A DNA stretch of 64,000 nucleotides. Origin: Streptomyces sp. NBC_00525 (lineage in GTDB: Bacteria > Actinomycetota > Actinomycetes > Streptomycetales > Streptomycetaceae). A program made the position numbers and the translations under genes. The notes below the pieces were generated by a model that had not been told where the DNA came from, searched no databases, and was given only the letters and a program-made list of their open reading frames with translations. Where the stretch lies: assembly GCF_036346595.1 (NCBI RefSeq), contig NZ_CP107834.1, positions 6,014,001 through 6,078,000 on the forward strand, read 5' to 3'. Positions 1 through 64,000 of the stretch are shown in pieces; position 1 is the first letter of the stretch; every line of letters begins with the position of its first letter.

Positions 1-3000
1 CCCTGGGCACCGGCTTCCTGCGCCACCCCGCCAACACCGCACTGCGCGAGAACGTCGACGCCGAGGCCCTGCACAACGCCCTGCTGCGCCTGGTCTACCG
101 CCTCCTCTTCGTCTTCGTGGCCGAGGACCGGGACGCGCTGCTGCGGCCGGACGCCGGCGAGTGGGAGCGGTCCCGCTACGCCGCGTACTTCTCCTCCGCC
201 CGGCTGCGCGGCCACGCCCGCAGGCGCCGGGGCACCGCCCACGGCGACCTGTACGAGGCGCTGTGCATCGTGCTGCGCGCCCTCGGCGATGTGGACGGCC
301 GCCCGGAGCTGGGGCTCCCCGGGCTCGGCGGGATCTTCGACGACACGGAGGCCGACGCCCCGCTGCACGGCCTGTCCCTGTCCAACGAGTACCTGCTCAC
401 CGCCGTACGGCACCTCTCGCAGGTCCGGGACGCGGGCGCGCGGCGCCGGCGCACGGTGGACTACCGGCACCTGGACGCCGAGGAACTGGGCTCCATCTAC
501 GAGTCCCTGCTCGAACTGGTCCCCCGGCACAGCGCCGTGGACCGCACCTTCGCCCTGGTCGAGCTGGCCGGCAACACCCGCAAGACCACCGGCTCGTACT
601 ACACCCCGTCCTCGCTCATCGAGTGCCTGCTCGACACCGGTCTCGACCCGGTCCTCGACGACGCGGTCGCGCGCGGCGAACGGGCCGCCGCCGAGGCCGG
701 CGAACCCGACCCCGCCGACGCGATCGTGCGCGAACTGCTGTCCCTGACCGTGTGCGACCCGGCGTGCGGCTCCGGCCACTTCCTCGTCGCGGCGGCGCGC
801 CGCATCGCCAAGCGGGTCGCCGCCGTACGGGAACGGAACCCGGAGCCGACGCTCGGAGCCGTCCGGCACGCGCTGCACGAGGTCGTCGCCCGCTGCGTCT
901 ACGGCGTGGACCTCAACCCGATGGCGGTGGAGCTGGCCAAGGTGTCGCTCTGGCTGGAGGCCCTGGAGCCGGGCAAGCCGCTGGGCTTCCTGGACGCGCA
1001 CGTGAAGCACGGCAACGCGCTGATCGGCGCCACCCCGTCGCTGCTGCGCGGCGGGATTCCCGACGAGGCGTTCAAACCGATCGAGGGCGACGACAAGAAG
1101 TACGCCAAGGCGCTCGAAAAGCAGAACCGGGCCGAACGCGGCGGCCAGCGCGGCCTGTTCGACCTGATGGACGGGGGCGACGACACCAACGAGGCATTCG
1201 CCCTGGGACTGCGCCGCATCACCGACACCACCCCCGGCACCCTCGCCGATGTGCACGGGCAGGAGGCCGCCTACCGGGACTTCGCGGCCTCCGCCGCGTA
1301 CGTACGCGCCCTGCGCGTGGCCGACGCCTGGTGCGCCGCGTTCATGTGGCGCAAGGCGGCGGACGCCCCGCCGCCGGTCACCGAGGAGGTCTTCCGCCTC
1401 CTCCAGGACCCGGCGTCGGACACCGTGCCCCGGACCACGCACGCGGAGATCGCCCGGCTGCGGCACCGCTACCGGTTCTTCCACTGGCACCTGGAGTTCC
1501 CCGAGGTCTTCACCGTCCGAGACACCGGCGGCGGCGACGACGCGGCCACGGGATGGGCCGGTGGCTTCGACTGCGTCCTGGGCAACCCGCCGTGGGAACG
1601 GATCAAGCTCCAGGAGCAGGAGTTCTTCGCCCAGCGCGACATGGAGATCGCCGCGGCCAAGACCGCCGCCGCCCGCAAGCGCCTGATCGCCGCGCTGAAG
1701 CAGGACCCGGACGGCGCCGGACTCCACGCCGAGTTCGAGGTCGCCAAGCGCAAGGCGGAGGGCGACAGCCACTTCCTGCGCGACGCCGGCCGCTACCCGC
1801 TGACCGGCCGGGGCGACATCAACACGTACGCCGTCTTCGCCGAGACCGGCCGGATGCTCACCGGACCGCGCGGCCGCATGGGCATGATCGTGCCCACCGG
1901 CATCGCCACCGACGCCACCACCCAGTTCTTCTTCCGCGACCTGGTCGTCACGGGCTCGCTGGCCGCCCTCTACGACTTCGAGAACGCGGCACCGGTCTTC
2001 CCCGACGTGCACCGCTCGTTCAAGTTCAGCCTGCTGTCGCTCACCGGCCGGGGGCTGAGCGAACGCGCCGCCCGGTTCGCCTTCTTCCTCCGCGACCCGG
2101 CCGCACTCGCCGACGACGGCAAGGTGTTCGCCCTGACACCGGAGGAGATCACGCTCCTCAACCCCAACACCGGCACCTGCCCCGTCTTCCGCTCCCGCCG
2201 GGACGCCGAGATCACCCTCGGCATCTACGAACGGGTCCCCGTCCTCATCGACGAGGGCAACCCGGACGGCAACCCGTGGGGCGTCACCTTCGGAACGATG
2301 TTCCACATGTCCAACGACTCGCATCTGTTCCGGACCCGCGAGGAGTTGACGGCCGAGGGCTTCCAGCCCGCGGGCAACGCCTTCGTCGGCGCGGGCCGGC
2401 TCATGCTGCCGCTGTACGAGGCCAAGATGGTCGACGCCTACAACCACCGCGCGGCGGACGTGGTCAAGAGCGCGACCGCCGTGAAGCGCCAGAACCAGCC
2501 CGCCTACCTCAGCGACGAGGACCGGGCCTCCGCCTCCCGGCTCGCCGTGCCGGGGAGCTGGGTGGACCGGGCCGAGACCCCGTCCGACGCCCCGCCCGGC
2601 CGGCTCGCCTTCCTCCGTATCAGCAGCCCCACCAACCAGCGCACCATGATCTCCGCGATCCTGCCGCCCGCCGCCATCGGCGACTCCGTCTTCCTGCTGC
2701 GCACCGGATCGTCACAGGACAGCGCCGTCCTGGCCGCCCACTTCAACTCCTTCGTCTACGACTACGTCACCCGCCAGAAGGTCGCCGGGCTCAACCTCAA
2801 CTTCTTCTACATCCGCCAGCTCCCCGTGCTGCCCCCCGCGACGGCGCGCCGCCACACCGACTTCCTGATCCCGCGCGTCCTGGAACTCACCTACACCGCC
2901 CACGACATGAGCCCCTTCGCCCACGACCTGGGCGACACCGGCGCCCCCTTCCGCTGGGACCAGGACCGCCGCCGGCAGATCCGCGCCGAACTCGACGCGT

Positions 3001-3224
3001 TCTTCTTCCACCTCTACGGCATCGGCCGCGACGACCTCGCCTACATCATGGACACCTTCCCCATCGTCCGGCGCAAGGACGAGGCCCGGTACGGCGACTA
3101 CCGCACCAGAGACCTGATCCTCACCGCCTACGACGCCATGACCCCCCTCACCCCAGCCACCCCCTACACCTCCCCCCTCACCCCACCCCCCGGCCACGGC
3201 CCCCGCCATCCAACCCTCGGCTAG
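1..3224 (+). CDS. Eco57I/PglX-type DNA adenine methyltransferase, 5' end missing
   Basis: The frame is open from the window edge, so the start codon and N terminus lie upstream; about 1,073 residues are visible. It should methylate adenine N6 in DNA using S-adenosylmethionine. Seen: a KTTGSYYTP entry motif, the SAM-binding motif DPACGSGHFL near 756-785, and the catalytic motif NPPWE near 1585-1599. A long C-terminal part, ending in a conserved FPIVRRKDEARYG-type stretch, is probably target recognition. This architecture is shared by type IIG restriction-modification enzymes, PglX of BREX and the adenine methylase of class 1 DISARM. The fragment alone cannot decide between them, and I saw no nuclease motif in it. 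Its stop codon shares the palindrome CTAG (3221-3224) with the convergent gene. The last 20-odd residues are rich in Pro and Thr. Confidence 0.88.
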   Translation, partial: LGTGFLRHPANTALRENVDAEALHNALLRLVYRLLFVFVAEDRDALLRPDAGEWERSRYAAYFSSARLRGHARRRRGTAHGDLYEALCIVLRALGDVDGRPELGLPGLGGIFDDTEADAPLHGLSLSNEYLLTAVRHLSQVRDAGARRRRTVDYRHLDAEELGSIYESLLELVPRHSAVDRTFALVELAGNTRKTTGSYYTPSSLIECLLDTGLDPVLDDAVARGERAAAEAGEPDPADAIVRELLSLTVCDPACGSGHFLVAAARRIAKRVAAVRERNPEPTLGAVRHALHEVVARCVYGVDLNPMAVELAKVSLWLEALEPGKPLGFLDAHVKHGNALIGATPSLLRGGIPDEAFKPIEGDDKKYAKALEKQNRAERGGQRGLFDLMDGGDDTNEAFALGLRRITDTTPGTLADVHGQEAAYRDFAASAAYVRALRVADAWCAAFMWRKAADAPPPVTEEVFRLLQDPASDTVPRTTHAEIARLRHRYRFFHWHLEFPEVFTVRDTGGGDDAATGWAGGFDCVLGNPPWERIKLQEQEFFAQRDMEIAAAKTAAARKRLIAALKQDPDGAGLHAEFEVAKRKAEGDSHFLRDAGRYPLTGRGDINTYAVFAETGRMLTGPRGRMGMIVPTGIATDATTQFFFRDLVVTGSLAALYDFENAAPVFPDVHRSFKFSLLSLTGRGLSERAARFAFFLRDPAALADDGKVFALTPEEITLLNPNTGTCPVFRSRRDAEITLGIYERVPVLIDEGNPDGNPWGVTFGTMFHMSNDSHLFRTREELTAEGFQPAGNAFVGAGRLMLPLYEAKMVDAYNHRAADVVKSATAVKRQNQPAYLSDEDRASASRLAVPGSWVDRAETPSDAPPGRLAFLRISSPTNQRTMISAILPPAAIGDSVFLLRTGSSQDSAVLAAHFNSFVYDYVTRQKVAGLNLNFFYIRQLPVLPPATARRHTDFLIPRVLELTYTAHDMSPFAHDLGDTGAPFRWDQDRRRQIRAELDAFFFHLYGIGRDDLAYIMDTFPIVRRKDEARYGDYRTRDLILTAYDAMTPLTPATPYTSPLTPPPGHGPRHPTLG

Positions 3225-4873
3225 GGCGCCGGGGGGCGGAGGGTGCCGGTGGTGAGGCCGGTGCGGGCCAGGGTGGTGGTGCGTTCGCTGAGGCGGGCGA
3301 GCTGGGCCACGGCCTGTTCGAACTCGGTCAGGGCGCGGAACGCGGAGCCGTAGCGGCGCTGTTCCTCGACCGCCATCTGCGGAATGCGGGCACCGCGCGT
3401 GTCCAGGCGGAACGTGCCGCTCGCGCTGGTGGAGCGGCGGTTGTTCGCGGCGCCGTGCAGGAAGCCGTTGATGTAGTCGGTGTCCAGCTGGTCGCTGGTG
3501 GACACCGTCGCGCCCTCCGTCGTCTCGACCAGCCCGGCGCGCGCCAGCTCCGCGAGGCCGACCGTCGCCCGCTCCTGGAAGGACTCCGCGGTGCCTTCGA
3601 GGAGCGGCGGCAGCAGGGTGTCCAGGAGCCGTTCCAGCCGTTCCTTGATCTCGGCGCGGGTGGCGGCGTACTGGGCGGTGAAGTCCGTGTGCCGGGCGGA
3701 GATGTACGCGGCCGGGCTGAGGTCCACGGTGTCGTCGAGCAGGTCGATCCGGGCGACCGGCACCGTCTGGTCGTCCGCCGCCTCGAAGGGGCCGTCCGGC
3801 GCGTTCGCGCTCAGGTCGGTCATCCGTACGTGGTCCGCGGTGTCCTCCGGTCCTGTGGGGCGCCGCAGGAGCCAGAGGTGCACGGACAGGGCGTGGGTCG
3901 CGGCCATGCCGGGCGGCAGCGCGACGACCTCCGTGAGCAGGCCCCGGCGCACGATCTCGGCCCGGATGCGGCGCCCGGCCTTGCGGTAGGCCACCGACGC
4001 GGGCATGACGACGACCACCCGGCCGCCCGGCGCGGTGTGGCGGTAGCAGTGCTGGAGCCAGGCCAGCTCGCTCTCCGCCCGCGACGGCACCCCGAACTCC
4101 CAGCGCGGGTCCAGCAGCAGCTCCTCCCGGCCCCAGTCGGCCGCGCCGGCCGGCGGCTCGCACACCACCAGGTCCGCCCGCAGCTCCGGCAGCCCGTCGG
4201 CGCGGAGCGAGTCCCCGGCCCGCACGGTGACCCCGGCCGGACCCGTCACCTCGGCGCGCAGCTCCGCGTAGCGGGCGCGCGCCGGATCGAGCTCCTGGCC
4301 GGCGAGGGCCCGCGCGCCGGGGCGGAAGGCGAACAGCAGCGAGCCGATCCCGCACGCCGGGTCGTACACCGTGCGTCCGGGGACGTCCGGCCCGGCGAAG
4401 TGCCGCACGGCCCGGACCAGGTGCGGGGATGTGATGCCGTCGGAGCCGGCCCGCCCCGACGACTCGGCGAAGCGCGCCGTGAGACCGGCCAGGAGCTCGG
4501 CGGGCGAGCGGTCCGCCGCCAGCTCATCGACCAGCGGGCGCAGCGCCGCGTCCCCGATCTCCTCCCGGCGCGCGAGGAGGCGCGCCACTGCGGTGAGTCC
4601 GCCGATCATGTCGTCGCCGTGGTCGGTGCGCAGCTGCTGCCACAGGCGCACCTCGGGGGACATCTCCTGCCCCTTGCGCTGGGCGTCCAGCCAGGCGCGT
4701 ACCTCCGCGAGGTCGAACAGGGGGCTGCTGGTGCTGTCGGTGGCCGGGGCGGGGAAGTCGGCGTAGCGGCGGCGCCAGTTGGACACGGCGGCGCGGGTGA
4801 CGCCTGCCAGGCGGGCGATCTCGGCGGCGGTGACGAGGGGATCGGCGTGGGGGCGTCCGGCGTCGGCCTTCAT
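3221..4873 (-). CDS. HsdM-like N-6 DNA methylase family protein with degenerate catalytic motif
   Basis: About 550 aa. Residues 13-40 form a MerR/XRE-like helix-turn-helix (AEIARLAGVTRAAVSNWRRR), followed by a type I HsdM-like methylase domain. SAM motif I, DPACGIGSLL, is intact at 171-180. Motif IV, normally (N/D/S)PP(Y/F/W), reads EPPA at 239-242, so the Asn and the aromatic residue that hold the flipped adenine are both gone. N6-adenine methylation is therefore doubtful, and a DNA-binding or regulatory role is possible. No specificity subunit (HsdS) or HsdR lies downstream. An in-frame GTG at 4888 is an alternative start. ATG 4873 lacks a good ribosome-binding site but sits 6 nt after TACGGT, so the mRNA may be leaderless. 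Its 3' end overlaps the upstream methylase by 4 bp, tail to tail. Confidence 0.85.
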   Translation of the reverse strand: MKADAGRPHADPLVTAAEIARLAGVTRAAVSNWRRRYADFPAPATDSTSSPLFDLAEVRAWLDAQRKGQEMSPEVRLWQQLRTDHGDDMIGGLTAVARLLARREEIGDAALRPLVDELAADRSPAELLAGLTARFAESSGRAGSDGITSPHLVRAVRHFAGPDVPGRTVYDPACGIGSLLFAFRPGARALAGQELDPARARYAELRAEVTGPAGVTVRAGDSLRADGLPELRADLVVCEPPAGAADWGREELLLDPRWEFGVPSRAESELAWLQHCYRHTAPGGRVVVVMPASVAYRKAGRRIRAEIVRRGLLTEVVALPPGMAATHALSVHLWLLRRPTGPEDTADHVRMTDLSANAPDGPFEAADDQTVPVARIDLLDDTVDLSPAAYISARHTDFTAQYAATRAEIKERLERLLDTLLPPLLEGTAESFQERATVGLAELARAGLVETTEGATVSTSDQLDTDYINGFLHGAANNRRSTSASGTFRLDTRGARIPQMAVEEQRRYGSAFRALTEFEQAVAQLARLSERTTTLARTGLTTGTLRPPAP

Positions 4874-4965
4874 ACCGTCACCGTACACGGGCGGTTTTCC
4901 GACGCATGTGGATGTCGCGTTGGCGATGTAAACGAACTGTGTGCTGCGGACGGGCGCGGGGCGCG

Positions 4966-5004
4966 CGCGGGGGTGCGCACGAACGGTTCGTGCGCACCCC
5001 CGCG
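4966..5004 (-). terminator. Perfect 18-bp hairpin terminator
   Basis: Arms 4966-4983 and 4987-5004 are fully complementary around a 3-nt loop. The hairpin begins 6 nt beyond the stop codon of the hydrolase gene on the minus strand. There is no U-tract, as is common for terminators in high-GC actinobacteria. It also sits upstream of the start of the methylase gene, which it may shield from readthrough. Confidence 0.75.
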
Positions 5005-5009
5005 AGGGG

Positions 5010-6590
5010 TCAGCCGTGGAAGCCCAGCAGGCCGTGCAGCGTGCTGCCGCGGTCCGGGCGGGCGGCCGGGCGGGCCGCCTTGTCGGCCTCCGGCTCCGGG
5101 TCGGGAAGCTTCGGGCAGACCGCGTCCGCGTCGCCCCGCCCGTCGCGCGGCAGGGTGCCGTCGGCGAGGTAGTCCACCAGGTAGCGGTCCAGGCAGTCGT
5201 TGCCGCTCAGGGTGATCCCGTGGTTGCCGCCGCCCTGCTCGACGACCAGGCGGGAGCCGCGCAGCTTGCGATGCAGGGTGACGCCGCCCTCGTACGGGGT
5301 GGCCGCGTCGTCGGTGGCCTGGAACAGCAGGGCCGGGGGCAGCTCGTGGTTGGAGACGCGCACCGGGTTCAGCGGCGCCACCGGCCAGTCGGCGCACGGC
5401 GCATTGTACCAGGTGTTGCCCCACGCCATGAACGGCGCCTTCGCGTGCACCCGCCAGGTGTCGCTGCGCCAGATGTTCCAGATGCGCGGCCAGGAGGCGT
5501 CCCGGCACTGCACGGCCGAGTAGACCGAGTACCCGTTGTCGCCGTCCGCGTCCACCGCCGCGAACCGTTCGAACGCGGCGACGAGCGGCTTCTCGTCCGC
5601 GTCGTTGACATAGGCGGCGAACGCCTCCGCCAGCGCCGGCCAGTAGCCGTTGTAGTAGCCGCCGGGCAGGAACGTGTCGTCCAGCTCGCCCGCGCCGACC
5701 CGGTCGCCCGCGGGGTGCTTCTCCACCGCGTCCCGCATCCGGTACCAGGCGGCCTCGACCGCGGCCGGGTCGGTGCCCAGGTGGTAGGTGGCGTCGTACT
5801 TCGCGACCCAGGCGGCGAACGCCTTGTGCCGGGTGTCGAACGCGTAGTCCTGGGCGAGGTTGTCGTCGTACCAGACGCCGTCCGGGTCCACGTTGGAGTC
5901 GAGGACCAGCCGCCGCACCCGCTCCGGGAAGAGCTTGGCGTACACCGCGCCGAGGTAGGTGCCGTAGGAGTACCCGAAGTAGTTCAGCTGCCGGGCGCCG
6001 GTCGCGCGCCGGATCACGTCCAGGTCCTTGGCCGCGCTCACCGTGTCCATGTACGGGAGCAGGTCCGGGTACTTCTCGCCGCAGGCGGCCGCGAAGTCAC
6101 GGGCCCGGTTGCGGTTGATCCGCTCGCCGCCGAGGGACTGCGGCACCGGGTCGGGCCGTACGGGGTCGAAGTACCCCGGCAGGCAGTCCAGGGCCGGCCG
6201 GCTCTTCCCGACGCCGCGCGGGTCGAAACCGATCACGTCGTACTGGGCGGCGACCTTCTCCGGCAGCGAGGCGGCGACGAAGGGGGCCATCGACAGGCCG
6301 CTGCCGCCGGGGCCGCCCGGATTCACCAGCAGCGGGCCCTGGAAGGTCTTGGCGGTGTGCGGCACCCGGGTCAGGGCGAGGGTGATGTGGCGGCCCGCCG
6401 GGTCGTCGTGGTCGAGCGGGGAGCTCACCGTGCCGCACTGGAGCGTCGGGGACGACGCCGTCCCGCAGTCCTTCCAGGTGATCGGCGCGGCGCGGGGTGT
6501 GGCGGTGGTGTCCGCGGCGGCCGGGGCGGCGGTCACCAGACCGGCGACCGTCGCCCCGACGGCGAGCAGCAGGATTGGACGGTTCGTCAT
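5010..6590 (-). CDS. Secreted tripeptidyl aminopeptidase-type alpha/beta hydrolase (S33)
   Basis: 526 aa, exported. Residues 1-26 are a signal peptide (hydrophobic core LLLAVGATVAGLV, then AAPAAA). The alpha/beta-hydrolase fold carries an oxyanion region NPGGPGGSG near 90-98, nucleophile Ser208 in GYSYG, and a C-terminal TAP-like domain with Asp in TDDAATPY and His in GGGNHGI. Relatives in Streptomyces (the Tap/SlpD/SlpE group) remove tripeptides from the N termini of secreted proteins. The precise substrate here is not visible. ATG 6590 is preceded by GGGAGG with suitable spacing, whereas longer in-frame starts would put residues in front of the signal peptide. The gene appears to be monocistronic, closed by the strong hairpin at 4966-5004. 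Confidence 0.9.
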   Translation of the reverse strand: MTNRPILLLAVGATVAGLVTAAPAAADTTATPRAAPITWKDCGTASSPTLQCGTVSSPLDHDDPAGRHITLALTRVPHTAKTFQGPLLVNPGGPGGSGLSMAPFVAASLPEKVAAQYDVIGFDPRGVGKSRPALDCLPGYFDPVRPDPVPQSLGGERINRNRARDFAAACGEKYPDLLPYMDTVSAAKDLDVIRRATGARQLNYFGYSYGTYLGAVYAKLFPERVRRLVLDSNVDPDGVWYDDNLAQDYAFDTRHKAFAAWVAKYDATYHLGTDPAAVEAAWYRMRDAVEKHPAGDRVGAGELDDTFLPGGYYNGYWPALAEAFAAYVNDADEKPLVAAFERFAAVDADGDNGYSVYSAVQCRDASWPRIWNIWRSDTWRVHAKAPFMAWGNTWYNAPCADWPVAPLNPVRVSNHELPPALLFQATDDAATPYEGGVTLHRKLRGSRLVVEQGGGNHGITLSGNDCLDRYLVDYLADGTLPRDGRGDADAVCPKLPDPEPEADKAARPAARPDRGSTLHGLLGFHG

Positions 6591-6722
6591 ATGGCCTCCC
6601 GATACGGGGGAACACGGCTGCGCGGGACGCAGCCCCCGCCGCATGTTCCCCGGATTCGGCGCCGGGAGGGCCCGTTGTGCGGAGAGATGACCCGTTTGCG
6701 CGCGGTGTGCGTGGGCGGGTGC

Positions 6723-7769
6723 TCACAGGAGGGTCAGCTGGGTGGGTTCGGAGTCGTCGAGCGGCGGACGCGGCTCGCGCCGGGGGAGCCTGCGGGGCGT
6801 GCCCCGGTGCGCGGGCCCGATGCCGTACTCGGCCGCCAGCTCGTGGACGTGCCGGGTGATGCGGCGCTGGTACCAGGTGGGCGCGTAGGCGCCGTCCGCG
6901 TACAGCCGCTCGTAGCGCCGTACGAGATGCGGATGGTGGTGACCCAGCCACTCCATGAACCACTCGCGCGCGCCGGGGCGCAGATGCAGGACGAGCGGGG
7001 TCACCGAGGTGGCGCCCGCGGCGGCGATCGCGCGGACCGTGGCCCGCAGCTGCTCGGGGCTGTCGCCCAGGTACGGGACGACCGGCGCCATCAGTACCCC
7101 GCAGCCGATACCGGCCTCGCTCAGCCTCCGTACGACGTCGAGCCGGCGCTCCGGCGAGGGCGTGCCGGGCTCCACGGTGCGCCACAGCCCGGCGTCGACG
7201 AAGCCCACCGAGACCGAGACGCCGACCTCGGTGACCTCGGCGGACTGCCGCAGCAGCTCCAGATCGCGCAGGATCAGCGTGCCCTTGGTCAGGATCGAGA
7301 ACGGGTTGGCGTGGTCGCGCAGGGCGCTCAGGATGCCGGGCATCAGCCGGTAGCGGCCCTCCGCCCGCTGGTAGCAGTCCACATTGGTGCCCATCGCGAT
7401 GTGCGCGCCGTGCCAGCGCGGCGAGGCGATCTCGCGGCGGACCAGTTCGGGGGCGTTGACCTTGACGACGATCTGCGAGTCGAAGCCGATCCCGGTGTCG
7501 AGGTCCAGATAGCTGTGGGTCTTGCGCGCGAAGCAGTAGACACAGGCGTGCGTGCAGCCCCGGTACGGGTTCACCGTCCACTCGAACGGCATCCGGGAGG
7601 CGCCGGGCACCCGGTTCACGATCGAACGGGCCCGGATCTCGTGGAAGGTGATGCCCCTGAATTCAGGGGTGTCGAAGGTCCGCGTCGTCACGGCGTCGGC
7701 GGCGAAGAGCGCACCCGTACCGCCCGCGGGGCGGTCGGCGCGGTCTTCGGCCAGATTGTCCCAGCGCAT
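6723..7769 (-). CDS. Rv2578c-type radical SAM protein (spore photoproduct lyase-like)
   Basis: 348 aa. A radical SAM iron-sulfur cluster site, Cys72-Cys76-Cys79 (CTHACVYC), follows NPYRG, the arrangement of the Rv2578c and spore-photoproduct-lyase-like family. The biochemical function of this family is not firmly known; kinship to photoproduct lyase suggests a nucleic-acid repair or modification reaction, which is inference. ATG 7769 has GAGGAGG about 6 nt upstream and is preferred over the in-frame ATG at 7808. The promoter region holds a LexA-like palindrome at 7803-7814 next to a minus-strand TATTCT (7802-7797) that could be the -10 box, so DNA-damage induction is plausible. The gene is divergent from the START-fold gene. 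Confidence 0.85.
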   Translation of the reverse strand: MRWDNLAEDRADRPAGGTGALFAADAVTTRTFDTPEFRGITFHEIRARSIVNRVPGASRMPFEWTVNPYRGCTHACVYCFARKTHSYLDLDTGIGFDSQIVVKVNAPELVRREIASPRWHGAHIAMGTNVDCYQRAEGRYRLMPGILSALRDHANPFSILTKGTLILRDLELLRQSAEVTEVGVSVSVGFVDAGLWRTVEPGTPSPERRLDVVRRLSEAGIGCGVLMAPVVPYLGDSPEQLRATVRAIAAAGATSVTPLVLHLRPGAREWFMEWLGHHHPHLVRRYERLYADGAYAPTWYQRRITRHVHELAAEYGIGPAHRGTPRRLPRREPRPPLDDSEPTQLTLL

Positions 7770-7802
7770 GGATGCCTCCTCGGTAGTTCCGGACCGAGAA
7801 TA

Positions 7803-7814
7803 GAACACTTGTTC
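7803..7814 (-). promoter_or_regulatory. LexA/SOS-box-like palindrome upstream of the radical SAM gene
   Basis: GAACACTTGTTC matches the core GAAC-N4-GTTC of the actinobacterial SOS box (consensus TCGAAC-N4-GTTCGA); the flanking TC/GA pairs are not conserved. It lies 34 bp upstream of the start codon, directly upstream of the candidate -10 box TATTCT, where a bound repressor would block RNA polymerase. Confidence 0.6.
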
Positions 7815-7930
7815 CCATGATCGTTTTTTCCCCTTCGTCCCGGACTCCGTCCAGAGCCGGATTTTGTGCCCGCCCCCCGAGGTGGTTGGCTCAGCACACC
7901 CCCGAACAACCGAGTGCTGGAGGAACAGCC

Positions 7931-8374
7931 ATGGCGCAGGTCGAGGCCACGACGGAGCGGATCATCGCGGCGGACGCGGAGGCGGTGTTCGACGCCCTGG
8001 CCGACTACAAGGACGTCCGCGGCACCGTGCTGCCAGCCCACTTCAGCGAGTACGAGGTGCGCGAGGGCGGCGACGGCGAGGGCACCCTCGTCCACTGGAA
8101 GCTCCAGGCCACCAGCAAGCGGGTCCGCGACTGCCTGCTCGACGTCACCGAGCCGACCGACGGGCAGCTCGTGGAGAAGGACCGCAACTCCTCGATGGTC
8201 ACCACCTGGGTCGTCACCCCAGCCGGCGAGGGCCGCTCCAAGGCCGTCGTCACGACCGTGTGGAACGGTGCCGGGGGCATCGGCGGCTTCTTCGAGCGGA
8301 CCTTCGCGCCCAAGGGCCTCGCCCGCATCTACGACGAACTGCTCCAGAACCTCGCCGCCAAGGTCGAGAACTGA
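7931..8374 (+). CDS. SRPBCC (START-like) family protein
   Basis: 147 aa, about the normal size of a single helix-grip polyketide-cyclase/START-like domain. The N terminus (VEATTERIIAADAEAVFDALADY) is the usual first beta strand and helices of this fold, which encloses a hydrophobic ligand cavity. No catalytic residues can be assigned and the ligand is unknown. Start ATG 7931 has GGAGGAA upstream. It stands alone, divergent from the radical SAM gene, and is followed by a hairpin terminator. Related proteins are often annotated as polyketide cyclase/dehydrase, but nothing here indicates polyketide synthesis. Confidence 0.8.
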   Translation: MAQVEATTERIIAADAEAVFDALADYKDVRGTVLPAHFSEYEVREGGDGEGTLVHWKLQATSKRVRDCLLDVTEPTDGQLVEKDRNSSMVTTWVVTPAGEGRSKAVVTTVWNGAGGIGGFFERTFAPKGLARIYDELLQNLAAKVEN

Positions 8375-8382
8375 CGCCGTGA

Positions 8383-8417
8383 CCGGGCGTGCGGGCCGGT
8401 CCCGCCCGCACGCCCGG
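8383..8417 (+). terminator. Hairpin terminator after the SRPBCC gene
   Basis: A 14-bp perfect stem (8383-8396 with 8404-8417) and a 7-nt loop begin 8 nt after the stop codon. There is no U-tract. Confidence 0.65.
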
Positions 8418-8582
8418 CCTCACCGGTTCGGGTGGTCTTTCGCGGCGTGGTGGTTGTGCGCCGTACTACCTCCGACCGGGGGATACGCCCCCTGAGTGCG
8501 CCGCCGGCGCCCCCCTTCGCGTTTGCCCTCACTTGTCGCACGATGCGAGAAATGTGCGGCAGCACGACGAGGGGAGCGGGAC

Positions 8583-11075
8583 GTGGTGGGTGGGATCACA
8601 CTGCTGGAGGACGAGCCGGGGGGACCGGGGGACGCCGACGAGGCGTCCGGGACCGCCCCGCCACCCTCCCCGCCGCCGCCCACCGCGCGCGAGACCGCCC
8701 CGGACGCCGCCGTTCCGGGCGGGCCGGACGGCGCGGCCGCGACGGACCCGCGCCGCGTCCGGCTGATCTTCGTCGGGCTGATGCTCACGCTCCTGCTCGC
8801 GGCGCTCGACCAGATGATCGTGGCGACCGCCCTGCCGAAGATCGTCGGCGAGCTGCACGGCCTGGAGAAGATGTCCTGGGCGGTCACCGCCTATCTGCTG
8901 GCCTCCACGATCGGGCTGCCGGTCTACGGAAAGCTCGGCGACCTCTTCGGGCGCAAGGGCGTCTTCCAGTTCGCCATCGTCGTCTTCGTCGTCGGCTCCG
9001 CACTGGCCGGCTGGTCCCGCACGATGGACCAGTTGATCGCCTTCCGGGCGCTCCAGGGCGTGGGCGGCGGCGGGCTGATGATCGGCGTGCAGGCGATCAT
9101 CGCGGACGTGGTCCCGCCCCGCGAACGCGGCCGGTTCATGGGCCTCATCGGCGCCGCCTTCGGCCTCGCCTCGGTGGCGGGACCGCTGCTCGGCGGCTTC
9201 TTCACCGACCACGCCTCCTGGCGCTGGTGCTTCTACATCAATGTGCCGTTCGGCCTGGTCACCCTCGCCGTGATCACCGTCGTCCTCAAACTGCCCCGGC
9301 CCACCGTGCGGCCCCGGCTCGACATCCTCGGCGCCGCGCTGCTGGCCGCCGCCTCCACCTGCCTCGTCCTGCTGACCAGCTGGGGCGGCACGGAGTACGC
9401 CTGGGACTCGGGCACCATCCTGGGACTGGGCGCCGGAGCCGCCGGAACGACTCTGCTGTTCGTGCTCGTCGAGCGGCGCGCGGCGGAACCGGTCATCCCG
9501 CTCCGGCTGTTCCGGGACTCCATCTTCAACGTCACCGCCCTGGTCGGCGCGGTCGTCGGCGTGGCCCTGTTCGGCGCGGCCAGCTATCTGCCGACCTTCC
9601 TCCAGATGGTCGACGGCGCCACCGCCACCGAGTCCGGGCTGCTGATGCTCCCCATGATGGGCGGCATCGTCGGCGCCTCCGTCGTCTCCGGCCAGCTCAT
9701 CTCCCGTACCGGGCGCTACCGCGTCTACCCGATCGCGGGCAGCGCGGTCTCCGCGGTGGGCATGTGGCTGCTGTCCCGGCTGGAGACCGACACCGGGCGC
9801 CTCGAATACAGCGTGGCGCAGGCGGTCCTCGGCCTCGGCATCGGGCTGGTCATGCCGGTACTCGTCCTCGCCGTGCAGAACTCCGTGCGCCCCGCCGACC
9901 TGGGCACCGCCACCAGCGCCAACAACTACTTCCGGCAGATCGGCGGCAGCGTCGGCGCCGCCGTCTTCGGCACCCTGTTCGCCGGACGGCTGGCCGACGC
10001 GCTCGCCGTACGGCTGCCCTCCGGAGCGGACCTGCCCGACCCGGAGTCGATCACCCCGCAACTGGTGCACGCGATGGACCCCGCGCTGCGGGACGCCTAC
10101 ATCCAGGCGTACGCCGACGCGATGCCCCGGATCTTCCTCTACCTCGTGCCGGTCCTCGTGCTCGGCCTCTTCTTCGCCTTCTTCCTCAAGGAGAAACCGC
10201 TGGTGTCCCACAGCCCGGAAACCACCGCAGCACCCGCCCCCGCCGCGGGCCCCGAGACCGCCGCCGAAACCGTCCCCATCCCCACCGCCCGCACCGACCA
10301 CGCCGCCGGCTACCTCTCCGGCGTCCCGGTCTCCGGCAGCGTCCAGCACTCCGACGGTACGAAGGTGCCGCGCGCCGCCCTCACCCTCATCGACGTCCAG
10401 GGCCGGCAGATCGGCCGGGGCGCCAGCGGCGAGGAGGGCCGGTACGCGCTCAGCGTGCCGGGCGCCGGATCGTACGTCCTGATCGCCGCGGCCGGCGGCC
10501 ACCAGCCCCAGGCCGTCAGCGTCACCGTGGGCGAACGCCCGGTCGAACTCGACGTGGTCCTCGGCGGTGCCGGCCGGCTCGCCGGGGCCGTCCTGACGGC
10601 GGACGGCGCGCCCGTGCGCGACGCGGCCGTCACCCTCACCGACGTACGCGGCGAGGTCGTCGCCTCGACCCGCAGCGGCCGCGAGGGCGGCTATGTGATC
10701 ACCGAACTGGTCGCCGGCGAGTACACCCTCGCCGCGTCCGCCCCGGCGTTCCGCCCCGCCGCGCTCCCGGTCAGCGTGCAGGCGGCCAGGGAGACCCGGC
10801 AGGACATCGAACTGGCCGGCGGCGCCGTGCTGCGCGGCATCGTACGGGCCGGCGGCGGGCGGCCCGTCGAGGACGCCCGCGTCACCCTGCTCGACGCGGC
10901 CGGCAACGTCGTCGACACCGTCACCACCGGCCCGGACGGCGCCTTCCGGTTCGTCGACCTCTCCACCGGCGAGTACACCGTGATCGCGGCCGGCTACCCG
11001 CCCGTCGCCACCGTCCTCCAGGTCGCCGGCGGCGGTCGCACCGAGCGGGACCTCCAGCTCGGACACGAAGACTGA
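8583..11075 (+). CDS. DHA2-family 14-TM efflux transporter with three C-terminal carboxypeptidase-regulatory-like domains
   Basis: 830 aa. Residues about 55-545 are an EmrB/QacA-type drug:H+ antiporter: the first helix carries [14 protein letters not shown], followed by [11 protein letters not shown] and about 14 hydrophobic segments. The region from about 578 to 825 adds three repeated beta-sandwich units of the CarboxypepD_reg type, each with a pattern like VTLxDxxG...DGxY/F...GEYTxxA. Ordinary family members end near 500-550 aa, so this tail is an added module. I cannot assign its side of the membrane with confidence. GTG 8583 follows GAGGGGAG; the next codon, GTG 8586, is an alternative. 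Upstream, TCGCA-cga-TGCGA near 8536-8548 could be a small operator. No TetR- or MarR-type regulator is adjacent. Confidence 0.88.
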
Positions 11076-11098
11076 ACACCCCGGAAGCGAAGCGGCGT

Positions 11099-11123
11099 TG
11101 CGCCCCCCGACGCGCGGGGCGCA
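11099..11123 (+). terminator. Hairpin after the efflux gene
   Basis: An 8-bp stem (11099-11106 with 11116-11123) is followed by a second short hairpin, CCCC-TTCG-GGGG, at 11127-11138, whose UUCG tetraloop is unusually stable. Together they plausibly end transcription of the efflux gene. Confidence 0.5.
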
Positions 11124-11230
11124 CCACCCCTTCGGGGGATTGGGCCGATAACCGGCGGACGCCGGTCGCGGCCCCGTACCGTGGAGTCACGCGCCGCGGA
11201 ACGTCGCGGTGAGGAAGGAGCCTCCCCCTC

Positions 11231-13681
11231 ATGGACCTCGGTGTGCCGCCGCAGAGGACACCACAGCCGCGTGACGGCGCGGCGGGCCGGGTACCGCTCG
11301 CCGTGGTCGTCGTCGACACGGAGGGCCGTGTCTCGCACTGGTCGACCGGTGCGCGCAAGCTCTTCGGCGTCGCCCGCGAGGACGCGGTCGGCTGCCCGGC
11401 GGGCGAACTGCTGCCGGTATCCGGCGTGTTGGCCGCGCACGGCTCCCTTCCGGCGCCGGACGAGGAGTACGGTCCCGCGCTCGACGCTTCCCTCAGCGGG
11501 GACTTCGCCTACCCGGCGGCCGGCCGGGCCCGCGCCGACCGGCCCGGCAGCGAACGCACCGACGTGCTCTGGTGGGCCTATCCGCTCGTCGGACCCGGTC
11601 CGGAACGGCTACTGGTGCTCGCCGCCGACCACGCCCCGCTGCGCGGCACGGACGACGCGGGCCACCCGCGAGCCCGTACGGTCACGCCCGGATTCGCCCG
11701 GCACACCGACTTCCCCGGCTACCCGGAACTCTCCGCCCGGCTGCCGGAGATCCTGCCGAACATGAGCGTCCAGGAAGCCACCCGGATCGTCGCCCAGGTC
11801 CTCGAACTCGGCTACCCGGTCCTGGAGTTCAGCCACCACGAGCGCATCCCGGTCACCCCGGACTGGGGCGTGCCCAAGCGGGCCGGCGCCCTGCCCGTAC
11901 CGCAGGGCCCGCAGCGGGCCGACGGGACGGCGGCCCCGCGCACCGCGCCCCGGCCCGAGCTGGACCTCGAATACGCGGCGGTCCGCGAACGGCTGGAGTT
12001 CCTCAACGAGGTCAGCGGCCGCATCGGCACCTCGCTCGACCTCGAACGCACCATCCGCGAGGTCACCAGCGCCGCCGTCCCCCGCTTCACCGACTTCGCG
12101 GGCACGCATCTGCGCGCCGCCGTCCTCGCCGGCGAGGGCTTCCCGGACGGACCGCCCGACGTCACCACCATCTGGCACCGCGTCTGGGTCGAGCACAACG
12201 ACGAACCGGGCCGCTGGGACGACACCGTGCCGGTGGGCGAGTCCATCGCCTTCCCCGAGCACACCCCGTTCTTCCAGTGCATGGTCACCGGCGAACCCGT
12301 CATCGTGCCCTACGTCAGCGAGGAGCTGAGCAACCGGATCTCCGGCGAGTTCGAGAAGCGGGACCTGCGCCCGCTGATCACCCACCGCTCGCTGCTCATC
12401 GTGCCGCTCAAGGCGCGCGACGTGGTCCTCGGCTTCATGGTCCTGATGCGCCGCCCCGGCCGCGAGCAGTTCGACGACATGGACCGCACCACCGGCGCCG
12501 AACTCGCCGCCCGCGCCGGGCTCGTCCTGGACAACGCCCGCATGTACACCTACCAGGAGAACGTCGCCGACACGCTCCAGGACAGCATGCTGCCCACCGT
12601 CGAACCGCGCATGGCCGGCTGCGACATCGCCACCCGCTATCTGCCCGGCACCCGCCTCGGCCGGATCGGCGGCGACTGGTTCGACTCCGTGAAGCTGCCC
12701 GGCTCGCGCACCGCGCTGGTCGTCGGTGACGTGATGGGCCACGGCCTCAACTCGGCGGCGATGATGGGCCAGCTGCGGACCGCCGTGCTGACCATGGCCA
12801 CCATGGAGCTGCCGCCCGCCCAGCTCCTGCGCAACCTCGACGACCTCGCGCAGCGCCTCGGCGAGCAGTACCTCGCGACCTGCCTGTACGCGGTCTACGA
12901 CCCGATCGCTGGCGAGGTGCAGATCGCCAACGCCGGTCACATCCCGCCCGTGCTGGTCCGCGCGGAGGACGGCCGCGCCGAACTCCTCGACCTGCCGACC
13001 GGGGCGCCCATCGGCGTCGGCGGCGTCGCCTTCGAGACCGCCACCGTACGGGTGCGCCCCGGCGACCGGCTGATCCTGTGCACGGACGGCCTGGTCGAGG
13101 TGCGCGGCCAGGACATCGGCGCCGGGATCGCCGCGCTCTGCGCCTCCGCCGCCCATCCCGCCGCCTCGATGGACGACGCCTGCGACACCATCATCCGCGC
13201 CCTGAACCCCACCGGGGGCCGCAAGGACGACGTCGCCCTGCTGATGGCCCGGCTCAACGGCATCGCGGACGAGGACGTCGCCGAGTGGCAGCTCGCCCTC
13301 GACCCGCGCGAGGTCTCCCGCGCCCGCCGCCTGGTGCGCGGCAAGCTGCTCGACTGGGAGCTGCCGGACGCCGTGGAGGCGGCCGAACTGATGGTCAGCG
13401 AGCTGGTGACCAACGCCTTCAAGCACAGCCGCACCCATCACATCGGCCTCCGGCTGGTCCGCACCGACGCGCTGCTGTGCGAGGTCAGCGACGACGAGCC
13501 CGCCCCCGCCTCCCTCCTCGGCGTCACCGAGAACGACGAGGGCGGCCGGGGACTCGTCCTGGTGAGCAGCCTCGCCCGCGAGTGGGGCACCAGCGGCACC
13601 GCGCGCGGCAAGACCGTCTGGTTCGAACTGGCCCTGCCCCGCGACCCGCGCAGACTGCGGCGCCGGCCCAACAGCCGCTGA
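11231..13681 (+). CDS. PAS-GAF-SpoIIE phosphatase-HATPase signalling protein
   Basis: 816 aa. In order: a PAS-like sensor (about 15-75), a GAF domain (about 250-430), a SpoIIE-type PP2C phosphatase (about 440-660) with metal-binding aspartates in GGDWFD and GDVMGHG, and a C-terminal RsbW-like HATPase (about 680-810) with the N-box ELVTNAFKHS and the GGRGLVLV loop. Such Streptomyces proteins control anti-sigma/anti-anti-sigma partner switching: the phosphatase dephosphorylates an antagonist and the kinase-like domain may phosphorylate or bind one. The target is not encoded nearby. ATG 11231 is preceded by GGAAGGAG. No transmembrane segment is evident, so it is probably cytoplasmic, sensing a ligand or redox state through PAS/GAF. 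Confidence 0.88.
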   Translation: MDLGVPPQRTPQPRDGAAGRVPLAVVVVDTEGRVSHWSTGARKLFGVAREDAVGCPAGELLPVSGVLAAHGSLPAPDEEYGPALDASLSGDFAYPAAGRARADRPGSERTDVLWWAYPLVGPGPERLLVLAADHAPLRGTDDAGHPRARTVTPGFARHTDFPGYPELSARLPEILPNMSVQEATRIVAQVLELGYPVLEFSHHERIPVTPDWGVPKRAGALPVPQGPQRADGTAAPRTAPRPELDLEYAAVRERLEFLNEVSGRIGTSLDLERTIREVTSAAVPRFTDFAGTHLRAAVLAGEGFPDGPPDVTTIWHRVWVEHNDEPGRWDDTVPVGESIAFPEHTPFFQCMVTGEPVIVPYVSEELSNRISGEFEKRDLRPLITHRSLLIVPLKARDVVLGFMVLMRRPGREQFDDMDRTTGAELAARAGLVLDNARMYTYQENVADTLQDSMLPTVEPRMAGCDIATRYLPGTRLGRIGGDWFDSVKLPGSRTALVVGDVMGHGLNSAAMMGQLRTAVLTMATMELPPAQLLRNLDDLAQRLGEQYLATCLYAVYDPIAGEVQIANAGHIPPVLVRAEDGRAELLDLPTGAPIGVGGVAFETATVRVRPGDRLILCTDGLVEVRGQDIGAGIAALCASAAHPAASMDDACDTIIRALNPTGGRKDDVALLMARLNGIADEDVAEWQLALDPREVSRARRLVRGKLLDWELPDAVEAAELMVSELVTNAFKHSRTHHIGLRLVRTDALLCEVSDDEPAPASLLGVTENDEGGRGLVLVSSLAREWGTSGTARGKTVWFELALPRDPRRLRRRPNSR

Positions 13682-13793
13682 CGAAAGGGAGATCGCCCCT
13701 CATTTCGGTCCCGCACCCTTGCCCCGGAGCCCCTTTGGGCAGTAGTCCGTGGCTGAGCAGATCAGGCAGGTACGACGGGACTCGGGAGTACGC

Positions 13794-14513
13794 ATGGGTG
13801 TGTCACAGCAATACCGCGAGGCGTGGGAGGGCTACTGGGCGGCCACGTCCGACGAGCCGGGCGAGGCGATCTGGGACGCCGTCGCGGACCTGAGCGCCGT
13901 CCCGCACAGCAGGCTGCTCCTGCCGTACGCGGACACCACGCTGCCCGTCGTGGACCTCGGCTGCGGCAGCGGTACGCAGACCCGCCACCTCGCCACGCTC
14001 TTCCCCCGCGCGATCGGGGTGGACCTCTCGTACGCGGCGGTCGAGCACGCCCGCAAGGCGGACACCGGGCAGGTCGCCGAATTCGAACGGCTCGACCTCA
14101 CCGACTCCGACGCCGTGCGCGCCCTGCACGAGCGGATCGGCGACACCAATGTGTACATGCGGGCGGTGATCCACCAGAGCGACCCCGAGGCACGTCCGGC
14201 CGTCGCCGCCGCCGTGGCCACCCTGCTGGGCGAACGCGGCCGGGCCTTCGTCGTCGAGCTGACCCCCGCCTCCAAGGACGTGCTGCGACGCGCCTCCCAG
14301 GGGCCGGACGGGCCGGGGCCGAAGCTGCGCCGGGTCCTCGAACACGGGCTCAAGCCGGCGAGCGCCACCGAGCAGGAGGTGCCCGAGCTGCTGAAGGCGG
14401 CCGGACTCACCACGCTGGACAGTGGCGAAACGGTCCTGCCGCAGACGGAGAACCTGCCGGACGGCACCCGGATCGACCTGCCGGCGAGGTGGTTCGTCCT
14501 GGCCGCGGGCTGA
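13794..14513 (+). CDS. Class I SAM-dependent methyltransferase, substrate unknown
   Basis: 239 aa. SAM motif I, VVDLGCGSGTQT, is at about 52-63 and the acidic motif II loop is GVDLSYAAVEHARK. The C-terminal half does not resemble a methyltransferase subfamily I can name. ATG 13794 has GGGAG upstream; the in-frame GTG 13749 would add 15 residues and has no better signal. It follows the SpoIIE gene after 112 bp and ends before a convergent hairpin, so it may be read alone or from the upstream promoter. Confidence 0.78.
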   Translation: MGVSQQYREAWEGYWAATSDEPGEAIWDAVADLSAVPHSRLLLPYADTTLPVVDLGCGSGTQTRHLATLFPRAIGVDLSYAAVEHARKADTGQVAEFERLDLTDSDAVRALHERIGDTNVYMRAVIHQSDPEARPAVAAAVATLLGERGRAFVVELTPASKDVLRRASQGPDGPGPKLRRVLEHGLKPASATEQEVPELLKAAGLTTLDSGETVLPQTENLPDGTRIDLPARWFVLAAG

Positions 14514-14534
14514 CCGGGACGGGACGTGACCGGG

Positions 14535-14569
14535 GGAGGGGCGGGCCCACGCCGTGGAACCGCCCCTCC
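14535..14569. terminator. Bidirectional hairpin between convergent genes
   Basis: A 10-bp stem (14535-14544 with 14560-14569) encloses a second small hairpin, CCAC-gcc-GTGG. It lies between the stop codons of the methyltransferase (plus) and the LysR regulator (minus). Confidence 0.6.
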
Positions 14570-14583
14570 GCCCCGCCTCCCGG

Positions 14584-15525
14584 TCAGCCCCCGCCCTCCG
14601 CCGCGCCGTCCTCCTCGCGCAGCAGCGCCATGAGCGCCCGAGCCCCCGGACTCATCGCCCGCGCCTCCGGGAGCACCACCGAACTCTCGTAGTACGGCAC
14701 CTCCGCCCCGCACCCCGCCCCGGCACCGCACGCCTCACCCGCCCCGTCGAGCCGCACCACCGCCAGCCCGCGCGCCTCCGGCTTGCGCGAGAAGTGGTGG
14801 GGGACGAGCGCGATGCCCAGCCGCTCCCGGACCAGTTCCAACAGGCTGTGTACGTCGGTCACCTCCAGGGCCACCGTGCGCCGCACCCCCGCCGCCGCGA
14901 ACGCCGCGTCGGCCGCCCGGCGCGGCCCGAAGTCCGGGTGGAAGTCGATGAACGGCTCACCGGCCGGCTCCGCCCACCCCGCCCGGCCCGCCGCCGCCAG
15001 CCGGTGGTCCGGCGCACACAGCAGCACCAGGGGCTCGCGGGCCAGCGGCACCAGCTCCCCGCGCCAGCCCGCCCGGTCCACCGTCGCGGCGAAGGCGATG
15101 TCCAGCCGGCCGCCCGCCACCCCGTCCACCAGCCGCGCCGTGCCCTCCTGGCGCAGCCGGATGTCCATGTGCGGGTGCGCCCGATGGAAGGCGGCCAGCA
15201 GCCGGGGCAGCCGCAGCCCGGCCACGCACTGCTCCACCCCCACCGACAGGGTGCCGCGCAGCAGCCCCCGTACCGCGTCCACCGCCTCCTTCGCGGCCCG
15301 CACCCCGGCCAGGGTCCGTTCGGCCTCGACCAGCAGAGCGCGCCCCGCCTCGGTCAGCCGTACGCTGCGCGTGGTCCGGCTGAACAGCGGCGTCCGCAGC
15401 TCCTGCTCCAGCGCCCGCACGGAGGCGGAGAGACCCGACTGCGAGACGGCGACCCGCTCCGCCGCCCGAGTGAAATGCCGTTCCTCGGCAACGGCCACGA
15501 AATGTTCCAGCTGGCGCAACTCCAT
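14584..15525 (-). CDS. LysR-family regulator, divergent from an aldo/keto reductase
   Basis: 313 aa. An N-terminal winged HTH (MELRQLEHFVAVAEERHFTRAAE, about 1-60) is followed by a periplasmic-binding-protein-like effector domain, the standard LysR layout. It probably controls the divergent aldo/keto reductase gene at 15659 and itself. A dyad of the T-N11-A type, ATTGAG-N11-CTGAAT, lies at 15527-15549, directly against the start codon. ATG 15525 is chosen because family members begin at MELRQL; upstream in-frame codons would add an unrelated, Arg-rich leader. Its own mRNA would have almost no leader, because the binding site nearly touches the ATG. Confidence 0.88.
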   Translation of the reverse strand: MELRQLEHFVAVAEERHFTRAAERVAVSQSGLSASVRALEQELRTPLFSRTTRSVRLTEAGRALLVEAERTLAGVRAAKEAVDAVRGLLRGTLSVGVEQCVAGLRLPRLLAAFHRAHPHMDIRLRQEGTARLVDGVAGGRLDIAFAATVDRAGWRGELVPLAREPLVLLCAPDHRLAAAGRAGWAEPAGEPFIDFHPDFGPRRAADAAFAAAGVRRTVALEVTDVHSLLELVRERLGIALVPHHFSRKPEARGLAVVRLDGAGEACGAGAGCGAEVPYYESSVVLPEARAMSPGARALMALLREEDGAAEGGG

Positions 15526-15526
15526 G

Positions 15527-15549
15527 ATTGAGAACTCTAGGCACTGAAT
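15527..15549. promoter_or_regulatory. Candidate LysR binding site (T-N11-A dyad)
   Basis: ATTGAG, 11 nt, CTGAAT. The arms pair at five of six positions (ATT-AG with CT-AAT). It lies in the divergent intergenic region between the LysR gene and the aldo/keto reductase gene, as expected for autoregulation combined with control of the neighbour. Confidence 0.5.
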
Positions 15550-15658
15550 CCAAGCGGAATCTCCTGTTGGACCGCTGGATCGAAGTGAGCGAGCCTGGGA
15601 GCGGCGCCCGTACCCCCGTCCGGGCGAATCCGGAACGTCTCTCCCCGTGGAGCCCCGC

Positions 15659-16663
15659 ATGTACATCCCGTCCGCCGACCGCTACGACCACATGCCCTAC
15701 CGGCGCACCGGGCGCAGCGGCCTCAAGCTGCCCGCGCTCTCGCTCGGCCTGTGGCACAACTTCGGCGGGGACCGGACACCGCAGCGACAGGGCGAGATCC
15801 TGCGCCGCGCCTTCGACCTGGGCATCACCCACTTCGACCTGGCCAACAACTACGGCCCGCCGCCCGGCTCCGCCGAGACCGCGATGGGCCGGGCGCTCGC
15901 CACGGACTTCGCCGCCCACCGGGACGAGATCGTCGTCTCCACCAAGGCCGGCTACCTCATGTGGGACGGCCCGTACGGCGAGTGGGGCTCGCGCAAGAAC
16001 CTGCTGGCCTCGCTGGACCAGAGCCTGACCCGGCTCGGCCTGGACTACGTCGACATCTTCTACTCGCACCGGCCCGACCCCGAGACCCCGCTCGAAGAGA
16101 CCATGGGAGCGCTCGACGCGGCGGTGCGCCAGGGCAAGGCGCTCTACGTCGGCGTCTCCAACTACTCACCCGAGCAGACCCGCGAGGCCGCCCGCATCCT
16201 CAAGGACCTGGGCACCCCGCTCCTCATCCACCAGCCGCGCTACTCGATGCTCGACCGCCGGCCGGAGGAGGAGGGGCTGCTCACCGCCCTGGACGAGCTG
16301 GGCATCGGCTCCATCGCCTACTCGCCGCTGGAGCAGGGCATCCTCACCGACCGCTACCTCGACGGCATCCCGGAGGACTCCCGTGCCGCCGGCAGCAGCC
16401 CGTTCCTGTCGGCCGAAGCGGTCACGCCGGACCTGCTGTCCCGGCTGCGCGAGCTGAACGGACTCGCCGCCGCGCGCGGCCAGTCGCTCGCCCAGCTGGC
16501 GCTGGCCTGGGTGCTGCGCGGCGGCCGCGTCACCTCCGCGGTGGTCGGCGCGAGCAGCGTCGCCCAGCTGGAGAACAACGTCGCCGCCGTCGGCAACCTG
16601 GACTTCGACGACAGCGAACTCGCCCGGATCGAGAAGCTCCTGAAGGGCGCCCGGCGCGGCTGA
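15659..16663 (+). CDS. Aldo/keto reductase, YghZ (L-glyceraldehyde-3-phosphate reductase) type
   Basis: 334 aa. NADPH-dependent carbonyl reductase with a TIM-barrel fold. The catalytic tetrad is visible: Asp and Tyr in FDLANNYG, Lys in STKAGY, and His in YSHRPD. YGPPPGSAE after the Tyr is characteristic of the YghZ/AKR14 group, which reduces L-glyceraldehyde 3-phosphate and other aldehydes such as methylglyoxal. ATG 15659 has GGAG 6 nt upstream; an in-frame GTG lies at 15647. Divergence from a LysR gene suggests induction by a carbonyl compound, which is inference. A hairpin at 16686-16719 follows. Confidence 0.88.
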   Translation: MYIPSADRYDHMPYRRTGRSGLKLPALSLGLWHNFGGDRTPQRQGEILRRAFDLGITHFDLANNYGPPPGSAETAMGRALATDFAAHRDEIVVSTKAGYLMWDGPYGEWGSRKNLLASLDQSLTRLGLDYVDIFYSHRPDPETPLEETMGALDAAVRQGKALYVGVSNYSPEQTREAARILKDLGTPLLIHQPRYSMLDRRPEEEGLLTALDELGIGSIAYSPLEQGILTDRYLDGIPEDSRAAGSSPFLSAEAVTPDLLSRLRELNGLAAARGQSLAQLALAWVLRGGRVTSAVVGASSVAQLENNVAAVGNLDFDDSELARIEKLLKGARRG

Positions 16664-16685
16664 CATCCCGCCGCACCGACCGCCG

Positions 16686-16719
16686 GGGGACGCCACTGGA
16701 CTGAACCTGTGGCGTCCCC
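16686..16719 (+). terminator. Hairpin terminator after the aldo/keto reductase
   Basis: An 11-bp perfect stem (16686-16696 with 16709-16719) and a 12-nt loop lie 22 nt after the stop codon. They separate the reductase from the peptidase operon. Confidence 0.65.
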
Positions 16720-16764
16720 GACAGCCCTGGCCCGCGCGTTCCCCGGCGCGTACCGTGTGGCCGC

Positions 16765-17598
16765 ATGAAGATCCTCGTCAGCGCCGACATGGAAGGCGCC
16801 ACCGGCGTGACCTGGCCGGCGGACGTGCTGCCCGGCACCCCGCAGTGGGAGCGGTGCCGCTCCCTGTTCACCTCCGACGTCAACGCCGCCGCCCTCGGCT
16901 TCTACGACGGCGGAGCGGACGAGGTGCTGATCAACGAGGCCCACTGGTCCATGCGCAACCTGCTCATCGAACGCATGGACGAGCGCGTCCAGATGCTCAC
17001 CGGCAAGCACAAGTCGCTCAGCATGGTCGAGGGCATCCAGCACGGCGACGTGGACGCCATCGCCTTCGTCGGCTACCACACCGGCGCCGGTACGGAGGGC
17101 GTCCTCGCCCACACCTACCTCGCCAACTCCATCACCGGCGTCTGGCTGAACGGCGTACGCGCCAGTGAGGGCCTGCTCAACGCCCATGTCGCCGCCGAGT
17201 ACGGCGTGCCCGTCGTCCTGGTCACCGGGGACGACCTGACCTGCGCCGACGCCCGGGGGTACGCCCCCGACGCGCAGAAGGTCGCCGTCAAGGACCATGT
17301 GTCGCGGTACGCGGCCGTCTGCCGCACCCCCGCCAGGACCGCAGCCGACATCCGGGCCGCCGCCGCCCGCGCCGTACCGCTGGCCGGCCGGTACACCCCG
17401 GTCGAGGCCGGGCCGTTCACCGTGGAGCTGGAGTTCGACGCCGAACACCTCGGCGCGGCGGCCACCGTCGTCCCCGGCGTCGCCCCGAGCGGCGAGAGGC
17501 GGGTCTCCTACACCAGCGCGACGATGTACGAAGGTATCCGCACGTTCAAAGCGGTGACGACGATCGTGTCGTCCGCCGTGGAGGAGCAGTATGGCTGA
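16765..17598 (+). CDS. M55 family D-aminopeptidase (DppA-like)
   Basis: 277 aa, first gene of a four-peptidase operon. The N terminus carries the M55 zinc signature SADMEG (residues 7-12), followed by His in NEAHW and in GYHTGAG. DppA of Bacillus removes N-terminal D-amino acids (preferring D-Ala) from short peptides and forms a decamer; this homologue probably does similar work in the cytoplasm, as no signal peptide is seen. There is no ribosome-binding site, but TACCGT at 16751-16756 lies 8 nt before ATG 16765, which fits a leaderless transcript. It overlaps the next gene by 8 bp, so the two are translationally coupled. Confidence 0.88.
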   Translation: MKILVSADMEGATGVTWPADVLPGTPQWERCRSLFTSDVNAAALGFYDGGADEVLINEAHWSMRNLLIERMDERVQMLTGKHKSLSMVEGIQHGDVDAIAFVGYHTGAGTEGVLAHTYLANSITGVWLNGVRASEGLLNAHVAAEYGVPVVLVTGDDLTCADARGYAPDAQKVAVKDHVSRYAAVCRTPARTAADIRAAAARAVPLAGRYTPVEAGPFTVELEFDAEHLGAAATVVPGVAPSGERRVSYTSATMYEGIRTFKAVTTIVSSAVEEQYG

Positions 17599-18934
17599 GG
17601 CGACCGCCCCCCAGGACTCCGTCGACGCCCTCGCGCTCGACGAAGCGGTGACGTTCACCTCCGAACTGATCCGCATCGACACCACCAACCGGGGCGACGG
17701 CGAGTGCCGCGAACGCCCCGCCGCCGAGTACACCGCCGAACGGCTCGCCGCCACCGGCCTGGAACCCGCGCTCCTGGAACGCACCCCCGGCCGCACCAAC
17801 GTCGTCGCCCGCATCCCCGGCACCGACCCGGCCGCCCCCGCGCTCCTGGTCCACGGCCACCTGGACGTGGTGCCCGCCGAGGCCGCCGACTGGACCGTGC
17901 ACCCCTTCTCCGGCGAGGTGCGCGACGGCATCGTGTGGGGGCGCGGCGCCATCGACATGAAGAACATGGACGCGATGGTCCTGGCCGTCGTCCGGTACTG
18001 GGCCCGCGCCGGCATCCGCCCCCGCCGCGACATCGTCATCGCCTACACCGCCGACGAGGAGGCCAGCGCCGACGACGGCTCCGCCTTCCTCGCCGACCGG
18101 CACGCCGGCCTCTTCGACGGCTGCACCGAAGGCATCAGCGAGTCCGGCGCCTTCACCTTCCACGCCGCGCCCAACCTGCCGCTCTACCCCATCGCGGCCG
18201 GCGAACGCGGCACCGCATGGCTCAGGCTCACCGCGCGCGGCACCGCAGGACACGGCTCCAAGGTCAACCGGGCCAACGCCGTCACCGCGCTCGCCGCGGC
18301 CGTCGCCCGGATCGGCGCCCACGAATGGCCCGTCCGCCTCACCCCCACCGTCCGCGCCGCGCTCACCGAGATCGCCGCGCTCCACGGCATCCACCCCGAC
18401 CTCGACGCACCCGGCTTCGACGTCGACGAACTCCTCGGCAAGCTGGGCCCGGCCGCCGCCCTTGTCGCCCCCACCGTCCGCAACAGCTCCAACCCGACGA
18501 TGCTGGAAGCCGGTTACAAGGTCAACGTCATTCCGGGCCGGGCCACCGCCCACATCGACGGCCGCACCGTCCCCGGCGGCGACGACGAGTTCCGCGCCAC
18601 CCTGGACCGGCTCACCGGCCCCGCCGTCGACTGGGAGTTCCACCACCGCGAGGTCGCCCTCCAGGCCCCCGTCGACTCACCCACGTACGCCAAGCTCCGC
18701 GCCGCCGTCGAACGCTTCGACCCGGACGGGCACGTCGTGCCGTACTGCATGTCCGGCGGCACCGACGCCAAGCAGTTCTCCCGGCTCGGCATCACCGGCT
18801 ACGGCTTCTCGCCGCTGAAACTGCCCGCCGGCTTCGACTACCAGGCCCTCTTCCACGGCGTGGACGAACGCGTCCCCGTGGACGCGCTGCACTTCGGCGT
18901 CCGGGTCCTGGACCACTATCTGCGTACCGCCTGA
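17591..18934 (+). CDS. M20/M25/M40 family metallopeptidase
   Basis: 447 aa. A dinuclear-zinc exopeptidase of the ArgE/DapE/carboxypeptidase G2 clan. The first metal His-Asp is in LLVHGHLDVVP, the bridging Asp in WGRGAIDMKN, and the catalytic Glu pair in TADEEAS; a later His is in GTAGHGS. The middle lid/dimerisation domain is present and the length is normal. ATG 17591 overlaps the stop of the M55 gene by 8 bp and the next gene follows after 26 bp. In this operon it likely trims dipeptides or short peptides made by its partners; the exact bond cleaved cannot be read from the sequence. Confidence 0.88.
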   Translation: MAEATAPQDSVDALALDEAVTFTSELIRIDTTNRGDGECRERPAAEYTAERLAATGLEPALLERTPGRTNVVARIPGTDPAAPALLVHGHLDVVPAEAADWTVHPFSGEVRDGIVWGRGAIDMKNMDAMVLAVVRYWARAGIRPRRDIVIAYTADEEASADDGSAFLADRHAGLFDGCTEGISESGAFTFHAAPNLPLYPIAAGERGTAWLRLTARGTAGHGSKVNRANAVTALAAAVARIGAHEWPVRLTPTVRAALTEIAALHGIHPDLDAPGFDVDELLGKLGPAAALVAPTVRNSSNPTMLEAGYKVNVIPGRATAHIDGRTVPGGDDEFRATLDRLTGPAVDWEFHHREVALQAPVDSPTYAKLRAAVERFDPDGHVVPYCMSGGTDAKQFSRLGITGYGFSPLKLPAGFDYQALFHGVDERVPVDALHFGVRVLDHYLRTA

Positions 18935-18960
18935 ACCACATCCGGGGGAGACCGACACCC

Positions 18961-20949
18961 ATGCCGACGACACAGCCCTACGGCAGCTGGCCCTCACCGA
19001 TCGACGCCGCGCTCGCCGCCTCCCACGACGGCCGCCCCGAATACGCGGGCGCGGTCGGCGACGAACTGTGGTGGACCGCGCCGCGCCCCGCCGAGGCCGG
19101 CCGGCGCACCCTCGTCCGCCGCCGGGAGGACGGCACCACCACCGAACTGCCCGCCCCCTGGAACGTGCGCAGCCGCGTCATCGAGTACGGCGGACAGCCC
19201 TGGGCCGGCACCGAACGCGCCGAGGGCGGCCCGCTGATCGTCTTCGTCCACTTCGACGACCAGCGGCTGTACGCCTACGAGCCCGACGGCGACCGCGACC
19301 CCTGGCCGCTCACCCCGGTGTCCGGCGTCGGCGGCGGACTGCGCTGGGCCGACCCGCGCCCGCACCCCGGCCGGGGCACGGCGGGCGAGGTCTGGTGCGT
19401 GCTGGAGGAGTTCACCGGCGACGCGCCCGGCGCCGTGCGCCGCGTCCCGGCCGCCGTACCGCTCGACGGATCGGCGGCCGGCGACCGCTCCGCCGTCCGC
19501 GAACTCACCGCCGAACGGCACCGGTTCGTCACCGCCCCCGAACTCTCCCCGGACGGCCGCCGCGCCGCCTGGATCGCCTGGGACCACCCCCGTATGCCCT
19601 GGGACGGCACCGACGTCCTCCTCGCGTCCGTCGCGGACGACGGCACCTTCCACGACGTACGCACCGTGGCCGGCGGCCCCGAGGAGTCCGTGCCGCAGAT
19701 CCAGTGGACCGGCGACGGCCGGCTGCTGCTGGCGAGCGACCGCAGCGGCTGGTGGAACCTCCACCGGCTCGACCCCGACAGCGGCGTGAGCGAGGAACTC
19801 TGCCCCCGGCGGGAGGAGTTCGCCGGACCGCTGTGGAAGATCGGGCTCGTCTGGTTCCGCGCCCTGGAGAACGGGCTCGTCGCCACCCTCCACGGCACCG
19901 GCACCACCACGCTCGGCATCCTCGACCCGGAGACCGGCGAACTCGTGGACATCGCCGGCCCCTGGACCGAGTGGGCGCCGACGCTCACCGCGCGCGGGAC
20001 CAGGGTCACCGGCGTCGCCGCGAGCCCGCACAGCGGCTACGAGATCGTCGAGCTGGACACCGCGACCGGCCACACCCGGATCATCGGCGCCCCGCACGAG
20101 GACGCCGTCGACCCGGCCCACTACCCCGAGCCCGTCCTGCGCACCTTCACCGGGCCCGGCGGCCGGGAGATCCACGCCCAGATCTACCCGCCGCGCAACC
20201 CCGCCCGCACCGGCCCCGACGACGAACGGCCGCCCTACGTGGTGTGGGCGCACGGCGGGCCCACCGGCCACGCCGCGCTCGTCCTGGACCTGGAGATCGC
20301 CTACTTCACCTCGCGCGGTATCGGCGTCGCCGAGGTCAACTACGGCGGCTCCGCCGGATACGGCCGCGCCTACCGCGACCGGCTGCGCGAGCAGTGGGGC
20401 GTCGTGGACGTGGAGGACTGCGCCGCCGTCGCCGGGGCGCTCGCCGCCGAGGGCACCGCCGACCCGGACCGGCTCGCCGTCCGGGGCGGCAGCGCCGGCG
20501 GCTGGACCAGCGCCGCATCCCTGACCGGCACCGACGTCTACGCCTGCGGCACGATCCTCTACCCCATCCTCGACCTGACCGGCTGGGGCACCGACGAGAC
20601 CCACGACTTCGAGTCCCACTACCTGGAATCCCTCGTCGGCCCCCTGGCGGAGGTCCCCGAGCGCTACCGGGAACGCTCCCCGGTCGGCCGCACCGACCGG
20701 CTCACCGTGCCGTTCCTGCTGCTCCAGGGCGAGGACGACCCCATCTGCCCGCCCGTGCAGTGCGAGCGCTTCCTCGCCGCCGTCGAGGGCCGGGGCATTC
20801 CGCACGCGTACCGCACCTACCCCGGCGAGGGCCACGGCTTCCGCCGCGCGAGTACCATGATCGATGCGTTGGAGTCCGAACTCTCGCTTTACGCGCAGGT
20901 GTTCGGCTTCGACCGGCCGGACGTGCCCGCCCTGGAGCTGGAGCGGTGA
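18961..20949 (+). CDS. S9 family (prolyl oligopeptidase-type) serine peptidase
   Basis: 662 aa. An N-terminal beta-propeller (about 1-390) gates a C-terminal alpha/beta-hydrolase domain. The catalytic triad is Ser511 in GGSAGG, Asp592/593 in GEDDP and His625 in GEGHGF. Relatives include acylaminoacyl peptidases and dipeptidyl peptidases acting on peptides below about 30 residues. No signal peptide is seen, so it is cytoplasmic. ATG 18961 is preceded by GGGGGAG; the frame stays open far upstream inside the M20 gene, but that stretch is high-GC shadow. Its stop overlaps the GTG of the S66 gene by 4 bp. Confidence 0.88.
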   Translation: MPTTQPYGSWPSPIDAALAASHDGRPEYAGAVGDELWWTAPRPAEAGRRTLVRRREDGTTTELPAPWNVRSRVIEYGGQPWAGTERAEGGPLIVFVHFDDQRLYAYEPDGDRDPWPLTPVSGVGGGLRWADPRPHPGRGTAGEVWCVLEEFTGDAPGAVRRVPAAVPLDGSAAGDRSAVRELTAERHRFVTAPELSPDGRRAAWIAWDHPRMPWDGTDVLLASVADDGTFHDVRTVAGGPEESVPQIQWTGDGRLLLASDRSGWWNLHRLDPDSGVSEELCPRREEFAGPLWKIGLVWFRALENGLVATLHGTGTTTLGILDPETGELVDIAGPWTEWAPTLTARGTRVTGVAASPHSGYEIVELDTATGHTRIIGAPHEDAVDPAHYPEPVLRTFTGPGGREIHAQIYPPRNPARTGPDDERPPYVVWAHGGPTGHAALVLDLEIAYFTSRGIGVAEVNYGGSAGYGRAYRDRLREQWGVVDVEDCAAVAGALAAEGTADPDRLAVRGGSAGGWTSAASLTGTDVYACGTILYPILDLTGWGTDETHDFESHYLESLVGPLAEVPERYRERSPVGRTDRLTVPFLLLQGEDDPICPPVQCERFLAAVEGRGIPHAYRTYPGEGHGFRRASTMIDALESELSLYAQVFGFDRPDVPALELER

Positions 20950-21914
20950 CCCTCGGGGGTGTCCGGCGGGCCCCGCTCACCCCGCTGGCCCGCCCCGCCC
21001 GGCTGCGGCCGGGGGCGCGGGTCGCCGTGGTCTCCCCGAGCGGGCCCGTCCCCGCCGAGCGGATGGCGGCCGGCCTGGACATCCTGCGCGGCTGGGGCCT
21101 CGACCCCGTGCCGATGCCGCACACGCTCGACGCGCACCGCGACCTCGACTACCTCGCCGGCCCGGACGAGGCCCGCGCCCGCGACCTCCAGGACGCCTGG
21201 TGCGACCCCTCCGTGGACGCGGTGATCTGCGCACGCGGCGGCTACGGCGCGCACCGCATGGTCGACCTGGTGGACTGGGCGGCGATGCGCGCGGCCGGCC
21301 CCAAGGTGTTCGTCGGCTACAGCGACATCACCGTGCTGCACGAGGCGTTCGCCCTGCGGACCGGGACCGCGACCCTGCACGGGCCCATGGTGGGCGCCGA
21401 GACCTTCCTCAAGGACCCGCGCACCCAGGAGTCGCTGCGCGCCACCCTGTTCGCACCCGAGACCGTGCGCACCCTGGGCCCGGAGGAGGCGCGGGCGCTG
21501 GTGCCGGGCCGGGCGCGCGGCATCACGTACGGCGGCTGCGTCAGTCTGCTCGCCGCCGACCTGGGCACCCCGCACGGCCGTACCTCCGGCCGGGGCGGCC
21601 TGCTGGTCGTCGAGGACACCACCGAGGACCCGTACCGCCTCGACCGCATCCTCACCCAACTGCTGCGGTCCGGGGCGCTGGACGGCGTCGCCGGGGTCGC
21701 CTGCGGCTCCTGGGCGGGATGCGGGCCGTACGACAAGGTGCGCGCGGTGCTCGCCGACCGGCTCGGGCCCCTGGGCGTCCCGGTCGTCGAGGAACTGGGC
21801 TTCGGGCACGGCCCGACCGGGCTGACGATCCCGCTCGGCGTCCCGGCCGTGCTGGACGCTCCGGCAGACGGCGGCCCCGCCACCCTCACGCTCGACGTGC
21901 CCGCACTGCGCTGA
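20946..21914 (+). CDS. S66 family LD-carboxypeptidase (muramoyltetrapeptide carboxypeptidase-like)
   Basis: 322 aa. Ser nucleophile in GYSDITVL near 121, with the later Glu in VVEDTTEDP and His in LGFGHGPT matching the S66 Ser-Glu-His triad. LdcA enzymes remove the terminal D-Ala from murein tetrapeptides (an L,D bond) in cell-wall recycling; microcin-immunity MccF proteins share the fold. GTG 20946 overlaps the S9 stop in a GTGA, so it is coupled. Being last in an operon with a D-aminopeptidase strengthens the idea that the cluster digests peptides containing D-residues. No export signal is seen. Confidence 0.88.
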   Translation: MTLGGVRRAPLTPLARPARLRPGARVAVVSPSGPVPAERMAAGLDILRGWGLDPVPMPHTLDAHRDLDYLAGPDEARARDLQDAWCDPSVDAVICARGGYGAHRMVDLVDWAAMRAAGPKVFVGYSDITVLHEAFALRTGTATLHGPMVGAETFLKDPRTQESLRATLFAPETVRTLGPEEARALVPGRARGITYGGCVSLLAADLGTPHGRTSGRGGLLVVEDTTEDPYRLDRILTQLLRSGALDGVAGVACGSWAGCGPYDKVRAVLADRLGPLGVPVVEELGFGHGPTGLTIPLGVPAVLDAPADGGPATLTLDVPALR

Positions 21915-22034
21915 CCAGCCTCTTCCCCCGCCACGTCACCCGAACGGCCGAACAACTGCGGCCGCGGGGACGGGCCCGGCGCCATCCTGGAGCCCCTGGG
22001 CGACGGCCCCTCCGGGCCGGGAAAGGGGCTGCTC

Positions 22035-22274
22035 ATGAGCCCGAAGGACGTATCGAGCAGCGGGAAGGGCGGCAGCGGGGCCTTCACTCCGGGCCGCATC
22101 CTCGTCCTCGTGGTCGCGGTCCTGTCGATCGTGTTCATCGCCGAGAACACCAAGGACGTCGAGGTCCGCCTCATCGTGCCGCTGGTGACGGCCCCGCTCT
22201 ACGTGTGGCTGGTCGTGATGTTCGTCGCGGGCATGGCCTGCGGCGCGTACGTCTTCCGCAGGCGCGCCAAGTAG
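22035..22274 (+). CDS. LapA-family small membrane protein
   Basis: 79 aa with two transmembrane helices (about 22-42 and 49-70), separated by a short polar segment (NTKDVEVR) and ended by a basic tail RRRAK, the layout of LapA/DUF1049 proteins. In Gram-negative bacteria LapA works with LapB in envelope assembly; its role in actinobacteria is unknown. ATG 22035 follows GAAAGGGG. It is convergent with the transketolase gene, 21 bp away, and separated from the peptidase operon by 120 bp in which I see no clear terminator. Confidence 0.75.
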   Translation: MSPKDVSSSGKGGSGAFTPGRILVLVVAVLSIVFIAENTKDVEVRLIVPLVTAPLYVWLVVMFVAGMACGAYVFRRRAK

Positions 22275-22295
22275 CACCGCGCCGCTCGCCGCCGA

Positions 22296-24164
22296 CTACC
22301 CGACCAGGCGCCGCGCCGCGTCCGCGATGTGCGTGCGGGAGATGCCCGCCGCGTCGAGCAGTTCCGCCGTGGTGCCGGACCCGGGGAGGTCGCTCCCCGC
22401 GAGGTGGACGAAGGCCGGGTGGCTGCCGGACTCCGCGAGCGACGACAGCACCGCCTCGCCGATCCCGCCCTCCGGGTGGTGGTCCTCCACCACGACCAGG
22501 GCCCCGGTCTCGCGGGCCGCGAGAGCCAGCGCGTCGGCGTCCAGCGGCTTCACCGAGTACAGATCGATGACACGGGCCGCCACGCCCCGCTCGGCCAGCA
22601 GGTCGGCGGCGGCCAGGCACTCGTGGAGCGTGACCCCCGCACCGACCAGGGTGACCCGGTCGTCGTCGCTCCGGCGCAGCGTCTTGGAGCCGCCCACCGG
22701 GAACGTCTCCTCGTTCCCGTACAGCACCGGGTAGGCGCCGCGCGTGGTGCGCAGGTACGAGATGCCGTCGAGGTCGGCCATCGCCACCGTCAGCGCCGCC
22801 GCCGAGGTGGCGTCGCTCGGGTAGAGCACCGTCGAGCCGCGCACCGCACGCATCATCGCCAGGTCCTCGACGCCCATCTGCGAGGGGCCGTCCGCACCGA
22901 TCTCCACCCCGCTGTGGGTGCCGCACAGGGCCATCGTGACGTCCGAGACGGCGGCCATCCGGATGAAGTCGTGCGCGCGGGTCAGGAACGCGGCGAAGGT
23001 GGTGGCGTACGGACGGTAGCCGCGCACCGCCATGCCCACCGCCTCGGCGACCATCTGCTGCTCGGCGATGTACGTCTGGAAGAACCGGTCCGGGTACGCC
23101 TTGCCGAAGTCCTCCGAGTGCGTGGAGTTGCCCACCTCCGCGTCCAGGGCGACGACCTCGGGCCGGACCCCGAGCGCGACCAGCGCCTTCCCGAACGCGA
23201 CGCGGGTGGCGACCGCCTCGCCCTTCTCGAAGCGCGGCAGCTCCACGCTGCCACCGCCGCGCGCGGGGGCGGGCGCGGCCTGCGGCGGCCGGGGCCCGGT
23301 CACCCGCAGATCGCGGACTCCGCCCAGCTCCTCGACCGCGCGGGCCGCCAGGTCGTCGGGCAGCGGTTTGCCGTGCCAGCCCTCCTTGTCGGCGACCTCG
23401 CTCACCCCGCGCCCCTTGACGGTCCTCGCCACGATCACGGTGGGGGCGCTGCCGTCCGCCGCGGTCGTCAGGGCCCGGTCCACGGCGGTCAGGTCGTGGC
23501 CGTCCACGACGAGGGCGCGGCAGCCGAACGCCTCCGCGCGGCGGGCGTAGGTGCCGGTGTCCCACTCAAGCTCGGTGGGGCCGGACTGCCCGAGACGGTT
23601 GACGTCGATGATCGCGGTGAAGTTGCCGAGCCCGTGCTGCCCGGCCTTGTCCAGGGCCTCCCACACGGACCCTTCGGCCATCTCGCTGTCGCCGCACAGC
23701 ACCCACACCCGGTACGGCTGCTTCTCCAGGTCCCGCCCGGCGAGCGCGATGCCCACGCCGTACGCGATGCCCTGGCCCAGCGAGCCGGTCGCCACGTCCA
23801 CCCAGGGCAGCTCGGGCGTGGGGTGGCCCTGGAGCCGGTGGCCGAAGCGGCGGTACGTCGTCATCAGCTCCTCGTCGCCGATGGCGCCGGCCGCCTTGAA
23901 CATGGCGTAGAGCAGGGGCGAGGCATGGCCCTTGGAGAAGATCAGGTGGTCGCCGGCCGGGTTGTCGGGGGCGTCCCAGTCGTAGCGCAGGTGGCGGGTC
24001 ATGAGGACGGCCATCAGATCGGCCGCGGACAGGCTGGAGGTGGGGTGCCCGGAGCCGGCCGAGGTGCTGGCGCGCACCGAGTCCACCCGTAGCTGCTGGG
24101 CGAGCTCGAAGACCTCGGAGAGGTCGCTGTCGGGGCCAAGCGCGGTGGTCTGTTCGGTGGTCAT
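22296..24164 (-). CDS. Transketolase
   Basis: 622 aa. Transfers two-carbon ketol units between pentose-phosphate-pathway sugars using thiamine diphosphate. The TPP/Mg site is visible as GDSEMAEG followed by an Asn (DVNRLGQSG), and His-rich catalytic loops (GHASPLLY, GSGHPTSS) are present. The length resembles the shorter animal-type transketolases rather than the roughly 690-aa TktA class, so this is probably a second isozyme; the main tkt normally sits near tal and zwf, absent here. ATG 24164 has AAGG upstream and begins where family homology begins. It lies just beside the mannan locus, whose end product, fructose-6-phosphate, is a transketolase substrate, but no shared operator is seen upstream. 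Confidence 0.88.
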   Translation of the reverse strand: MTTEQTTALGPDSDLSEVFELAQQLRVDSVRASTSAGSGHPTSSLSAADLMAVLMTRHLRYDWDAPDNPAGDHLIFSKGHASPLLYAMFKAAGAIGDEELMTTYRRFGHRLQGHPTPELPWVDVATGSLGQGIAYGVGIALAGRDLEKQPYRVWVLCGDSEMAEGSVWEALDKAGQHGLGNFTAIIDVNRLGQSGPTELEWDTGTYARRAEAFGCRALVVDGHDLTAVDRALTTAADGSAPTVIVARTVKGRGVSEVADKEGWHGKPLPDDLAARAVEELGGVRDLRVTGPRPPQAAPAPARGGGSVELPRFEKGEAVATRVAFGKALVALGVRPEVVALDAEVGNSTHSEDFGKAYPDRFFQTYIAEQQMVAEAVGMAVRGYRPYATTFAAFLTRAHDFIRMAAVSDVTMALCGTHSGVEIGADGPSQMGVEDLAMMRAVRGSTVLYPSDATSAAALTVAMADLDGISYLRTTRGAYPVLYGNEETFPVGGSKTLRRSDDDRVTLVGAGVTLHECLAAADLLAERGVAARVIDLYSVKPLDADALALAARETGALVVVEDHHPEGGIGEAVLSSLAESGSHPAFVHLAGSDLPGSGTTAELLDAAGISRTHIADAARRLVG

Positions 24165-24262
24165 GGGGCCGGACCTTTCGTACGGAGTCGGACGACGGAA
24201 CGGGTTCCCGAATCCGCCGGTTCCATCACCTTCCGGACGCAGGTTGCCTCTTTTGCGCAGCA

Positions 24263-24304
24263 CGGCCCCGCCGGCCGGTGACCGCGCACCGGCCCGCGGG
24301 GCCG
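24263..24304 (-). terminator. Hairpin terminator after the mannanase gene
   Basis: An inner 8-bp stem (24273-24280 with 24287-24294) is extended by an outer 8-bp stem (24263-24270 with 24297-24304) across a 2x2 internal loop. It begins 4 nt after the mannanase stop codon on the minus strand. Confidence 0.65.
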
Positions 24305-24308
24305 CCCC

Positions 24309-25619
24309 TCAGAAGTCGGCCGCGCTGCCCCGGACGGCGCACGAGCGGCTGTTCTCCCAGCCCCAGCCGTCCCCGTCCGGGTCCGATGAGGCACTGGCGC
24401 AGTACGGGTAGCCGTTCGGCGCGGTACCGCCTGTGTTGCCGCCGCCGGTGTCCGGCGCGCTGCCCCGGACGACGCAGGACCGGCTGTTCTCCCAGCCCCA
24501 GCCGTCCCCGTCCGGGTCGGAGGAAGCGCTCGCGCAGTACGGGTAGCCGTTCGGCGCCGTGCCGGTGTCGCCGCCGCCTTCGTTGCCGCCCGGACCGTCG
24601 CCGTAGACGGTGGCCCGCACGGACGTGGCGGCGATGCCGTTGTCGCCGTGGAACAGCCGCTCGCCCCAGGCGGTCAGCGCGTTCGGGTCGAAGCCGCTCA
24701 CCAGGTCCAGATACTCGACGCCGCCGCCGTTGCCGCTCCACGACCAGCCGAGGTAGCCCAGCCGGAGGGACCGCGCGGTCGCCATGATGGCGTCCTCGTC
24801 GGGGTTGCCGTCGCTGTGCTCGTTCCCGAACTCGCCGACGACGATGGGCAGTCGGTTGTTCACGAAGTGGTTCAGGTAGTCCCGTACCTCGGCGGCCGTG
24901 TCGTAGACCCCGTACATGTGGATGGAGAAGACGGTGTTCCGGTCGGGGTCGGCGGCGAAGACCGACGCGGCGTTGTCCCGCATCGTGCCGGACCAGTCCT
25001 GGCCCCAGTTGGGCGCGTCCACCATCAGGGCGTGCCGCAGACCGGCGGCACGGAGCTTGCCGATGGCGCTCTTCGTCGCTGAAGTCCACTGCGTGTAGGC
25101 GGAGTTGCCGAAGGGCTCGTTGCCGATGTTGACGACGACGTAGTCCTCCTGGCCCACCAGCGCGCTCTTGACGCCGATCCAGTAGTCCGCCGCCCTGTCC
25201 AGCGAGGTGGCGGCGGAGTCCTCGCCGTAGCCGGTGGTGTCGTGCACCTCCAGGACGCAGATGACCTCGGCCGCCTTGCACCGGGCGATGAGCGCGGAGA
25301 CCTCGGACGTGCCGGTCCGCGTCCAGCGGTCGCCGCTGCCGAGGACGACGCGCACGGTGTTGGCGCCCTTGGCGGCGATGTCGGCGATGGCGTCCGTCTG
25401 TTCCGGGTACCAGGCGTGGGCGTGGTTGACGCCGCGCATCACGAACTCGCTGCCGTTCGCCTCGTACAGCCGTCCTTCGCTGACATGGAGGCCCGTTCCG
25501 GCGGTGGTGGCCGCCCGGGCCGCTGCGGCGGGACCCAGGAGGGACAGCAGGGCGGCCGTCATCCCGATGGCCAGCGCGGTCACGGTGGCGAGCAGGGCGC
25601 TGCGGGGTGGTCTCTTCAT
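24309..25619 (-). CDS. Secreted GH5 endo-beta-1,4-mannanase with two CBM10-like repeats
   Basis: 436 aa. A signal peptide (about 1-36, ending AAAARA) precedes a GH5 barrel (about 40-345). Acid/base Glu168 is in VNIGNEP and nucleophile Glu263 in VGEFGNE. The sequence pattern (LHVSEGRLYEANG, MRGVNHAHAWYP) is that of actinobacterial subfamily-8 mannanases. A Gly-rich linker leads to two near-identical units of about 36 residues, each with PYC...DGDGWGWE...SC, like CBM10 cellulose-binding modules. It would cut mannan, glucomannan or galactomannan outside the cell. ATG 25619 has GAGGAG. The operator GACAACGTTGTC lies 40-51 bp upstream of the ATG, indicating control with the rest of the locus. Confidence 0.9.
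   Translation of the reverse strand: MKRPPRSALLATVTALAIGMTAALLSLLGPAAAARAATTAGTGLHVSEGRLYEANGSEFVMRGVNHAHAWYPEQTDAIADIAAKGANTVRVVLGSGDRWTRTGTSEVSALIARCKAAEVICVLEVHDTTGYGEDSAATSLDRAADYWIGVKSALVGQEDYVVVNIGNEPFGNSAYTQWTSATKSAIGKLRAAGLRHALMVDAPNWGQDWSGTMRDNAASVFAADPDRNTVFSIHMYGVYDTAAEVRDYLNHFVNNRLPIVVGEFGNEHSDGNPDEDAIMATARSLRLGYLGWSWSGNGGGVEYLDLVSGFDPNALTAWGERLFHGDNGIAATSVRATVYGDGPGGNEGGGDTGTAPNGYPYCASASSDPDGDGWGWENSRSCVVRGSAPDTGGGNTGGTAPNGYPYCASASSDPDGDGWGWENSRSCAVRGSAADF
24322..24558 (-). repeat. Tandem coding repeat: two CBM10-like units
   Basis: Copies at 24322-24423 and 24457-24558 (period 135 bp) are closely similar in DNA and encode modules that differ at very few residues, for example SCVVRGS versus SCAVRGS. 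The 33-bp linker between them encodes a GGGNTGGT-type spacer. The closeness suggests a recent duplication or ongoing homogenisation. Confidence 0.85.
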
Positions 25620-25658
25620 GGCTCTCCTCAAGGGGGTGAGGGGAGCCCGCTCCGGTGG

Positions 25659-25670
25659 GACAACGTTGTC
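25659..25670. promoter_or_regulatory. Operator 1, GACAACGTTGTC, upstream of the mannanase
   Basis: A perfect 12-bp palindrome with the central CG step typical of LacI-family operators. Read on the minus strand it overlaps TTGACA (25672-25667), a possible -35 box for the mannanase gene. Confidence 0.75.
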
Positions 25671-25899
25671 AACCGTGGTGGGGAGCGGCTGACGGCGGAG
25701 CGGGCTGCGGGGATGCCGGATCGGATGCCCGGCAGGGGATCGGGCCGCGGTGCGATTTTCCGCCCCGGCCCGTTGTCGCCCTCATATGAGGCCCTGAATG
25801 TTCCAGTCATGTCAATAGATGTGTCGCCCGCTCTTCATGTCCCGCCGGTGCGTACCGGGGAATTCACCGCCGCTTTTCTTCGTGGCGCATTGCTAAACC

Positions 25900-25928
25900 T
25901 TTACTGAACTAAACCAAAAGACTAGACA
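25900..25928 (+). promoter_or_regulatory. Candidate promoter of the kinase-manA unit
   Basis: TTTACT (25900-25905), a 17-nt spacer, and TAGACA (25923-25928). The -10 overlaps operator 2, so a bound repressor would occlude it. Confidence 0.45.
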
Positions 25929-25936
25929 ACGTTGTC
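25925..25936. promoter_or_regulatory. Operator 2, GACAACGTTGTC, upstream of the ROK kinase
   Basis: The same perfect palindrome as at 25659, located 61 bp before the kinase ATG and overlapping its candidate -10 box. Confidence 0.75.
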
Positions 25937-25996
25937 ACTGCGCGGCAGAGTACGGCTGGGGAGCGATGCGCGCTCTCCCCGGAAGGGCGGAACACG

Positions 25997-26962
25997 ATGG
26001 TGTACGGAGCACTTGACATCGGCGGGACGAAGATCGCCGGAGCGCTCGTCGACGAGGACGGCCACGTGGTCGTACGGGCCCGGCGCGCCACCCCGGCGCG
26101 ACGGCCGGCCGGGGAACTGGCCGCCGCCGTCACGGCCGTGCAGGACGAACTGGCGGTGCATCCGGCGTGGGCGGACCTCAGCTGCTTCGGCATAGCGAGC
26201 GCGGGCCCGGTGGACGCCGGCGCCGGCACGGTGAGTCCGGTCAACATCCCGGCCTGGCGCGGCTTTCCGCTCGTGGAGCTGGTGCGTACGCATCCGGCGA
26301 CGCCGGCGGGCATCCGGCCCGTGCTCGTCGGGGACGCGGTGGCGATGACCGCCGCCGAACACTGGCGCGGCGCGGCGCGCGGCGTCGCCAACGCCCTGTG
26401 CATGGTGGTCTCCACCGGGGTGGGCGGCGGGCTCGTCCTGGACGGCCGGGTGCACGCGGGCCGCACGGGCAACGCCGGTCACATCGGCCACATCACGGTG
26501 GACCTCGACGGGCCGCTCTGCCCCTGCGGCGCGCCCGGCTGCGTGGAGACCCGTGCCAGCGGCACCGCCATCGCCGCCCACGCCCGCGCCCTCGGCTGGA
26601 CCGCCCCGCCGGGCGTGCGGCCCGACGCCGCCGCGGTCGCCGGCGCGGCCGGGAACGGTGACGCGCGGGCGCGGGCCGCCTTCGACCGCGCCGCACAGGC
26701 CCTGGCCGCCGCGATCGCCGCCACGGCGGCCCTCGTCGAGCTGGACCGCGTGGTCATCGGCGGCGGCGTGGCCCAGGCGGGGGAGACCCTGTTCGCGCCC
26801 CTGCGTCACCACCTGGCGCGCTACGCGGTCCTGGACTTCGTCCGCGGCATACCGGTCCTGCCCGCCGCCCTCGCCCTGGACGCGGGCCTCATCGGCGCGG
26901 CGGCGACGGCGTCCGCCGGCAGGAGCGCGGGAGCGGGGAACGCACCGGCGCTCCTGCCCTGA
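25997..26962 (+). CDS. ROK-family sugar kinase, probable mannokinase
   Basis: 321 aa. The ATP-binding motif DIGGTKIAGAL is at the N terminus. The ROK zinc motif, His plus CPCGAPGCVE, lies near 160-185, and the catalytic Asp is probably in VLVGDAVAMT. ROK kinases phosphorylate glucose, mannose, fructose, allose or N-acetyl sugars. The next gene is mannose-6-phosphate isomerase and the locus degrades mannan, so mannose is the expected substrate; glucokinase or fructokinase activity is the alternative. ATG 25997 has GGAAGG upstream. It forms a two-gene unit with manA (62 bp apart), preceded by operator 2. Confidence 0.87.
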   Translation: MVYGALDIGGTKIAGALVDEDGHVVVRARRATPARRPAGELAAAVTAVQDELAVHPAWADLSCFGIASAGPVDAGAGTVSPVNIPAWRGFPLVELVRTHPATPAGIRPVLVGDAVAMTAAEHWRGAARGVANALCMVVSTGVGGGLVLDGRVHAGRTGNAGHIGHITVDLDGPLCPCGAPGCVETRASGTAIAAHARALGWTAPPGVRPDAAAVAGAAGNGDARARAAFDRAAQALAAAIAATAALVELDRVVIGGGVAQAGETLFAPLRHHLARYAVLDFVRGIPVLPAALALDAGLIGAAATASAGRSAGAGNAPALLP

Positions 26963-27024
26963 CCGGCCCCGTAACCGCCCCGCCGTGCGGGCAGCGCGCC
27001 CGCCGGCCTCGTAAGGAAGTCCTC

Positions 27025-28230
27025 ATGGAACCACTCGTCAACACCGTCCGCTCCTACCCCTGGGGCTCCCTCACCGCCCTGCCCCGGTTCCTGGGCGCCG
27101 AGCCCGACGGGCGCCCGCAGGCCGAGTTGTGGATGGGCGCGCATTCGGGCGCCCCCTCACTGGTCCGGCGCGGCACCGGACTCCGGCCGCTGGACGCCGT
27201 GATCGGGGCGGACCCGGCCGCCGAGCTGGGCGAGGCCGCGCTGCGCCGGTTCGGGGCACGGCTGCCCTTCCTGCTCAAGGTGCTCGCGGCCGGCGCGCCG
27301 CTCTCCCTCCAGGTGCACCCGGACCTGGCGCGGGCCGCGGCCGGCTTCCGGGCCGAGAACGCCGCCGGCATCCCGCTGGACGCCCCGCACCGCAGCTATC
27401 GCGACGACAACCACAAGCCGGAAATGGTCGTCGCGCTGGGCGAGTTCGAGGGGCTGTGCGGCTTCCGTCCGCCGCTGGAGTGCGCCGCGCTGCTGGCCGC
27501 GCTCGGGGTTCCCGAACTCGCGCCGCACTGCCAGATCCTGCGTACGCGGCCCGAGGAGTCCGCCCTGCGCACGGTGTTCGCCGCGTTCCTGGAGCCTCCC
27601 GCTGACCTCGTCGCGGCGGTGGCCGGGGCGGTCGCGCGCGGGGCGCGGGAGGAGGGCCCGCACCGGGCGGACCTGGTGCTGTACGACGCGGTCGCGCGGG
27701 CCTACCCGGGCGATGCCGGACTGCTCGCGGCACTGATGCTGCGGACCGTACGGCTGGCGCCCGGCGAGGGGCTGTTCCTGGGGGCCGGGGTGCCGCACGC
27801 CTATGTGCGGGGCCTGGCGGTCGAGGTCATGGCCGCGTCGGACAACGTGCTGCGCTGCGGCCTGACGGCCAAGCACATGGACCGGGCGGAGCTGCTGCGG
27901 GTGGTGCGGTTCGCCGCCCCGCCCGTACGCGTACTGACGCCGTCGGCGGACGGGCCGGAGGAGGTGTACCCGGCCCCGGTGGACGACTTCCGGCTCTCGC
28001 GGGTACGAGTGGCGGCCGGCGCTCCCGCCGTCGCCCTGGACGCGGCGGCGCCGCAGATCCTGCTCTGCACGCGCGGCGAGGCCCGTCTCGCCGCGGCGGG
28101 CGGCACGCTCACCCTCCGGCCGGGCTCCTCGGCGTACGCGCCGGCGGGGGAGCGGGTGACGGTGGGCGGGGACGGCGAGGTCTACCGCGCCACCGTCGGC
28201 ATCGGCCCCTGCGCGCACTCCGGCGCTTAA
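27025..28230 (+). CDS. manA: Type I mannose-6-phosphate isomerase
   Basis: 401 aa, a zinc-dependent cupin-fold enzyme interconverting mannose-6-phosphate and fructose-6-phosphate. The N-terminal start NTVRSYPWGS and zinc-ligand motif LSLQVHPD near 92-99 are characteristic, and the helical insert and C-terminal cupin are both present. Here it joins the mannan pathway to glycolysis. Streptomyces usually also carries a housekeeping manA near mannose-1-phosphate genes, so this would be a catabolic paralogue; that is inference. ATG 27025 has AAGGAAG upstream. A strong terminator with U-tract follows at 28246-28310. Confidence 0.92.
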   Translation: MEPLVNTVRSYPWGSLTALPRFLGAEPDGRPQAELWMGAHSGAPSLVRRGTGLRPLDAVIGADPAAELGEAALRRFGARLPFLLKVLAAGAPLSLQVHPDLARAAAGFRAENAAGIPLDAPHRSYRDDNHKPEMVVALGEFEGLCGFRPPLECAALLAALGVPELAPHCQILRTRPEESALRTVFAAFLEPPADLVAAVAGAVARGAREEGPHRADLVLYDAVARAYPGDAGLLAALMLRTVRLAPGEGLFLGAGVPHAYVRGLAVEVMAASDNVLRCGLTAKHMDRAELLRVVRFAAPPVRVLTPSADGPEEVYPAPVDDFRLSRVRVAAGAPAVALDAAAPQILLCTRGEARLAAAGGTLTLRPGSSAYAPAGERVTVGGDGEVYRATVGIGPCAHSGA

Positions 28231-28245
28231 CCGGTTTTGTGCAGC

Positions 28246-28316
28246 GCCGCCTCCCTCCGCGTATTCCCTTCCCCTGTTCGAAAGGGGCGGGAAGAGCGGA
28301 GGGAGGCGGCTTTTTC
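28246..28316 (+). terminator. Rho-independent terminator with U-tract after manA
   Basis: A 15-bp perfect outer stem (28246-28260 with 28296-28310) and an imperfect inner stem around GTTCGA are followed by TTTTTCC and more T. It acts on the plus strand, protecting the convergent permease genes. Confidence 0.9.
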
Positions 28317-28330
28317 CTTTTCGTGTTCCG

Positions 28331-29233
28331 TTACTTCGTCGCGCCCTGCGCGAAGCCGTTGTAGATGTAGCGCTGGAGGAACAGGAAGGCGATGAGCGTG
28401 GGGACGATGACGAGGACGGCGCCGGCCGAGATGTTCTCCCAGTGGGCGCCGAACGGCCCCTTGAAGCGGAACAGCGCGGTGGAGACCGTGCCGAGGTCCT
28501 GGGACGGCATGTAGAGGAAGGGGATGTAGAAGTCGTTGTAGACGGTGATCCCCTTGATGATCACCACGGTCGCGATCGCCGGCTTGAGCAGCGGCAGGAT
28601 GATCTTGCGGTAGATCGTGAACGAGTTCGCCCCGTCCAGCCGCGCGGCCTCGTCCAGGGACACCGGGATGCCCCGGATGAACTGCAGGAAGATGTAGATC
28701 GAGACGATGTCCGTACCCATGTAGAGCAGGATCGGCGCCCAGCGGGTGTCGAACAGGCCGAAGCCGTTGACCACCTGGAAGGTGGCGACCTGGGTGGTCA
28801 CGCCGGGCACGAGCGTGGCGACGAGGAACAGCGCCATGACGAGCTTCCTGGCCCGGAAGTGGAAGCGGTCGACGGCGTAGGCCGTCATCGAGCCGATGAG
28901 GACCGTGCCGGTGATCGAGAAGAGCAGGATGAACAGGGTGTTGCCGAACGCGGTGAGCATCCGGCCCTCGGAGAACGCGGTCGCGTAGTTGTCGAAGTTC
29001 AGCCAGTCGCCCGGCAGCGACAGCGCCCCGCCGTCGGCGGCCTCCGCCGAGGTCTTCAGCGAGGTGAGGAAGACGACGGCGAGCGGCAGGATCACCACCA
29101 GCGAGGCGACGACGAGCGACACGTAGACGAGGGTCTGCCCGATCCGGCCGCGCAGGCGGACCCGCCGGGGGCCGGGCAGGGGGCGGGAGCGGCCCGCGGT
29201 CTTCACGGGCGCGGTCCGCTGGGCCGTGGTCAT
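28331..29233 (-). CDS. Carbohydrate ABC transporter permease (MalG type)
   Basis: 300 aa, an inner-membrane permease with six predicted helices. The cytoplasmic EAA loop reads EAARLDGANSFTIYRKIILP, the coupling site for the ATPase. It is the second permease of the importer expected to carry mannooligosaccharides. ATG 29233 overlaps the stop of the first permease by 4 bp (ATGA). No ATPase is encoded here; Streptomyces CUT1 sugar importers generally share the MsiK ATPase encoded elsewhere. The gene ends the minus-strand SBP-permease-permease unit, facing manA tail to tail. Confidence 0.92.
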   Translation of the reverse strand: MTTAQRTAPVKTAGRSRPLPGPRRVRLRGRIGQTLVYVSLVVASLVVILPLAVVFLTSLKTSAEAADGGALSLPGDWLNFDNYATAFSEGRMLTAFGNTLFILLFSITGTVLIGSMTAYAVDRFHFRARKLVMALFLVATLVPGVTTQVATFQVVNGFGLFDTRWAPILLYMGTDIVSIYIFLQFIRGIPVSLDEAARLDGANSFTIYRKIILPLLKPAIATVVIIKGITVYNDFYIPFLYMPSQDLGTVSTALFRFKGPFGAHWENISAGAVLVIVPTLIAFLFLQRYIYNGFAQGATK

Positions 29234-30201
29234 ACGAGGTCCACCTTTTCGTCGGGCACGAGCCGGCGCTGGATCCAGGTGATCAGCAGCACGATCAGCA
29301 GCAGCACCACGGCGGCGGCCGATGCCAGCCCGGTCTTGTTGAACTGGAACGCGAGCTTCACGGTCTGGATGACGAAGGTCGAGGTGCCGGTCGCACCGCC
29401 GGTCATGATCCACGGAATCTCGAACACCGCGAGCGACCCGGAGACCGCGAGGATGACGCTCAGGCTCAGCACGGGCCGGATGCTCGGGGCGATGATGTGC
29501 CGGAACTGGTCCCACTTGGTCGCGCCGTCCAGCTGGGCCGCCTCGTACAGCTCGCCCGGAATGGACTGGATGGCACCGAGGAACAGCACGAAGTTGAGGC
29601 CGGTGTAGCGCCACACCGAGACGCCGGCCAGCGAGGTGTTGGCCGATTCCGGGTCGCCCAGCCAGGCGTGGTCCGGGTCCTGGCCGAACCAGGAGAGCAC
29701 CGTGTCCAGGGTGCCGCCGTCCTGGAAGAAGTACAGGAACACGAAACCGATGGCCACGCCGTTGATGAGGTAGGGGAAGAAGAGCAGCCCCTTGAACAGG
29801 TTCCGGAACCGCAGATCGAAGCTGAGCACGGTGGCGAAGTACAGCGCGATCACGATCTGGAACGCCGAGGCCGCCAGGTAGTAGAAGCTCACGAAGAACA
29901 CCCGGAACAGCTCGGGCCGGGTGAAGATCTGGACGTAGTTGTCCACGCCGGTGAAGTTCCGGTCGGGGCTGATCCCGTCCCAGTCCGTGAAGCTGTAGTA
30001 GAGCATGTTGCCCACGGGCACGTAGGTGAACGTGATCAGCAGGGCCAGCGGCGCCACCAGGAACAGCCAGGGCGTGGCGCGGCGGAGCAGCCGGCCCCGG
30101 CCGCCGCCTGTGCGTGGGCCGGCGCCGGTGGCGGAGGGTCCGCGGCGCTGGGGCGTCGCACGGTGCGTTCTCACGCTCACCGCCTCGGTCGTCTCGGTCA
30201 T
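29230..30201 (-). CDS. Carbohydrate ABC transporter permease (MalF type)
   Basis: 323 aa. After a basic, Arg/Pro-rich cytoplasmic leader of about 40 residues come six membrane segments. The EAA loop is EAAQLDGATKWDQFRHIIAP. It pairs with the downstream MalG-type permease to form the channel. ATG 30201 has GAAAGG upstream, and the gene lies 88 bp after the SBP gene in the same operon. Confidence 0.92.
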   Translation of the reverse strand: MTETTEAVSVRTHRATPQRRGPSATGAGPRTGGGRGRLLRRATPWLFLVAPLALLITFTYVPVGNMLYYSFTDWDGISPDRNFTGVDNYVQIFTRPELFRVFFVSFYYLAASAFQIVIALYFATVLSFDLRFRNLFKGLLFFPYLINGVAIGFVFLYFFQDGGTLDTVLSWFGQDPDHAWLGDPESANTSLAGVSVWRYTGLNFVLFLGAIQSIPGELYEAAQLDGATKWDQFRHIIAPSIRPVLSLSVILAVSGSLAVFEIPWIMTGGATGTSTFVIQTVKLAFQFNKTGLASAAAVVLLLIVLLITWIQRRLVPDEKVDLV

Positions 30202-30289
30202 GTCGGGCCTTTCGTCATCCGCGTCGGTCGTACGGGGTGCGCCGGGCGCGGGCCCCGGCCGGTGTCGTCCGGCCGGGGCCCGCGCCGGT

Positions 30290-31609
30290 TCAGGAGCCGA
30301 TGGTCTTCGCGGCGTCGTCCCACTTCTTGTTCAGCTCGGTGAAGTAGCTCTCGGCGCTGCCCTTCTGCGCGCCGCGCGCGATGTCGACCAGCTTCTGGCG
30401 GTAGTCGGGCTTGTTGAGGCCGATCTCGGCGGCGTTGTCGATGTCGTTGACCGTGCCGGTTTTGGCCTCCGAGCGCTCCACGAAGGTGACATCGTTGTCA
30501 ACGAATTCCTTGAGGGTGTCGGGCATGGGGGCCGACTTAAGGGTGGGCACGGCGCCCTCCTTCACGGAGTAGCCGGACTTCTCCGTGAACCAGTCGATCC
30601 AGGCGCGGGCCGCCTCCTTGTGGTCCGAGTGGATGTTGACGGCCTGCTGGTAGTCCGACACCAGGGTGGAGCACTGCCCCTCCTCGCGCTGGACGGGCAC
30701 CGGCATGTATCCGATGTCGTCGGGGTTGCCGCCCGCCTGCTCGGCGGCGTCCCGCATCTGGCTGATGGCCCAGGAGCCGACCATCATGGAGCCGATCTCG
30801 CCCTTGGCGAGCTTGCTCTTGGACGCCTCCCAGTTGGTGGTGCTCGGGTCCTTCTCGGAGAGCCCGTCCTCGACGATGTCGAACAGCAGGGTGTCGATCA
30901 CGCGCAGCTCGCTGCCGGGCTTCCACGGGGAGACGGGCCCGGCCAGCTTGTTGTTCGCCTCCGCGTCGCACGTGACGGAGCCGATGTTGGCGGACCACTG
31001 GACCAGCGGCCAGCCGTCCTTGAAGTTGGTGTAGTACGGCACGGAGCCGGTCTTCGCCTTGATCGCCTTCAGGTCCGCGAGGAACTCCTCCGGAGAGGCG
31101 GGCCAGTCGGTGATGCCGGCCTTCTTCCAGAGGGCCTTGTTGTAGACGAAGCCGTTGGCGGTGCCGAACTGGGCGATGCCGTAGGTCTTTCCGTTGACCT
31201 CGGACTTGTCGCTGAAGCGGTACTTGTCGGCCATCTCGATGGACGAGCCGAGCGGGGCGAAGAACTTGGGGTAGTCGTTCTTGGCGACCGCGGCCGGGAT
31301 CATCAGGACGTCGCCGTACTCGTCCGTGTTCATCCGGATCTTGACTTCGCCCTCGTAGTCGGTGAGGCCCTCGAACTTCACCTCGATCTTGGGGTAGACC
31401 TTGTTGAACTCCGCCGCGTAGGCCTTCATCGCCCCGTTCTTGATCAGGTCCGTCCGCTGTGTCAGGACCGTGATGGTGCCGCTCGCGCTGCCCGGGTCGG
31501 CCGGGGCCGAGGCCGTCTCCGTGGACGGTGTGCCGCCGCCCCCGCATCCCGTGACGGTCAGTGCCGCGACGGCCAAAAACGTACCTGTGAGTGTCCTGGT
31601 CTTCCCCAT
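30290..31609 (-). CDS. Extracellular sugar-binding lipoprotein of an ABC importer
   Basis: 439 aa. A lipoprotein signal peptide with lipobox VTGC (Cys22) and a Gly/Ser/Thr-rich tether precede a CUT1-type solute-binding domain. It would capture mannooligosaccharides produced by the GH5 mannanase; the ligand is inferred from context. ATG 31609 has GAAGGAG. Codons 370-374 (GTT GAC AAC GAT GTC, 30502-30488) form a one-mismatch copy of the locus operator and use third-position T codons that are uncommon here. It is divergent from the beta-mannosidase gene. Confidence 0.92.
   Translation of the reverse strand: MGKTRTLTGTFLAVAALTVTGCGGGGTPSTETASAPADPGSASGTITVLTQRTDLIKNGAMKAYAAEFNKVYPKIEVKFEGLTDYEGEVKIRMNTDEYGDVLMIPAAVAKNDYPKFFAPLGSSIEMADKYRFSDKSEVNGKTYGIAQFGTANGFVYNKALWKKAGITDWPASPEEFLADLKAIKAKTGSVPYYTNFKDGWPLVQWSANIGSVTCDAEANNKLAGPVSPWKPGSELRVIDTLLFDIVEDGLSEKDPSTTNWEASKSKLAKGEIGSMMVGSWAISQMRDAAEQAGGNPDDIGYMPVPVQREEGQCSTLVSDYQQAVNIHSDHKEAARAWIDWFTEKSGYSVKEGAVPTLKSAPMPDTLKEFVDNDVTFVERSEAKTGTVNDIDNAAEIGLNKPDYRQKLVDIARGAQKGSAESYFTELNKKWDDAAKTIGS
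30488..30499. promoter_or_regulatory. Intragenic near-operator (GACATCGTTGTC) in the SBP gene
   Basis: It differs from GACAACGTTGTC at one base. It lies 1,110 nt into the SBP coding region, almost mirroring the perfect copy 1,170 nt into the divergent mannosidase gene. Confidence 0.5.
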
Positions 31610-31878
31610 GTGCCCTGCTCCTTCGGACGGCGGCTCGGGTCTGTGCCGGATGTCGGCACTATGACAGGAGAGAAGTGAACCGGTAAAGCTCTTGTTTCCC
31701 CTGAGATGCAGAATCGTTACCGGGGTTCACGTTTCCGCAGGTAGAAGGTCGTGTGGTTCTGCGGGCGTGTGACCACATGAGGACTAGACCGGTTTATGGA
31801 CAGAGGTCGATCGACAGGTTAAGTTGTGCCGCGTCGTACATCTGTCACCGTGCGCACTGGGCCGATTGGAGCCGCACC
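31610..31878. promoter_or_regulatory. Divergent promoter region of transporter and mannosidase, with imperfect inverted repeat
   Basis: This 269-bp gene-free region must hold two divergent promoters. The perfect GACAACGTTGTC operator is absent. Instead GTGAACCGGTAA (31675-31686) and TTACCGGGGTTCAC (31717-31730) form an imperfect inverted repeat differing by two extra bases. ACCGGT recurs at 31788-31793, and GTCGATCGAC at 31806-31815 is a palindrome. Any of these might bind a second regulator. The region is noticeably richer in A and T than its surroundings. Confidence 0.5.
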
Positions 31879-34293
31879 ATGAAGGACATCACCCCGCTCA
31901 CCGAAGGCTGGAACCTGCGCTACGACCAAGCGCTGCTGCCGGCCTCGGTACCCGGCTGCGTCCACACCGACCTGCTCGCGGCGGACGTCATCCCCGACCC
32001 CTTCCTCGACCGCAACGAGACCGAGGTCGCCTGGGTCGGCCGACGCGCGTGGACCTACCTCACCGACGTGTCGCACCGGAGCGCGCACGAGCGCACCGAC
32101 CTCGTCTTCGACGGCCTGGACACCGCCGCCCGGATCACTTTCGACGGGCGCGAGCTGGGCACCACCCGCAACATGCACCGCACCCACCGGTTCGACGCCA
32201 CCGGCCTGACCGGCCGGCTGGAGGTGCGGTTCGCCTCCGCGTACGAGGAGGCCGAGGCCGTCCGGGCCCTCACCGGCGACCGGCCCAACGTCTACCCCGA
32301 ACCCTTCCAGTACATCCGCAAGATGGCGTGCTCCTTCGGCTGGGACTGGGGCCCGACGCTCGTCACCGCCGGCATCTGGCGCCCCGTACGCCTGGAGCAC
32401 TGGTCCACCGCGCGCCTCGCCTCCGTCCGCCCCCTCGTCACCGCGGACGGCGCGACCGGGACCGTCGAGGTGCGGCTGCGCGTCGAGCGCACCGCGTCCG
32501 GGGCGGGCGCCGAGCTGCGGGCCCGCGCCACCGTCGCCGGAGCCGAGACGGAGGTCCGCCTCGAGGGCGACGAGGCCGTGCTGCGGCTGACCGCGGACCG
32601 GCCCCGGCTGTGGTGGCCGCGCGGCTACGGCGACCAGCCCCTGTACGACCTCGACATCACCCTGCTCGACGCCACCGGCCCGCTCGACACCTGGCACCGG
32701 CGCATCGGCTTCCGCACCGTCGAGGTGGACCGCGCCCCCGACGAGCACGGCACCGGCTTCACCCTCGTCGTCAACGGCGTCCGCGTGTTCGCCCGGGGCG
32801 TCAACTGGATACCCGACGACGTCTTCCCCTCGCGCGTCACCCCCGAGCGCTACCGCACCCGGCTGCGCCAGGCCGCCGACGCCAACGTGGACCTGGTCCG
32901 CATCTGGGGCGGCGGCATCTACGAGGACGAGGCGTTCTACGACGCCTGCGACGAGCTGGGACTGATGGTGTGGCAGGACTTCCTCTTCGCCTGCGCCGCC
33001 TACCCCGAGGAACAGCCCCTGCGCGGCGAGATCGAGGCCGAGGCCCGCGACAACGTTGTCCGGCTCATGCCGCACCCCAGCCTGGTCCTGTGGAACGGCA
33101 ACAACGAGAACCTCTGGGGCTTCCGCGACTGGGACTGGGAGGAGCCGCTCGCCGGTGACTCCTGGGGCGAGGGCTACTACCTCGGCGTCCTGCCCCGCAT
33201 CGTCGCCGAACTCGACCCCACCCGCGCCTACACCGCCGGCAGCCCCTGGTCCGGCTCCTGGGACCACCACCCCAACGACCCCGCCCACGGCACCCACCAC
33301 TCCTGGGAGGTGTGGAACCGGCAGGACTACGCCGAGTACCGCGCCGACGTGCCCCGGTTCGTCGCCGAGTTCGGCTGGCAGGCGCCCCCCGCGATGGCCA
33401 CCCTCCGCCGCGCCCTGCCCGGCGAGGAACCGGCCGCCGACTCGCCCGGCATGCTCCACCACCAGAAGGCCGAGGACGGCAACGGCAAGCTCGACCGCGG
33501 GATCGCCCGCCACTTCGCCCCGCCCGAGGGCGACTTCGACCGCTGGCACTACCTGACCCAGCTCGTCCAGGCCCGCGCCGTCGCCACCGGCATCGAGCAC
33601 TGGCGCTCCCACTGGCCGGTCTGCGCCGGCACCGTCGTCTGGCAGCTCAACGACTGCTGGCCGGTCAGCTCCTGGGCCGCGATCGACGGCGACGGCCGCC
33701 CCAAGCCGCTCCACCACGAACTGCGCCGGGTGTACGCGGACCGCCTGCTGACCCTGCACCCCGACGGCGACGGCGACGGTGCGGGCGCGGGCGTGGTGCT
33801 CGCGGTGATCAACCAGTCCGCGACGCCCTGGCGCACCGAGGTGACCCTGTCCCGCACCGGGGCGGACGGCGCGCTCAACGGCCGGGAGGTGCGGGAGGTG
33901 ACGGTCGCCGCGCGCTCCGTCGTCCGCCTGGCCGTGCCCGCCGGACTCGTACCGGCCGGCAGCGCCACCGAGTTCCTCGTCGCCGACGCCGAAGGGCTGC
34001 GGGCCACCTGGTTCCCGGTGCCCGACAAGGAGTTCGACTACCCGGAGCCGTCCTTCGACGTGACCGTGGAACCCGCCCCGGACGGCGGTGGTAACGTCCG
34101 CGTGGTGGTCAACGCGCACACCCTCGTCAGGGATCTTCTCCTCCAGGCCGACCGGCTCGACCCCGCTGCCGCGGCCGACCGCGGCCTCGTCACCCTGCTC
34201 CCCGGCGAACAGGCCGTCATCGGGATCGACGGCTGCGGCGACGTGAGCGCCGACGACGTGCGCGCCGCCCTGTTCTGCGTGGGCACGAAGTGA
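31879..34293 (+). CDS. GH2 beta-mannosidase
   Basis: 804 aa, no signal peptide, hence cytoplasmic. An N-terminal sugar-binding jelly-roll (about 1-165), immunoglobulin-like domain and TIM barrel follow the GH2 order. Acid/base Glu410 is in WNGNNEN and nucleophile Glu497 in FVAEFGW; the first helix region GWNLRYDQALLPASVPGCVH is typical of beta-mannosidases rather than beta-galactosidases. It releases mannose from the non-reducing end of imported mannooligosaccharides. ATG 31879 follows GGAG; the frame is open upstream but no family homology is seen there. Codons 391-394 (GAC AAC GTT GTC) are a perfect copy of the locus operator. It is coupled to the LacI gene by a 4-bp overlap. Confidence 0.92.
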   Translation: MKDITPLTEGWNLRYDQALLPASVPGCVHTDLLAADVIPDPFLDRNETEVAWVGRRAWTYLTDVSHRSAHERTDLVFDGLDTAARITFDGRELGTTRNMHRTHRFDATGLTGRLEVRFASAYEEAEAVRALTGDRPNVYPEPFQYIRKMACSFGWDWGPTLVTAGIWRPVRLEHWSTARLASVRPLVTADGATGTVEVRLRVERTASGAGAELRARATVAGAETEVRLEGDEAVLRLTADRPRLWWPRGYGDQPLYDLDITLLDATGPLDTWHRRIGFRTVEVDRAPDEHGTGFTLVVNGVRVFARGVNWIPDDVFPSRVTPERYRTRLRQAADANVDLVRIWGGGIYEDEAFYDACDELGLMVWQDFLFACAAYPEEQPLRGEIEAEARDNVVRLMPHPSLVLWNGNNENLWGFRDWDWEEPLAGDSWGEGYYLGVLPRIVAELDPTRAYTAGSPWSGSWDHHPNDPAHGTHHSWEVWNRQDYAEYRADVPRFVAEFGWQAPPAMATLRRALPGEEPAADSPGMLHHQKAEDGNGKLDRGIARHFAPPEGDFDRWHYLTQLVQARAVATGIEHWRSHWPVCAGTVVWQLNDCWPVSSWAAIDGDGRPKPLHHELRRVYADRLLTLHPDGDGDGAGAGVVLAVINQSATPWRTEVTLSRTGADGALNGREVREVTVAARSVVRLAVPAGLVPAGSATEFLVADAEGLRATWFPVPDKEFDYPEPSFDVTVEPAPDGGGNVRVVVNAHTLVRDLLLQADRLDPAAAADRGLVTLLPGEQAVIGIDGCGDVSADDVRAALFCVGTK
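33049..33060. promoter_or_regulatory. Intragenic operator GACAACGTTGTC in the mannosidase gene
   Basis: A perfect palindrome falling exactly on codon boundaries for Asp-Asn-Val-Val. The GTT valine codon is uncommon in this DNA, which suggests selection on the site rather than on the protein alone. Confidence 0.55.
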
Positions 34294-35315
34294 CCGCTCC
34301 GGCTCGCGTCACGATCAAGGACGTCGCCGCGCGGGCCGGTGTGTCCAAGGGGGCCGTCTCGCTCGCCTTCAACGGCAAGCCGGGCGTCTCGGACGCGACG
34401 CGGGAACGCATCTTCCAGGTGGCGCGGGAGCTGGGCTGGGAGCCCAACCGCACGGCGCGCAGCCTCTCCGGCCGCAGCGCCGACATCATCGGGCTGGTGC
34501 TGAACCGCCCGGCCCGGCTCCTCGGCCTGGAACCGTTCTACATGGACTTCATCTCGGGCATCGAGAGCGTTCTGGCGGAGCGGTCCTGCTCGCTGCTGCT
34601 GCGACTGGTCCGCGACGTGGACGAGGAGATCGAGCTGTACCGGGCGTGGTGGCGCGGCCAGACCATCGCGGGCGCCGTCCTCGTCGACTTCCGGTCGGAC
34701 GATCCGCGCGTGCCCGCGCTGGAGGCCGTGGGGCTGCCCGCGGTCGCCGTCGGCCATCCGTCGCTGACCGGGTCCTTCCCCGCGGTGTGGACCGACGACG
34801 CCACGGCCACGGCGGAGGCCGTCCGCTATCTGGCCGCCCTCGGGCACCGGCGCCTCGCGCGCGTCGGGGGCCCGGCCGGCTTCGGGCACAGCGCGATCCG
34901 CACACGCGCCTTCGAGGCCACGGTGCGGGAACTGGGCCTCGAACACGGCACCCAGATCGCGACCGGGTTCGACGAGCGGGAGGGCGCCCGGGCGACGCGC
35001 TCGCTGCTCCTGGCGAAGGACCGGCCCACCGCGATCGTCTACGACAACGACATCATGGCGGTGGCCGGCGCGGGCGTCGCCGCCGAGATGGGCTTCGTGG
35101 TCCCGGACGACGTCTCGCTGCTGGCGTGGGACGACTCCCAGCTGTGCCGGATCACCCATCCCACCCTGTCCGCGATGAGCCACGACATCCACCACTTCGG
35201 CGCGGAGGTCGCGCGGACCCTGTTCACGCTGATCGAGGGCACCCACCCCGGTGACCTCCAGGTGCCGACCCCGTCGCTCACGCCCAGGGGCTCGACGGCA
35301 CCGGCGCCGCAGTGA
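34290..35315 (+). CDS. LacI-family repressor of the mannan locus
   Basis: 341 aa. An N-terminal LacI HTH (VTIKDVAARAGVSKGAVSLAFNG, about 7-29) and hinge helix are followed by a periplasmic-binding-protein-like effector domain. GTG 34290 overlaps the mannosidase stop (GTGA), so regulator and enzyme are made together. The palindromes GACAACGTTGTC near the mannanase, kinase, SBP and mannosidase genes are the best candidate operators, and mannobiose or another mannooligosaccharide is the likely inducer. Both points are inference from context. A strong bidirectional hairpin follows at 35322-35357. Confidence 0.9.
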   Translation: MTAPARVTIKDVAARAGVSKGAVSLAFNGKPGVSDATRERIFQVARELGWEPNRTARSLSGRSADIIGLVLNRPARLLGLEPFYMDFISGIESVLAERSCSLLLRLVRDVDEEIELYRAWWRGQTIAGAVLVDFRSDDPRVPALEAVGLPAVAVGHPSLTGSFPAVWTDDATATAEAVRYLAALGHRRLARVGGPAGFGHSAIRTRAFEATVRELGLEHGTQIATGFDEREGARATRSLLLAKDRPTAIVYDNDIMAVAGAGVAAEMGFVVPDDVSLLAWDDSQLCRITHPTLSAMSHDIHHFGAEVARTLFTLIEGTHPGDLQVPTPSLTPRGSTAPAPQ

Positions 35316-35321
35316 CGCCGC

Positions 35322-35357
35322 GCGCCGCGCGACCGGGACCTCCCGGTCGCGCGGCGC
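35322..35357. terminator. Perfect 17-bp hairpin between convergent genes
   Basis: Arms 35322-35338 and 35341-35357 are fully complementary around two bases. It lies between the LacI stop (plus) and the DUF6204 stop (minus), 4 nt before the latter. Confidence 0.75.
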
Positions 35358-35360
35358 GGC

Positions 35361-35696
35361 TCAGCGGCGCTTGTGGTTGATCTTCATCGTGTCCATGTCG
35401 GTCGCGGTGGACCGCAGCTCGCCGTGCCCGTAGCCGGCCTCGCGCAGCGCGGTCAGCGCCCGGTCCTCGGCGATCGCGGACGCCATCTCCTCGCCGTCCG
35501 CGGCGTCCGACACGACCACGTAGCGGAAGCTGAAGTGCTTGAGGACCCGGTCGTAGGTGAGCGAGCCCTCCTCGGTGAACCGCATCCCGGCGAGGCCGTG
35601 TTCCTCGACCTCCGCGAGCAGCCGCTCGCGCGCCGCGTCCGTCAGGTCCTGCCATGTGCCGCGCACGATCACCCGGTACGTGTGCTGCGTGCTCAT
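35361..35696 (-). CDS. DUF6204 family protein
   Basis: 111 aa, a small single-domain protein of unknown function common in Streptomyces. Alternating short strands and helices, with motifs RVIVRGTW near the start and HFSFRYVVV in the middle, suggest a ferredoxin-like alpha/beta sandwich. No catalytic motif is recognised. ATG 35696 is the only sensible start, as the next codons begin the conserved region. It is separated from the VOC gene by 88 bp. Confidence 0.7.
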   Translation of the reverse strand: MSTQHTYRVIVRGTWQDLTDAARERLLAEVEEHGLAGMRFTEEGSLTYDRVLKHFSFRYVVVSDAADGEEMASAIAEDRALTALREAGYGHGELRSTATDMDTMKINHKRR

Positions 35697-35784
35697 CTGT
35701 CGCGCCGTTCCTCTCCGCCTGCCCCGTCGTCCGTCCGGGGCGAGCGTACGGCGGGCCGCAGCGGGACGGAAACGGAATTCCGGC

Positions 35785-36138
35785 TCAGCCGGTCAGGTTG
35801 CGGTCCACGTACTCGAAGACCGAGCCGTCCGGGTGCACGGCGATGAGGTTGCGGCCAACCGGGGTGGGCACCGGGCCCGCGATCACCCGGGCGCCGACCC
35901 CGGTCAGCGCCGCGTGTGCCTCGTCCACGTTCTTCACGGCGATGGTCGCGGTGACCTTGCGCAGGATCTCCAGCTCCGCTTCGGGACCGCTCATCAGCAG
36001 GAAGCAGCTGATCGCGGCGACGGAGACCCCGCCGCGCTCGAACCGCAGGGCGGGGGCGCCCGTGAGCTTCTCGTAGAAGGCCACCGCGGCCTCCAGGTCG
36101 TCGACGCAGATACGCAGCGTGGTTCCCAGGATCTCCAT
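35785..36138 (-). CDS. VOC (glyoxalase/bleomycin-resistance) family protein
   Basis: 117 aa, one vicinal-oxygen-chelate unit made of two beta-alpha-beta-beta-beta modules (TLRICVDDLEAAVAFYEKLTG and ATIAVKNVDEAHAAL). Family roles include glyoxalase, dioxygenase and antibiotic binding. The metal-ligand pattern is not clear enough to choose; Glu in VFEYVD near the C terminus is a usual last ligand position. It may be co-transcribed with the neighbouring minus-strand genes. Confidence 0.8.
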   Translation of the reverse strand: MEILGTTLRICVDDLEAAVAFYEKLTGAPALRFERGGVSVAAISCFLLMSGPEAELEILRKVTATIAVKNVDEAHAALTGVGARVIAGPVPTPVGRNLIAVHPDGSVFEYVDRNLTG

Positions 36139-36195
36139 GGCGGCCAGGTTAGTTGGCCGTCCGCCGCCATGTGGTCCCTTCGGGCCGGGTCCGGC

Positions 36196-37005
36196 TCAGG
36201 CGCGGCAGAGCACCTCGCCGTGCGGCACCATGAACCAGCCGTCGCCCTGCTCGCCCCACGTCCGCCACGCGGCGGCGATCTCCGCCAGCTCCTCGGCCGT
36301 GGCGTGCCCGCCCTCCACCGCGAGCGTCGCGTACGCCGAGCCGACGGTGCGGTCCGCCCACAGCCCGCTCCACCAGGCGCGGGTCTCCGGGGTGGCGTAG
36401 CACCAGGAGGACGCGCCGGGCGTGATCTCGGTGAACCCGGCCTGCCGGGCCCAGGACAGCAGCCGGCGCCCGGCGTCCGGTTCGCCGCCGTTGGCGCGGG
36501 CCACCCGGCCGTACAGCTCCTGCCAGTGGTCCATGACGGGGGACTCCGGGAACCAGGTCATCGCCGCGTAGTCGCTGTCGCGTGCCGCGACCACGCCGCC
36601 GGGGCGGCACACCCGGCGCATCTCCCGCAGCGCCTGCACCGGATCGCCCACGTGCTGGAGGACCTGATGGGCGTGGACCACGTCGAAGGAGTCGTCGGGG
36701 TAGTCCAGGGCGTGGACGTCGGCGACGGCGAACTCCACGTTGTCCAGGCCGCGTTCGGCGGCGACCTCGGCCGCCTGGCCCAGGATCTCGTCGGTGGTGT
36801 CCACGCCCGTCACCCGGCCCGGCGCCACCAGCGCGGCCAGGTCGGCGGTGATGGTGCCGGGGCCGCAGCCGACGTCCAGCACGTCCAGGCCGGGGCGCAG
36901 CTCACCGATGAGATAGGCGGCGGAGTTGGCGGCGGTGCGCCAGCGGTGCGAACGCAGCACCGACTCGTGGTGGCCGTGGGTGTAGACGGCGGTCTCCTTC
37001 GGCAT
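36196..37005 (-). CDS. UbiE-like class I SAM-dependent methyltransferase
   Basis: 269 aa. Motif I, VLDVGCGPGTIT, is at about 41-52, GVDTTDEIL is the acidic loop, and the post-motif FDVVHAHQVLQHVGDP is typical of Methyltransf_11/25 enzymes acting on small molecules. The substrate is unknown. The start at 37005 agrees with the family. Upstream, the 174-bp gap to the next gene is relatively AT-rich and should contain its promoter. Confidence 0.82.
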   Translation of the reverse strand: MPKETAVYTHGHHESVLRSHRWRTAANSAAYLIGELRPGLDVLDVGCGPGTITADLAALVAPGRVTGVDTTDEILGQAAEVAAERGLDNVEFAVADVHALDYPDDSFDVVHAHQVLQHVGDPVQALREMRRVCRPGGVVAARDSDYAAMTWFPESPVMDHWQELYGRVARANGGEPDAGRRLLSWARQAGFTEITPGASSWCYATPETRAWWSGLWADRTVGSAYATLAVEGGHATAEELAEIAAAWRTWGEQGDGWFMVPHGEVLCRA

Positions 37006-37179
37006 GGCCGTGCGTCCTCTCTCGAATCGCGAACCGCGAAAGCGCTGTTCGACGGTTCCACCGTAAAGCCTTCCGCCGAATAATGAGATGGGTATCTTGC
37101 GATATGGACAGTGTGCGGAGGTGCGAAGGGGCGGCCGACTTCGCGCCGACCGCCCCGAGTTGGCCCTTCCGCCGACCGG

Positions 37180-38706
37180 CTACGCCTGCATCGGGCAGTA
37201 CACCGTCAGCGCCTCCGGCAGCTTGTCCACCATCAACTCCGGCCCGCTGTGCGCCACTTCACCGTCGTACGCATACGGTGTGCCCGGCTCCAGGCCGGAG
37301 ATCCGCACCCGCTGCCTGCGCACCGCGGCGTGCATGGGGGAGCGGGTCAGCGGTCCGGCCACCGCCGCCGCCAGCAGCCGCAGACCGGGGGTCCGGCCGC
37401 CGTGCACCATCCGTACGTCCAGCAGCCCGTCCGCGAGATTGTGCCGCCGGCCCGGCGCCGGGCCCACCCGCTGGAACATCCCGTTGCCGACGAACAGCAG
37501 CCACAACGGGCGCCGCCTGCCCTGGATTTCGGCCTCCAGCGGACGTTCCCCGCGCAGCACGCGCAGGGCGGCGAGCACCCCGGCCGGCCAGCCGCCGATC
37601 CGGGGCGACCAGTGCTCCCGCAGCCGCACCAGCTCCGGGTAGACGCCCAGGCTGAACGCGTTCAGGAAGTATCCCGGCCCGCCCTCCGGCCCCTGCGGAC
37701 CGGGCCGGAACCGCCCCAGGTCCACCCGCACCGCACTCCCCGAGGCGAGCGCGGAGCCGACGTCGGCGACGGTCTCGATGCCCAGGTCGTACGCGAAGTG
37801 GTTGAGGGTTCCGCCGGGGAACACCGCCAGCGGCACCCCCCGCGACGCCGCGACGGCCGCCGCCCGGTTGACCGTGCCGTCCCCGCCGCACACCCCCAGC
37901 GCCCGGCCCCGGCCCGCCGCCTTCTCCAGTTCGTCGGAGAGCAGCCCCGGCGAGCACTCCACGATCTCCGCCTGCGGCAGCGCGTCCCGCACCAGCGAGG
38001 CGGTCGCGGTCGCCGTCCCCGACTCCTGGTTGACGACCACCACCAGGCCCTCGCCGTCCGGCAGGGCGGGCGCGTCGGCAGGCGGCCGGCCCGGCGCCGG
38101 CAACTGGCCCCTCGTCGGTATCACCCCCCGCAGCGCGAACGCCGCCCCGACCCCCAGCACCGCCCCCGCCACCACATCGCTCGGGTAGTGCACTCCGGTG
38201 TAGACGCGGGACGCGGCCACGGACAGCGCCACCGGCGCGACCACCGCCCCCCACCCCTTCGACTCCAGCGCGACCCCGGTGGCGAACGCGGCCGCCGACG
38301 CCGCGTGCCCCGACGGGAACGACGTGGTCACCGGCTGCCGCTTCAGCCGCCGTATCACCGGCACCCCGTCCAGCACCGGCCGCTGCCTGCGCACCGCCCC
38401 CTTGCCCACCGTGTTGATCGCGGCCGAGGCCACCGCGAGCGAGGCGATCCCCCGCAGCGCCGCCCGCCGGGCCCGCGCACTGCCCCCGAAGGCGGCCATG
38501 CCCGCCGCCGCGCCGAACCACAGCAGCCCGTGGTTGGCGCTGCGGCTCAGCCGGGGCAGCACGGGCCCGGCGGCCGGCCAGTGCCGCTGGGCCAGATTCC
38601 GGAACACGGCGGCATCGCGCCGGTGGAACCGGTCGCTCAGCCCGGCGAGCCGGGAGGGGACGGAGGCATTGCTCGCAGACGACATGCGACAGCGAATACC
38701 CCGCAT
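37180..38706 (-). CDS. Bifunctional PAP2 phosphatase / diacylglycerol kinase-like lipid enzyme
   Basis: About 500 aa. The N-terminal half is a membrane PAP2 phosphatase with the three signatures KGAVRRQRP, SFPSGHAA and SRVYTGVHYPSD. The C-terminal half is a lipid kinase (DAGK/YegS-like) with GGDGTVN and FPGGTLN. The two activities could dephosphorylate and re-phosphorylate a lipid such as phosphatidic acid or a polyprenyl phosphate. This fusion is common in actinobacteria. The start is uncertain: ATG 38706 has GGAG only 2 nt away, while ATG 38685 (MSSASNAS) is a plausible shorter start. It is divergent from the IclR gene. Confidence 0.88.
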   Translation of the reverse strand: MRGIRCRMSSASNASVPSRLAGLSDRFHRRDAAVFRNLAQRHWPAAGPVLPRLSRSANHGLLWFGAAAGMAAFGGSARARRAALRGIASLAVASAAINTVGKGAVRRQRPVLDGVPVIRRLKRQPVTTSFPSGHAASAAAFATGVALESKGWGAVVAPVALSVAASRVYTGVHYPSDVVAGAVLGVGAAFALRGVIPTRGQLPAPGRPPADAPALPDGEGLVVVVNQESGTATATASLVRDALPQAEIVECSPGLLSDELEKAAGRGRALGVCGGDGTVNRAAAVAASRGVPLAVFPGGTLNHFAYDLGIETVADVGSALASGSAVRVDLGRFRPGPQGPEGGPGYFLNAFSLGVYPELVRLREHWSPRIGGWPAGVLAALRVLRGERPLEAEIQGRRRPLWLLFVGNGMFQRVGPAPGRRHNLADGLLDVRMVHGGRTPGLRLLAAAVAGPLTRSPMHAAVRRQRVRISGLEPGTPYAYDGEVAHSGPELMVDKLPEALTVYCPMQA

Positions 38707-38801
38707 CGCCGCTCCGAACCAGCAGCCACGCCGAAGGTAGCCTGTGATCGTCGTACCGGTCGCCGGCCGGGACGCCGCACACGAGAGGGGGGTGCACGGC
38801 C

Positions 38802-39575
38802 ATGGGGCGACTCGTCCCCGCGGTGACCAGGGCGCTCGACGTGCTCGAACTCTTCCTCCACGGCGACGGAACGCTCTCCGCGCCCGAGGTGACCCGCAAG
38901 CTCCAGCTGCCGCGCACCACCGTGCACGAGCTGCTCACCACGCTCGCCGCCCGCTCGTACCTGGTCAGGGACCCCGACCGGCCCGGACAGTACCGGCTGG
39001 GCGTGCGCACCTACCAGCTCGGCAGCCGGTACGCGGAACAGCTCGACCTCGCCGCCGAGGGCCGGCAGGTCGCCCGCCGGCTCGCCGCCGACTGCGGCGA
39101 GAGCGTGCACGTGGCGATCCTGGACGGCACCGACACCGTCTGCGTCGCCCGGGCGGACTCCACCCACGCCGTCCGCATGGTGTCCGCGGCCGGCCACCGG
39201 CTGCCCGCCCACTGCACCGCGGTCGGCAAGATGCTCCTCGCCTCACTGCCCGCCCCGGAGCTGGACGCCCGGCTCGACGGGCTGGAGCTGACCGCGCTCA
39301 CCCCGCACACCATCACCGCCGGGCCCGAGCTGCGGGCCGCGCTCGACGCCGTACGGGAACAGGGCTTCGCGGTCGAGCACCAGGAGTCCGGACCCGGCGT
39401 CGGCTGCGTCGCCGCACCCGTGCGCGACCGGACGGGGCGCGTCGTCGCCGCCCTCTCCGTCGCCGTCCCGCTGATCCGCTGGACCGACGAGCGCGCCCGC
39501 GAACTCGCCGTGCTCGCCGACCGGGGCGCAGGCGACCTGTCGCAGCGCCTCGGACACGAAAGGAGCCCGGTGTGA
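38802..39575 (+). CDS. IclR-family regulator
   Basis: 257 aa. The N-terminal winged helix (about 5-60; LQLPRTTVHELLTTLAARSYL) and C-terminal GAF-like effector domain with SGPGVGCVAAPV fit IclR regulators of sugar-acid and aromatic catabolism. It is coupled to the SMP-30 gene by a 4-bp overlap, so the lactonase substrate or product is the likely effector. ATG 38802 follows a GAGAGGGGGG stretch. Confidence 0.9.
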   Translation: MGRLVPAVTRALDVLELFLHGDGTLSAPEVTRKLQLPRTTVHELLTTLAARSYLVRDPDRPGQYRLGVRTYQLGSRYAEQLDLAAEGRQVARRLAADCGESVHVAILDGTDTVCVARADSTHAVRMVSAAGHRLPAHCTAVGKMLLASLPAPELDARLDGLELTALTPHTITAGPELRAALDAVREQGFAVEHQESGPGVGCVAAPVRDRTGRVVAALSVAVPLIRWTDERARELAVLADRGAGDLSQRLGHERSPV

Positions 39576-40423
39576 CCCGCACCCGCGCCGAGGTCGCCGT
39601 ACGGGAGCAGGCCGTCCTCGGCGAGGGCCCGACCTGGGACGCCGCCACCGGACGGCTGATCTGGGTCGACATCCTCGCCGCCCGCGTCCACACCTACGAA
39701 CCGGCGACCGGCCGCCGCACCGTCATGGCCACCGGACAGCACGTCGGCGCCGCCAAGCCGAGAGCCGGCGGCGGACTGGTCGTCAACCTGCGCGACGGCA
39801 TCGGCCTCTACGATACCGGCGGCGCGTTCCGCTGGCTGGTCCACGACCCCGTACCGGGCCGCCGCGCCAACGACGCCGCCGTCGCCCCGGACGGCGCGCT
39901 GTGGGCCGGCACCATGCGCTACGACGAGGCCGCGGGCGGCGGCACCCTGGCCCGGATCGCCCCGGACGGCACCGCCACCCCCGTCCTGCCCCGGGTGACG
40001 TGCAGCAACGGCACCGGCTGGAGCCCGGACGGCCGGCTCATGTACTACACCGACACCCACACCCGCCGCATCGACGTCTTCGACGTGGACGGCCCCCACG
40101 TCACCGGACGCCGCCCCTTCGCCGTCCTGGAGGACGGCGCCGGCTACCCCGACGGGCTCACGGTCGACGCCGAGGGCGCCGTCTGGGTCGCCCTCTGGGA
40201 CGGATCGGCGCTGCGCCGCTACACCGCGGACGGCCGCCCGGAGCGCACCGTGCACCTGCCGGTGCGGCGGCCCACCGCCTGCGCCTTCGGCGGCCCCGGA
40301 CTGCGCGACCTGTACATCTCCACCGCCCGCACCGGACTCGACGCCCCGCACCCGCTCGCCGGCTCCCTGCTCGTCCTCCCCGACGCGGGACACGGCCTGC
40401 CCGGCACCCCCTTCGCCGGCTGA
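39572..40423 (+). CDS. SMP-30/gluconolactonase-family lactonase
   Basis: 283 aa, a six-bladed beta-propeller enzyme. Metal ligands are visible as Glu in GEGPTW near the N terminus, Asn in CSNGTGWS and Asp in YPDGLTVD. The family hydrolyses sugar lactones to aldonic acids (gluconolactone, arabinolactone, galactonolactone). The pairing with IclR suggests a small sugar-acid module, but the dehydratase and dehydrogenase usually accompanying it are missing from this window. GTG 39572 overlaps the IclR stop. Confidence 0.88.
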   Translation: MTRTRAEVAVREQAVLGEGPTWDAATGRLIWVDILAARVHTYEPATGRRTVMATGQHVGAAKPRAGGGLVVNLRDGIGLYDTGGAFRWLVHDPVPGRRANDAAVAPDGALWAGTMRYDEAAGGGTLARIAPDGTATPVLPRVTCSNGTGWSPDGRLMYYTDTHTRRIDVFDVDGPHVTGRRPFAVLEDGAGYPDGLTVDAEGAVWVALWDGSALRRYTADGRPERTVHLPVRRPTACAFGGPGLRDLYISTARTGLDAPHPLAGSLLVLPDAGHGLPGTPFAG

Positions 40424-40516
40424 CCGCCCGGCCCGGCCGCCCTCCAGGGCGGGCGCGCCGCCCCGTTCCCTCGTATAAAGGAGGGCATACGGCGAACGGC
40501 GGCGAAGGAGGCCCGG

Positions 40517-41761
40517 ATGGGCCGGACCGGGCGTCACCCCAGCGGCACACCCCCCGTCCGCGAGGACCGCGGACCCGTACGGTACGGGCCGCCGGCCCCC
40601 TGGCCGGGGCTGCCGGTGCTCCCGGAACTGGCCGGCGTGCTGGCGTCCGCCGCCGGCCGCGCCGCCCCCGAACCGCCCGGTGGCTCGGCCGCCCTGCGCG
40701 AGGCCGCCTGCGGCTACTGGGAGCGGCGCGGACTGCGCACCGGCCCCGGACGCGTCGCCGCCGCCCCCGGTACCGCGCCCCTGCTGCTCGCGCTGATCGC
40801 CGCCCACGGCGGCGACGTGCTGCTGCCGCGCCCCTGCCCCGCCTCCTGGCTGCCGCAGGCCCGGCTCCTCGGCCGCCCCGCCTACCAGGTCCCCACCCCC
40901 GCCGAGTGCGGCGGCGTGCCCGACCCGTACGCCCTCCTGGAGACCGTACGCAGAGTGCGCGCCGAAGGCGGCCGGCCCCGGCTCCTGCTGCTCTCCGCGG
41001 CCGACAACCCCACCGCCACCGTCGCCCCGCCCGAACTCGTCCGCGAGGCCTGCGAGGCCGCCGTGGACCAGGGGCTGCACATCGTCAGCGACGAGACCTG
41101 GCGCGACACCCTGCACCGGCCGCACGAGACGGTCCTGGTCAGCCCCGCCGAGATGTGCCCCGACGACGTCACCGTGCTCTCCGGCCTCCACGGCGCCCTC
41201 ACCCCCGCCGCCTGGCCGGTCGCCGTCGCCCGCTTCCCGGACACCGCCCGCGCCGCCACCCGGCACGCCCGCACCCTGGACGTCCTCACCGCCCTCGACG
41301 CCACCGTCGCGGGCCCGGTCGCGGCCGCCGCCGCCCACGCCCTGCGCGAACCGGCCGCCGTCACCGAGCACGCCCGGCGCTCCGCCGCCCTGCACGGCCG
41401 GCTCGCCGCCGCGGCCCACCAGGCCGTCCTCGGTTGGGGCGCCCTCGCCCGGCCCCCGCAGGCCGGCCGCCACCTCTACGCCGACCTCGGCCCGCTGCGC
41501 GCCACCCTCGCCGCCCGGAGCGTCACCGACTCCCTCGAACTGGAGGAGTACCTCTCCGCCCGCCTCGGCACCCCCACCCCCGGCGGACACCGCTTCGGCG
41601 ACGAACTCGGCGCGCTCCGGGTCCGGCTGGGCACCGGCGCGCTCCTCGGCACGGACCCCGCCGGGCAGACGGCCGCCCTCACCGCCGCGGACCCCCTCGA
41701 ATTGCCGCCGGTCGCCGCAGCGCTGAACATTTTGCGAGCAGCCCTCGACACCCCGCGCTGA
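40517..41761 (+). CDS. Aminotransferase-like protein (fold-type I) lacking the PLP lysine
   Basis: 414 aa. The overall order of class I/II aminotransferases is clear: a glycine-rich loop near 84, Asn164 in DNPTATV, and Asp192 in SDETW, which would contact the PLP ring nitrogen. Where the family has S-x-S-K, this protein reads SGLHGAL, so His225 occupies the Schiff-base lysine position, and the usual G-x-R that follows is also altered. It therefore may not be a functional transaminase. It keeps full length and no frameshift is seen, so a changed function is likelier than decay. AAGGAGG precedes ATG 40517, and TATAAA at 40474-40479 is a rare AT-rich -10 candidate. Confidence 0.78.
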   Translation: MGRTGRHPSGTPPVREDRGPVRYGPPAPWPGLPVLPELAGVLASAAGRAAPEPPGGSAALREAACGYWERRGLRTGPGRVAAAPGTAPLLLALIAAHGGDVLLPRPCPASWLPQARLLGRPAYQVPTPAECGGVPDPYALLETVRRVRAEGGRPRLLLLSAADNPTATVAPPELVREACEAAVDQGLHIVSDETWRDTLHRPHETVLVSPAEMCPDDVTVLSGLHGALTPAAWPVAVARFPDTARAATRHARTLDVLTALDATVAGPVAAAAAHALREPAAVTEHARRSAALHGRLAAAAHQAVLGWGALARPPQAGRHLYADLGPLRATLAARSVTDSLELEEYLSARLGTPTPGGHRFGDELGALRVRLGTGALLGTDPAGQTAALTAADPLELPPVAAALNILRAALDTPR

Positions 41762-41796
41762 CCACCGCGCCGGCGCACTCCTGGACGGGAGCCCCG

Positions 41797-42837
41797 ATGA
41801 CGGACCGGACCGCGCGCCAGGTCGCCCCCGACACACCCCCCACGGCCTGCGGCGACATCGTCCCGCCCCGCCCCCTGGGCGAGGTGCGCGACTGGCCCCG
41901 GAGCTTCGCGGACCGGCTCACCGCCCCGCTCCCCGGCGTCAAGGGCATGTCCCGGCTGGCCCGCGAGCACTCCATCCGGCCCAACGCGGAGGGCCTGCGC
42001 CACATCCACCGGCTGCCCTACGCCCCCGCGCCCCTGCCGCCCGTCCCGGCCGGGACCGCCTGCGTCACCTGGGCCGGACACGCCAGCTGGATCATCCGCA
42101 CCGGCGGCCTCACCGTCCTCACCGACCCCGTCTGGTCCCGCCGCATCCTCGGCACCCCGGCCCGGATCACCCCCGTCGGCGTCCCCTGGGAGGACCTGCC
42201 GGCCGTCGACGCCGTCGTCATCAGCCACAACCACTACGACCACCTCGACGCGCCCACCCTGCGCAGACTGCCCCGGCACACCCCGCTCTTCGTCCCGGCC
42301 GGCCTCGGCCAGTGGTGCCGCCGCCGGGGATTTCGCACCGTCACCGAACTCGACTGGTGGGAGTCCGCCCGGCTCGACGGCGTCCGCTTCGACTTCGTCC
42401 CCGCCCACCACTGGTCCCGGCGCACCCTCACCGACACCTGCCGCTCGCTGTGGGGCGGCTGGATCATCGGGGACGACGACACCGGCGGGCGGATCTACTT
42501 CGCCGGCGACTCCGGATACGGCCACTGGTTCACCGAGATCGGCCGCCGCCACCCCGGCATCGACCTCGCCCTGCTCCCCATCGGCGCGTACGAGCCCCGC
42601 TGGTGGCTCCGCGACGTCCACACCGACCCGGAGGAGGCCGTGCGCGCGTACGAGGACCTCGGCGCCCGCGCCATGGCCCCGATGCACTGGGCGGCCTTCC
42701 TGCTCTCCGCCGAGCCCGTCCTCGAACCGCTCACCCGGCTGCGCACCGCCTGGCAGCGCGCCGGACACCCCCGCGACCGGCTCTGGGACCTGCCCATCGG
42801 CGGCTCACGCCTCCTGACGGCGGCCGGCGCCGGCTGA
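41797..42837 (+). CDS. MBL-fold metallohydrolase, NAPE-PLD/UlaG type
   Basis: 346 aa. The metal-binding motif HNHYDHLD and later FAGDSGYG and MHWAAF place it with the N-acylphosphatidylethanolamine phospholipase D-like branch of the metallo-beta-lactamase superfamily. Bacterial members hydrolyse phosphodiester or lactone bonds; the substrate here is unknown. It begins 35 bp after the aminotransferase-like gene (GGGAG before ATG 41797), so the two may form an operon. It is convergent with the DedA gene, 16 bp away. Confidence 0.85.
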   Translation: MTDRTARQVAPDTPPTACGDIVPPRPLGEVRDWPRSFADRLTAPLPGVKGMSRLAREHSIRPNAEGLRHIHRLPYAPAPLPPVPAGTACVTWAGHASWIIRTGGLTVLTDPVWSRRILGTPARITPVGVPWEDLPAVDAVVISHNHYDHLDAPTLRRLPRHTPLFVPAGLGQWCRRRGFRTVTELDWWESARLDGVRFDFVPAHHWSRRTLTDTCRSLWGGWIIGDDDTGGRIYFAGDSGYGHWFTEIGRRHPGIDLALLPIGAYEPRWWLRDVHTDPEEAVRAYEDLGARAMAPMHWAAFLLSAEPVLEPLTRLRTAWQRAGHPRDRLWDLPIGGSRLLTAAGAG

Positions 42838-42853
42838 CCCCGCCCGCCCGGCC

Positions 42854-43480
42854 TCACCGCGCCCAGCGCGCCCGCGTCCGCCGCCACACCGCCGGCGCCC
42901 CGCTGATCACCAGCGTCAGGACCACCGCGGCCACCACCCCCTGCCACGGCTCCGGGAACAGCGAACCGCCCAGGATGCCGATCAGCTGGTACGTCGCCGC
43001 CCACGCCAGACACGCCGGCACATCACCGCGGGCGAACCGCCGCAGCGGCATCCGCCCCAGCAGACACGCCAGCATCACCGGAATGCGCCCGGCCGGCACC
43101 AGCCGCGACAGCACCAGCACCGCCGCCCCGTGCTCGTCCAGCTTCCGCTGCGCCTGCGCCAGCCGCTCCGGCGCCGCCCGGTCCCGGATCGCCCGCAGCC
43201 ACCGCGACCCGTTCCTCGACCGCACCCCCCGCTGCCCCAGCCAGTACAGGCATATGTCCCCCAGGAACGCCGCCGCCGACGCCACCCCGAACACCACCAG
43301 CAGCGCGAACGGCGACGACTGGTGGAACGCCACCACGGCCGCCGAACTCACCAGCGCGCCCGTCGGCACCACCGGGACCAGCGCCCCCACCGACACCAGC
43401 AGGAACAGCGACGGATAACCCACCGCCTGCTGCGTCGACTCCGGGGGCAGCTGCGTCGCGTCCCGCAGGAACCCGATCAC
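42854..43480 (-). CDS. DedA/VTT-domain membrane protein
   Basis: 208 aa with about five hydrophobic segments and the SNARE-associated/VTT pattern including LGRMPLRRFARGD. DedA proteins are implicated in scrambling or recycling polyprenyl-phosphate or phospholipid carriers and in membrane-potential homeostasis. GTG 43480 overlaps the stop of the upstream MBL gene (GTGA), which fixes the start and implies coupled expression. Confidence 0.87.
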   Translation of the reverse strand: MIGFLRDATQLPPESTQQAVGYPSLFLLVSVGALVPVVPTGALVSSAAVVAFHQSSPFALLVVFGVASAAAFLGDICLYWLGQRGVRSRNGSRWLRAIRDRAAPERLAQAQRKLDEHGAAVLVLSRLVPAGRIPVMLACLLGRMPLRRFARGDVPACLAWAATYQLIGILGGSLFPEPWQGVVAAVVLTLVISGAPAVWRRTRARWAR

Positions 43481-44259
43481 CCGCAGCCCCCCGGCCGCAC
43501 CCGCTCGCCGTGCGCCAGCCGGTGCACCACGACCTCCGGCGCCGCCGCGGCCGCCTTCCGCACGAACTCCTCGCCCGGCGCGTGGAACTCGTGCGGCCGG
43601 ACCCCGTCCATCCCGATCGGCCAGTACGTGCCGTAGTGCACCGGCACCGCCGCGCGCGGCCGCAGCCGGGCCAGCGCCTGCGCCGCCCGCCCCGCGTCCA
43701 GATGCCCGTGCCCCAGATAGGGCCCCCAGCCGCCGACCGGCAGCAGCGCCACGTCCACCGGGCCGACCACCCGCGCCATGTCGTCGAACAGCCCGGTGTC
43801 CCCGGCGAAGTACGTGCGCGCCGAGCCCTCGACCACGTACCCCAGGGCGGGGGAGCGGTGCGGGCCCACCGGCAGCCGCCGGCCGTCGTGCAGCGCCGGA
43901 ACGGCCCGCACCCGCACCCCGCCCACCCGCACCTCGTCGCCCGCCAGCACCTCCGTGATCCGCAGCCCGCGCGCCCGGCGCAGCAGCCGCAGCCCCGGCA
44001 CCGACCGGACCGACCCGCGCGGCACGACCACCCGCGCCCCCGGCGCGACCCGCGCCAGCGACGGCAGATGCAGATGGTCGGAGTGCAGATGCGAGATGAG
44101 GACCACATCGGCCACCGCCGCGTCCGGGCCGGGCAGCGCGCCCCGGCGGCGCCGCAGATGCGCGAAGCGCCGGGCGAACAGCGGATCGGTCAGCAGCCGG
44201 ACCCCGGAATCCTCGATCGTGCACGTGGCATGACCCCACCAGGTGATCTCCACCGGCAC
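43477..44259 (-). CDS. MBL-fold metallohydrolase (UlaG-like), coupled to DedA
   Basis: 260 aa. Metal-binding residues are seen in WWGHATC, SHLHSDHLHL, FAGDTGLFDD and VPVHYGTYWP. The family covers lactonases and phosphodiesterases; the substrate is not known. GTG 44259 is chosen because AGGAGGAGG lies 6 nt upstream; an upstream GTG at 44280 would translate that ribosome-binding site as an Arg run. Coupling to a DedA transporter-like protein suggests a role near the membrane. Confidence 0.85.
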   Translation of the reverse strand: MPVEITWWGHATCTIEDSGVRLLTDPLFARRFAHLRRRRGALPGPDAAVADVVLISHLHSDHLHLPSLARVAPGARVVVPRGSVRSVPGLRLLRRARGLRITEVLAGDEVRVGGVRVRAVPALHDGRRLPVGPHRSPALGYVVEGSARTYFAGDTGLFDDMARVVGPVDVALLPVGGWGPYLGHGHLDAGRAAQALARLRPRAAVPVHYGTYWPIGMDGVRPHEFHAPGEEFVRKAAAAAPEVVVHRLAHGERVRPGGCG

Positions 44260-44480
44260 CCGCCGCCTCCTCCTGCTCACCGGGCCGCACGGACCCGTTC
44301 CGCCTGCCCGTCGAGCCTACGGGCACTCCCGCCCGCACGGGGCCGCACACCCGGCGCACCCGTCGTCCGGGGCGGCGGAGCCGTGCCCCCGTGCGCCCCC
44401 TCACCGCCCCGCGACACGCCCCCGGAACAGCGCCCGGCGGCGCATAGGGTCGGGACACGACGGACAGGGGGAGAACGGTC

Positions 44481-44885
44481 ATGGGTGACGTACGGGTGGC
44501 GGCCATCGCCAGTCTGACGCCGCTGGAGGAGCTGGACAGCGACCCCTTCCTCGTGGACACCCGCGGCCAGCACGCCATGTGCGCACGCTGGGCCGCGGAC
44601 CGCGGCTACGTCGTCACCCGCCAGCTCCGCCTGTACGGACTGCGCCCCGACCACCCCGCGCTCTGGGCCGACATCGAGAGCGGCGCCGCCGAACTGTTCG
44701 TCGCCCCCTGCGACCGGGTCCTGGCCCGCGCCCTGGCCTCGGTGCCCGAGTTCACCGCGGAGTGCGAGCGGCGCGGCGTACGCCTGGAGATCGCCGGGCT
44801 CGACGAGCCCTCCTACACGGCGGACGGCAAGGCCGGGGTGCACCGCAGGCTCTCCATGCCGACCGCCGGCTACGACGGCTGCTGA
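44481..44885 (+). CDS. Small protein recalling a serine-recombinase catalytic domain; function unknown
   Basis: 134 aa, not confidently recognised. The order of short elements resembles the N-terminal resolvase domain: a start strand (VRVAAIASLT), Q within DTRGQ, an aromatic-Gly-Val strand (RGYVVT), RPDHPAL, and CDRVLAR followed by RRGVRLE near the end. The canonical Y-x-R-V-S start is not conserved and no DNA-binding C-terminal domain is present, so if related it is a stand-alone, probably non-catalytic version. The ATG at 44481 is preceded by a GGGGGAG-like stretch. It lies 83 bp before the membrane phosphatase gene and may share its promoter. Confidence 0.6.
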   Translation: MGDVRVAAIASLTPLEELDSDPFLVDTRGQHAMCARWAADRGYVVTRQLRLYGLRPDHPALWADIESGAAELFVAPCDRVLARALASVPEFTAECERRGVRLEIAGLDEPSYTADGKAGVHRRLSMPTAGYDGC

Positions 44886-44968
44886 CCGGCCGGGGAACCG
44901 TCCGGACCGTTGTGAAAGGCTGGGGCCGGGCCCGGAAAGGCAGGGCCCGGACATGAGGTGACGACGGC

Positions 44969-47038
44969 GTGGGCGACAGGCGATGGCGGCGGGCCGGCAG
45001 CGCCCTGATGCGGGTGGTCGCGGTCTGGGCGGTCTCGACGCTCACCATGCTGGTGCTCGCCGGCATCCTCCCCGACTTCCGCCTCCAGTCCCCCGACGGC
45101 GACAGCACCACCAAGACCGCCTTCACGGCGGCCTGGGGCGCGGGCGCCTTCGGCCTGCTCTCCGCCCTGGTCTGGCCGGTCCTGGTACGGGCGCTGCTCA
45201 TCGTGCCCGCCCTCGTCCTCGGCCTGCTCGTCTTCTTCCTCAACGGCTCGCTGCTGCTGATCGCGCTGCGCCTCATCCCGGACGGCCGGGGCGCCGCCGC
45301 GCCGGAGACCGCCGTCGTCGTCGCCGCCGCGATGTCCGCCGTCGCCTCCGCGACGTCCACCGCCCTCGCCGTCCGCGACGACGACGCCTACCGCCGCAGG
45401 CTCTCGCGCCTGGCCGACCGGCGCCGCCGCCGCAGCGGCACGGACGCCGACGCGCGCGGCGGCCCGCCGGGCACGGTCTTCATCCAGCTGGACGGCGTCG
45501 GCCACGACACGCTCGTCGCGGCCGCCGCCGGGGGCGTGATGCCGACCGTCGCGCACTGGCTGGCCGACCCGGCCGGACACCGGCTCACCCCCTGGCGCAC
45601 CGACTGGTCCAGCCAGACCGGCGCCAGCCAGCTCGGCATCCTGCACGGCAGCAACCACGACGTGCCCGCCTTCCGCTGGTACGAGAAGGAGACCGGCGTC
45701 GTCATGGTCTCCAGCAGACCGGCCAGCGCCCTGGAGCTCCAGCGCCGGGCCGTCGCCCGTACCGGGGACGACGGACTGCTCGCCCTGGACGGGGCCAGCC
45801 GCGGCAACCTCTTCAGCGGCGGCGCCGGCCAGCTCGCGCTCGTCCTGTCGATGGCCGCCCGGCGCGGCAAGGGCCGCCGCTCGCGCGCCGGGTACTTCGC
45901 CTACTTCTCCGACCCGGCCAACGCCGTGCGCACCGCAGGCTCCTTCGCCGCCGAGGTCTGCCGCGAGATCGCCCAGTCCACCCGCTCCCGCCTGCGCAAG
46001 GAGACGCCCCGCATCAAACGCGGCGGCCTCTACCCCTTCATCCGAGCCTTCGCCACCGTCGTCGAACGCGATGTGGTGGTCGCCGCCGTGATCGGCGACA
46101 TGTTCGCGGGCCGGACCGCCGTCTACGCCGACCTGGTCGCCTACGACGAGGTGGCGCACCACTCCGGGCCGCGCAGCCGGGACGCGGAGAAGGTGCTCGC
46201 ACGCCTCGACCGGGCGCTCGCCCTCATCGCCCAGGTCGCCGAGCAGGCCCCGCGCACCTACCGGATCGTGCTGCTCTCCGACCACGGCCAGAGCCCCGGC
46301 GACACCTTCGCCGGGGTGTACGGGCTCACCCTCAAGGACCTGGTGCGGGCGGGCAGCGGACTGCCCGTGCCCCGGCGCGCCCAGCGCACCCGCAGCGCGT
46401 CCGAGGCGCGCGACGCGGTCCGCATCGCCCTGCACCGGCCGGTCGCCGAGGGCCAGGAGGAGCGCGTCGCCAAACCCTCCGACCCGGTCGTCCTCGCCTC
46501 CGGGAACCTCGGCCTGATCTCCTTCCCCGACATAGCCGGGCGCGCCTCGCTGGAGCAGCTGGAGCACCGCCACCCCGCCCTGCTCTCCACACTGGCCAGC
46601 CATCCGGGTATCGGCTTCCTGCTGGTGCGCGGCGAACGGGACGGCTCGGTGGTCCTGGCCCGCGACGGGACGCGGGTGCCGGTGGCGGAGCTGGTGGACG
46701 GGAAGGGGCCGCTGGCGCCGTACGGGCCGGGCGCGGCGGACGCGATCCGGCGCACGGACACCTTCCCGCACGTCGCCGATGTGATGGTCAACTCGATGTA
46801 CGACCCCGCCACGGGCACCGTGCACGCCTTCGAGGAGCAGATCGGCTCGCACGGCGGCCTGGGCGGCGACCAGTCGCGGCCGTTCCTGCTGTGGCCGCGC
46901 TCCCTGACGGACCCGCTGGACGCCGTCGCCGACGGGTCCGGGGAGCGGCCGGACGAACTCGTCGGAGCCGAGGCCGTGCACCGGGTCCTGCGGTACTGGC
47001 TGCGGGAGGCGTCGGAGCCGCGGGCGCCGGGGTCCTGA
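44969..47038 (+). CDS. Membrane-anchored alkaline-phosphatase-superfamily protein with holin-like N terminus
   Basis: 689 aa. The first 150 or so residues contain about four membrane helices, annotated in relatives as a phage-holin-IV-like domain. The remainder is an alkaline-phosphatase/phosphodiesterase fold: metal Asp in [19 protein letters not shown], and [10 protein letters not shown], with Thr/Ser near SSQTGASQ as the likely nucleophile region. It would hydrolyse phosphate mono- or diesters at the membrane; the side of the membrane and substrate are uncertain. GTG 44969 has GAGGTG upstream. Confidence 0.83.
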
Positions 47039-47108
47039 CCGGTCCGGCGGACCCCGCCGGACGGGCACGGACGGGGCGTTGTCAGTGGTGGGCGGCAGGA
47101 TGGTGGGC

Positions 47109-49211
47109 ATGACGAACTCAGCAGTCGTGCTCGCCGACCATGCCTCCTACGCCGCCGCCGTCGACGAGGCCGCGCAGGCCGCCGCCGCGTACTACGCCAC
47201 GGGCGAGAGCACGCTCGACGACGACGCCTACGACCGGCTGGCGCGCGGCATCGCCGCGTACGAGCGGGAGCATCCGCAGGAGGTGCTGCCCGCCTCCCCG
47301 ACCGGGAAGGTGGCCGGCGGCGCCGCCGTCGGGGACGTGCCGCACACGGTGCCGATGCTCTCCCTCGACAACGTCTTCTCGGCCGAGCAGTTCGCCACCT
47401 GGACCGCCTCGCTGGAGCGCCGCATCGGCCGCCCCGTCACCGCCTGGAGCGTCGAGCCGAAGCTCGACGGGCTCGCGGTCGCCGCCCGCTACCGCGAGGG
47501 CCGCCTGGAGCGGCTGATCACCCGCGGCGACGGGACCGCCGGCGAGGACGTGTCGCATGCCGCCGGGACCGTCGTCGGGCTCCCCGCCGAGCTGGCCGAA
47601 CCGGTCACGCTGGAGATACGCGGCGAGATCCTGATGACCACCGAGCAGTTCGAGCGGGCCAACACCGTCCGCACCGAGCACGGCGGCGCCCCCTTCGCCA
47701 ACGCGCGCAACGGCGCCGCGGGCACGCTGCGCGCCAAGGACCGGGCGTACACCGTGGAGATGACGTTCTTCGCCTACGGCGCCCTCCCGCTGCCCGAATC
47801 CGGCGAACCGGCCGACGCCCTGACCGAACTGCCGCACAGCCAGGTCCTGGCCCGCGTCGCGGAGCTCGGGGTGCACACCGCCGCCGACACCGACGTCGCG
47901 CCCCGCACCGCCGCCGGCGTCGAGGAGGTCCAGGCCCGGATCGAGGAGATCGCCGCGCTGCGCGCCGCGCTGCCGTTCGGGATCGACGGCATCGTGATCA
48001 AGGCGGACCTCGCCGCCGACCAGCGCGACGCCGGCAACGGCACCCGCGCCCCGCGCTGGGCCATCGCCTACAAGCTGCCGGCGGTCGAGAAGGTCACCCG
48101 CCTCCTCGGCGTCGAGTGGAACGTCGGCCGTACCGGCATCATCGCGCCGCGCGCCGTCCTGGAGCCCGTCGAGATCGACGGCTCGACCGTCGGCTACGCC
48201 ACCCTGCACAACCCGGCCGACATCACCCGCCGGGACCTGCGCGTCGGCGACCACGTCATGGTCTACAAGGCGGGCGACATCATCCCCCGCATCGAGGCCC
48301 CCGTCGCCCATCTGCGGACCGGTGACGAACAGCCCGTCGTCTTCCCCGAGGCGTGCCCGCAGTGCGGTTCGGAGATCGACACCAGCGAGCAGCGCTGGCG
48401 CTGCGTACGCGGCCGCGACTGCCGCCTCGTCGCCTCCATCTCGTACGCGGCCGGCCGCGACCAGCTCGACATCGAAGGACTCGGCACGACCCGCGTCGTC
48501 CAGCTCGTCGAGTCCGGTCTCGTCGCCGACTTCGCCGACCTGTTCACCCTGGAGCGCGAACAGCTCCTCACGCTCGACCGGATGGGCGAGACCAGCACCG
48601 ACAACCTGCTGGCCGCCATCGACGCCGCCCGCACCCAGCCCCTCTCCCGCGTCTTCTGCGCCCTCGGCGTACGCGGCACCGGCCGCTCCATGTCGCGCCG
48701 CATCGCCCGCTACTTCGCGGAGATGGACCGCATCCGGGCCGCCGACGCGGAGGAGCTGCAGCGGGTGGACGGCATAGGCAATGAGAAGGCGGCGAGCGTC
48801 GTCGCCGAGCTGGCCGACCTCGCCCCGCTGATCGAGAAGCTGGTCGCCGCCGGGCTCACCATGACCGAGCCGGGCGCCACCCCGCCCCCGCCGCCGGGCG
48901 AGGCGCCCGCCGCCGATGACGCCCGCGACACCGAAGGCGCCGCCGACGCCGGGCCGCTGGCCGGGATGACGGTGGTGGTCACCGGCGCCATGACCGGCGC
49001 CCTGGAGAAGCTGTCGCGCAACCAGATGAACGAGCTGATCGAGCGGGCCGGCGGCAAGTCCTCCTCCAGCGTCTCCAAGCGGACCACGCTGCTGGTGGCC
49101 GGCGAGAAGGCGGGCTCCAAGCGGACGAAGGCGGAGGATCTGGGCGTGCGGATCGCGAGCCCGGCGGAGTTCGCCGAACTGATCGGGGAGTTCCTGCCCG
49201 TGGACGCCTGA
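47109..49211 (+). CDS. ligA: NAD+-dependent DNA ligase
   Basis: 700 aa, complete. An N-terminal Ia domain precedes the adenylation domain with nucleophile Lys118 in EPKLDG. Then come an OB fold, a four-Cys zinc finger (CPQC...RCVRGRDC), helix-hairpin-helix repeats and a C-terminal BRCT domain (about 615-695). It seals nicks in duplex DNA using NAD+. Streptomyces often carry two ligA genes; I cannot tell from this window whether this is the essential copy or the paralogue. ATG 47109 and ATG 47100 are both possible starts; the spacing of GCAGG favours the former. It lies 70 bp after the phosphatase gene. Confidence 0.93.
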
Positions 49212-49353
49212 GACACGGTTCGAGCCCTTCGAATTTGCCTGGGAGTGGCTTTCTTTGCCTCCCTATTGCATAGTGAGGGCTCGGCCATGCCTCGCGATCA
49301 GCGGGTCACTGGGTGTGTGTACGGCCACGGCTGCGAGCCGGGGGTGAGGGGCG

Positions 49354-50163
49354 ATGCGTTCTCTGCGCGACGGACAGCGGCACGACCGCGCCGTCAACCG
49401 GCGGCACCGGGGCGCCACCCGGGGCCTCGCGCTCGACCTCGGCAGCTCCCGGACCCGTGCCTGGGTGCCCGGTAGGGGCGTCGTCACCGAGACCTGCGAC
49501 GACACCGTCGAGCACGGCCGGGGCAGGCCCGTGCGGCGCGGCCGCATCGTCGACCCGGACTCCTGCCGCCGGATGCTCGCCCGCATCGCGGACCGGGCCC
49601 TGGGCGACGACCGCGACGACGCCCTCATCGTCGTCAGCCACCCCGTCCTCGCCGGACCCGCGCACCGCGCCGCCGCCCGCGACGTGCTCCGCGGCCTGGG
49701 CCCCTGCGACGTCATCGTCCTCGACAGCGCCAGGGCCGCCGCGGCCTGCGCCGGACCGCAGGACGGCGGACCGCTCCTCGTCCTCGACGTCGGCGCCGAG
49801 CTGACCGAGGCCACCCTGCTCGTCGACGGCCTGGTACGCGACGCGCGCCTGGCCGAGACCGGCCTCAGCGACCTGGGACCGGGCGAGCCGCCCGCCGCCG
49901 TCGTCCGCGCCGTCCTCGACATGGTCATGGCCATGTGGCGGCAGGACCGGCACGGCGCGATGCTCGGCGCCCTGCGCCGCGGGCCGCTGCTCGCCGGAGG
50001 CGGTGCGCTGCGCCCGGACGTCACCAACCGGATAGCGCTCCGCCTCGGCGTCCCGGTCCGGCCCGCCGAGGACCCCGCCACCACGGTGGTACGCGGCGCC
50101 GCCATCGTCCTCAGCTCCGTCCTCCGCCACGCGGAGCCCGTCCTCCCCGGCCGAATCCGGTGA
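49354..50163 (+). CDS. Short MreB-like actin-family protein
   Basis: 269 aa versus about 340 for MreB. The actin-fold nucleotide motifs are present: phosphate-1 LALDLGSSRTR (about 26-36), phosphate-2 LVLDVGAELTE and the adenosine motif LLAGGGALRPDV. The missing length suggests that peripheral subdomains IB/IIB are reduced. Streptomyces coelicolor encodes such a truncated third MreB-like protein (SCO6166) besides MreB and Mbl, and this is probably its counterpart. ATG 49354 has GAGGGG upstream. The 142-bp gap before it is AT-rich for this genome (CATAGT at 49269-49274 is a possible -10). It overlaps the next gene by 4 bp. Confidence 0.82.
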   Translation: MRSLRDGQRHDRAVNRRHRGATRGLALDLGSSRTRAWVPGRGVVTETCDDTVEHGRGRPVRRGRIVDPDSCRRMLARIADRALGDDRDDALIVVSHPVLAGPAHRAAARDVLRGLGPCDVIVLDSARAAAACAGPQDGGPLLVLDVGAELTEATLLVDGLVRDARLAETGLSDLGPGEPPAAVVRAVLDMVMAMWRQDRHGAMLGALRRGPLLAGGGALRPDVTNRIALRLGVPVRPAEDPATTVVRGAAIVLSSVLRHAEPVLPGRIR

Positions 50164-50828
50164 CCCCGGTCCCCTGGGGGCCGCCTCGGGGGACCGCACA
50201 CCCCGAAGCCCGCCCGGACGCCCCGGTGCGCGACGAGCCCGCCGCCGAACGCCTGCCCGCCGCGCACGCCTCCGCCGCCTGGCGGTGCCTCGTCGCGCTG
50301 CTGCTCGCCATGCTCGCCCTCGGCGGCGGCGCGCCCGCCGTGGCCGGCGCGGGCCTCCCCGTACGCGCGGTGGCGTCCCCCGCCGGTCCGCACACGGCAC
50401 CGGCCCCCGCCCCGCCCCCGCGCGGCACACCCGCCGCCCGGACCGCCGGGGCCATGACGGCCGTCCCCGGCCTCCCCGCACACTCCCTGTCCGGCACCCG
50501 TTCCGGCGCGTCCACCCCGGCCGCCGCCGCGCCCCCGACTCTCATCGACGGGGGACCGCGCCCCGGCCCGTGGGCGGCCGCCGAACACCCCCGTACCGCA
50601 CACCAGCTGCCGCCGCCCTACGCCGGCGGGCTCGTCCCCAGCCCCGCCGGCGTCCCGCTGCCGCTCCCCGTCCCCTCCTCCGCCCGCCCCGTCCCCGCCG
50701 AGGCGGCGCCGAACCCGCGCCCGGCGCTCCCCGGCGTGCGCGGACCTCCCGGCACCGGTTCCCACCGGTCCGGGGACCGCCCAGCGGTCCCGCTCACCCA
50801 CCACGCCGTGCCGTTCCCGCCGTCCTGA
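50160..50828 (+). CDS. Proline/alanine-rich exported or membrane-anchored protein of unknown function
   Basis: 222 aa. GTG 50160 overlaps the stop of the MreB-like gene (GTGA), which identifies it as a real, coupled gene. After about 38 polar residues comes a single hydrophobic segment (CLVALLLAMLALGGGAPAVAG), then a long low-complexity tail rich in Pro, Ala, Gly and Arg, with no recognisable domain. It could be a signal-anchored extracellular protein that works with the actin-like partner at the envelope. SecDF begins 43 bp downstream. Family unrecognised. Confidence 0.65.
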   Translation: MTPVPWGPPRGTAHPEARPDAPVRDEPAAERLPAAHASAAWRCLVALLLAMLALGGGAPAVAGAGLPVRAVASPAGPHTAPAPAPPPRGTPAARTAGAMTAVPGLPAHSLSGTRSGASTPAAAAPPTLIDGGPRPGPWAAAEHPRTAHQLPPPYAGGLVPSPAGVPLPLPVPSSARPVPAEAAPNPRPALPGVRGPPGTGSHRSGDRPAVPLTHHAVPFPPS

Positions 50829-50871
50829 CCCGGACGGGGAGCGCCCGGCGCTCCCCGGAGGAAACCCCGCA

Positions 50872-53202
50872 ATGACGCGCGCCACCACGGTGCGGGCAAT
50901 TCTGGCTGCGGCCGTACTGCTCGTCTCCGTGTTCATCTCGCTGAACATGTCACCCAGACTCGGCCTCGACCTCCAGGGCGGCACCCGCATGGTGCTCCAG
51001 GCCAAGGACTCCGAGACCGCCAAGGCCGACCGCGAGAGCACCGACCGCACCCTGGAGGTGCTGCGCCGCCGCATCGACTCGCTCGGCGTGACGGAACCCA
51101 CGCTGACCCGCTCCGGCGACAACCGGATCATCGTCGAGCTCCCCGACGTCCAGGACCCCCGCAAGGCCGCCGAGGTCATCGGCAAGACCGCCCAGCTGAC
51201 CTTCCACGCCGTCCAGGGCCCCGGCCTGCCGGAGGGCGCCGAGGGCGAGAAGGACAAGGAAAAGGACAAGGGCGGCAAGGAGCTGACCCTGCCCGACGAG
51301 GACGGCCGGCCGCTCGCCCTCGGCCCCGTCGCGCTCTCGGGCGCGGGCGTCAAGGAGGCGAAGGCGTCCTTCGACGCCCAGCAGGGAGCCGGCTGGACCG
51401 TCTCGCTCGACTTCCACAAGGACGCCGGCCGGAAGTGGACCAAGCTGACCGGTGAGGCGGCCTGCAACCCGGTCCAGGACGAACGGCGCCGGGTCGCCAT
51501 CGTGCTGGACGAGAAGGTGATCTCCTCCCCGCAGGTCTCGCCGTCCGTCTCCTGCGGTACGGGCCTGCCCTCCGGCTCCACCCAGATCACCGGCTCCTTC
51601 AGCGCCGACGAGGCCCGCGAGCTCGCCCTCCTGATCGAGGGCGGCGCCCTGCCGGTGCCCGTCGAGATCGTCGAGCAGCGGACCGTCGGCCCGACGCTCG
51701 GCGCCGCCGCCATCGACGCCAGCGCCCGTGCCGCCCTGATCGGCGCGTCCGCCACGGCCCTGTTCATCATCGTCATCTACCGCCTGTTCGGGGCGCTCGC
51801 CGCCGTCGCGCTGGCCGCCTACGGCGTCATCTCGTACGCCGCCCTCGTCGGCCTCGGGGTCACGCTCACCCTGCCGGGGCTCGCCGGGTTCGTTCTGGCC
51901 ATCGGCATGGCCGTCGACGCGAACGTGCTCGTCTTCGAACGGGCCAGGGAGGAGTTCGCGGCCAGACCGGGCAAGTCCTCCTCCCTGCGCGCCTCGCTCG
52001 CCGCCGGTTTCAAGGGCGCCTGGAGTGCCGTCGCCGACTCCAACGTGACGACGCTCATCGCGGCCGGGCTGCTGTTCTTCCTCGGCTCGGGCCCGGTCAA
52101 GGGCTTCGGGGTCACGCTCGCCATCGGTGTGCTGGCCTCGATGTTCTCCGCACTCGTCATCGCCCGCGCCCTCACCGAGATCGCGTCCCGCTCCCGGTTC
52201 GTCGCCGACTACCGGGGCGTCAACGGCATCGGCATTCCGGGCCGGGTCCGCACCTGGCTCAGCCGGCGCAACCCGCACCTGATGCGCCACCCGCGCCGCT
52301 GGCTGACGATCTCCGCCGTGCTGATCGCGGTGGCCGTCGCGGGCATCGTGGTGCGCGGCGTCAACTTCGGCGTCGAGTTCACCGGCGGACGCCTCGTCGA
52401 GTACTCCACCAGCCGCCCGGTGGACGTGGACGCCGCCCGCAAGGCCCTGGCGGGCGCCGGATTCGGCGACGCCGAGGTCACCACGGCCGGGGCCGGCGAC
52501 ATCTCCGTACGCACCAAGGACCTCGACAACAACGAGGAGCACACACTGCGGGCCGCGCTGGCCGCCGAGGGAGGTGAGACGACCAAGGTCCGCGACGAGC
52601 TGATCGGCCCCAGCCTCGGCGACGAACTGCGGCGCAACGCGTTGATCGCCCTGGGCATCGCCGTACTCGTCCAGCTCGCCTATCTGGCGTTCCGGTTCCG
52701 CTGGACCTTCGCCCTGGGCTCGGTCGGGGCGCTGGTGCACGACGTGATCATCCTGATCGGGGCGTTCGCCTGGATGGGGCGGACCGTCGACGGCATCTTC
52801 CTGGCCTCCCTGCTCACCGTCATCGGCTACTCCGTCAACGACTCGGTGGTGGTCTTCGACCGGGTGCGGGAGCTGTGGGCCAAGGCCCGGAAGAAGCCAC
52901 TGCCCGACGTGGCGAACCAGGCGATCATCCAGACCGTGCCCCGCACGGTGAACACCGGTATGGGCGCCCTGTTCATCCTCGTCGCGCTCACCGTCCTCGG
53001 CGGCGACTCGCTGGAGGACTTCGCGCTCGCCCTGCTCATCGGCATCATCGTCGGGACATACTCTTCGGTGATGACCGCCGTGCCGGCCGCGCTGCTCCTG
53101 GAGCGCACCAGCAAGGTCCCGCCGCCCGCCCGCACCCGCGCCCCGCGCGCCCGCCAGGGCTCGGCCCGCCGCGACCCGCTGGACAACGGCGCACGGGTGT
53201 AA
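50872..53202 (+). CDS. secDF: Fused SecDF protein-export membrane protein
   Basis: 776 aa. An N-terminal SecD half (LGLDLQGGTRM near 22-32; first periplasmic domain; six helices) is followed by a SecF half (GVEFTGGRLVEY near 500) with six more helices. SecDF uses the proton gradient to pull secreted proteins from the SecYEG channel. The P1 domain contains a Lys/Glu/Asp-rich insertion (about 124-138). Streptomyces normally also has separate secD and secF near ruvC/recG-type genes; S. coelicolor has an additional fused copy (SCO6160) near an MreB-like gene, matching this neighbourhood. ATG 50872 follows a GGAGGAAA box and a short gap, so it is probably co-transcribed with the two genes before it. 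Confidence 0.92.
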   Translation: MTRATTVRAILAAAVLLVSVFISLNMSPRLGLDLQGGTRMVLQAKDSETAKADRESTDRTLEVLRRRIDSLGVTEPTLTRSGDNRIIVELPDVQDPRKAAEVIGKTAQLTFHAVQGPGLPEGAEGEKDKEKDKGGKELTLPDEDGRPLALGPVALSGAGVKEAKASFDAQQGAGWTVSLDFHKDAGRKWTKLTGEAACNPVQDERRRVAIVLDEKVISSPQVSPSVSCGTGLPSGSTQITGSFSADEARELALLIEGGALPVPVEIVEQRTVGPTLGAAAIDASARAALIGASATALFIIVIYRLFGALAAVALAAYGVISYAALVGLGVTLTLPGLAGFVLAIGMAVDANVLVFERAREEFAARPGKSSSLRASLAAGFKGAWSAVADSNVTTLIAAGLLFFLGSGPVKGFGVTLAIGVLASMFSALVIARALTEIASRSRFVADYRGVNGIGIPGRVRTWLSRRNPHLMRHPRRWLTISAVLIAVAVAGIVVRGVNFGVEFTGGRLVEYSTSRPVDVDAARKALAGAGFGDAEVTTAGAGDISVRTKDLDNNEEHTLRAALAAEGGETTKVRDELIGPSLGDELRRNALIALGIAVLVQLAYLAFRFRWTFALGSVGALVHDVIILIGAFAWMGRTVDGIFLASLLTVIGYSVNDSVVVFDRVRELWAKARKKPLPDVANQAIIQTVPRTVNTGMGALFILVALTVLGGDSLEDFALALLIGIIVGTYSSVMTAVPAALLLERTSKVPPPARTRAPRARQGSARRDPLDNGARV

Positions 53203-53213
53203 CACGCGCGGCC

Positions 53214-53255
53214 GTCCGGGTCTCCCGTGCCACATCCGGCACGGGAGACCCGGAC
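53214..53255. terminator. Perfect 18-bp hairpin after secDF
   Basis: Arms 53214-53231 and 53238-53255 pair completely around a 6-nt loop. It lies between the convergent secDF and XRE genes and probably terminates both. Confidence 0.8.
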
Positions 53256-53265
53256 CCGCCCGGCC

Positions 53266-54072
53266 TCAGAGCACCAGCGACCGCAGATACGCGCCGGTCT
53301 CCGGATCGGCCGGCAGCAGCGTCTCGACGGCCAGCTCCGCCACCGTCACATCCATCGGCGTGTTGAACGTGGCGATCGACGCGACGAACGACAGCACCCG
53401 CCCGTCGTGCTCGATGACCAGCGGCAACGCGAACGGCACCGACGGGGCGGACGGCCGCCCGTCCGCCCCGTCCGCGCCCGGCGGCAGCGGATAGCCCGCC
53501 ACCTCCTCGTACAGCTCGCGCAGCTCCGCCGACCGCACCAGCGCGATCTGGCGCTCCATCTGCGCCAGCAGGTCCGCCCGCCACGCGCGCAGATTCCGGA
53601 TGCGCGGGGCCAGCCCCTCCGGGTGCAGGGTGAGGCGCATGGCGTTCAGCGGCGGCGCCAGCAGATGATCCGGTACGCCGTCGAGCAGCCGGGTCATCCC
53701 CTGATTGGCGGCCACCACCGTGTACGTGCCGTCCACCACGAACGCCGGATACGGGTCGTAGCCCCCCAGCAGCCGGTCCAGGCCGTCCCGCAGCGCCCCC
53801 ATCGCCGGGTCGTCGAGCGCGGTCTCCGTGTAGTGCGGGGCGTAACCCGCCATCACCAGCAGGGCGTTGCGCTCCCTGACCGGCACCTCCAGATGCTCGG
53901 CCAGCCGCAGCACCATCTCCTCGCTGGGGCGGGCGCGCCCAGTCTCGATGAACGAGATGTGCCGGGCGGAGGAGCCGGCCCGCAGCGACAGCTCCAGCTG
54001 GCTCATCCGCCGCCGTTCCCGCCAGCTGCGCAGCAGCGGCCCTACCCCCGTGTCGAGCGCGACAGTCGTCAT
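53266..54072 (-). CDS. XRE-family regulator with MmyB-like ligand domain
   Basis: 268 aa. The N-terminal Cro/C1 HTH (about 12-65; MSQLELSLRAGSSARHISFIETG) is followed by an MmyB-like PAS-fold domain (AFVVDGTYTVVAANQGMTRL) thought to bind a fatty acid or similar ligand. These regulators commonly control a divergent oxidoreductase or small-molecule gene; here the divergent neighbour, 53 bp away, is a pterin dehydratase. The start at 54072 is consistent with family length. Confidence 0.87.
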   Translation of the reverse strand: MTTVALDTGVGPLLRSWRERRRMSQLELSLRAGSSARHISFIETGRARPSEEMVLRLAEHLEVPVRERNALLVMAGYAPHYTETALDDPAMGALRDGLDRLLGGYDPYPAFVVDGTYTVVAANQGMTRLLDGVPDHLLAPPLNAMRLTLHPEGLAPRIRNLRAWRADLLAQMERQIALVRSAELRELYEEVAGYPLPPGADGADGRPSAPSVPFALPLVIEHDGRVLSFVASIATFNTPMDVTVAELAVETLLPADPETGAYLRSLVL

Positions 54073-54125
54073 ACCCAGACCGTAACGTCACCGGCATCGA
54101 CCACCACCAGTGAGGGAGCCGCCCC

Positions 54126-54431
54126 ATGCCCGCCGCACCGCTGTCGCCGCACGAGATCGAGGACGGGCTGCGCGACCTGCCCGGCTGGACCCCGGACGGC
54201 GACCGGATCACCTGCTCCTACCGGCTGCCCTCGCATGTCGCCGCCGCCGCGTTCACCGTCCACATCGCCGCCATCCAGGACGAGCTGAACCACCACAGCG
54301 ACCTGACCCTCGGCTACAACACCGTCACCCTGGCCGTGAACTCGCACGACGCGGGCGGCAAGGTCACCGGCAAGGACCTCGCCCTGGCCGCCCGCATCTC
54401 GGCGGTCGCCCCCGGCCACGGGGCCCGCTAG
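54126..54431 (+). CDS. 4a-hydroxytetrahydrobiopterin dehydratase (PCD/DCoH-like)
   Basis: 101 aa, full length for the family. The catalytic His pair is in DELNHHSDLTLGYN, matching the pterin-4a-carbinolamine dehydratase signature. It regenerates quinonoid dihydropterin after aromatic amino acid hydroxylase turnover; no hydroxylase gene is nearby, so a moonlighting or pterin-salvage role is possible. The ATG at 54126 has GAGGGAG upstream. Confidence 0.88.
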   Translation: MPAAPLSPHEIEDGLRDLPGWTPDGDRITCSYRLPSHVAAAAFTVHIAAIQDELNHHSDLTLGYNTVTLAVNSHDAGGKVTGKDLALAARISAVAPGHGAR

Positions 54432-54466
54432 GGGATTTGTCGGACACCCCACCCCCTGGCCGCCGC

Positions 54467-55432
54467 TCAGACCACGGCGCCGAAACCCGGGTGCGCGGCG
54501 AGCCAGCGCGTGTAGCTCTCGCTGCGCCCCACCGCCTCGGTGTACGCCGCCCGCGTGTACCCGCTCACCGCCCCGGCCGCCGCCGACGCGGCGGCCGAGC
54601 GCGGGTGCCAGCCCAGCAGATGGCGCCAGCTGAGCGGCGCCCCGGCGACCGGCCGGGTGACCACCCCCGGGGTCGGCGGGAACGTCGCCCGGCACAGCCC
54701 GACCGCCCGCCCCACCTGCACCAGATGCACGACCGATGTGGTGTCCGTCTCGTACACCGAGGCCGGGCTGAACCCGGCGCGGGCACAGGCCGCCACGAAG
54801 CAGTCCGCGAAACAGCCGTCCCCCGGCACGTCCGCCCAGCACTCCTCCGCCAGCTCGGACAGCTCCAGCTCGTCCAGGCCCGCCAGCCGGTGGGTCTCCG
54901 GCAGCATCACGAACACCGGATCGACCCCGACGACCTGCCACTCCAGCCGCCCCGCGTCCGGCGGCGCGCTCTCGCCACAGGTCCCGATCAGCGCGAAGTC
55001 CAGCCGCCCGTCCACCAGTTGCGAGGCGATCTCCGCCACCGACCAGGAGGTGTACGTGGACACCGGCGCGGCCGGGTGCGCGGTCGCCAGCCGGTCCACC
55101 AGCCCGCCCAGCAGCGGGCCGTGCGTGCCGCCGAGCCGGAACCGCTCCATGGCGCCCGTGGCGTTGGCGAACCTGACCGCCTCCTCCTGGAGCTCGCTCA
55201 CGGCCGGCAGCACCACCCGGGCGCGCTCCAGGACCAGTTCGCCCAGCGGGGTCGCCCGCGCGCCCGTGTGGTCCCGGTCGAACAGCGGGCCGCCGAGCGC
55301 CTTCTCGATCCGTCGCAGTTGTGCGCTGAGCGCGGGCTGCGCAAGACCCAGCGCGGCGGCGGCCTTGGTCAGGCTGCCGGTTTCGGCGATGGCACGTACG
55401 GTTCGCAGATGCCGCAACTCCAGGTCCATCAC
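54467..55432 (-). CDS. LysR-family regulator
   Basis: 321 aa. HTH at about 4-62 (LELRHLRTVRAIAETGSLTKAAAALGLAQPALS would be its core), then a substrate-binding domain. It starts at MMDLE (55432) or at the following Met (55429). There is no divergent target: the next gene upstream, the NmrA-like reductase, lies on the same strand 224 bp away, so the regulon is unknown. No clear T-N11-A dyad was found immediately upstream. Confidence 0.85.
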   Translation of the reverse strand: MMDLELRHLRTVRAIAETGSLTKAAAALGLAQPALSAQLRRIEKALGGPLFDRDHTGARATPLGELVLERARVVLPAVSELQEEAVRFANATGAMERFRLGGTHGPLLGGLVDRLATAHPAAPVSTYTSWSVAEIASQLVDGRLDFALIGTCGESAPPDAGRLEWQVVGVDPVFVMLPETHRLAGLDELELSELAEECWADVPGDGCFADCFVAACARAGFSPASVYETDTTSVVHLVQVGRAVGLCRATFPPTPGVVTRPVAGAPLSWRHLLGWHPRSAAASAAAGAVSGYTRAAYTEAVGRSESYTRWLAAHPGFGAVV

Positions 55433-55614
55433 CGCACGTTATGACCCCGGTGGCCCCACGGCAATACGTCGTTGGTTTAGACCTCTTCTTCGGCCACCTG
55501 GACGCGCGTCGATGGCCGGTAGTCGCCCCCCGGCAGCCGGATCACGCCGATGTGTCCGCCAACTGCGAAGCTCCGCACGGGAGTCGACACGGGCAGATGG
55601 CTGAAAGCGGGCGA

Positions 55615-55652
55615 CGGGCCGCCGGATCGGCCGGGAGCCGTCCGGCGGCCCG
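55615..55652 (-). terminator. Hairpin terminator after the NmrA-like gene
   Basis: A 12-bp stem (55615-55626 with 55641-55652) with a 14-nt loop that can itself pair partly. It lies 4 nt after the stop codon on the minus strand. Confidence 0.65.
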
Positions 55653-55656
55653 GAGC

Positions 55657-56529
55657 TCAGCCGCGCACCGTCCAGAAGCCCTCGCGGGCCGCCTCCGCCG
55701 CGTAGCGCGCGAACGACTTCGGGCCACGGCCCAGCGCCCGCTCCACCCCGTCCGTCACCGCCGTGTTGCGCCCGTCCAGCAGCGACGTGAACAGCCCGGC
55801 CAGAAACGCCGCCTCCGGCCCCGGCACGCCGAACCCCACCAGCATCCCCTCGTACTCCGCGCCCGTCACGGGCACATAGCGGACCTCCCGGCCCGTCGCG
55901 GCGGCGAGCTCGGCGGCCACCTCCGCGAACGTCAGCGCGCGCGGCCCGGTCAGCTCCACGACCGAGCCCGCCACCCCCTCCCCGCACAGCGCGGCCACCA
56001 CCACATCGGCCAGGTCGTCCGCGTCCACGAACGGCTCGGCGGTGTCGCCCGCCGGGAACACCAGCTCCCCGCCCAGCACCCCGTCCAGCAGGGCGCCCTC
56101 GCTGAAGTTCTGGGTGAAGAACGCCGAGCGCACCACCGTCAGCACGGCGTCCCCGGCCGCCGCGCGCAGCGCCTCCTCCGCCTCCGCCGCCACCGGCTCC
56201 CCGCGCCCCGACAGCAGCACCAGCCGGCGCACCCCGCACCGCCGGGCCGCCTCCCCGAACGACGTCATGGCAGCGGGCGCCTCCGGCGCCCCCAGATCGG
56301 GCACATAGGCGACATAGGCCGCCTCCACACCGCTCAGCGCCGCCTCCCAGCCCGACGCGTCGGACCAGTCGAAGGGGATCTCGCCCCGGCGCGAACCGAC
56401 CCGCACCGGCACACCCCGCGCGGACAGCCGCTCCACCACCCGGCGCCCCGTCCTGCCCGTCCCGCTCGTCACCAGCACCCGGCCCGGTCCGGCGGATTCC
56501 TCTGTCGCGTAGCGCGTCTCTTCCGTCAT
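55657..56529 (-). CDS. NmrA-like NAD(P)-binding protein (SDR family)
   Basis: 290 aa. The Rossmann motif, VLVTSGTGRTGRRVV, is near 18-32; here Ser replaces the usual first Gly. RLVLLSGRGE and a C-terminal substrate region follow. Family members act as NAD(P)H sensors or quinone/ketone reductases; the active-site Tyr-x-x-x-Lys of classical SDRs is not evident. It is divergent from an AraC gene, a recurring Streptomyces arrangement in which AraC controls the reductase. ATG 56529. Confidence 0.83.
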   Translation of the reverse strand: MTEETRYATEESAGPGRVLVTSGTGRTGRRVVERLSARGVPVRVGSRRGEIPFDWSDASGWEAALSGVEAAYVAYVPDLGAPEAPAAMTSFGEAARRCGVRRLVLLSGRGEPVAAEAEEALRAAAGDAVLTVVRSAFFTQNFSEGALLDGVLGGELVFPAGDTAEPFVDADDLADVVVAALCGEGVAGSVVELTGPRALTFAEVAAELAAATGREVRYVPVTGAEYEGMLVGFGVPGPEAAFLAGLFTSLLDGRNTAVTDGVERALGRGPKSFARYAAEAAREGFWTVRG

Positions 56530-56610
56530 GACCCCAGGCTCCCCGGAACCGCCCGCCCGCCCCATCCCCGAGGCTCTCGGCTCCCTACGCCTGCGTCTAC
56601 GCTGCTGCTC

Positions 56611-57606
56611 ATGGACGCACTGGCCGAACTGCTGGACGGGCCGCGGGCGCGGGGCGCGCTGCTCCTGCGCATGGTGATGGAACCGCCCTGGTCCGTACGG
56701 ATCGAGGACCGCGCCCCGCTCTGCCTGATGGCCGCGACCGGCGGCGAGGCCTGGATCGTGCCCGACGGGGACGCCGAACCCGTCCCGCTGCGCCCCGGCG
56801 ACCTGGCCATTGCGCGCGGCCCCGAGCCGTACACCGTCGCCGGCCACCCGGACACCGACCCGCACGCCCGCATCGGACCCGGCGGCAGCTGCGCCACCCT
56901 GCGCGGCGAGCCGCTGTCCCAGTCCATGGAGCTGGGCGTACGGACCTGGGGCAACGCCCGCGACGGCTCGGCGACCGTCCTCGTCGGCACCTACCTCCTG
57001 GACGGCGAGATCAGCGCCCGCCTGCTGGACGCCCTGCCCCCGCTCCTCGTCCTGCCCGCCGGCGGCCGCACCGGCCCGCTCCTCGCCCTGCTGGGCGACG
57101 AGATCGCGCGGGACGAGCCGGGGCAGAGCCTGATGCTCGACCGGCTCCTCGACCTCCTGCTCGTCGCCGCGCTGCGCACCTGGTTCTCCCGCCCCGGCGC
57201 CGAACCGCCCGCCTGGTACGTGGCCATGGGCGACCCGGTCGTCGGCCTCGCGCTGCGTCTGCTGCGCGACGAGCCCGCACACCCCTGGACCGTCGCCGCG
57301 CTCGCCGCCAGGGCGGGCGTCTCACGGGCCGCCCTCGCCCGCCGGTTCACCGAACTGGTGGGGGAGCCGCCGATGGCCTATCTCACCGGCCGCCGCCTCG
57401 CCGTCGCGGCCGACCTCCTGCGCGAGACCGACGCCACCGTCGAGGCCGTGGCCCGCAAGGTGGGCTACAGCCAGGCCTTCGCGTTCAGCACCGCCTTCAA
57501 ACGCGTACGCGGCGTCAGCCCGCAGGAGTACCGCAAGGGCGGCGGCTTGCCGGAACGGCAAGGAAGTTTGCGCGTGGACCCGGGCGTGGCGACGCTGGAG
57601 CCATGA
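56611..57606 (+). CDS. AraC-family regulator with N-terminal cupin
   Basis: 331 aa. An N-terminal cupin (about 10-185; PWSVRIEDRAPLCLMA, LRPGDLAIARG) precedes a double HTH (about 205-305) that includes WTVAALAARAGVSRAALARRF and YSQAFAFSTAFKRVRGVSP. It probably senses a small molecule and controls the divergent NmrA-like gene. ATG 56611 is chosen because cupin homology starts there; the frame is open much further upstream. TACGCT lies 7 nt before the ATG and could be a -10 for a leaderless transcript. It overlaps the next gene by 4 bp. Confidence 0.86.
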   Translation: MDALAELLDGPRARGALLLRMVMEPPWSVRIEDRAPLCLMAATGGEAWIVPDGDAEPVPLRPGDLAIARGPEPYTVAGHPDTDPHARIGPGGSCATLRGEPLSQSMELGVRTWGNARDGSATVLVGTYLLDGEISARLLDALPPLLVLPAGGRTGPLLALLGDEIARDEPGQSLMLDRLLDLLLVAALRTWFSRPGAEPPAWYVAMGDPVVGLALRLLRDEPAHPWTVAALAARAGVSRAALARRFTELVGEPPMAYLTGRRLAVAADLLRETDATVEAVARKVGYSQAFAFSTAFKRVRGVSPQEYRKGGGLPERQGSLRVDPGVATLEP

Positions 57607-58550
57607 GCAACCACACCGGCCACGGGCACCCCCACGACGACGGCCACCAGGGCCTCCACCACGATCGCCCCGCCCACGGACACCACCACGGCGGCCACGG
57701 CGGCGGCGAACCCGACTGGGACGTCATGGCCCCGCTCCTGGAACGGAACGCCGAACTCAGCGCCGGGCAGTACACCGAGGCGGCCCGCTGGATCGCCGCC
57801 CTGCCCAACGCGCCCGAGGTCCGCCGGGTCCTGGACGTCGGCGCCGGCCCCGGCGTCGTCGCCTGCCTGCTCGCCGAGGTCTTCCCGGACGCCGAGATCG
57901 TCGCCGTCGACGGCACCCCCGCGCTCCTCGAACGCACCCGCGCCCGCGCGCGGCGGCTCGGCCTCGCCGACCGCGTCACCACCCTGCACGCCACCCTCCC
58001 CGGACAACTCCCCGAGCTGGGCGAGGCCGATCTGATCTGGGCGGGCAACACCCTGCACCACATGGGCGACCAGCGCGCCGTGCTCGCCGGATTCGGCTCG
58101 CTGCTGCGCCCCGGCGGCACCGTCGCCCTTGTCGAGGGCGGCCTCCAGCCCCGGCAGCTCCCGCGCGACCTCGGCTTCGGCCGGCCCGGTCTGGAGGCTC
58201 GGATGGAGGCCGCCGAGGCGGAGCTCTTCCAGACGATGCGCGCCGAACTGCCCGACGCCCGGCGCGAGGTGGAGGACTGGGCCGCCCTGTTCGGCGCGGC
58301 GGGCCTCACCCCGCAGGGCACCCGCAGCTTCCTGCTCGACCTGCCCGCCCCGCTCCCCGACCCGGCCCGCGAACAGGTCGTCGCCGACTTCACCCGCCGC
58401 CGCGACGGGCTGCGCGACCACCTCGACGCCGAGGACAACGCCGTCCTCGACCGGCTGCTCGACCCCGAAGACCCGGCCGGGCTGCACCGGCGCCCCGACG
58501 TCTTCCTGCTGCTGGCCCGCACCCTCCACCTGGGCCGGCGCGTCGCCTGA
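57603..58550 (+). CDS. SAM-dependent methyltransferase with His-rich N terminus
   Basis: 315 aa. Residues 1-34 contain 12 histidines mixed with Gly and Asp, a likely metal-binding tail, absent from ordinary members. The methyltransferase core has motif I VLDVGAGPGVVA (about 76-87), AVDGTPALLERT, and WAGNTLHHMGD. The substrate is unknown. ATG 57603 overlaps the AraC stop (ATGA), so the two are co-expressed, and the AraC regulator may respond to the same metabolite. A hairpin follows at 58567-58603. Confidence 0.82.
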   Translation: MSNHTGHGHPHDDGHQGLHHDRPAHGHHHGGHGGGEPDWDVMAPLLERNAELSAGQYTEAARWIAALPNAPEVRRVLDVGAGPGVVACLLAEVFPDAEIVAVDGTPALLERTRARARRLGLADRVTTLHATLPGQLPELGEADLIWAGNTLHHMGDQRAVLAGFGSLLRPGGTVALVEGGLQPRQLPRDLGFGRPGLEARMEAAEAELFQTMRAELPDARREVEDWAALFGAAGLTPQGTRSFLLDLPAPLPDPAREQVVADFTRRRDGLRDHLDAEDNAVLDRLLDPEDPAGLHRRPDVFLLLARTLHLGRRVA

Positions 58551-58566
58551 CCCCGGACACGACGAA

Positions 58567-58603
58567 GCCGCCGCCCCCGCTCGCGAAGGAGCGGGGCGGC
58601 GGC
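58567..58603. terminator. Hairpin between convergent methyltransferase and AKR genes
   Basis: Arms 58567-58582 and 58589-58603 pair with a single bulged C and a 6-nt loop. It lies between the two stop codons. Confidence 0.7.
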
Positions 58604-58621
58604 CCGGCGGGAGTGCGGCGG

Positions 58622-59458
58622 TCAGGCGCCGAGGTTGAACTCGCCCGGATTCGGGCCGAGCCGCTTCCCCTCGTCCAGCGCCGCGAACGCGGCCAGGTCG
58701 TCGGCGTCCAGCTCGAAGTCGAACACGTCGATGTTCTCCGCGATCCGCGACGGCGTCACGGACTTCGGGATCACCACGTTCCCCGTCTGGATGTGCCAGC
58801 GCAGCACCGCCTGGGCGGGCGTACGGCCGTGCTTTCGGGCGACCGCGACGACCGTCGGAACCTCCAGGAGCCCCTTGCCGGAGCCCAGCGGCGACCACGC
58901 CTCCGTCAGGATGCCGTGCTCGGCGTGCAGCGCGCGGGACTCCGCCTGCTGGAGCTGCGGGTGCAGCTCGATCTGGTTGAGCGCCGGCACCACGGAGGTC
59001 TCGCCGAGCAGCCGCTCCAGGTGTTCCGGGAGGAAGTTGGACACACCGATGGCCCTGGCCCGGCCCTCGGCGTGGATCTTCTCGAGCGCGCGGTAGGTGT
59101 CCACGTACGCGTCCTTGGCCGGGACCGGCCAGTGGATCAGATACAGATCGACGTACTCCAGGCCCAGCTTGGCCAGGGAGGCGTCGAAGGCGCGCAGCGT
59201 GGAGTCGTGGCCCTGCTCGGTGTTCCACACCTTGGTGGTCACGAACAGCTCGTCGCGGGGGACGCCGGAGGCGGCGATGGCCCTGCCCGTACCCGTCTCG
59301 TTCTGGTAGATCGCGGCGGTGTCGATGCTGCGGTACCCGGACTCGATGGCGGTGGCGACCGCCTTCGTCGCCTCGTCGTCCGGCACCTGCCAGACACCGA
59401 AACCGAGCTGGGGCATCTCGACGCCGTTGTTGAGAGTGAGGGAGGGTACCTGGCTCAC
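58622..59458 (-). CDS. Aldo/keto reductase, 2,5-diketogluconate-reductase type
   Basis: 278 aa. The catalytic tetrad is visible: Asp and Tyr in SIDTAAIYQNE, Lys in TTKVWN, and His in YLIHWPVP. The cofactor-binding tail IPKSVTPSRIAEN marks it as NADPH-dependent and AKR5-like. The physiological carbonyl substrate is unknown. GTG 59458 is the start (VSQVPSLTL), with AGGA upstream. It is separated from the acyl-CoA ligase by 91 bp on the same strand. Confidence 0.88.
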   Translation of the reverse strand: MSQVPSLTLNNGVEMPQLGFGVWQVPDDEATKAVATAIESGYRSIDTAAIYQNETGTGRAIAASGVPRDELFVTTKVWNTEQGHDSTLRAFDASLAKLGLEYVDLYLIHWPVPAKDAYVDTYRALEKIHAEGRARAIGVSNFLPEHLERLLGETSVVPALNQIELHPQLQQAESRALHAEHGILTEAWSPLGSGKGLLEVPTVVAVARKHGRTPAQAVLRWHIQTGNVVIPKSVTPSRIAENIDVFDFELDADDLAAFAALDEGKRLGPNPGEFNLGA

Positions 59459-59549
59459 GAGCGGACGATCCTAACGTTGAGGGGTGGGTCTCCCGCGTAC
59501 AACGATCAAGGGCGCCCGCGCATTCCCGGCACCGGACCCTTTCGTCCGC

Positions 59550-61373
59550 TCAGCGGTACAGCGCGTCCACCTCGGCCTCGTACGCCGCCTCGATGGCCCT
59601 GCGCTTCAGCTTCAGCGACGGCGTCAGCAGCCCGTGCTCCTCGCTGAACCGGTGGGCCAGGATGCGGAACGTACGGATGGACTCCGCCTGCGAGACCGCG
59701 GTGTTCGCCGCCACCACCGCCCGGCGCACCTCCATCTCCAGATCCGGGTCGCGCACCAGCTCGCCCGGCGTCAGCGCGGTGCGCCCCCGCATCGTGAGCC
59801 AGTGCTCCACGGCGTCCTGGTCGAGGGTGACCAGCGCCGCGACGAACGGCCGGTCGTTGCCGACCACGATGCACTGTGCCACCAGCGGATGCGCCCGCAC
59901 CCGCTCCTCCAGCGCGGCCGGCGAGACGCTCTTGCCGCCGGACGTCACCAGGATCTCCTTCTTCCGCCCGGTGATCGTCAGATAGCCGTCCTCGTCCAGC
60001 GAGCCCAGGTCGCCGGTGGCCAGCCAGCCGTCGTTGAGCACCGCGGCGGTGGCCTCCGGGTTGCCCAGGTAGCCGCCGAAGACGTGGTCCCCGTACACCC
60101 ACACCTCGCCGTCGTCCGCGATGTGCACCGTGGTGCCGGGGATCGGCTGCCCGACCGTGCCGTACCGGGTGCGCTCCGGCGGGTTCGCGGTGGCCGCCGC
60201 CGTCGTCTCGGTCAGCCCGTACCCCTCGTACACCGTCACCCCGGCGCCCGCGAAGAACAGCCCGAGCCGGCGCTCCATGCCCGAGCCGCCCGACATGGCG
60301 TGCCGGATGCGGCCGCCCATCGCCTCACGGACCTTCCGGTACACCACCTTGTCGAAGAACTGGTGCTGCACCCGCAGCCCGGCCGCCGGGCCGGGCCCGG
60401 TGCCGAAGGCCCGCGCCTCCATCGCCTCCGCGTACTTCACCGCGACGTCGACCGCCTTGTCGAACGGCCCCGCCCTGCCCTCCGCCTCGGCCCTGCGCCG
60501 GGCCGTGTCGAAGACCTTCTCGAAGATGTACGGCACCGCCAGGACGAACGTGGGACGGAACGAGACCAGGTCCGGCATCAGCGCCTTCGCCGCCAGCTCC
60601 GGCTGGTGGCCCAGCTTCACCCGGCCCCGGATCGCGGCGACCTCGACCATCCGCCCGAAGACGTGCGCCAGCGGCAGGAACAGCAGCGTCGACGCCTCGT
60701 CACCCGGCCGGGAGTGGAACACCGACTGCCAGCGCGCGGCCATGGTGTCCGTCTCGAACATGAGGTTGGCGTGCGTGAGGACACAGCCCTTGGGCCGGCC
60801 CGTGGTGCCGGAGGTGTAGACGACCGTCGCCACCGACTCCGGGGTCACCGCCCGCCGGTGCCGGTGCACCACCTCGTCCCCGACGCCCGCGCCCGCCTCC
60901 ACCAGCTCCGCCACCGCGCCCGCGTCCAGCTGCCACAGCCGCTTCAGCCCCGGCAGCCGGTCGATGACCGAGGCCACCGTCATCGCGTGGTCCTCGTGCT
61001 CCACCATCACCGCCGACACCTCGGCGTCGTGCAGCATCCACAGCACCTGCTCCGCCGAGGACGTCGGATAGACCGGGACCGACTGCGCGCCGACCGCCCA
61101 CAGGGCGAAGTCGAACAGGGTCCACTCGTAGCGGGTGCGCGACATCAGGGCGACCCGGTCGCCGAACCGCACCCCGTGCGCGATGAGCCCCCTGGCCAGC
61201 GCCAGCACCTCGTCGCGGAACGCCACCGATGTGACGTCCTGCCAGCGCCCGTCCGCATCTTTTCGGCCGAGCGCGACCCGGTGCGGCTGCGTCTCGGCAT
61301 GATCGAACACCACGTCGGCGAGGCCACCCACGAGGGGCGCGGCCGCCATGGCTGGGACAGTGAACTCGCGCAA
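59550..61373 (-). CDS. Long-chain fatty-acid-CoA ligase (AMP-forming)
   Basis: 607 aa, FadD15-like. The AMP-binding P-loop YTSGTTGRPKG, GYGLTE, the hinge region LATGDLG and the C-terminal lysine segment ITGRKKEILVTSGGK are all present. It activates fatty acids to acyl-CoA through an acyl-AMP intermediate. The start is TTG 61373: GAGGAG lies 7 nt upstream and the resulting N terminus (MREFTVPAM) matches the usual start of this actinobacterial family, whereas the upstream ATG at 61472 would add an unrelated leader. Confidence 0.9.
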   Translation of the reverse strand: MREFTVPAMAAAPLVGGLADVVFDHAETQPHRVALGRKDADGRWQDVTSVAFRDEVLALARGLIAHGVRFGDRVALMSRTRYEWTLFDFALWAVGAQSVPVYPTSSAEQVLWMLHDAEVSAVMVEHEDHAMTVASVIDRLPGLKRLWQLDAGAVAELVEAGAGVGDEVVHRHRRAVTPESVATVVYTSGTTGRPKGCVLTHANLMFETDTMAARWQSVFHSRPGDEASTLLFLPLAHVFGRMVEVAAIRGRVKLGHQPELAAKALMPDLVSFRPTFVLAVPYIFEKVFDTARRRAEAEGRAGPFDKAVDVAVKYAEAMEARAFGTGPGPAAGLRVQHQFFDKVVYRKVREAMGGRIRHAMSGGSGMERRLGLFFAGAGVTVYEGYGLTETTAAATANPPERTRYGTVGQPIPGTTVHIADDGEVWVYGDHVFGGYLGNPEATAAVLNDGWLATGDLGSLDEDGYLTITGRKKEILVTSGGKSVSPAALEERVRAHPLVAQCIVVGNDRPFVAALVTLDQDAVEHWLTMRGRTALTPGELVRDPDLEMEVRRAVVAANTAVSQAESIRTFRILAHRFSEEHGLLTPSLKLKRRAIEAAYEAEVDALYR

Positions 61374-61551
61374 TGACCTGCTCCTCGGGGCTTTGCACAG
61401 CGCCGCGACGCTACCCCACCCGGCGCCTTCGCGGGAGGGTCCGGAGCGTTCCGTACCGCTGGGGATACGCACTGGTCAGGGACCGAAATCCGGCCAGATG
61501 GGCAAGGCTCGGGCGCGCTTGGGACCGCCGGGTAAGCGGTTCGCGCCGGAA

Positions 61552-61639
61552 TCTCCACCGAATCCGTACGGTGCGGCCACCGCCGTGTACGGATTCGGCC
61601 ACCGCTCCGCACGGGTGCGACCACCGCCGTTTCCGGTGG
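61552..61639. repeat. Four-copy 22-bp tandem repeat
   Basis: Units at 61552, 61574, 61596 and 61618 each carry CCACCG at the same internal position, exactly 22 bp apart, and end in a less conserved (T/C)(A/C)CGG stretch. Units 2 to 4 begin CG(G/A)CCACCGC. The array stops exactly at the fdhD stop codon (61640). The last unit plus two bases can fold as an 8-bp hairpin (61619-61626 with 61634-61641), possibly the fdhD terminator. Confidence 0.7.
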
Positions 61640-62488
61640 TCAGGGGGTGGCGCCGGCGGACTCCAGCGCGATGCGGTGCTCGCCCGCGTACACGTTCATC
61701 GAGGGCCCCCGCAGGAAGCCGACCAGGGTCAGCCCCGTCTCCGCGGCCAGGTCCACGGCCAGCGACGAGGGCGCCGAGACGGCCGCCAGCACGGGGATGC
61801 CGGCCATCACCGCCTTCTGCGCCAGCTCGAACGAGGCCCGGCCCGACACCAGCAGGATCGAGCGGGACAGCGGCAGCCGGCCGTCCGTCAGCGCCCGCCC
61901 CACCAGCTTGTCCACCGCGTTGTGCCGCCCCACGTCCTCCCGGACGTCCACCAGCTCGCCCGTCTCGGAGAACAGCGCCGCCGCGTGCAGCCCGCCGGTC
62001 CGGTCGAAGACCCGCTGGGCGGCCCGCAGCCGGTCCGGGAGCACGGCCAGCAGCTCGGGCGCGATCCGCAGCGGGGGAGTGTCGGCGACCGGATGCCGGG
62101 TCGTGGTGCGGACGGCGTCCAGGCTCGCCTTGCCGCACAGCCCGCAGGACGAGGTGGTGTAGACGTTGCGCTCCAGCGTGATGTCGGGGACCTCGACGCC
62201 CGGCGCCAGGGCGACGTCCACCACGTTGTACGTGTTGACCCCCTCGGCGGTCGCGCCGGCGCAGTACACGATCGACCGCACGTCGGCCTGCCCGCCGATC
62301 ACCCCCTCGCTGACCAGGAACCCCGCCGCCAGCGCGAAGTCGTCGCCCGGTGTGCGCATGGTGATGGCGAGCGGTCTGCCGTCGAGCCGGATCTCCAGGG
62401 GCTCCTCGGCGACGAGGGTGTCGGGCCGGGTGGAGACGGCCCCGTCCCGGATGCGGATGGTGCGGCGGCGCTCGGTGACCCGTCCCAT
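61640..62488 (-). CDS. fdhD: Formate dehydrogenase accessory sulfurtransferase FdhD
   Basis: 282 aa. The sulfur-transfer cysteines Cys115 and Cys118 (SSCGLCGK) are intact, with the N-terminal [10 protein letters not shown] and [15 protein letters not shown] motifs. It passes sulfur from IscS to the molybdenum-bisPGD cofactor of formate dehydrogenase, or in actinobacteria of related molybdoenzymes. No formate dehydrogenase gene is in this window. ATG 62488 is the family start; a longer open frame to 62707 shows no homology. The 288-bp region to the KAS III gene contains their divergent promoters; I could not assign the boxes. Confidence 0.9.
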
Positions 62489-62776
62489 GACCGTTGAACC
62501 CGATTTCTGTGCGTACGAGGGCCCGAGCGGCGCCGGGCGGCGGCTGCCGGGAGCCACCGGACCCACCTGCGGCGGAGGGGCCCCGACTGTCATATTGTCC
62601 TGCACCCGGAACGCGCCGCCGCAACCGGACGGCCGGGTCCGAAGCCGTCCCCGGCCCTTGCCAAGCGCAGCCCCTCCAAGGCGGAGCCGGTAATCCTGTG
62701 GGATCACCTGCCCCCGTACCGGTCGGTAGCGACCAAGACTGGATGGTTCCAGACAGATGGAGCGAGGGGAACCTGC

Positions 62777-63727
62777 ATGACCGGCTCACGTGTCGTCGCA
62801 CTCGGCCACTACCAGCCCGCCAAGGTGCTGACCAACCATGACCTGGCGGCCATGGTGGACACCAGTGACGAGTGGATCACCAGCCGCGTCGGTATCAGGA
62901 CCCGCCACATCGGCGGCCCCGACGAGCCGGTGGACGAACTGGCCGCGCACGCGGCGGCCAAGGCGCTGGCCTCGGCCGGGCTCCAGCCGGCCGACATCGA
63001 CCTGGTGCTGGTCGCCACCTCCACCGCCATCGACCGCTCACCGAGCATGTCGGCGCGGGTGGCCGCCCGCCTCGGCATGGCCTCGCCCGCGGTGATGGAC
63101 ATCAACGTGGTGTGCTCCGGCTTCACCCACGCCCTCGCCACCGCCGACCACGCCCTGCGGGCCGGAGCCGCCACCCGCGCCCTGGTCATCGGCGCCGACA
63201 AGATGGGCGACATCGTCGACTGGTCCGACCGCTCCACCTGTGTCCTGATGGGTGACGGCGCCGGGGCGGCGGTCGTCGTCGCCGACCCGGCGGACGCGGA
63301 GCGGCCCGGCATCGGCCCCGTGCTGTGGGGATCGGTCCCCGGCATGGGCGACGCCGTCCGCATCGAGGGCACCCCGCCGCGCTTCGCGCAGGAGGGCCAG
63401 TCGGTCTACCGCTGGGCCACCACCCAGCTGCCCCCCATCGCCCGGCAGGTGTGCGAGCGGGCGGGCCTCACCCCGGAGGACCTGGCCGGGGTCGTCCTGC
63501 ACCAGGCCAACCTGCGGATCATCGAACCCGTCGCCCGCAGGATCGGCGCGGTCAACGCCGTCGTCGCCCGCGACGTGGTCGACTCCGGCAACACCTCGGC
63601 CGCCTCGATCCCCATGGCCCTGTCCAAGCTGGTCGAGCGCGGCGAGATCCCGAGCGGCGCCCCGGTCCTGCTCTTCGGCTTCGGCGGCAACCTGAGCTAC
63701 GCGGGCCAGGTGATTCGCTGCCCGTGA
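62777..63727 (+). CDS. Beta-ketoacyl-ACP synthase III (FabH-like)
   Basis: 316 aa, a complete thiolase-fold KAS III. The triad Cys113 (NVVCSGF), His242 (LHQANLR) and Asn272 (SGNTSAAS) is intact. It condenses an acyl-CoA starter with malonyl-ACP. It stands alone, away from the fabD-fabH-acpP-fabF operon expected for housekeeping FabH, so it is more likely a paralogue for a specialised starter unit; no other fatty-acid or polyketide gene is adjacent. ATG 62777 has GAGGGGA upstream. Its last codons are duplicated just beyond the stop (63710-63737). Confidence 0.9.
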
Positions 63728-63737
63728 TCCGCTGCCC
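63710..63737. repeat. 14-bp tandem duplication across the KAS III stop codon
   Basis: 63710-63723 and 63724-63737 are adjacent copies with one difference (GTGATTCGCTGCCC versus GTGATCCGCTGCCC). The first encodes the C-terminal VIRCP; the TGA stop is formed at the junction. Confidence 0.75.
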
Positions 63738-63793
63738 GTGAGGCGCGCCCGGACCCCCTCCCCGGCCGCCACCGGGCGGCGCGGGCGAACCGT

Positions 63794-64000
63794 TCAGCCG
63801 ATGCCCTGCCGGTCGGGGCGCAGCGCGAACGCGCGCTCGGCAGCGTCCGGCACCGCCCGCTGCACGTTCTGCACCAGCAGGGCACGATGCCGGACCAGCG
63901 GCCCCCGCCGCTCCGGCCCGGCCAGCCGCACCAGGTCGTCGATCCCTGCCAGCAGCCGCCGCGTCACCTGCGGGGCGGGCGCCGCGCACCGCCGTACCTC
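63794..64000 (-). CDS. 3' end of an unidentified gene
   Basis: The final 68 codons and TGA stop (63794-63796) of a minus-strand gene running off the window. The visible residues form an amphipathic helical tail (RRLLAGIDDLVRLAG, then VRHRALLVQNVQRAV, ending PDRQGIG). The codon pattern, with GC-rich third positions, supports real coding. I do not recognise the family with certainty. Confidence 0.6.
   Translation of the reverse strand, partial: EVRRCAAPAPQVTRRLLAGIDDLVRLAGPERRGPLVRHRALLVQNVQRAVPDAAERAFALRPDRQGIG

Follow-up and report, generated by a model that had tools for sequence, protein, structure and literature searches.

Which regulator reads a 12-bp palindrome that recurs across a mannan locus of Streptomyces sp. 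NBC_00525, and why do two of its copies lie inside coding sequences? In the window (the whole 64,000-nucleotide stretch that was analysed), GACAACGTTGTC occurs exactly at three positions and with one mismatch at 30488-30499 (Table 1), and no further copy at 0 or 1 mismatch was found, in agreement with the initial annotation. The exact matches expected in the window are as few as that annotation had proposed, i.e. 0.0038 with uniform bases and 0.0015 under a first-order Markov model of the sequence, which has a GC content of 74%, while at up to two mismatches 8 matches were observed vs. a shuffle mean of 1.57, a count reached in 0 of 100 shuffles. Across the 7.1-Mb genome, we identified four exact sites and none for the reversed control. 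The claim that the palindrome occurs only across the mannan locus thus holds for the window but not for the genome, since a fourth exact copy (C1:480831) sits between a ROK kinase gene and a second LacI-family gene, ManR. With one mismatch allowed, the genome holds 20 sites vs. 7 for the control, so that a single one-mismatch match is not rare, and the copy at 30488 required separate proof. Exact sites in 121 genomes of the genus numbered 398, vs. 25 control sites (table sums). Being rare in the whole genome and conserved at orthologous loci, GACAACGTTGTC fits the LacI-family operator code first suggested for it, and it looks like a genuine switch site and putative operator. A literature search by the palindrome letters found no paper, and none of the papers listed by related searches dealt with GACAACGTTGTC.

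Table 1 Genes and putative operators of the locus. Positions are those of the window, except for ManR.
Feature	Position	Strand	Basis and remarks
GH5 glycoside hydrolase, two CBM10 stretches	24309..25619	-	Pfam Cellulase (GH5), CBM_10; presumably a mannanase, from context
Putative ManR operator 1, exact	25659..25670	.	40-51 bp upstream of GH5 gene start
Putative ManR operator 2, exact	25925..25936	.	~60 bp upstream of ROK kinase start
ROK-family sugar kinase	25997..26962	+	Pfam ROK
Mannose-6-phosphate isomerase class I	27025..28230	+	Pfam PMI_typeI_cat; NCBIfam manA above cut-off
ABC sugar permease 2	28331..29233	-	Pfam BPD_transp_1 in longer ORF 28331-29614; start 29233 from sequence
ABC sugar permease 1	29230..30201	-	Pfam BPD_transp_1
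ABC solute-binding protein (SBP), contains operator 3	30290..31609	-	Pfam SBP_bac_1
Putative ManR operator 3, intragenic in SBP gene, TTGACAACGATGTC	30488..30501	-	One mismatch
Putative operator A of neighbouring LacI, CTTTACCGGTTCA	31676..31688	-	Conserved, ACCGGT-centred
Putative operator B of neighbouring LacI, CTAGACCGGTTTA	31784..31796	+	Conserved, ACCGGT-centred
GH2 glycoside hydrolase, contains operator 4	31879..34293	+	Pfam Glyco_hydro_2_N2, Glyco_hydro_2; start 31879 chosen from sequence
Putative ManR operator 4, intragenic in GH2 gene, exact	33049..33060	+	Codons GAC AAC GTT GTC; rare Val codon GTT
Local LacI-family regulator	34290..35315	+	Pfam LacI; probably not the palindrome reader
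ManR, LacI-family	C1:480937-481968, outside window		ROK kinase divergent from ManR; palindrome copy adjoins ManR

The palindromes ahead of GH5 and ROK resemble typical promoter operators. Upstream of 22 ROK orthologs (own included), the palindrome was exact in 19, carried one mismatch in 1, and was absent from 2. Among 30 GH5 loci compared, exact copies were found upstream only in our own genome and in G116, G015, and G119 (L125-L128), the closest by identity, with none in G048 (L129) or in more distant GH5 loci. This limited range of the GH5 site was counted against a reading by ManR. The GH2 enzyme would be a beta-mannosidase based on its context, and the substrates of the other locus enzymes are likewise presumed.

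The two remaining copies flank the SBP/GH2 divergent promoter from within the SBP and GH2 genes, 1.1-1.2 kb on each side, and both appear to be conserved beyond what the proteins need. Of 34 loci, counting our own, 25 carried the exact GH2 site while neighbouring codons drifted, and this site includes GTT, which accounts for 1.4% of Val codons in a set of 29 loci and 2.5% in the set of 34. In the SBP gene, GACAACGATGTC was retained in 28 of the 30 rows having the column, with TT preceding it in 26 of 30. At a 6% codon threshold, the GTT column of GH2 held a rare codon in more rows than any other of 927 columns (26 rows vs. 18 for the runner-up), and the GTT column of SBP likewise led 443 columns (24 rows vs. 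7). Ranked by log-likelihood across L270-L299, i.e. the 30 loci with the highest GH2 protein scores (to which the 34-locus set adds L157, L158, L164, and L173), the 12-mer window of the GH2 site came first of 318, and SBP windows came first and second of 75. The signal was weaker in a 29-locus scan of all columns, where the GH2 GTT shared second rank at a 3% codon threshold and sixth rank at 5% and did not stand out at 10%, and by the plain fraction of identical 12-mers in L270-L299, where the GH2 site ranked only 22 of 318; both results count against a reading by ManR. A first codon test on six loci was biased, since these had been chosen for carrying the motif.

It could be argued that operator function is limited to the two intergenic copies, with the intragenic ones representing coding coincidences maintained by protein constraint and shared ancestry. 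The intragenic copies do encode conserved peptides (DNVV and DNDV), one-mismatch sites are found elsewhere in the genome, the plain-fraction rank of the GH2 site is low, and this site is clustered on the family tree, being limited to part of it (25 of 52 rows, with at least five changes), so that shared ancestry contributes to its conservation. However, the rare GTT is kept at the GH2 site despite the drift of adjacent codons, GACAACGATGTC is retained in nearly all SBP rows, and both intragenic sites rank at the top by log-likelihood. The same holds among diverged sequences: of 11 GH2 rows less than 82% mutually identical, 7 have the exact site, and GACAACGATGTC is found in 9/9 having an SBP gene. 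We therefore consider coding coincidence improbable. Alternatively, these codons of SBP and GH2 might be conserved because of another signal at the same bases, such as an internal promoter, an RNA element, or translation pausing, and rare codons may indeed mark several kinds of signals, but the conserved GH2 string is identical in every letter to the operator upstream of ManR and the SBP string, with its preceding TT, is one base off, which makes this explanation very unlikely.

The owner of the palindrome is most likely the distant sugar-sensing repressor ManR, and not the adjacent LacI, based on comparative sequence analysis. ManR matches PF00356, PF00532, and PF13377, i.e. a LacI helix-turn-helix and a periplasmic-binding-like sugar domain, and its residues 17-334 align with residues 5-326 of the lac repressor. 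Orthologs were detected in 112 of the 121 genus genomes, and the exact palindrome, with its central CG, lies shortly upstream of ManR in 101 of these 112, with one mismatch in 1 and none in 10 (106 upstream stretches were read, comprising 95 exact, 1 one-mismatch, and 10 without, and 6 more were exact by coordinates). Similarly, it was found 52-162 bp upstream of the ManR ortholog in 80/80 named relatives (best 80 of 493), and 12 of 30 motif-centred loci inspected adjoin the ManR-side ROK gene. In relatives, other copies of the palindrome are found close to genes for GH92, GH26, and transporter binding proteins, among others. Further observations count against a reading by ManR: some sites lie near genes without a clear mannose link (ThuA-GSDH, DUF3626, GH43), and in 10 genomes with a ManR ortholog the exact palindrome is absent both upstream and genome-wide. 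A one-mismatch scan of these 10 genomes revealed no obvious replacement operator among the matches listed. An altered recognition helix was ruled out for them, as the ManR helix sequence is identical.

The initial annotation had instead named the LacI-family protein encoded at 34290-35315 as the reader, and its gene does lie in the locus holding three of the four exact genomic copies. Yet across 29 loci orthologous to that of this neighbouring LacI, some of which end at contig ends, the exact palindrome was present in 7 and absent from 22, and where present it occupied one of three places, namely upstream of ROK, the GH5 end, and the single intragenic GH2 position. The DNA before GH2 carries ACCGGT sites within 330 bp in 27 of the 28 loci with a GH2 gene (at least two sites in 22; background 0.51 per kb), and in the 28th (L175) GH2 is truncated. 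The neighbouring LacI is 30% identical to ManR, and the helix sequences of the two differ. These comparisons suggest that the assignment was probably wrong, with only a slight chance that this protein reads the palindrome. A plasmid search using the neighbouring LacI gave no lead. Finally, a third LacI-family protein could bind the palindrome, as the 10 palindrome-less genomes with an unchanged ManR helix might hint, but this is highly improbable given the 101 of 112 ManR genes with the palindrome shortly upstream and the 12 motif-centred loci adjoining the ManR-side ROK gene.

The palindrome-ManR pair appears to correspond to SsManR of Streptomyces sp. SirexAA-E. This strain (NC_015953.1) encodes a ManR ortholog with 91% identity and an exact palindrome upstream; this ortholog (L340) is presumably SsManR, and the published motif letters are presumably GACAACGTTGTC. 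A 2021 study by Ohashi et al. (doi 10.1128/AEM.02719-20) reportedly described four places with a 12-bp palindrome, two of which precede alpha-1,2-mannosidase genes; SsManR is reported to read this palindrome and to be released by mannose or mannobiose. Compared to these four reported places, we found five exact sites in SirexAA-E: at ManR/ROK, at a GH92 gene (L380), at L382 (with a GH92 N-terminal match below cut-off, in a gene that reaches the locus end), at ThuA-GSDH, and beside DUF3626. Unlike in the locus described here, none of the five adjoins GH5 or GH2, based on flanking Pfam matches within 1.5 kb. In E. coli, GalR (gal) and LacI (lac) each use an operator located within a structural gene (galE and lacZ, respectively), and this single internal site works together with an operator at the promoter, roughly 100-400 bp away. 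Our locus would likewise be a LacI-family repressor system with intragenic operators, but with two putative internal operators 2.56-2.64 kb apart across a divergent promoter, and with a regulator encoded elsewhere. A literature search on intragenic operators found no paper. Within Streptomyces, two papers describe CebR as a LacI-family repressor with the palindrome TGGGAGCGCTCCCA at several loci (PMC4898821, PMC4890002), and binding sites for it are reported both ahead of the thaxtomin cluster and inside it. To this extent CebR resembles ManR, as a LacI-family repressor using one palindrome for several loci, although palindrome and ligand are different.

The comparison shows that site and regulator are associated and that each intragenic site is conserved at the level of codons; binding by ManR, its effector, and a roadblock are inferred. 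In this model, which we regard as probable overall, ManR dimers would occupy two promoter-proximal operators, at 25659 (GH5) and 25925 (ROK and isomerase), and two coding-sequence operators, at 30488 (SBP) and 33049 (GH2). Without mannose or a manno-oligosaccharide, ManR would stop initiation at the former two and most likely stop elongation, as a roadblock, at the latter two, and either sugar would free it from the DNA. The neighbouring LacI would be a second, independent switch acting at the ACCGGT sites of the SBP/GH2 divergent promoter.

A more tentative extension of the ManR model is that its intragenic operators form a matched pair, i.e. a two-sided clamp on the SBP/GH2 divergent promoter acting either by a repression loop of 2.6 kb or by twin roadblocks. 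The distant mannose sensor might then override the local LacI, and the transporter and beta-mannosidase would need both signals. In L270-L299, the SBP site was found in 24/24 loci with the GH2 site, at a spacing of 2559-2638 bp. A further hint for the clamp comes from three loci that showed no SBP gene next to GH2 and lack the exact GH2 site: in G075, whose site has one mismatch, and in G228 the flank covered was only 1.5 kb, and in G082 GH2 looks frame-shifted. Against a loop, GACAACGATGTC is kept in SBP without the GH2 site in G086, G048, and G312, and ManR lacks a C-terminal tetramerisation helix at the position known from the lac repressor, ending 9 residues past the core aligned to that protein.

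The new elements here are the reassignment of the palindrome to ManR and the pair of intragenic sites. Proximity can thus be misleading when operators are assigned to LacI-family regulators, as the owner of this palindrome would be encoded far from the locus, and a single locus seems to combine two overlapping LacI-type switches, each with its own code. The intragenic sites would add a case of regulatory DNA embedded within coding sequence via rare codons in a high-GC genome, and such operators are overlooked by promoter-only motif scans. Taken together, these results suggest a two-input model of mannan use in Streptomyces, which a few silent changes could put to the test.

The copies of the palindrome GACAACGTTGTC noted across the mannan locus were confirmed (see table), with no further copy at zero or one mismatch in the window, and only 0.0015–0.0038 exact copies would be expected by chance per 64 kb. 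A scan of the whole 7.1-Mb genome bore out the rarity of the exact palindrome (4 sites, against 0 for a reversed control; 20 against 7 with one mismatch allowed), but one of the four exact sites lies outside the mannan locus. Across 121 genomes of the genus, the exact palindrome occurred 398 times in 109 genomes, compared to 25 for the control.

Since this fourth site adjoins the gene of another LacI-family protein, ManR, we propose ManR as the probable regulator. Orthologs of ManR (E ≤ 1e-80) were found in 112 of the 121 genomes at 75–100% identity, with the next paralogs at ≤54%. Upstream DNA was read for 106 of these and included the exact palindrome in 95, 42–261 bp ahead of the ManR match start, a one-mismatch version in one (G076), and none in ten. 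Coordinates place an exact site just upstream in the other six (G022, G026, G033, G096, G099, and G119), for a total of 101/112. Among named Streptomyces relatives, the best 80 of 493 ManR loci all carried the exact palindrome, 52–162 bp upstream. The ten genomes lacking it (ManR loci L219, L231, L242, L241, L225, L227, L222, L214, L228, and L211) count against ManR as the reader of this operator: their ManR recognition helix is identical, yet the exact palindrome is absent both upstream and genome-wide, and the one-mismatch matches listed suggested no replacement operator. Judged by eye, the divergent neighbor of ManR in these ten genomes does not resemble ROK.

Table. Features of the mannan locus and of the ManR locus (C1, whole-genome positions)
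Feature	Position	Description
Exact palindrome	25659	40–51 bp ahead of GH5 gene
Exact palindrome	25925	~60 bp ahead of ROK gene
One-mismatch palindrome	30488	codons GTT GAC AAC GAT GTC of solute-binding protein (SBP) gene, minus strand
Exact palindrome	33049	GH2 codons GAC AAC GTT GTC
Fourth exact palindrome	C1:480831	gap between ROK kinase and divergent ManR genes
ManR	C1:480937-481968	343 aa, Pfam LacI and sugar-binding domains
Local LacI	34290-35315	LacI-family gene
ACCGGT-centered sites	31676-31688, 31784-31796	108 bp apart, SBP/GH2 divergent promoter
ACCGGT-type word TTAACCGGTTTT	28226-28239	isomerase stop codon, ahead of transporter genes
Inverted repeat	28240-28320	between convergent isomerase and permease genes
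ROK kinases	25997-26962, L001:474-1430	mannan locus, beside ManR

The initial annotation had instead tentatively linked the palindrome to the LacI-family protein encoded in the locus itself (local LacI), which is probably not its reader. Local LacI was detected in 88/121 genomes (E ≤ 1e-60; best group 63–91% identical), and most of the 29 orthologous loci compared, some of them cut by contig ends, retained the GH2 and transporter neighbors. Only seven included the exact palindrome: four had it upstream of ROK (L156, L157, L158, L160), five inside GH2 (L155, L158, L160, L161, L171), and L161 also near the GH5 end. By contrast, ACCGGT was found within 330 bp before GH2 in 27 of the 28 loci with GH2 (at least two copies in 22), the exception being a truncated GH2, and the word AACCGGTAA in 34/34 loci of a second, overlapping set. 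The pattern CTNNACCGGTTYA occurs at eight genomic places, including the two ACCGGT-centered sites of the SBP/GH2 promoter, which are likely local LacI's own operators. A further word of this type stands at the end of the isomerase gene; next to it, a long G+C-rich inverted repeat flanked by T-rich DNA (by eye) looks like a shared terminator.

Of the two promoter-proximal palindromes, the ROK site was exact in 19 of 22 ROK orthologs (own included; 392 genomes searched), had one mismatch in G313, and was missing from G205 and G218. For GH5 (n = 30 loci), an exact upstream site was found in the four closest (own, G116, G015, and G119) and was absent in G048 and more distant loci; the G017 locus is cut by a contig end. 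This ROK kinase of the mannan locus and the one adjoining ManR are ~62% identical, and the same palindrome precedes both.

Codon usage was used to evaluate the two intragenic sites. In six motif-bearing loci, the GH2 Val column was the only one of 351 single-amino-acid columns to share a rare codon, and because these loci were motif-chosen, the scan was redone on loci not picked by motif. Across all columns of a 29-row alignment, the GTT column ranked joint second, joint sixth, and unremarkable at codon thresholds of 3%, 5%, and 10%, respectively. In a second GH2 set (30 best by protein score, from 123 genomes with hits among 392, plus four more), 25/34 loci contained the exact 12-mer, and GTT (26/34) was the commonest rare-codon column of 927 at a 6% threshold (runner-up, 18). 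The DNVV window (30 loci) ranked 1/318 by log-likelihood, but 22/318 by plain fraction. Among 11 GH2 rows <82% mutually identical, seven retained the exact site, and GACAACGATGTC was present in 9/9 SBP-bearing rows. When the 25 site-bearing rows were mapped onto a quick tree of 52 GH2 proteins, their distribution required at least five changes, three forced by well-supported branches, against a shuffled mean of 17.7; given this clustering, the argument is one of codon drift within a clade, not of repeated origin. In SBP, GACAACGATGTC was found in 28/30 rows, preceded by TT in 26/30, and the site ranked first of 443 columns for rare codons and took first and second place among 75 windows. At the position where perfect symmetry would call for Val, the peptide requires Asp, so this may be about the best site the protein permits. 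Across 30 loci, the SBP site accompanied the GH2 site in 24/24 cases, 2559–2638 bp away. Exact palindromes also overlie DNVV inside more distant GH5 genes (L145:2275 in G105, L148:2191 in G047), perhaps a further intragenic operator.

Other sites hint at a wider regulon. Of 30 motif-centered loci (L005–L034), 12 adjoin the ManR-side ROK and one is the GH2 site; flanking proteins were scanned for 15 of the other 17, with start codons unsettled, so that sites are placed near 5' ends rather than proven upstream. These included a GH92 match in five (L012, L023, L027, L034, and, below the cut-off, L028), a ThuA-GSDH protein in four, and otherwise a GH26, a GH43, transporter binding proteins, a LacI-permease pair, and less clear genes. 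In SirexAA-E, the five exact sites adjoin ManR/ROK, two GH92 matches (a clear and a weak one), ThuA-GSDH, and DUF3626. The palindrome–regulator pair has reportedly been published for SirexAA-E, and is therefore not new as such. An exact palindrome recurs near the 5' end of a ThuA-GSDH protein gene (L383, L006, L011, L021, L026), and its opposite flank holds a multicopper oxidase gene in L383, L011, and L021. ManR may target this ThuA-GSDH gene, which has no evident tie to mannose.

ManR would most simply act as a repressor, blocking initiation at the GH5 and ROK sites. For the SBP and GH2 sites, >1 kb inside genes, a ManR roadblock to elongation would be the first choice, LacI roadblocks being known (PMC4132739). 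A ManR loop across the divergent promoter is also possible. Weighing against it, ManR has no room for the tetramerization helix carried by E. coli LacI. Based on what Ohashi 2021 reportedly describes, we infer mannose or mannobiose as effector. Relative to the literature searched, what is new is the proposed reassignment of the mannan-locus palindrome from local LacI to ManR, along with codon-level evidence for a pair of putative intragenic operators bracketing a divergent promoter.
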